Shown: positions 1-64,000 of the stretch, one piece after another
Layout: every line of letters begins with the position of its first letter
How positions within the stretch are numbered: the first letter of the stretch is position 1
Source of the DNA: Chaetoderma sp. LZ-2023a
Lineage: Eukaryota; Mollusca; Caudofoveata; Chaetodermatida; Chaetodermatidae
Reading direction: 5' to 3'
Assembly: GCA_034401795.1 (NCBI GenBank)
Contig: CM067359.1
Coordinates: forward strand, 147,318,233-147,382,232
Length of the DNA: 64,000 nucleotides
Translations under genes and position numbers: made by a program
Notes under the pieces: model-generated
Seen by the model: the letters and a program-made list of their open reading frames with translations, nothing else
What the model was told of the DNA's origin: nothing
Database searches by the model: none

Positions 1-225
1 GGATTGTATGTCAGTACTATTTAATGAACATGCTGTTGAATATTTTGAAACTAATTTGACTGGGTGCTGTTGCTGCCAAATTAGTTTTAAAATATTCAAC
101 AGTTTACCTGTATAGTTTTCTCGAAATTGAGATTGAGAGTGCAGGGATCGATCGTTCCCAATACAGGCAAATCGTGGGCGGAGCTTTGCTATAGATGGGC
201 TGGGCATAGCCAAAACGAGATTCAC
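1..225 (+). mobile_element. Hairpin MITE family A, partial copy
   Basis: Family A has an internal near-palindrome (arms of ~45 bp starting TGTTGAATATTTTGAAAC) followed by CTTACCTGTATAGTTTTC, GATCGATC, GGGCGGAGC and a terminal GGAAAGGTCC. Here the hairpin is at 34-101 with a shortened right arm and the tail decays near 225. The left end is cut by the window. Confidence 0.75.
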
Positions 226-434
226 CCGTTGCAACTTCTTGTCCTCAAGAGAAAAGTTATTCAGTATAAATATTCTTTTGCCTACATGACTTAATAAAAC
301 ATGATATATTGACGCCAAATTACAGGTAATCGCTGTAGCATTCTTAACGCTACATTAACATCTCGATCGATACCTGCCGCAACATGAATTCTAACAAATC
401 TTTATTCTATCATTATCATGTTGATTATTTTCAG

Positions 435-32094
<31,660 letters not shown>

Positions 32095-32182
32095 GCGGCA
32101 AAGATTTACTGACACACTATGTAGGCTATTAATGGATTCATTTAATATGGGTAACATATTGTGAAATTGCAACGCTTAGTGC

Positions 32183-32188
32183 AATAAA
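32183..32188 (+). promoter_or_regulatory. Polyadenylation signal AATAAA of the CAP gene
   Basis: Canonical AATAAA 89 bp after the stop codon of the terminal exon. It is the first such hexamer downstream, so a short 3' UTR of ~110 bp is expected. Confidence 0.55.
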
Positions 32189-32194
32189 TGTCAG

Positions 32195-32830
32195 TATATA
32201 TCATTGAGAGATGAGTTTTCGCTTATTTATATTGTTGCTGTCATAGATATGCTCATACGTTCTGGAGAATTGTGGAACACGTTCTCTCATATGAATCAAG
32301 AATAAATCAGGTCTATATTTGAGCAGTTTGTTTCGGGAAAAACCTATAATGATCAATTGTTTGTAACGAGCGATTTATTAAACACCAATAGGCCTACTAC
32401 TATGCGTTCGAATTGATTTTAAGCAGTTGACTTAAAATGGATACTTATGTATACACACGACAATCGAATGAATAATTTCTACATATGCTGCGCCCATTTT
32501 TAAATGTTGAAACATGACCCCCAGAATCTAAATTTCACGGTAACTATACAGGTGTTCTGTTTCATATTTTGCAACTAATCCGACCGAGTGGGGTTGTTAC
32601 TGCCCATTTCACTATACCTTCTGATTTTCAGTAATTCATATATCCACCCAGAGCATCTCTGCGGACGCCATAGCTTGTTAGAAGTTACTTAGTATTCTTA
32701 GGTGAGACATAGTGTCAAGCGATTTTGCGAAGTCGACGTAAATAACACGCACTGCTTTACCTTCATATACATTCTTGGTGTAGAGGTTGATGGAGTCCAT
32801 TCTTCTTCTTCTTTGATTTCACCAGCACAT
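32195..32830. other. Intergenic DNA between the CAP gene and a LINE tail
   Basis: Short half-copy of a family A-like end at 32540-32600 (ACTATACAGGTGTTCTGTTTC). Nothing else seen. Confidence 0.5.
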
Positions 32831-33760
32831 GGAATATTCAATCAAATTGTTTTTCCAGACCGACGAGCAAAGGAAGTTGTTTTTTCTAGTTGCTCCACCC
32901 CTTAATGTAGGTTTTCTTCGAGGCTTGCTTGGGTTGACCAAATGCCTTACTTGTGATAACTGAAGATTTCACAATGCTGCAGAAAGTGTTCTGTTGTTTC
33001 CTCGGTTTTGTGACAGCTGCAAAAAATGTGTGTCTTCCTTCGTATTAGGTTACAGAGTGGAAATTCCAGAGGTCTCTCATTGGGATTTCGCAGTTTGATG
33101 TTCTGTTTCAGCTGCTCAACACTGATTGCTCGATCCATCTGTTCTTGGTTGGATCCTTCTCTAGCTTGAGTTGTTAGCTCTTTCATTTCCAGCTATCCCA
33201 CAATGGGCTGGCATCCACTGAAGATGACACGATTTTCAGTGCAAAGACGTTTTCTAACACCAGTAAGGGCAGAGTAGAATCCTTTCCTCTTAGATAGGCG
33301 TGTTTTAGGGTTATGGTTGGCCATTCATATTTACGCTCATCATCCGCTTAAGACCAGCTTAGGCTCAATCAACCTCTGCACCAAACAAAGCCATGTTGAC
33401 ATTCGGTGATAGAGTTTGACATGTGTTTCACCATCGTCACTTATATAAACATTGTTTTGCATGCTACATATGTTATGCTTACTGGGCGATAGTTACAGGC
33501 TGAAGACATTTTGCTCTTTTGAAAAAGCGAGAGTTATCTGCCCATTCCCAGTCTTTTTCTTAGAGTACTTAGAAATCTGTCACAAAAGTGTGGCGAGATG
33601 ACTCATACCATATGGTGTTAGCTAACTAATCACTGCGACCATGTCTTCCTCATTGGTCGTTATCAGATCGGAGATGTTAGGTTTGTCATTGCCTCTGTAG
33701 TGGGAAGGATGCTTTACGTGCTGGTACAGAAAGTAGTTCCTTGCCGATTTAAGAAATAAT
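32830..33760 (-). pseudogene. LINE C-terminal region, decayed
   Basis: Minus-strand frame 32947-33186 reads QMDRAISVEQLKQNIKLRNP then HIFCSCHKTEETTEHFLQHC, the Cys/His tail of non-LTR ORF2 proteins. Upstream minus-strand pieces (FYSALTGVRKRLCTENRVIF) are compatible with the region before it but have many stops. No RT core was identified. Confidence 0.45.
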
Positions 33761-33889
33761 CTTGTGAGTTGGCTTGAGCTAGACAGAAAGGTACACTCAC
33801 CCCTTTCGATTAATGGATGGTTGATATCATGATGCTCTTTTTCACCTTTAGTGGTCTTAGATCACGTTTCTCGAGGTTTGACCGCAAAA

Positions 33890-35233
33890 CAAGATGATGT
33901 TATATATAATGTGCATGCCTGATACTAGTTTTCAACCAATACTGAAAGTTCCAATGCTTTTGACCGGATGGATTCTCTCACATTCGAAGAACGCACCCAC
34001 ACATTTACCCGTCCTTCTGCTCTGCACTGACGGGTACAATCTAAAAATAGAGGTATGGCTTCTTCGAGAATATACCTCTAATGTATTGCCCGGCCATCTT
34101 AATACGTCATCACAACGACTAGACTGTTACACAGACTCCACGTTGGTGACCAGACATATCGGGACCCAGCCCATCTCCGTAGCGGGCTGTAAAAGGAACA
34201 CTATGGATCGTGTTGATTTTGGTATCATCTTAACCTCTGTATCACTAACTTAATACAGGTATTAAACTGGACTTGATCCACCCAGTGGTTCGTGTGATAT
34301 CAACATTCACGCAACGTCAGCAAATTCTTGACCTCATTTTATGTGCCACAGACGTGCGACAGATTTGAATTTTATGACGAATTCAGAGACACTATTTTTC
34401 TGTTAACTACTTATCATACAGACTACTATAGGCTTTATATCATCTCGTTTTACGCGAATTAATATTGTCTGGTATGAGGAGAGTAGCGCTCGTGTCCTTT
34501 TACGTTTCAATTCTCTCTACCACCATATTCTGGTGGAAATCACTACGCCAATGGTTACTCAATACCTACGAGATACATTTCTCGATTTCGTATCGAAGGA
34601 GATCTCACGAGATACGAATGTGACGGGTAGTGCAACCCTAGTGCGCAGTACTTAGATTAGGCTGAGTGGCCAGTGGTGATTCCGGAAGGCTAGCATGTGT
34701 TGGAAATGACGCGTATCGAGTCGGTATATAATGGCCTGTGGTGTGATCCAACTGTCACATTTGCATAACATTATTGAGATAAGTGTATCTTAGCTTTCAT
34801 TGGAATTTCAAAGCCCCGACGCCACATCATCCAGAGTTACTGGAAAGCAATATTTCACTTAGATACACACACACGAGCACAGAATTCTGCCCTTCGCTAC
34901 CTCTCACACAGAATTAAAGTGCCATCATCACTAGTTTCTTGTATGCAGGAAAGGTGTACTCCATTTTTGAAGCAGCTCATCAGAGGAACCATTGTCTTAA
35001 TTGATAAGATCGACATAATCGATTTTCTTTGTGATGGGATTGCGAAAATATATTAGCTATATAGTGGGGTTAGTCACATAGTTAGTAGTTAAAATCTGTT
35101 TCAGATACAAACTCAGTTGGTGTCTATGATTTGTTCAAAGCCTCAGACCGATGAGATGCTATTCATAAAGGCAGTATCACGTGATCCCGAAAATTGATGT
35201 GATAAACAAATTCATAGGTTAAAAATGAGAAGT
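33890..35233. other. Intergenic DNA, nothing recognised
   Basis: A 119-codon plus-strand frame at 33894-34253 has no recognisable motif and no supporting splice or promoter context; I treat it as chance. Confidence 0.5.
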
Positions 35234-35773
35234 CATAACATTATCAGATTGTACGCTCTCTATCTAACCTCGTGATATTAGAGACCGCATAACATTATCA
35301 GATTGTACGCTCTCTATTTAACCTCGTGATATTAGAGACCGCATAACATTATCAGATTGTACGCTCTCTATTTAACCTCGTGATATTAGAGACCGCATAA
35401 CATTATCACATTGTACGCTCTCTATTTAACCTCGTGATATTAGAGACCGCATAACATTATCAGATTGTACGCTCTCTATTTAACCTCGTGATATTAGAGA
35501 CCGCATAACATTATCACATTGTACGCTCTCTATTTAACCTCGTGATATTAGAGACCGCATAACATTATCAGATTGTACGCTCTCTATTTAACCTCGTGAT
35601 ATTAGAGACCGCATAACATTATCAGATTGTACGCTCTCTATTTAACCTCGTGATATTAGAGACCGCATAACATTATCAGATTGTACGCTCTCTATTTAAC
35701 CTCGTGATATTAGAGACCGCATAACATTATCAGATTGTACGCTCTCTATTTAACCTCGTGATATTAGAGACCG
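35234..35773. repeat. Satellite: exactly ten copies of a 54-bp unit
   Basis: Unit boundaries CATAACATTATCA recur every 54 bp from 35234 to 35774. Copies are almost identical; unit 1 has TATCTAAC for TATTTAAC and two units (starting ~35396 and ~35504) have ATCACATTG for ATCAGATTG. Part of the unit, CTCTCTATTTAACC, contains no hairpin of note. Confidence 0.97.
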
Positions 35774-36221
35774 CATAAGATAACAATACACTAGTTTCAG
35801 CAACAGAAAATGTAACACCTCCAAGCAAAATTGTTTATTTTGATCTTTTTTAAATTTTAATTATTTCGCAACCATTCGAGGGATCACTTCAAGTTAGAGC
35901 CATGGCTCAAATCCATATAGATATAAGCAGTCAATTAAACAAAGCGGAAGAGCGAATCATTTGTATATGTGTCACAATCAACAACTTAGCTCTCTACTGT
36001 TCAAGAGCTGAGCCGGGATTTGTCTCTAAAACTGGAGCTTAAAGCTCTTAAATTCAAACATCATTTTTTAAAATCTGCATTTATTTTTTAGGCACAATTT
36101 ACATATTATGATTGCAGCAGGGCTAGTAGTTAACTATTTTAGACTAGTTGGTGATTGTGTGACATCAGGGCCGTATGAATGATTTTCAAAAAGAAGGGGC
36201 CAAGAACTTATGAGCGGAATT

Positions 36222-36491
<270 letters not shown>

Positions 36492-36696
36492 CTTTACCCT
36501 AGAAATGGTTAAATGTAGATGCTCTCAGAGGCGACATCCCGTACTTCTAGATGGAAATTAGTATTGAAAACCAACAAATTATTGTATAAAATAATAATAA
36601 ATTAACCAACATTGCTTTTTTCTGATTGGTCAGGGAAAATACGTCGAGCGACTTGGTGTGTGGCATGACCCCTCCTAAATTCTATTGATCATGGCC

Positions 36697-38235
36697 ATTA
36701 CGGTAGTTAAAGCTCTCATGTTCCATTAAATATAGACACATTTGAACGAGCTATGAGATGCCTGCTGATTTCTGTTGAATTTACCCAGCATACTATGCTG
36801 CCCAGCATGCAATTTCCTGACTCCATAATTGTTGTAACTATTGGACGCCTTATTCGTTTAGTCTATTGTCTGTATAGGCCAGGATTTCTCAAACAAACCC
36901 AACCTGCTTGCACGTGCACATAGTCATTTGTCCCCCAGCTCTGGAAGCGTAAGCATGAACGTAGGGCGTACTATTCCCGGCAGTACATTCGACGGCCTGT
37001 ATTTCAATACTGTTCAGCGCAACTGTGTCAATTTCCAGAAGAAAATTAGAGAAAGCTTTTGTATATATTTTGACAATAATTTGCGTGAAAGTTATTGCTA
37101 TCAATGACAGCAACAATATACAGTAAAATTATTGTCACAATAATTATTAGGTATTGCGATTACTACCTGGTACAGATTTGCTACTCTTTTGAATGAAAAT
37201 TGTTGCTACAACAGCTCAGTCGCCATATTCTAAAATAATCATCATAATTTTTAGTCGAATCTCGCTACGGATTTGAATAGCAATTTGACTGTAAGTCGTT
37301 GTTTTCTAAGGCACCAACAATATTATCGAATTATTATCCACACACGTGCAATCAAAAGATTACTATTTAGGCAAAGTGCGTGTAGGCCTATATACGCTTT
37401 CTCGCCAAGAATGAATGCTTAGCAAACGGTGTGCATGTTTCGTTGATAGATTTGCGCATTTATTTGAAATGCATTGGTCGAACAGAAGCGTACACAGGGT
37501 ATCTAGGCGAAATATTAACTTCGTGCAGACAAAGCGTATTTTGGTCATATTCTCACTCTACTTAGATAGTAATAATGAGCGCCGTGTGATTCTATGACAA
37601 CAATTTGATAACGTTGTTGGTGCCTTAGTCAGCAACAACTTAGTCAAATTGCTCTTCAAATCCGTAGAAAGTGTTACCTGAAATTTATGATGATTATTTT
37701 GGAACACAAATTAAATGCTGTTGCAGTAAAACTTTTCAATAAAATTTGTATCAAATATATAGCATGTAGTAAGTGCATTACTAATTATTTTGACAACAAT
37801 TTGACTGAATGTTTGTGCTGTCATTGGTAGCAACAACTTTCACGCAAATTGCTGTCCATGTATATAAAAGCTTTCTTCTATTTTCTGCTGGACAGTGACA
37901 CACTTTCTCTGAACAGTATTGAAATACGGACTGTCGAATGTACTGCCGTGAATACGCCCTACGTGCATGCTTACACTTCCAGAGCTGGAGGACAAATGAC
38001 TATTTGCATGTGCAAGCAGGTTGGTTTTGTTTGAGAAATCCTGCCTTGTGCAGACAATAGACTAAACGAATACGGCGTCCAATAGTTACAACGATTATGG
38101 AGTCAGGGCATTGCATGCGTGGTACCATTTCACGCCGGATAGCATTGCATGCTGGTTAAATTGAACAGCCATCTCATATCTCGTGCAAAAGTGTCTATAT
38201 TTAATGGAACACGAGAGCTTTAAACTGTCTAAGTA
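36697..38235. mobile_element. Foldback element with ~640-bp inverted arms
   Basis: Left arm 36697-37335 and right arm 37590-38235 are inverted copies at roughly 75-85 percent by eye: AGCTCTCATGTTCCATTAAA / TTTAATGGAACACGAGAGCT at the outside, AAACAAACCCAACCTGCTTG / CAAGCAGGTTGGTTTTGTTT in the middle, and GGCACCAACAA / TTGTTGGTGCC inside. The loop is ~250 bp. Both arms keep a similar open frame (SIEIQAVECTA / SIEIRTVECTA, AGGQMTMCTCKQVGFV / AGGQMTICMCKQVGFV), though stops bound it at ~60-75 codons. Smaller family A-like hairpins sit in each arm. Confidence 0.8.
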
Positions 38236-38338
38236 ATGATGAATTAATAAAGTAATGAAGACGCAATGGCCTCTGATTCGAATCCTGCGTCCGACTGCTG
38301 AACTCTTAATATGTGAACCCAGTCCTAGAGTGGATGAC

Positions 38339-38723
<385 letters not shown>

Positions 38724-38929
38724 GGGCATGTGAGGAGAGATGTCTTACAATCTAAAAATGAAAATAACAGCAATAACAAAGAGATAATAAAACAATAATG
38801 ATGATAATAACAGAAAAAGTTTATTGCTTTTCTCGCTACTGCTTCCTGTATGGGTGAACGGCTAAATGCACTAGAGCCATGCATATATTGACATATACCT
38901 GGATGTTTTATAAAACGATGTATATGCGT

Positions 38930-39600
38930 CAAATCTTCTAGCAAGAGAGGCGGTCAAAACAGAAATATGAAATCCATTAAAAGGCGTGTTTCATTTGCTC
39001 ATTTAGGATATATCAGGAAGAAGCGGTGAGATGTGAGGGCATAAGGCAGCAAATGTTCTATAATATCCGTGTAATTCATCATTCAATAGAAAGAACCGAT
39101 CTGTCACTCAAGTAAATTGTACATTGGTAAGCCAGGTATTATTGTTACTCCCTCATTTCTCGCTACGCAACACTTTCATTCTTCCATTCGCCCGTCTATC
39201 CGTTCACTTTGATAGGCACGTGTAAAGGTTTTCTTTGATAACATACCGACGAAAGCATAAATGAATTTACCCCGAAAATCAAACCCTTCTTCCAAACCCC
39301 CATAATCAACATACTATTGCATTTTCAATAATATTATCCAAGTTGAACTTGTGTCATCAAAGAAAAATAATGAAACTTTCATAGATTTACACGTATCCAA
39401 CAAGAACAACGGATGGACGGAGCGGCAAACGGATGACTGGAATGACACCAACCATAAGACGTTTCTTTTGTGTACCTAAATTTCCATACCTGTGCTACTT
39501 CATTACAATCTTCTAAATACAACATCTGCTATAGAAAAATTAATCCCGAGAGTTTCTAAGATTTGCTCACGCGGATGGACGAACAGATAAACGGAGTGAT
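38930..39600. other. Intergenic DNA, nothing recognised
   Basis: Two similar short phrases, GGATGGACGGAGCGGCAAACGG (39411) and GGATGGACGAACAGATAAACGG (39573), hint at a decayed repeat end. No coding content. Confidence 0.5.
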
Positions 39601-39614
39601 CCTACGCAACAATG

Positions 39615-41550
39615 TCGTATCGTGAATGATATGATCACAGCAGCAAAACAGACTTATTATTCCACATTAGTATCCGAAAACGCAGATAACCAAGGGAAAC
39701 TATTCTCCATTTTCAGAACACTGCTCCATAAAGATAAATGTAGGAACAATCTGCCAGAGCACAAAGATCCAGTCGAACTAGCAAATCGTTTTGCAAATTT
39801 CTTTGCTGAGAAAATAGACCTAATTCGTAGCAACATTGTGCAACATCCAGACTATTCACCATCTAACTCTTGTAGTTTGTCTGGGTCAAACTGCGCTATG
39901 ACGTCATTCAAATCAGTATCTCCCGATGAAGTATTGACAATAATCCGCAATTCATCAAAAGCATCGTGCTCACTGGACCCAATGCCTACAAACATACTTA
40001 AAGAATGTGTTGACGAATTGCTACCTGCAATAACAAAGGTGTTAAACTTGTCCTTAGAAGGTGGTGTCGCACCTGATTCTTTCAAAACTGCCAATGTGAT
40101 TCCATTAATAAAGAAGCCTACACTCGACCAAAATACACTAGGGAACTACAGGCCCGTGTCGAACTTACCATATCTGTCCAAGGTGCTAGAAAAGGTCGTT
40201 GCCAAGCAACTAAATGACCATCTAGAATGCAACAACCTACTAGAACCCTTTCAAAGCGCATACCGGAAGCTCCACAGCACAGACACTGCTCTACTCCGTG
40301 TACAAAATGACATTCTCTGCTCCATGGATGACCGGAAGTGTGTTCTATTGGTTCTTTTAGATTTATCTGCAGCGTTCGACACAATCGATCATAGCATTCT
40401 GATATCACGTTTAACAGAACTCGGTATATCGCACAGCGCTTGCCTGGTTCAATTCGTACCTTACAAATCGTTACCAAACTGTTATTGTGGACAACCTAAA
40501 GTCAGTTTCAAATCAATGACGCTCTGGCGTACCACAAGGATCTGTGCTTGGTCCCATCTTGTTCACAATATACACGGCACCACTAGGCAACTTAATACGA
40601 TCTCATGACATAAGCTACCACTTTTATGCGGACGACACGCAATTGTACCTCGAGTTCCATTTAAACCATCAGTTAAACGCCCGTGAGTGTGTCGAAAACT
40701 GTGTTCTTGACATCAAACATTGGATGTTGAACAACATGTTGCAGCTGAACGACAAGAAAACAGAGACTCTCTTGATAACATCTCGCCACATCCGATAGAA
40801 TGTGGACATAAAAAGTCTCCACGTTGGAGAGGCCGAAATTGGTTTTAGTGACAGTGCCCGCAACATAGGCGTAACTTTTGATAACATTCTTTCAATGGAA
40901 GCACATGTGACATCTGTCTCTCGTTCCATCTTCGTCAATATGAGAAACATCAGCAAAATTCGAAATCTGCTTGACACCGACGCAGTTAAAACACTTGTTC
41001 ATGCCACCATAACATCCCGGTTGGACTATGGCAATGCATTACTGACTGGCATAACATCAGCCCAGTTGGGGCGTCTGCAGAGAGCCCAGAACACAGCAGC
41101 TCGGTTGATCACCCGCACGAGAATGCATGAACACATCACGCCTGTTCTCCACGAACTACACTTGCTGCCAGTTAGAGAACGGATCAGCTATAAGGTCGGA
41201 CTCTTGGTGTTCAAATGCCTTCATGATCTTGCACCACCTTACCTAAATTCACTGATCGTACGAAGAACATCAGCAAGGTCCCTTCGATCAAATTCACAAT
41301 TACTATGTGTCGTACCACGTTCGAATTTAACCATCGGTGAACGCGCATTCTCGAGAGCAGGACCAACATTTTGGAACAATCTACCATCTGACATTCAAAA
41401 TTGTAACAAAATTGAGCCATTTAAATCTATGTTAAAAACTCACCTTTTCACAAGAGCATATTTTTTAATTTTGTAAAGCGCCTTTGAGCGGTTTAGTCCG
41501 GAATCGGCGCTATAGAAATTTACATACATACATACATACATACATACCAA
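39615..41550 (+). pseudogene. CR1/L2-like LINE, 5'-truncated reverse transcriptase
   Basis: Long frame 39622-40608 starts within ORF2 and reads KASCSLDPMPTNILKEC, GNYRPVSNLPYLSKVLEKVV, EPFQSAYRKLHSTDTALLRV and LVLLDLSAAFDTIDHSIL (motif A). A frameshift near 40440-40530 leads to [20 protein letters not shown] (motif B) and [13 protein letters not shown] (motif C); one in-frame stop at 40796-40798; then LDYGNALLTGI, RLQRAQNTAARLITR, LHLLPVRERISYK and a normal end at 41476. The 3' tail is GCGCTATAGAAATTTACATA running into (TACA)n. The endonuclease is missing. Motif style fits the CR1/L2 group. Confidence 0.85.
41521..41547. repeat. (TACA)n tail of the LINE
   Basis: Perfect tetranucleotide repeat directly after the LINE 3' end; short tandem 3' tails are usual for this LINE group. 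Confidence 0.9.
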
Positions 41551-41936
41551 ATATGAGGCTTATTTAAAGTCCCACAATTAACGTATCATATATAGTTAAA
41601 TCAAGTGAACGAACAAGCGTATAAGTTACCTGAATATCTGAATATACATGAAATGGTGCAATCAATACACATGTTTTTTGAATACATTATGTAAGAATAC
41701 TATCTAAAATACACATTATCGGAATTCAAAATATTAAGATAAGTGGTTTCTAAATACACGTTGTCATATAATAGAAATATAGAATAACATGGCGTTTTCG
41801 TTATGCCGATGGCCGTGTCTATAAACATAAAACTACACCGAGAGCACCAGAGGGTGCTAATAAGAAAAGTATACATTTCTAATATTCTGACCAACAATCA
41901 CAAAGATACGCTAACTTCTGACAAATATTCAGGTAG

Positions 41937-42337
41937 TAACGGACCTTTCCAATTTATGCATCCATCATCTGACGTTATATGACGTCATAATAACCTAAGT
42001 GACGTGTAGGAAGACGCCATAATTATTTATGACATGAATGCCTAGATTTAGTCCATCTTTAACGCTTAATAGTCTGACACGTTGTACGAATTGTATGGCT
42101 TTACCATTTAATAAACATGCTGTTGAATATTTTGAAACTAGTTTGACTGGTCGATGTTTCTGCCATATAGGCAGCAACAGCATCCAGTCAAATTAGTTTC
42201 AAAATATGTAACAGCTTACCCGTATAGTTTTCTTGAAATTGAGATTTAGAGAGTTCAGAGATCGATCGATCTCAACACGAGCGATGTGGAGATTAGCTAG
42301 AGATGAGCGGCGCATAGCTAACACTGGAAAGGTTCAT
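41937..42337 (+). mobile_element. Hairpin MITE family A, full-length reference copy
   Basis: Ends TAACGGACCTTTCC and GGAAAGGTTCATTA are inverted repeats. Inside, in order: TGACGTCA (41980), GTGACGTGTAGGAAGACG, CATGAATGCCTAG, TTGTACGAATTGTATG, the hairpin 42121-42213, GATCGATCGATC and the GCTAGAGATG block. About 400 bp and non-coding, so a MITE that must be moved by another element. Confidence 0.85.
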
Positions 42338-42599
42338 TACAGGTAGAATTGAATGTAGAACAAATTAAAGGCATAGGTTTGTCATCCGCACATATTGTAT
42401 CATATTCACGTCTTGAATCTGCTATGCGGAAATCTAGACAGCAGAACATTTCTAACTACACACACAAGTATTCACATTCATCGTTCCATAATTGTAGCAG
42501 TACTTCCCGTCACAATCTGCGAATTACAAGGAGAAATTCTTACATTAACAGCACCTGAGCGGCTACAGCAGCAGCGGCCGCGGCGGTGGCGGTGCCAGC

Positions 42600-42600
<1 letters not shown>

Positions 42601-42656
<56 letters not shown>
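42601..42656. repeat. (CAG)n microsatellite
   Basis: Perfect CAG tract of ~18 units. One plus-strand frame of 136 codons reads it as Gln but has no other coding feature. Confidence 0.95.
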
Positions 42657-42657
<1 letters not shown>

Positions 42658-42839
42658 GTTGTTGGTGGTGTTTGGTAATGATGTTGACGTTGTCATGTTG
42701 ACACCGTCATTGTTCTTGTTGTTGTTATTTTCAGCGCTGTTTGTGCACATTGCCTTTGTTGTTGATTGTGTTTGGCGGTTGTTTTTTTGCTGTCATTGTT
42801 GGTAATTGTTGTTGGATATTGTTTATTGTATATATTTTG

Positions 42840-43300
42840 TATTGTTGGTTGTTGCTGGCTGGTCAGCTAGATGGTTGTTTTGTTGGATGGGTAGTTGGGT
42901 GGTTAGTAGGTTGGTTGGTTGGATGGATGGGTGGTTGGTTGTTTGATTGATTGGTTGATTGGTTTGGGTATTTGTTTGCTTGTTGGTTAGTTTGTTTGTT
43001 TGTTGGTTGGTTTGTTTGTTTGGTCGGTTGGTTGGTTGGTTGTTCGATTGGTTGGTTGGTTGATTTGATGTGTTTTTGTTTCTTTGCTTGTTTGTGCGTG
43101 TGATGGTTTTATTTGATGGTTTGCTTGCTTGTTTGGTTGGTCGGCCGGTTGGTTGATTGGTTTGTTGGTTTCTTGGTTGGTTGACCTGTTGTTTGCTTTA
43201 TAGATTGGTTATTGTTTGAATCTGTTGGCCGGTGCTGCTAGTTGTTGCTTGTTTATTTGCTTGTTTGCTTGCTTGCTTGATTATTTCTTGTTTGTTTGTT
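42840..43300. repeat. TTGG/TTTG-rich simple-sequence region
   Basis: Imperfect GGTT and GTTT tetranucleotides over the whole stretch. Confidence 0.85.
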
Positions 43301-43309
43301 TCTTTGTTT

Positions 43310-43730
43310 GTTTATTTGCTTTATTGATTGTTTGTTTGTTTGCTTTATTGATTGTTTGTTTGTTTGCTTTATTGATTGTTTGTTTGTTTGCTTTATTGAT
43401 TGTTTGTTTGTTTGCTTTATTGATTGTTTGTTTGTTTGCTTTATTGATTGTTTGTTTGTTTGCTTTATTGATTGTTTGTTTGTTTGCTTTATTGTTTGTT
43501 TGTTTGTTTGCTTTATTGATTGTTTGTTTGTTTGCTTTATTGATTGTTTGTTTGTTTGCTTTATTGATTGTTTGTTTGTTTGCTTTATTGATTGTTTATT
43601 TGTTTGTTTTATTGATTGTTTGTTTGTTTGCTTTATTGATTGTTTGTTTGTTTGCTTTATTGATTGTTTGTTTGTTTGCTTTATTGATTGTTTGTTTATT
43701 TGCTTTATTGATTGTTTGTTTGTTTGTTTG
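43310..43730. repeat. 24-bp tandem array, ~17 copies
   Basis: Unit TTGATTGTTTGTTTG-TTTGCTTTA repeats in register; one copy lacks the TGAT step (~43494) and two copies carry T-to-A or C-to-T changes near 43598-43612. Since 24 is a multiple of three, two frames stay open for over 230 codons as Leu/Phe/Cys/Val-rich strings; I treat these as non-coding. Confidence 0.93.
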
Positions 43731-44157
43731 GTTAGTTGGTTGGTTTTTGGTTTGCTTGTTTTCTTGTTTATTTGTCTGTTTGTTTACCCTTTTATTTGTT
43801 TGTTTGTTTGGTTGCTGGTTAGTTCCCTGGTTGGTTGGTTATTGGTTGGTTTGTTGTTTGGTTGGGTGGTTGGTTGGTTGGTTGGTTGGTTGGTTGGTAA
43901 GTTGGTTGGTTGGTTTGTTGGTTGGTTGGTTGGCTGGTTGATTGTTTGGTTGTTGGATTGGTTTGGGGCTTTAATGGTTTGTTGGTTGTTTGGTTAGCTG
44001 ATTGGCTAGTAGGTTGGCTATTGGTTGTTGTTGTTGTTGTTGTTGCTGCGCACTTTTGTCAGTTGTTGGTTGGTTGTTAGCTTGATTAGTTGCTGTTGAT
44101 TGTTTGATTTTGAGTTGGATATCAGTTGATGTTGTGGTTTGCTGGTATCTGTTGTAT

Positions 44158-44206
<49 letters not shown>

Positions 44207-44210
44207 GTAA
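43731..44210. repeat. TTGG- and TTG-rich simple repeats
   Basis: GGTTGGTT tracts to ~43990, (TTG)n at 44026-44046 and again at 44155-44206, just past the donor of the minus-strand CAP exon. Confidence 0.9.
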
Positions 44211-44241
44211 TTCTTATTGATTGCGTTTAATAGTGCCTTAC

Positions 44242-44330
44242 CGCACAGTCCCTCTATACAAGTGTCTGGACATGCTGCGCATTGAGTGTTTCCCACCAGA
44301 TAAGGGGTTGCCTGTTCATCAGACCAATTT
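44242..44330 (-). CDS. Paralogous CAP exon: Cys-rich hinge
   Basis: Minus-strand exon, acceptor TTTTTACAG, donor GTAAGG, 89 nt. Reads NWSDEQATPYLVGNTQC then AACPDTCIEGLC, matching the exon at 24692-24771 in sequence and in phase (1 in, 1 out). A (TTG)n tract starts ~35 bp past its donor. Confidence 0.85.
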
Positions 44331-47300
44331 CTGTAAAAAACCCAATCGTAATAAAGAGAGTACGTGGAGATCAGGATTGTGAATTATTATGGGGGTGGGT
44401 GGGGGGGGGGGGGTGGGGGTTGTGTGTGTCTAACTATCTAACTAGATACATAAACACAACTAGAGAACACTTACTGAAGTAACTGTAAATCTGCGATGAC
44501 TGAGGATTAAGGATTATTGCGAGTTTTTTTTAATAATATAACCATTGAACACATCCGGTGCTGGTGCTGATCCGGGAACGTATAGATGCAGCCGCAGTTC
44601 AAAGATCCATAGTTGAAATTCACATATGTTTACTGTGGGCATGAAAAAGCTGATTTCTCGAAAAGTGATATCGTTGACTACTAAAAGGTCACCTTGACCC
44701 TAAAGGATAAAATAATGTGTCTTCTAACACGCTCTTTGAAGGTGTATGATGAAAGGGAGATCACTTATGCGAAACGTGATAGTTAGAAATTCTGACCTGC
44801 AAATGACCTTGACCCCAAGGGAGATATTCAAATTTTCATTGGCAATTAGTTACCTGACCAGGTTTGAATAGAATCGGAATAAAACTCTAGGAGAAAACGC
44901 AGTTCAAACATTGCTCTACTATATGTGGCACGGAAAAACTGATTTCTTAATTTTGGCGGGCATTTAGAAAAAAAAAATTGTTATCCCGAGTCCATTTCTG
45001 CAAAAAACGAAAACTGGTATTTTTGACCAAAATGGCGGCCATATTGAAAAAAACCCAACCCCATCCTCACCAATTATCGTAGTGATCCGATCAAAACGCT
45101 ACCTGGAGTAGCAGTTTAAAGAGCAATACTGAAAACCCTAATACATTTCCTATGGGACTTTTTTGCCAACTCAAAGGTGGGTAGCTCGAAAACCATTGGG
45201 CCGTTATAAAATAAAAGTAATAGTTACTACGAGTTGGTAAAGTTTAGAGTTGATCGGGTGGAAACTGTAAGAGGCGATAGGTGGCAAAAATCGTGAAGAA
45301 TAATAAGAATAAGAAAGATCATGAGTACAAATAATAATCTGCGAGTTCGTCGCAGATTAATTACTTAGATAATACGACGACCCTATACTGCTGTTGGTAA
45401 ATATGAAATTATTCCACAATGTAGGCCTATATAGTCCAGTAAAACTACAAATTAACCTAGAACAAATTCCAACAGAATTTATTTCTTTTCTGCGGCATTC
45501 ATGGGAATGCCAGGTGTCACATATCAAAAGTCCTCCAAAATCCCTCGATGGGAAAGTGGGTAAATTTGCATATTTAGCTACCGCCATTATCCGAATAATG
45601 AAACTTCCCTTACCTGCTTCATTCCGCAAATAAACGAAGTAGAAATGTTGTCTAAGCTCTGAATTTCATGGTCACGGAAGACAGTAAGCAATTGGCAATA
45701 TTGCCTTGAACCACTTGTACAAATTCTCCAAACCACAGATTAAATATGGTTGTATGCACAGGGCCGGGGTAATTTAAAAAAATTATATTTAAAGTAAGTT
45801 TAATTTTGTTTTTCGCTTTTAAAATTTTATCTAAAATAAATTGCATTTTAATTTTCACTTTTATCTCACAATTTGAATAAATTTCTATACAATTCAATCA
45901 GAATATGGACATGGATTTAGATACGTGCGTTATTTGTAACCAGAGCCTAGAAAATGGCTCACAAACTGTTAAGCTTCGAGTTAAAGGCTGTGACGGTATT
46001 AACAATGCTAGCAGAGCCCGTGAAAGCGATGTCATAGCTGAAGTAGGACAGAGGGTTCATGTAAAATGTCGACGGGAGTTCATTGATCCCAAGCGGATTG
46101 CCCGTGACGCAGAGAAAATTGAACAATCACCGCCACCCATGCGAACACTCCGTTCAGAAAGTCCAACATTCAATTTTAGTGAACATTGTTTGCTATGCGG
46201 ATACCCTGCAAAAATTCAAGATGGAAAGAAACGTGGCTATGATATTTATCCAGTAAGTACTCATGACTTTCAATGTAGTATCGCCGAGGCCTGTGAGCAG
46301 AGAAAAGACGAATGGGGCAAACTTGTAGCTGGGCGGCTTGCCTTCACGCCGGATTTATGCGTTGTCAATGCAGTATACCATCAAAGCTGCAGCGTAAATT
46401 TTCGAACCATGAAAAATATCCCTCAGCTGCACTCATCTTGCTCATCCCAAAAACATGGAAGGCCAGAAGACTTGGACAGAGTAAGAGCATTTAGTGCGAC
46501 AATGGCATTTCTTGAAAATAATGATGATGAGCAGCTGACCCTGCACGACCTCGTTAATAAAATGCAAGAGTATCTCGATGATAAAGAGAATAAAGCATAC
46601 AGTACAAAATACATGCAGGATAAAATAAAAGATAATTATGGCGATGAAATATTTATTAGCGCTGTGAATGGTAAGCCAAACGTTGTTACCTTTCGTTCTA
46701 AAGCATCTACTATTTTGACTGACTTCTATAAGGAACAGAAGACAAAGGATTCCAAATCAGAGAGCATGCTAATCATCCAGACAGCTGCCAAACTGCTTAG
46801 ACACGATATTAAGTTAATTGATTCATGCACATCATCTGAAAGCTATCCATCAAGGGAGCAAATGAGCGACCCAGTAAAGGCACTGAATTATTTACCACAG
46901 ACACTGCGGGAATTATTGCGGATTTTGTTTACTGGAAAAGACACAGAAATGAAACAGGCATCAGTTGGACAGGCTATTATGCAAGGAACTCGTCCTAGAG
47001 TTATTTTGGCACCTTTGCAGTTCGGGCTGTCATGTGAGATGCACCATAAATTTGGATCTAGATTTATTGTTGACACCTTGTACAAGCCCGGATTTGGATG
47101 TTCATACGCGGAGATACAGAGGTTTGAGCGCAGTGCATCACTTCATGGTGGAGATCTACCACAGCCATTATCAGGCGAGTTCATTCAGTTTGTTGCCGAC
47201 AATGTGGATCACAATATTTGCACAATAGATGAGCATAATACATTTCATGGAATGGGAATCATTGCATCTGTTACACCAGGAAACCTTTCGTGCAAACTTA

Positions 47301-50300
47301 TTCCAAGGATAAATGTAACATCTGAAGATATCAAGCAAGTTGGCAAGATCTGTATCAGGAACTTTGAGTCTCAGCATACCAGGAACTTCCCATTGACCTT
47401 TAAGGAGTTACCTGCGATGGAACAAACAGACCCAACAGCTGACATTGACATGCGTTCAAGGAGACAGTCATGGTCTGGCATGATGCAAACTGTTCACCAA
47501 GGAGTTTATCCAGGTAAATCGTCTGTTATTTTCCTTCCGATGATAGATCTAGAGCCAAGTAACATGACCTGCATCTTTTCCACTTTGACTTATGTTTGTG
47601 AACAGGAAAACCGATACCATGTTGCACCCGTGATTACATTTGATCAGCCCTTATTTTGGAAAGCTATGACTATCATAGAGATTGAGCCGAGCTGGAGTCC
47701 ATTAAAGCAAATTATTCTAAGACTCGGAGGTCTTCATATGGAGATGAGCTTCCTTGGCTGCATTGGTCACTTAATGGCAGGAAGCGGTCTTGCGCCTATT
47801 CTAGAGGTAGTCTACGCTGAGAATGCTGTAAAACACATTCTTAGTGGAAAGGCAATTTCTCGAGCAGTTCGAGGACACCTCATGGTTTTTGCTTCTCTCA
47901 GTACAATCTTGATTGCAAATGCATACAACCTACCACTACCTACAATTGCAGATGCTGAAGTTGACACAGTAGAATATTCCGCTGCAATGCATTCAAAAGA
48001 ATTGTTTGACAATGATGATAATGTTGCAGGACATGAAACGATTGAAAGTTCCCTAAATAAAAGTCTGGTTAAAGTTGGAGAGCTCTATGATGACATTATC
48101 AAAAATCCGTATGTAGCTACAAGATTGTCCTCGGAAAATGCATTACATGATGTCAAGGACAAACTAGACTCAGAGAAGGTGGTCATGAGAGATAAGAGGA
48201 CTGCACGACTCTGGCTTTTGTATATGGAGATGGTTGACATTCTGCGCAAATTCATTAAGGCAGAACGAACTGGTGATTGGAACATGCACCTTCAGACCGT
48301 TCATGAGATGCTTCCATATTTTGCAGCCGCTGGGCATAATCTGTACGCCAAGTCTGCATATGTATATTTACAAAAGATGTTAGAAATACCTGAAAGTCAT
48401 CCAGATATACACACCAGCTTCCTCAATGGTCATCATGTCATTCATCGAAGTGATTGGTATTGGGCAGGGTTATCTACTGATCTAGTTATTGAGCAGGTCC
48501 TTATGAGAAGTGTAAAGTCAAGTGGTGGTCTAACACGAGGTCGTGGAATGACAGAACTTCAGCGTCTTGTTTGGTTGTTGTCTATGCCCGCATGTGCAGA
48601 TGTGTGTAATGCAATGCAAGAGCTCTCTGGGGGTAAACTGTGATTCAAGTGAACAACACAAAGATTCCACACAATCTCGAATAAAGCATGATATGGATGA
48701 TACTTACAAAATTCTCAAAATCCTTAGTGAACTGAATCCATTTGGACCAGACCCTTCTCTTAGAGGACTTGTTAGTGGATTGTCTGCACATGAATCAGTC
48801 AATGTTGACGATGCTAAAGATATTGGAGAATCAATTATTAATTCGATGTGTGGCCAATGTGTATCAAGCATTTCGTTCCAGAGAAAGAGACAAGCTATTA
48901 CCTTAGCATCCAAAACATCTCTCAAGATTGAGGATGAATGTGTACAAATTGATCCACAACTCCTATTTCAAAGACTCAGTTTAATTGCTACAAATGGATC
49001 AGCATCTTATTTTGAGTATGAGTTGTGCACTCATCCGCCCGCACTCTTTGATAATTCATCTCTTCCATGGGAAGCAAATAAGCCGGCACTTGCTGATGCA
49101 TTGTGGAAATTAATTCAAAATGAAGATGCAGTCCTTCCAGATTCTGTCCACTATGTGCTTGATGGAGGAGCTCTATTACACCGTGTTCCATGGCAGCGTG
49201 GAGAGACATTTGCAAATGTTTGTCAAAGATATGTAAAATATTGCATAAGCAAATATGGAAAGGCTACAGTAGTTTTTGATGGTTATGACCAAGGCCCATA
49301 CATAAAGGATGTAACACATAAGAGGCGAACTCGTGGATCAGGCGCAACTGTTGTACTGACTCCGCAAACAGTTGTAACTCTGAGTAAGCCTGATTTTCTT
49401 AGTAACAAGCAGAACAAACATCGGTTCATAGCAATCTTAAGTTCATCTCTCGAACAGGCTGGATGCTTAACCATAAAGGCAAGCGGTGATGCTGATGTCT
49501 TAATTATGCAAACGGCTATCTTGGCTTCAAAGTCAACAAATACTGCTCTTGTTGGAGCCGATACCGACCTACTGGTGTTGCTTCTATACCATACTGATAT
49601 GAATGGCTGTCAGCTATTTTTCAGACCAGAGCCAAAGCAAAATGCAAAGAAACCCCGACTGTGGAATATCAAAATGGCAAAGGAAAAACTCGGGTTCTGT
49701 TTGTGCTCACAGCTATTATTTATCCACGCTATCCTTGGCTGGGACTCAACATCTAGGCTTTATGGAATTGGAAAATCTGCATCCCTTAGCAAAATCCAGT
49801 GCTGCAACGAACTCTCTCAAATTGCTGAAGTGTTTACAATGAGTAATGCGAATAAAGATGACGTGATAAAAGCAGGTGAGAAGGCAATGCTTATTCTATA
49901 CAATGGCACTTCAATGGATAGTCTAGTTGCTTTGCGGTACAAGCGATTCAGGAAGAAGGTTGCAAAAAGTTCCAAGTATGTTGAAACACGAGATTTACCA
50001 CCAACACCCGCATCCGCAAGGTTTCACAGTCTTCGCGTGTACTACCAAATTCAAGTTTGGAGAGGAGATGCTGGAGATATGGATCCAACAGAATGGGGCT
50101 GGAAAGTTCTCAACCACCAAATGCTGCCTGTTAAGACTGACATGCTGGCAGCACCTGACGATTTACTGTATTCATTTAGATGCAGCTGCAAAACTGGCTG
50201 TGAATCAAAGAGATGCACCTGTAGAAAACATGGGCTCAGCTGCACATCCGCCTGCGAAGACTGTAAGGGTCTCAGTTGCTAGAATTCAATAACGCTCATT

Positions 50301-53300
50301 GAGGAAGATGACTTGGATAATTGATGCAAGATGAAATTAGTAGAAACCAGGTACCTATGCCATACTATTTCATCTTAGCTTAGCTTAGAAACACACAATA
50401 CCGTGACATAATAAAATATAATATGTATTGTATCAATATCAATGATGGTATTAGGTAAATTCATGCAAGTGGCATAACACAATACATTTAATTTGTGGAG
50501 AATATGTCAATCGTATTCATTTATTACTAAAAAAGTCCAAAAATACCCAGTCACACATATATTACATACCGGTTTTAAAGAAATAAAGAAAAATGGATTT
50601 TTCAGGTGAAATGGCCCAAATCTGGTAATAATTATGCAAATTTTACCCTTTCCCCTATTGGAATTTTGGAGGACTTTTGATATGTTGTACATGATGGCCC
50701 CCTATACACTGGGCGAGGTAAAAAAACTCTGTTGCAATTTGTTCCGGGTTAAAATATTTTTGGCCTAGATTGACTGGACTAATACTACCCAGTTTCATAG
50801 AGATTTAATACACTAGTGACGCCATAGTGCATGAGATAATGAACCTTTATAGGTTATCCATTCATCATATGACGTCATAATCAACTATGTGACGTGTAGG
50901 ATGACATCGTAATCCATGATGTCATGAATGGCGTAGATAAGTACGTCATGAATGCATAATTGAGGACGGACTAAGCGTTGTTGTACGAATTATATGTCCT
51001 TACCATTCAATAAACATTATTTTTGCATATTTTGAAACTAATTTGACTGGGCGCTGTTGCTGCCATAGGCAGCAACATCACCAAGTCAGATTAGTTTCAT
51101 AATATTCAACAGCTTACCTTTATAGTGTTCTGGAAATTTATAGTCAAGGCGTTCTGGGATCGATTGATCCAAACGTGGCGAAGCTTGGGTTGTGCTTAAC
51201 TAGGGATGCGAGGGGCATAGCTAAAACTGGAAAGGTCCGTTGTTATCTTGTGCACTTGAAACGCGCTACCAAATAAATTCTAGGGCCATCTCGTCAATGT
51301 TGGCTTTTAGTTTGATATCCGGATAATGATTGTTCAAAATGGCGAAAGCTTGGTTAAATTCTTCCATTGTATGATGCCAAATAATGAAAATATCGTCGAG
51401 GTACCTGCGGTAAAAGAGCGGCTTTTGTGGACATTTGCTAAGTGCATCCTCCTCCGCTACATAAATGTTGGCAAAACCTGGACTAAAACTCGTACCCGTT
51501 GCGTAGAAAATTTTTTATTGGTAAGTTTCACCCGCTAATCCAAAATCAGTACCCTTTAAGCTTTTAGTCTAAGACAGCTAATATTTCGTCAGTGCCCAGT
51601 GAGCCTGTTGTTATCTGAATACTTTTCCAACGCTTTACGGACAGAAGTCAGACGTTTTTAGATGTCAATGTTTGTGTATATAGCATCGATGTCAAGTGTA
51701 ACCAAAATGAATATGGATGCATTGAAATCTCAGAGACCTGAGATAGAAAGTGATCCGTGTTAAAATTCCAGTGGCAAAATCTAAAACACCAGTCCTCTGC
51801 TGATCCGCAAATGGACAACTGCTAAAGCAGAGGTCGGTTTTTGCCGGCTTGGCAATGAAAAGGTTAATATATATCCCGCTGGATGCGTCGAGACCAATCT
51901 GACCGGGATACGTGGCTGCCATAGGTCTGTAAATAATCAACAGTTGTTGTATTGGAATGGTATTCTGGTACCTCTGAGCCCAATGACGCGAGACAAGGTC
52001 TATGAGGCCCGATTTATAAGTCGAACTTCTCTTGTGCCGTGCCAGCTAAATTTGCCTATACAAATCAATCAGTCGTCATTAGCGCGGCGCGACAGAAAGT
52101 TCGACTTATAAAATGCGCCTCACTTGACTATCCCATCTGTTTTTATCACCCACTTTTGTTTGGCCATAAGCATGTTTCACTATATGCCACGTAGGACATT
52201 TCACGAGGTCAAACTTGCCAAGTGAATGCAATTGCATTGTTATTGGGGCACGGTCACTGTCATCGTCATTACTGTTATTGTCACTGCTATTATAGTGAAC
52301 TCGTTGTCGTTGTTGTTATTGTTAGTGGCTGTATATTACTGATTTTGAAGCTTTTCTTAGGCATATGGAGTTTTGCGAAGTAGTTAGTGATGAGTCTAAT
52401 AAAGCTACAGAGGTTAGTCAATAGTTTATATTTCTTTGGAGAGAATAGTTGTAGAAACATATGATAGTTTGGCTTCACATTGTAATATCTTGGGAGTCAT
52501 TTCTTTGCGGTTTTCCTTAAAGAATTCGCATGTTATGAAGTAGTGGCATTCTTTGGATGCATAATGTACATTTTCTTTCCTCTTGCACTGCCTCATCCTA
52601 TCTTCTTATTTCTTGTGGCAAATGGTTTCTTGCTGTTCAAAACCTAGTGAATGTTATTCTGTTGTAGTCTAACAACTATGCGAGCGTAAATATGGGGGTA
52701 ATAGACGCGCGAGACTTGAGAACGTATATAGCTAATTGATCAATTTGCGTTGAGTAGAACTCGTTCAATCATCTAAAATAGGTTGTAAGCCGCTTGTAGA
52801 AGTAACTAAGTATGTATGTGTCCGTACATATGGCGTAAGTTAGCACTAGGAGCTCTAATTTTACAATGTGTATTTAACCTCCCAAACACGCCATATACAC
52901 CATTCGATTAAAGACGGAAATGTGACGGAACTGTTGTTTGCATCAGCGACTTCCATATATAGCCCCGCAGCTTTGGTTAGCTTAGAAACGACCACCCAGC
53001 CCAAACATTACTAAGCAGTGTCATATATCAAAATAAAGCTAATGACAGCAGGATCCAGGAACTGGATGATGGCAGTTTGTGAAAATCTGACAAGTTGAAA
53101 TAATTAACCATTTATCTATCAAGTTATAACAAGGAATATACACAATTTGAAGAAAGACATCAATTTACTCATTGATTAAACCAATAGACCTTTCCAGAGT
53201 AATGACGTTATATGACGTCATAATCAGCTAAACGGCGTGTAGGATGACGTCATGATCAGTGTGCCATAAATGATTCTATTAGGCTCGGCTTTAACTCTTA

Positions 53301-55770
53301 ATAGTCCAACACGTTTTAAGAATTGCATGTCTCTACTATTTAATAAACACACGGTTGAATATTTTGAGATTAATTTGTCTGGGCACTGTTGCTGCCATTG
53401 GCAGTTTCAACATATTCAACAGCCTACATGTATACTTTTCTGGAAGTTGATAGTCAGGGAGTTCAGAGATCGGTTGCTCCCAAAACGAGCGAGGTGTTGG
53501 TGAAGCTTAGCTAGAGATGGGCAGGGCATGACAAAAATGGAAAGGTCCGTTATTTTGCTATCTGATATCATATTATTGGTACTAAAGCAATAAATAGAGA
53601 ATCTGGAACGAGGTCACTTTTCATATCACTATTATGGACGGAGTTGAAAATTATCAATTTGCACGAGCTTTAGCGAGTGCAAAATTGATATTTTTCAACG
53701 AGGTTCATAATAGTGATATGAAAAATGACCTAGTTTGAGATTTTATTTATCATATAAACTGTAATTTGAAATATTTGCCAATAGTTGCTGATGTGCCTTT
53801 TATCTGATTTCTCATTGTTGATTTTCGTAAAATCGATACCGCCGCTGTGACGCACCACTACTTGATAACAGATACTGAATGCGCAGCAAAATATAGTGAC
53901 AAACACAAAATCTGGCGATGTCAGACGTAAACTACACTTTTCTTCTAAGACTATCACAGAGCCACGGCCATCAATCGTTACTTCGCTGCCGACTGATAAA
54001 CTGTCAAACGATGACGTTTCATGAATGACAACTCATAGTAAACAAATCGTAGTAAAACAGTACCGCATAGTAATTCCTATGCGTCACGCTCACATCAATC
54101 GATGTTATAATTGGTCGATTTAAATGAGTTGCGCACCAACAGTCAATGCAAATACTACGTGGAATATGGAGCGTGTGCTCATATCGAAAAATATGGAACG
54201 AGCTAGAAGGCTTGTTTATATGATAAATAGATATTAATCTCTACCACAATCACATTTAATATCTTAGAAAAAATAATATTAACCTTTACTGTGAAACATG
54301 GCACTCAATATGGCGAAATTTATCCTTTAGACCTTAATCATTGCAAAAATATTGGCTTATGTCTAACAAGATTTATCAACATGTAGTCGTGAGTCTTTAA
54401 CACGTCTCGTTAGTAATTAACCATAATTTTAGTAATACGTTGGCTAGAAATTGCGCATTTTTAGTGATTTGCTAGACATTTAAAAAATCAATAGTTAATG
54501 ACTAGACACATAAAATGGTGATGTCTAATAAACTTCTTGCAAATGCAAACATAAACACGAGACACTGTCAGGGCCTGGATCACATACATACATATGCAAT
54601 GACGTGATATACATTATCAACTGTTAGGCTTCCATTATATTAAATACAGAAATATCTGAACATTGTACAACTTATTTTTTAATTTCCCTCTAAGAATGCC
54701 ATCGGTATATACATTTAACTATACCATGGTTCTGGTTATAATTTATTCATTATCCTATTAACCACTATGAATGCATTACTGGTGAAGGGGTTTGTACACC
54801 GGGTCATAGCATCATCAGCATTATATAAAGAGGCAGACTAGCTTGACAGTCACATGCTGCATTTTACCAACAATTGTTATGCAAGTAACTTGATCTTCTT
54901 TCGACACTTCTAAGCGCTCATGAAGTTATTTGCTTACTGAATCCTTAGACAGAAAGTTGTTCATTTGCCATGACTCGGAACTCTACTAACAATGTCGCAA
55001 CCTATGACACAATATATAGACAACATCACTGCATGTTAGTTAGGTTGGAGAACATCCTACAATTGATGCACATGGATGAAACGATTCGATGCTACATGCT
55101 TGCCATCATATCCATTCAAAAGTAAATTTCCTCAGCACTGGCCGGTGATGTACAAGGAGCACCAGAACATATGTGGCTGGACTTTGGATTGCAATACTTT
55201 CTGTGCCAAAATTTGCTGCCTGGATGGCATGAACCATTCTGGTGTCTGGTTTGAATTATGGGCTGTGAACTCCATCAGATTATTGTCTTTGTTTGCAGCA
55301 TTGTGTGCGATAATCTGATCCGTTTCACCTAGTGCTCCACTCAGATACGTGGGTTGGTCGTGTCGCATTAGTGAGACAGCGTTAGTCACAAGGAACTCTG
55401 TATAGCCCTTTGCAAGAACAGATTTATTTTCTCCACGAGTTAAAATTAATTTTCAATCCCTTAGGATTTCCAAGTCAGGGTGTACATGATTACCATTAGC
55501 CTTGACACCACCAGATCTCTTCTCTCTCATATGTTTTTATACTATTCTCCAGATGACGATCAAACATTACATGCATCGGAGCTAGAGTCTGTCCACATGT
55601 AGCTCTGCTTCTGGTAATAAGATACTGAAGGAAAGGTTTATGTATGTCCTTGTAATACATTGCATCAACTCCTTACGCAGCATCATTGTCTGGATGGATT
55701 GATAGTATTGTCATTGCATAAAGAATTTTGGCATAAGCACCAGAAATGGCAGTGGCAGGATTCTCTGGAA

Positions 55771-55813
<43 letters not shown>

Positions 55814-58800
55814 CTGTGCAAAAGTTAAGCACCACCCTATTTTTACGCACGTGCGAGGGTATATTCATGTGCTATGAAGAAAGCAATAGCATAAACATTT
55901 ATGTACCCATCCATCTTAGTGCAAGAGGTAATAATGCAACTAGAGGAATGCTGATTATGATGGTGGGGAAACACTGTATGTTTTTGTTTGAACTTGAAAA
56001 CGAGGCCTGAATATGGTTACGTTGACACAACTGACAACTATTGCCCTACAGTTGACACACGTGGCTAGATTGTCATTAATGGTGTCTGAAAACGAAGTTT
56101 AACATCTGTGCACGAGTTTGAGACTGTCATTATTAATACCGGGTATATCCACCTTGTGCCTGGATGACGGCCTGGACACGACGTCTCATGCTGGTCACCA
56201 ACCGACTGATACGCCATTGTGGTATTCGTTGCCATTCAAGATGGAGTGCGTCTGTTAATTCCTGTAGGTTCTGCACAGGAGGATCCCTCCTTCTCACCAT
56301 GTTTCCCAGAATGTCCCAGATATGCTCAATAGGGTTCATGTCAGGGCTCCTTGCTGGCCATGGTAGGGTTTCGATGGCATTCTGACGAAGGTATTCATGC
56401 ACAGCTCTAGCACGATGTGGTCGGGCGTTGTCATCCATGAATATAGGGTGGCTTCCAGGTGCATGATTTACAAAATGAGGGACCACAACTCTATCCAGTA
56501 TGGAATCTTGATATCTTTGTCCATTTAGTGTTCCAGGTACAGTCAACAGATCCAGCTTACAATCAAATGAGATGCACCCCCATATCATAACGGAACCTCC
56601 ACCAAATGCACTTCTTCCATGATGTTACGTTGGTCGTACGCCGTGCGTCTGGACCTCCATACACGAGTTCGACCATCTGTGGCATGAAGCAGGAACCGAC
56701 TTTCATCGGACCAGTGTACCCGTCTCCAGGATCTCATGTTCCAGTGTCTTCTTTCGTTGCACCACCTCAGACGCTCCTCTTTGTGGTGTGCAGTGAGGAG
56801 AGGACGTCTGACAGGTCTCCTAGCTTTCATGCCAGCAGCATACAGTCTCCTTTTGACGGTAGACATTGACACTCTATTGCGCGTTTCCCATTGCTTGCTG
56901 AGCACTCTGCTGTTGGTGAATGGAGATCTCCTAACAAGGCGTACTAGGGCTCGATCATCACGGGCAGTAGTCTTCTTCGGTCTTCCAGATCTAGGCCTGT
57001 CCTTCACCTCGTTAGTTTGCCCATGTTTTGCAATCAAACGACTGATTACAGTATGGTTAATGTTCAGCTGTCTGCCAATCTCTCTGCATGACATACCAGT
57101 GGTATGCATGCCTATGATTTGCCATTTCACACGATCACTTAACCTTCGTCTTGCCATAGCGGTTCACAATCAAGAGCTAATTCTCTCTGTACAAATAAAC
57201 CACGGTCATGAACACAACATTCCTAATCTTGTCGCCTAAATCTGTATGTAATGTTCTACACCTCAAACTGGACTTTTACATAACTGAACACGTGTGCTGT
57301 TTCCCGCCACGCACGGACATCAAGCGGCGTGAAGTCATGCATGCATGTGCATTTCGTACTTGGAATTATGTCAGCTAACGCGGGGACAAAAAGTATGGCA
57401 GCCTAGTTGTACCATCATGTTTCTACGTTCTATTGTTTTTGCTGGTGCTTAACCTTTGCACAGGTGTATATATACACACCTAAAAAAAAGTAAGTTCCCC
57501 CTAAATATGGGCTAATATTTTTTTAGATATATAATTGGTTGCAATACAAATTCGTAGAGATCACCACCCGGACTAAAGGAACGATGTGTAAAATTGATTT
57601 CCCCAGAAACGGTGCTATGCATGAATGAGCATGGATCAAATGGAAGATTTACCCATTTAAAAATATCAAGATACTGATTTAATTCAATATGAATTCAAAT
57701 CATAACAACAATACAAATTCCATGAGTCACAATCAAATAACAACGATTGGGAGTGCATTCACTCTATCCAGTTTAAATATTGCTAATACTGCATATATCC
57801 ACCCCGGCTTTGGATCACTCGATGGCACCGATTTCGCATGGAGTTTGAGCCGCGTGACACGGTGCTGTGGAATAGCCATCCGCTCCTCTTCTGCAGGAAT
57901 CATTTCGTAACTAACTCTACGGTATACAGCCCGTTTCAGTTGATCCCAAAGATGCTCGGTTGGGTTTAGATTAGGAGAATTAGGCAGCTACAACCTTCGC
58001 GCAGTACCTCGGTAAGCCAAAAAATCATCAACAGTTACAGAGAATTGGATAGAATGCATGATAGTCCTCCAGCAATAGGCATACATGGTTTCAAGATTTT
58101 TAAAATGGGTCAATCTTTCATTTAGTTCAAGTTCATTCACGCATACCGCCGTTTACATGAATCTTTTTCCATTTTAACGTTCTTCCATCATCAATAATCA
58201 TACTAAGTGGTAATGGAGAAATCTAAAATAAGATGACCCTTTCAAGCGGAATCCATTTCTTTGTATTTATGGCGAGAGGTTTCAGATTCATGACCTTCCC
58301 ATATCCTCACAAACATATTTTGAACCTACTCTAAACACTATTGCTCGTATCAGACGTTGTTTTGACACTAGATCCTGGCATTGTAGCATAGAAGCTTTGT
58401 GACCTGTGCTCAGTAGACACGAACCTGTCCCTTACAAACCTGTTAGCTAAATAAGCACCTTTATTCAGAGCACGTACTAGACTTTCCTGCACTGCTGAGG
58501 GTGCTACAATTCCTGTAGCAGAGTTGATCAACTCGGGTTGTTCCGATCCATTGCATGGATTGACATGTCAAACTGAACATACTATTATTCTTCTGTACAC
58601 CTGGATTTCATCACTTAGATGCAGCCTTGCTGGTGTTATGGTGTTCTAATGGAGTCTGATCATGAGTTCTGCTCTGAAATACATTGGCATGAAAGCTGGA
58701 TGAGTATTGTGATGTGATAGGACGTGATAGCAAATGTCGTGCTAGGGCTATTCCTAGAAGTATGAGGGCAACAAGTTCTCCAGTACCGCTCAGTGCTTTG

Positions 58801-60530
58801 TTTTCCGCAGTATCAATTGAATAAATAAATCAATAAAGATTCCATTGAAAGTGCCTTCTGACAGCTTTGCTACAAATGACACAGTTTTCAAACGCATCTA
58901 TTATGGGTGCAGGCAGTCTCTTCATCAAGAGGAACAGAACTGGCAGGTAACCTACATATGTTGCCCGATCTGATGCAAAAGAGGGCGTCTCTCCCTTTCT
59001 CTCTAATCTTCCAAGTCACACTTCATCCAACAACTTCATTGCATACAATTCATGATCAAAATCCTTCCATTATAATATCTGCAGTGCTGTTCCAACTGCA
59101 AATACCACGGATTGATAAAGTAGTTGTTGCAACCCAGCACCTCCAAAGAGATTACCTATCCCAGCCATAACCACCAGTAGGAAATGTAGCAATCCATCAC
59201 ACAGTTCCCTCAGATATGTCCAAAATCTCTGGTAACATGACTATGTCCAGGAGCATTGGCAATTTCTTTGTTATACAATATGGTTGTATTATATATAGTA
59301 GAATGCCCAGATGCGGGGACCATTAGTATGGGGGTTTAAGGCTAATATGGATACACTTAAAGGTGTAGATGAAAGAGTGACATGGAACGGACCACATGGG
59401 GGCAAAGATTCTTCATGCTCTTGGTCAAATAGACCCTTGGATCACACACGAATATAAACCAGTTCTGTAAGTACTGCATTTATGACATCTGGATGCAATT
59501 GGTCTGGTGTGATCTCCTCTGACAATGGGTATAGCCGAATAACAAAGCAAGAGGCCCAAGGTGCCTGTATCGCTCACCTAATAGTATTGGTTCCTGGCAA
59601 AACCGTACAATAGAAGAATTAGTTTGAACAAGATTGCTACTGGGAATTTTACCAATCTTAAATTTATGCATAGAAACAAATGTGGAAGCCACATCACCTG
59701 CGTTCTTTTAACCAAATTTGTTTGAAATCGGACTGGTGGTTTTAGAAAGGTCTTTAAAGCAAAAATTGGCAGACGGATGGATGGAGGGACGGATGATGGG
59801 CGGTTACCACGGCATACGCTCACTTGGCTATGTAGACCAGGTGAGCTAACAATCAGAGACTGATGGCCATCAAGAGTTCCACTTGTTTGAGATTTTATGC
59901 TATTGTCAGATCTTTAAGGTTAGAAATATTAAATTCGGCAATGACATCCATTATCAATGGCAGCCACGTCATCTGAAAACATATTAAACTAAAATAGAGG
60001 CATAAATCTGGCTGAATATGGAATAAAATTGTCTTTAAAATAAATTTAAATGATGGGTTGGTTTAGTTTTAGAAGATATATAGCATTAAATTGTGTGGGT
60101 TTGGAACTTAAAGTTGTGTAATAACTACTAACTACATTAAATGTTAGTTATTAATATCTGGTTATTGAAACATGCCATATACATGGCGTCGCAGTGTATA
60201 TGTTTAAAATTACTGTACCATGGCAAATAAAGAGTTACTTATTTTAGTTTGTCAGACTTTCTCAGTATAGCAGCATGCGGTTTCGGAATTCTGACACCAT
60301 AAGCTTTAATTTGCTATATGACACTATTTGGTAATGTTGCGATCGGGGTAGCAGGAGAAACATGCTTCTTATGGAGCTATTGCTGTAGCACTATTTTGGG
60401 TGAAATGTCGTGATAGTTTTCACGACTACAGTACTTACGGTCCCATGTAGTTGCAGAACATGTATTGGCTGTATGGTGCATCACACATAGCGCACCCACA
60501 TCCGATTCGAACTGAGGTGGACATCACCAT
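44242..60530 (-). CDS. Second CAP-superfamily gene (partial), minus strand
   Basis: Two exons of a paralogue transcribed towards the first gene: 60439-60530 (end of the CAP domain) and 44242-44330 (Cys-rich hinge). Their phases (0 in/2 out, then 1 in/1 out) are identical to the equivalent exons of the plus-strand gene and both have consensus splice sites. Upstream exons should lie right of the window; I could not find a terminal EGF-like exon between 32.2 and 44.2 kb, so the gene may be incomplete or that exon divergent. The ~16 kb intron holds the large ORF element, MITEs, a Penelope relic and Tc1 elements. Confidence 0.75.
44340..45431. other. Intronic DNA with poly-G and a small perfect hairpin
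   Basis: Poly-G run near 44400-44413. Two GACCTTGACC-type phrases (44689-44700 and 44802-44815). A perfect hairpin AATCTGCGA-gttcg-TCGCAGATT at 45335-45359. No coding content. The left inverted repeat of the large-ORF element begins at its end. Confidence 0.55.
45432..45580 (+). repeat. Left terminal inverted repeat of the candidate transposon
   Basis: Imperfect inverted match to 50632-50781 including 22 consecutive identical bases. Similarity fades past 45590. Confidence 0.75.
45905..50282 (+). CDS. Large multidomain protein, FEN/PIN-nuclease-like, single frameshift
   Basis: Frame 1 (45905-48643, 912 codons) and frame 2 (to 50282) join at a GGGGG run near 48627: with one G fewer the reading passes smoothly from MQELSG into the second frame, giving ~1,459 residues. 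N-terminus: two C2HC-like modules, CVICNQS...VHVKC and CLLCGYP...VYHQSC. Middle: GCSYAEIQRFE, FVADNVDHNICTIDEHNTFH and GMGI, then PVITFDQPLFWKA and LRLGGLHMEMSFLG. C-terminal third resembles a FEN/PIN nuclease: VLDGGALL, VVFDGYD, KDVTHKRR, ASGDADVLIMQTA, VGADTDLLVLL, LGWDSTSRLYGIGK, with acidic residues placed as in metal-binding sites. The last ~35 residues form a Cys cluster (CSCKTGCESKRCTCRKHGL). Proteins of this kind recur, uncharacterised, in invertebrate genomes as far as I recall. Role as a transposase is inference. Confidence 0.75.
50282..50631. other. 3' non-coding part of the candidate transposon
   Basis: AT-rich, with AATAAAATATAATATG at ~50410 that could serve as a polyadenylation signal. 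No coding content. Confidence 0.5.
50632..50781 (-). repeat. Right terminal inverted repeat of the candidate transposon
   Basis: Inverse of the left flank, ending ACTGGACTA opposite TAGTCCAGT. Lies ~350 bp past the stop codon. Confidence 0.75.
50837..51245 (+). mobile_element. Hairpin MITE family A, full copy
   Basis: Left end AACCTTTATAGGTTATCC (degraded), TGACGTCA at 50870, ATGTGACGTGTAGGATGACA, TTGTACGAATTATATGTCC, hairpin ~51027-51113, right end GGAAAGGTCCGTTG. Confidence 0.85.
51255..51960 (-). pseudogene. Penelope-like reverse transcriptase fragment
   Basis: Minus-strand translation gives, with shifts: LVTLDIDAIYTNIDI (RT motif A with the catalytic Asp), VRKALEKYSDNN, ATGTSFSPGFANIYVAEEDA (motif B region) and PLFYRRYLDDIFIIWHHTM (motif C, DD pair), then FAILNNHYPDIKLKANID. 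The RYIDDIFxIW style and the GTxxSPxxANIY motif are characteristic of Penelope-like elements rather than LINEs. At least three frame changes and stops make it dead. No GIY-YIG domain is joined here. Confidence 0.75.
51996..52113. mobile_element. Short MITE with inverted ends
   Basis: Inverted pair GATTTATAAGTCGAACTT (52007) and AAGTTCGACTTATAAAATGC (52095) with outer GAGGC/GCCTC, enclosing ~70 bp that includes GCGCGGCGCG. Confidence 0.75.
52114..53184. other. Intronic DNA, nothing recognised
   Basis: A GTTATTGT-rich patch at 52270-52325. No coding or repeat similarity seen. Confidence 0.5.
53185..53555 (+). mobile_element. Hairpin MITE family A copy
   Basis: Left end AGACCTTTCCAGAG, TGACGTCA at 53213 and again at 53245, TCCAACACGTTTTAAGAATTG, a hairpin with shortened right arm at ~53353-53420, right end GGAAAGGTCCGTTA. 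Confidence 0.85.
53590..54240 (-). mobile_element. Repeat family D, copy 2, inverted
   Basis: Palindrome 53592-53750 (GAGAATCTGGAACGAGGTCA arms), then the body from TTTATCATATAAAC to TATATGATAAATAG. It keeps ~95 bp absent from copy 1 (between GCGCATTC and the GCTGCCGACTG block, ~53885-53985), so copy 1 carries a deletion. The shared frame AFSICYQVVVRHSGGIDFTK is present. Confidence 0.8.
54241..55130. other. AT-rich intronic DNA, nothing recognised
   Basis: No repeat, coding or structural signal that I can support. Confidence 0.5.
55131..55400 (-). pseudogene. Unassigned protein fragment, possibly linked to the 58-59 kb relic
   Basis: An open minus-strand stretch of ~90 codons: EFLVTNAVSLMRHDQPTYLS, AHNAANKDNNLMEFTAHN, SRQQILAQKVLQSKV. 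Composition looks protein-like rather than random and it lies on the same strand as the relic at 58.0-59.2 kb, with Tc1 elements between them. No family recognised. Confidence 0.3.
55401..55771. other. Intronic DNA
   Basis: Short minus-strand protein-like patches continue but with many stops; not assignable. Confidence 0.4.
55772..55810. repeat. (TA)n microsatellite, left target of the Tc1 element
   Basis: TATATA tract ending exactly at the transposon left end. Confidence 0.9.
55811..57466 (-). mobile_element. Tc1-like DD34E transposon with both ends
   Basis: 24-bp terminal inverted repeats at 55811-55834 (CACCTGTGCAAAAGTTAAGC...) and 57443-57466, one mismatch. TA flanks on both sides fit the TA target rule. 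Length 1,656 bp, typical of the family. The single transposase gene is on the minus strand. Confidence 0.95.
56133..57157 (-). pseudogene. Tc1 DD34E transposase with one frameshift
   Basis: Reads MARRRLSDRVKWQIIGMHTT from ATG 57157, with a helix-turn-helix SCREIGRQLNINHTVISRLI, the GRPKKT hook, a second helical DNA-binding region SMSTVKRRLYAAGMKARRP, the first catalytic Asp in VHWSDESRF, the second in IFMDDNARPH and Glu in NPIEHIWDILGN, with 34 residues between the last two. Normal end QAVIQAQGGYTRY at 56133. A single shift near 56600 separates the two frames; otherwise ~340 residues, full length. Cut-and-paste transposase; this copy is recent but inactive as read. Confidence 0.92.
57483..57535. 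repeat. Probable 3' end of a second Tc1/mariner relic
   Basis: CACCTAAAAAAAAGTAAGTTCCCC beside TATATACACA resembles the ends of Tc1/mariner elements that I recall from marine invertebrates; the partner end was not found. Confidence 0.4.
57690..57995 (-). pseudogene. Second Tc1/mariner transposase, C-terminal part
   Basis: Minus-strand reading gives LPNSPNLNPTEHLWDQLKRA (the SPDLNPIEHxWD block with the catalytic Glu), VYRRVSYEMIPAEEERMAIP and RVTRLKLHAKSV. The upstream catalytic Asp region is not recognisable, so only ~90 codons remain. It differs clearly from the neighbouring DD34E copy. Confidence 0.75.
58000..59200 (-). pseudogene. Relic resembling the middle of the large-ORF element protein
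   Basis: Minus-strand pieces in order: ATYVGYLPVLFLLMKRLPAP and ICSKAVRRHF (compare SAYVYLQKMLEIPES and HHVIHRSDWYW at 48.36-48.46 kb), then ELINSATGIVAPSAVQESLV and FVRDRFVSTEHRSQSFYA (compare PSLRGLVSGLSAHESVN and INSMCGQCVSSISF), then SPLPLSMIIDDGRTLKWKK (compare HPPALFDNSSLPWEANK). The order is the same, identity is low and stops are frequent, so this is a distant dead relative. Confidence 0.4.
59549..59850. mobile_element. Lophotrochozoan-type short interspersed repeat
   Basis: AAGAGGCCCAAGGTGCCTGT then ATCGCTCACCT at one end; GACGGATGGATGGAGGGACG and GACCAGGTGAGCTAAC at the other. The CTCACCT/AGGTGAG ends are inverted. I know this general layout from bivalve and other lophotrochozoan genomes. 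It is non-coding. Confidence 0.6.
59851..60430. other. Intronic DNA, nothing recognised
   Basis: AT-rich, no repeat or coding signal. Confidence 0.5.
60439..60530 (-). CDS. Paralogous CAP exon: end of CAP domain
   Basis: Minus-strand exon, acceptor CGTAATAG, donor GTAAGT, 30 codons plus two bases. Reads MVMSTSVRIGCGCAMC then YMFCNYMGP, matching the plus-strand exon at 20588-20694 and five codons shorter. Confidence 0.85.
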
Positions 60531-60559
60531 CTATTACGAGGATAAAAACAGACAAATAC

Positions 60560-60800
60560 AGATACAGTAACATTGAATAGTCAGTCAAGTGCACGAATTG
60601 TCTGTCTTTGAAGGAATCACTATTTAAGCATTTGATGGCTAAATTTGAATCAAAATATTTGCTTATTGAATTTCCATTTGTAGGCCAAGAAAAGACTATT
60701 TTGAAATTATACACTATTAAAAAAGTAGTCGTCTCTTGGCCTGCAAATGAATATTTCTCAACATCTCTACACGGGCCGATTTTGGCCACAGTCATTTAGT
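60560..60800. mobile_element. Family A left-end fragment plus family B MITE
   Basis: GTCAAGTGCACGAATTGTCTGTC at 60584 is part of family A. It is followed by a family B-like palindrome 60671-60752 with arms CCATTTGTAGGCCAAGAAAA / TCTTGGCCTGCAAATG but without the usual centre. Confidence 0.6.
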
Positions 60801-61054
60801 GCTAAATGATACATGCGTATTTACAATTTAAAGGAATGCTACTCTCATCTAAAATGTTGTATTGCACTGATATATTAGGGTTTATAGATTCCAAATCATT
60901 CACGTCCTGCCACATTCCCTTATTTGTATTGCAATTATGTGTTTTACAATATCGCGGAAATTTTATACAGTGAACGCCACCATTTTGTCTCCTCAAGTGA
61001 CAATGTGTGATACCATGAAAGTGCCAATGCATTACGTTCTTTATTAAGTAGTAA

Positions 61055-61155
61055 TCAACGATGTTGAGTATTTTGAAACTAATTTAATTGGAAGTTGTTA
61101 CTGCCTCTGGCAGCAACAACTTCCAGCCAGATTAGTTTCAAAATATTCAACAGTT
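61055..61155. mobile_element. Family A hairpin, solo copy
   Basis: TGTTGAGTATTTTGAAACTAA arm, GGAAGTTGTTACTGCC / GGCAGCAACAACTTCC core and TTTCAAAATATTCAACAG arm; stem of ~43 bp with few mismatches. Confidence 0.85.
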
Positions 61156-61544
61156 TACCAGTTAAACAGTCGGGCAGAAGCAAACTGTTGTTGCATGCCA
61201 TCACAGTTGAGAAAAGCGCAAAAGTTGTTATGCATTCACTTGGTAGAGCTGTATTTATCTGTATGGTGTACATGAACAATAACCTTACCAGTAATCTGTT
61301 GTTTCAGTGTGGAATGACAATACCATGAGACAGATACAAATAAGAAAGTCTACAACACACCTGGACCAATACGCACACCGGCATTGCTTGGATTTCATTC
61401 ATTGCCCGATTCTGATTTAGATGGGCAATTTTCCAGTCTAATAAAGGAAGTATGCTTCAAGATATTCTTGTGATGATGACATTTTGACATCATTATCCGC
61501 CCTTGGATTGCAGGAAAAGCCATCCTCGAACACAATTCACATTT

Positions 61545-61905
61545 CCAGAGTATTCATCGATCATCTGACCTCGTATGACGTCATAATCAGCTCAGCGGGT
61601 GTATGATGACGTCACAATCATTACGTCACAAAGGGTTCCATATAGACCGTCATCAAATCTCAGAGTTTGACACGTTGTATAAATTAAATGTCTTTGTAAT
61701 TCTTTGCCATGTGAAAAGCATGCTATCTTTAGGCAGCAACAGCACCCAGTCAAATTAGTTTCAAAATATTCAACAGCTTACCTTTGTAGTTTTTTGGGAA
61801 ATTGATAGTCAGCGTGTTCAGAGATCGATCGATCCCAACACGAGCAAATTGTGGGTGGAGCTTAACTCGAGATGGGCGGGCATAGATAAAACTGGAAAGG
61901 GCCAT
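61545..61905 (+). mobile_element. Hairpin MITE family A, left hairpin arm lost
   Basis: TGACGTCA at 61576 and 61607, GACACGTTGTATAAATTAAATG, then directly the right hairpin arm (61728-61776), GATCGATCGATCCCAACACG and a tail ending ACTGGAAAGGGCC. Confidence 0.8.
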
Positions 61906-62094
61906 TGCTCGACGTGAACAATTGCTATGCCCGCTATTCAAATCTAGGACATACACGCAAGTGAACAAGTTGCGCTGGTTCTTTTACTCCAATTGTGGAC
62001 TTAAAGGAGAGATTTATCACCAACACTGTTTTTATATATGCTTCCAATAGCCTTGAACTTACTGAACCTAAGTCACTAGATTGATATATTTTCC

Positions 62095-62195
62095 AGACCT
62101 GTATGTTGAATATTTTGAAACTAATTTGACTGAAAGCCATTGCTGCCATAGGCAGCAATGATTTCCAATCAAATTAGTTTCAAAATTATTCAACA
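62095..62195. mobile_element. Family A hairpin, solo copy
   Basis: TGTTGAATATTTTGAAACTAA ... AAGCCATTGCTGCC atag GGCAGCAATGATTTCC ... TTTCAAAATTATTCAACA. Flanked by TTTCCAGACCTGTA. Confidence 0.85.
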
Positions 62196-62199
62196 TTAT

Positions 62200-62580
62200 A
62201 TATGACATTAAGATATAAGACATAACAAAAATGAAATTCTATATATGATGTCAATAGCCTTGTACTAACTGAACCTAAACTCACTAGATTGATATAATTT
62301 CCATACCTGTATGTTAAATAGGCCAAGAATTTAAAGATATGTTCTATATATGCTTTCAATAGCCTTGAACTGACTGAACCTAAGTCACTAGAATGATATA
62401 TTTTCCGTACCTGTATGTTGAATTTTAATTTTTTTTTTTTTTTTAAAACTAATTTGACTAGAAACCATTGCTGCCATAGACAACATTGATTTCCAGTCAA
62501 ATTAATTTCAATATATTCAATAAAATTTAAACTGATTGAAACTAATTCACTAGAATGACATCATTTCCTTACCTGTATAA
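62200..62580. repeat. Partly duplicated block around a further family A hairpin
   Basis: The phrase TCAATAGCCTTGAACTGACTGAACC ... CACTAGAATGATATATTTTCC occurs at ~62045, ~62251 and ~62366, and a hairpin with a T-run replacing part of its left arm lies at 62415-62521. So a ~115-200-bp unit has been duplicated with the hairpin. Confidence 0.7.
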
Positions 62581-63720
62581 ATGCTAGCTTTATACAATGT
62601 GCAATGATAAATTATTCCATACATAACCTACTTCTTTCCTTGATACCTCGCTACAACGCTACACTATTGCAAGGGCGATAACCCACTTTAATAGTCTAGG
62701 TCACTCTTCTCCCGCTACACTATTATAAGGGAGACAACCCAATTTCTATTATGAGGTCATTAGCGCGAGATTATAAACAAACATGCGCGTTCCAAGTTAA
62801 TGTCGTCTGATGTGTATTATGTACAATTTTTTCCATCTGTAGGATCAATTAAGCGTGAATTTGAGTATTGGCTAGCTTTATGATTAATGATTCGCTTCAA
62901 GTCTGTTAGATAGCAATTTAAATAACAAGTTTGATACTTAATTATTTTTGTTTTTACAATATCTGGCAAACAAATTAAAAAAGTATTGTGTGCCAATCCT
63001 CAATTTTATTTGGTAGCAAGTGTGATTGTTATTATTGTTTAACAACGGTCTGATATTCACATTGGAGTATATTCCATGCCACCTCTCAATTTTCAGTAAG
63101 TATTCTATAATTATTCATCCATCATCAATATGTACGGTTTTTAATTTTTTGGTCTTTAGAAAATCTATTACTACGATTATTTAAAAAATATTTTGACCTA
63201 ATTTTACTATCTTTGACAATAACCGTTCCGTATCAGTTATCCTTTATTTCATTTTCTGACTTACAATTTTACCGCTATGAATCAAATATAAACTCGTATA
63301 AGTCTAAGATAAAAAGTTATCAGATTTTCAATATTTGACGTCATACAGTACAGTATGAAATTGAATTTTAATATTTGCAATATGAAGACGAATGCTCTCT
63401 GATACAAAATTTTCCGTTGAATAAATTGATTTTAATTGGATGGGAGTATATTGCAGTAATAACTCCCTGATTTTTTATTTTATTTTTATAAAGTTAAGGT
63501 CAAAATATTCAACGGTACATTTTATGTTATTTGGGGACATTTGTTATTTTATTTCTGAACTGTACTTTTAACTTAAGAAATTTCTAAAGTGTATATATAA
63601 TATATTTTTTTAACATATTATTATAGAACATACATTCAAACAAATAATTAAAACTAATATTTAATAAACATATATACAAATAAATTATAAATTTCTTTAT
63701 AAAGTGATAGATTTAATAGA
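62581..63720. other. AT-rich DNA, nothing recognised
   Basis: Short duplicated phrase CTACACTATTGCAAGGGCGATAACCCA / CTACACTATTATAAGGGAGACAACCCA at ~62658 and ~62714; otherwise no signal. Confidence 0.5.
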
Positions 63721-63726
63721 TAGGTA

Positions 63727-64000
63727 GATAGGAAAGTTGGAAGTGGCTGTATCGGCTCCTCGGTGAGGTTTTTATGGGATCCCAATAATAACTGTCACCC
63801 AGAAATACAGCTCAGGAATTTAAAGGGGGGAGTCTTGAAGAAGCCTTTTACTAAATTTACCAAAATGGTAGGCATAAAATTATGCCTCAGATCAAATTAC
63901 TTTTCAGCTTTATGGCCATATATTAGTATTCAACGAGTTACTTTTGATGACTTAGATATTGTGGAGCTTTTGGACAATTCCGTTCTTACATCTTTTACAA
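63727..64000 (+). CDS. Open frame running off the right edge
   Basis: From just after a TAG at 63721 the frame stays open for 91 codons to the window end, in DNA that is otherwise very AT-rich: VGSGCIGSSVRFLWDPNNN, KPFTKFTKMVGIKLCLRSNY, FDDLDIVELLDNSVLTSF. The composition looks protein-like. No start or acceptor is certain and I do not recognise a family; it could be a mobile-element gene. Confidence 0.3.

Follow-up and report, generated by a model that had tools for sequence, protein, structure and literature searches.

The question raised by this locus is whether the inverted-repeat-flanked gene found towards the right-hand side of the window (the whole 64-kb stretch of Chaetoderma sp. LZ-2023a DNA that we analysed) is carried by a self-moving element, and, if so, whether that element represents a new kind of DNA transposon as an earlier note made from the sequence alone had proposed. 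The structures at the two ends of the element are as follows:

45429..45431, no strand assigned: left target-site duplication, ATA, identical to 50782-50784
45432..45601, + strand: left terminal inverted repeat, starting TAGTCCAGT (alignment of both ends; imperfect and gapped, ~150-170 bp)
45520..45541, + strand: perfect 22-bp inverted-repeat block, left (alignment of ends)
50612..50781, - strand: right terminal inverted repeat, ending ACTGGACTA (alignment of both ends; genome matches)
50663..50684, - strand: perfect 22-bp inverted-repeat block, right (alignment of ends)
50782..50784, no strand assigned: right target-site duplication, ATA, pairing with 45429-45431

The element borders are exact, running from 45432 to 50781 (5,350 bp) just as first suggested, and we regard them as real element ends because 34 other copies stop at identical bases with 3-bp duplications. 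The imperfect inverted repeats of ~150 bp were borne out by the alignment of the two ends and by the ends shared with other copies, and the perfect 22-bp block lies precisely where it had been placed; in addition, the outermost 9 bp (TAGTCCAGT) match perfectly between both ends and the arms at 45519-45556 and 50648-50685 show 87% complementarity across 38 nt.

Within the window the sole other related piece is an old scrap at 5509-5697, and it is at the level of the 2.44-Gb source genome that the multicopy claim was upheld by left-end, right-end and coding matches. A search with the flank and the protein found many copies with shared ends, near-identical copies being spread over many contigs. 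There were 953 first-look candidates for the left end (the 40 scored were 98-100% identical) and 962 candidates for the right end, where the 40 scored had 99-100% identity in the final 132 bp. A single copy and inverted flanks unshared by other copies, two of the three outcomes that were said to speak against a transposon, were both examined and neither was seen. Pairwise divergence between copies over 600 end bases had a median of 1.5% (range 0.2-10.8%), and it should be noted that this youth and uniformity are biased upward because the copies fetched were the 40 most similar to the left end of the window element.

Both ends could be read in 35 of these 40 loci, and the remaining five (L014, L019, L030, L044 and L047) were set aside with the right end absent from the 5.8 kb fetched. 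An exact 3-bp direct repeat flanked all 35 copies with both ends, giving the constant-length duplication at shared borders that had been asked for, and a 4-bp direct repeat flanked none (0/35); as a control, 3-bp agreement between the flanks of different copies was found in 96 of 1,190 pairs. These 35 copies represent 34 independent loci because L038 and L039 have flanks in common. An empty paralogous counterpart of the site of another copy, L028, was found in the window itself:

31359..31636, + strand: paralogous empty target site of another copy, L028 (flank alignment, overlap TAT)

Here the left flank of L028 aligns to 31359-31503 and the right flank to 31501-31636, with an overlap of exactly 3 bp (TAT) and with 265 identities, 13 mismatches and 9 gap positions for the joined flanks. 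The equivalent search with L026 was weak and returned, besides the two flanks of that copy itself, a single diverged place (66%) that spans the junction and two left-flank matches. The copies also showed 21 internal-deletion junctions, and 16 of these 21 had an overlap of at least 3 bp, compared with 6% for random junctions. L011 and L031 share an identical deletion within different flanks, most simply explained if the shortened derivative had moved.

With exact shared ends, 3-bp duplications throughout, copies shortened by deletion and an empty paralogous site for one copy, past mobility is well proven and the family is a real class II DNA transposon, recently mobile; that the element is self-moving had been supposed in the earlier note. 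A host gene or domesticated transposase lying by chance between repeats might be suggested by the length of the protein and by motifs conserved across many animals, but this has next to no probability given the near-identical copies on many contigs and the internal stops in 23/31 scored coding copies elsewhere in the genome (the other 8/31 have none), and it is refuted for this transposon family by the exact shared ends with 3-bp duplications in 35/35 copies and by the empty site of L028.

The gene carried by the window element was located using the intact protein P0001 (1,484 aa):

45905..50321, + strand: transposase-nuclease gene, broken in the window copy (tblastn with P0001)

Residues 1-917 of P0001 matched 45905-48631 and residues 917-1484 matched 48630-50321, and the window gene has a frame switch near 48630, an in-frame stop at 50280-50282 and small in-frame losses. 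The window copy is a degraded member of the family, and of the intronless gene originally described the absence of introns stands (31/31 scored genome matches cover residues 1 or 2 to 1484 in one stretch) but not a single open frame, as the window copy has two frames plus a stop. We had also considered the loss of a nuclease metal ligand in this copy, and dropped it, as the changed residue adjoins the D-T-D pair, which is intact in the translation.

Conservation was assessed in 32 relatives, hand-picked and mostly near full length, from among the 120 listed of 338 (residue numbers refer to P0001). The regions and positions recognised in this way are placed in the window as follows:

45926..46069, + strand: first C2HC-like zinc module (conservation in relatives)
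46187..46390, + strand: second C2HC-like zinc module (C95, C98, H159 and C162 in 32/32 relatives)
47198..48493, + strand: predicted DDE/RNase-H-like transposase core (D432, D588 and E871 invariant in 32/32 relatives)
47198-47200, 47642-47644 and 48491-48493, + strand: codons of the proposed triad (D432, D588 and E871, respectively)
49161..49745, + strand: Rad2/XPG (FEN1/Exo1)-type nuclease domain (PDB profile match, acidic positions, XPG_I)
50181..50279, + strand: C-terminal CXC (tesmin/TSO1-like) nine-cysteine module (conservation, database names)

Conservation among the 32 chosen relatives extends to the motifs pointed out earlier, namely the two C2HC-like modules, DNVDHN, the FEN-like acidic motifs and the C-terminal cysteines. 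In the first C2HC-like module C11, H52 and C55 are present in 32/32 and C8 in 30/32 (with two gaps), seven acidic positions of the nuclease domain are kept in 31-32 of 32, and the nine cysteines of the CXC module are found in 31/32 (with one gap). D432, D588 and E871 are candidates for the catalytic triad of a DDE core, and the protein combines such a probable core with a Rad2/XPG-type nuclease and a CXC module. A profile search of PDB gave Exonuclease 1 as the best solved match with a marginal E of 0.018, and a single-sequence phmmer search of PDB with the second half of the protein found no nuclease. FDG, the acidic pair before the second domain, DxD and GCD...GIG align with Exonuclease 1, although in contrast to Rad2/XPG nucleases such as Exo1 and FEN1 this is one domain inside a transposon protein, with similarity at the limit of detection. 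Pfam XPG_I was matched by one of the 32 relatives only (E 0.013), and the only recurrent Pfam match was DUF6589, of unknown function, in 14/32 relatives (best E 3.5e-6), which falls under the curated cut-off in P0001 and the window and of which no mention was found in the literature searched. Neither a tesmin/TSO1-like CXC domain nor a helicase family was among the Pfam matches of P0001, the window and the 32 relatives; database records nonetheless name relatives 'Tesmin/TSO1-like CXC domain-containing protein'.

Bivalves account for 8/13 of the organism-named relatives among the 120 listed of 338, and among these 120 are also relatives from the gastropods Patella and Littorina. We note that the latter contrast with the near-absence of Academ transposons outside bivalves in the available part of a mollusc survey, in which Academ was almost restricted to bivalves among the molluscs analysed (PMC10294476). 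Single-protein queries found no relative in phage records, and in viral contigs seven stretches fitted a pattern with none confirmed as a relative.

The Academ superfamily, reportedly described by Kapitonov and Jurka in 2010, includes AcademX, with a nuclease of the XPG type, and AcademH, which is said to have been described by Kojima in 2020. According to the sections available of PMC10045372, AcademX encodes a nuclease and produces 3- or 4-bp target duplications, whereas AcademH of the same superfamily encodes a helicase and produces duplications of 9 or 10 bp. In the literature searched, AcademX was named in one paper, and no paper joined Academ, XPG, transposase and DNA transposon as whole words. 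AcademH is ruled out by the 3-bp duplications of the window family, by its nuclease and by the absence of a helicase family among the Pfam matches. Kolobok elements are likewise DDD/E transposons with inverted ends, but have TTAA-specific 4-bp duplications in the part of PMC9587614 available, and this identity is ruled out by the 3-bp duplications, with 4-bp duplications at 0/35. AcademX shares the inverted ends, 3-bp duplications and encoded nuclease (a marginal match), and the 5,350 bp of the window element compares with ~5.5 kb for bivalve Academ (curated elements have a mean length of 5,565 bp in the available part of PMC10294476); no difference was found among the features tested. Membership of Academ is indicated, though not proved, by comparison with described features rather than with a reference protein sequence, and the window element is very probably one degraded representative of a class II family of the AcademX lineage that is young and present in many copies.

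A transposon of an undescribed superfamily that had come to resemble AcademX convergently, in its 3-bp duplications and its nuclease, would accommodate the indirect nature of this likeness (descriptions rather than direct protein comparison), the recognition by Pfam of just DUF6589 in the core and the gastropod relatives, as well as the CXC module, of which no mention was met in passing in the portions of the Academ literature available. We consider such a superfamily improbable, however, as what the available text gives for Academ and AcademX is matched in duplication length, in the attached nuclease, in total length and in the occurrence in bivalves. The evidence at present does not sustain the claim of a new superfamily, and the novelty first proposed is unsupported because the list of transposons compared had omitted Academ, whose AcademX lineage fits (PMC10045372, as far as available); most likely, this is a new member of a described superfamily rather than an element of a new kind.

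For such an AcademX element we envisage a cut-and-paste route, in which the ~150-bp inverted ends would be bound by the zinc modules at the N-terminus, and possibly by the CXC module as well, the DDE/RNase-H-type core with its putative triad would cut and join DNA, staggered cuts of 3 bp would lead to the 3-bp target duplication, and the attached Exo1/FEN1-like nuclease may trim flaps or ends. Replicative movement with the nuclease as main cutter and no DDE step, which can overlap with an Academ identity, would be in keeping with the high copy number and the retention of the nuclease acidic residues, but is very improbable given the invariance of D432, D588 and E871 and given that DDE integration is what usually leaves long inverted repeats flanked by duplications of fixed length. 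It is conceivable, if rather unlikely, that an essential chemical step of the transposition, such as second-strand or integration-site flap cleavage, is carried out by the Exo1-like nuclease and the CXC module, whose acidic residues and cysteines have been retained in 31-32 of the 32 relatives, which come from distant animals. If true, transposition would follow a pathway with two nucleases, and no biochemistry on such a pathway was met in the parts of the literature available.

The ends, duplication length and domain layout described here can be used by annotators of the coral, mollusc and fish genes recorded as 'Tesmin/TSO1-like CXC domain-containing protein' or 'hypothetical'. The family is young, has exact ends and a clean empty site, and comprises many near-identical copies of which several lack internal stops, and it is thus also a good natural source for directly testing the movement of nuclease-bearing Academ elements.

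The family to which the element at window positions 45432–50781 belongs is mobile. The search of the window's own genome assembly (2.44 Gb in 2,753 contigs) with the left flank, as proposed in the earlier note, found many near-identical copies with shared ends and target duplications of constant length: the left 169 bases gave 953 first-look candidates, with the 40 scored being 98–100% identical, and the right 132 bases gave 962, with the 40 scored being 99–100% identical. From the window's copy and the 39 other scored left-end places, with 5.8 kb fetched for each, we found both ends at 35 of the 40 loci, and the right end was not found within the fetched 5.8 kb at the remaining five (L014, L019, L030, L044 and L047). 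An exact 3-bp direct repeat lies outside TAGTCCAGT...ACTGGACTA, the left and right element ends, in all 35 two-ended copies and a 4-bp repeat in none of these 35, and, as a control, pairing the left flank of one copy with the right flank of another gave agreement at three bases in 96 of 1,190 pairs. The triplets are rich in A+T, with TAT accounting for 9/35. It should be noted that two copies ~130 kb apart on the same contig (L038 and L039; 4,080 and 5,314 bp) have identical flanks and are a local duplication of one insertion, with an internal deletion in one copy, so that the independent 3-bp duplications number 34.

An empty target site is found within the window itself. The flanks of L028, a 2,764-bp copy that lies on the same contig, upstream of the window by ~42 kb, match window positions 31359–31503 (94%) and 31501–31636 (90%), and these two matches overlap by exactly three bases, TAT. 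When joined, the flanks align through the site with no element between them (265 identities, 13 mismatches and 9 gap positions), and 31359–31636 is a paralogous empty site for L028. For another copy, L026, the joined-flank test was weak: besides the copy's own flanks on both sides, it returned one diverged place (66%) that spans the junction and two places that match the left flank alone.

The window's copy and the repeats around it are laid out as follows, with P0001, an intact relative of 1,484 aa, as the reference protein.

Features of the window
45432–50781: the element, 5,350 bp
45519–45556 and 50648–50685: inverted arms of 38 nt, 87% complementary, adjoined by a further pair
Ending at 48643: first stop-to-stop frame of the gene, 920 codons; the P0001 match to this part of the gene is 97.7% identical
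48552–50282: second stop-to-stop frame, 576 codons; the P0001 match to this part is 97.0% identical
Near 48630: frame switch, from comparison with P0001
Near 50280: one stop, with the P0001 match running on to 50321
~50864–50926: short dispersed repeat adjoining the element's right end, with five further matches (77–83% alike) at 18905–18966, 22206–22256, 41977–42036, 53210–53257 and 61571–61628
51023–51109: fold-back repeat a short way downstream of the element, with a 3-nt spacer between two arms of 42 nt at 86% complementarity
35234–35778: 54-bp tandem array, 10 copies, 98% matches
36224–36490: GT run, 133.5 units, 100% matches
5509–5697 (minus strand): old remnant with 38% identity to P0001 residues 622–684 (E 1.5e-6), probably from an older related element

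Alignment of the element ends confirmed the inverted repeats reported to flank the gene, with the outermost nine bases, TAGTCCAGT, perfect in both ends, and the 22-bp perfect inverted block can be seen in the sequence where it had been placed. The long intronless gene described between the repeats is also present, but in this copy it is split over two frames and has a stop, and the comparison with P0001 therefore identifies the copy as broken.

Over their 600 terminal bases, pairs of the 35 copies differ by 1.5% in the median (range 0.2–10.8%), a figure that overstates their youth because the loci were chosen by similarity. Fifteen copies exceed 5,250 bp, including L015, which owes its length to an insertion inside a deleted copy, and among them L040 alone matches P0001 1–1484 in a single frame without a stop; the other 20 measure 2,764–4,147 bp. 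Of the 31 genomic coding matches to P0001 that were scored, from 21,694 first-look candidates, 8 lacked internal stops, and these counts are lower bounds. At 16 of 21 internal-deletion junctions at least 3 bp of sequence is shared, against 6% for random junctions in the same element, although these overlaps are read off the ends of BLAST alignments, which may inflate them. Such shared bases fit abortive gap repair after excision, and thereby give indirect support for excision. L011 and L031 have an identical deletion and different flanks, most simply explained by movement of an already shortened derivative; the same deletion may instead have arisen repeatedly at one 26-bp overlap. L014 contains ~1.07 kb of other DNA, with 8 bp of element sequence occurring on each side of it, possibly a nested insertion, and a right end at a fitting position is among the genome matches of the right 132 bases.

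Conservation was counted in 32 members chosen from the relatives listed. Both N-terminal C2HC-like modules are conserved (C8 in 30/32 with two gaps, the other seven positions in 32/32), and D432 (DNVDHN), D588 (TFDQP), H619 and E871 (DLVIEQ) are invariant; we propose D432, D588 and E871 as a candidate DDE triad. Seven acidic positions in the C-terminal part, conserved in 31–32 members, are presumably the counterparts of the metal-binding acids of FEN1/Exo1, and this stretch aligns with Exonuclease 1 (E 0.018), which makes up four of the five matches. Nine terminal cysteines are conserved in 31/32, and some listed relatives carry the database name 'Tesmin/TSO1-like CXC domain-containing protein'. 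Pfam DUF6589 was recognised in 14/32 (best E 3.5e-6) and XPG_I in 1/32 (E 0.013). An XPG nuclease together with a cysteine-rich finger has been described in Academ proteins.

The first part of the protein has 338 relatives and the second at least 345 (best 8,000 candidates scored), with 120 listed for each, mostly without an organism name; the search length limits favour shorter second-part relatives, which are no sign of a free-standing nuclease. Among the matches listed are molluscs (Mytilus, Mercenaria, Mizuhopecten, Pinctada, Mya, Patella and Littorina), corals and an anemone (Porites, Montipora and Actinostola), a sea spider, a stomatopod, a hagfish and fishes, a spread which fits a transposon. 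One Nymphon striatum protein named ERO1-like protein beta (P0182; Pfam PF04137) matches the nuclease part (99% of query, 45%), and is either a gene-model merger or a host–transposon fusion.

Working from the sequence alone, the earlier note rightly recognised a transposon family, but the element it proposed as a candidate new DNA transposon is most likely of a known kind. Academ is listed by the Repbase authors among added superfamilies, with a 2010 report cited (PMC4455052). According to a paper on IS481EU elements, AcademX duplications are 3- or 4-bp and AcademH 9- or 10-bp, a difference linked to the encoded helicase and nuclease (PMC10045372); the window's family falls within the AcademX range, and its Exo1/XPG-like nuclease has a counterpart among the encoded proteins described there. 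In a bivalve survey, Academ is one of the richer DDE/D groups, and its curated elements have a mean length of 5,565 bp, close to the 5,350 bp found here (PMC10294476). Bivalves account for 8 of the 13 named entries among the first-part matches listed. One point against Academ is that relatives of our protein also occur in gastropods, yet of the molluscs covered by the survey almost none but bivalves had Academ (PMC10294476). The 3-bp duplications, length, nuclease and bivalve relatives together therefore led us to file the element as AcademX, a placement that rests on published descriptions of Academ and that we hold to be very probably correct.

Cut-and-paste is the most likely route of transposition for the family, in which the zinc modules would bind the element ends, the proposed DDE core would make 3-bp staggered cuts and carry out the joining, and flaps may be trimmed by the nuclease.
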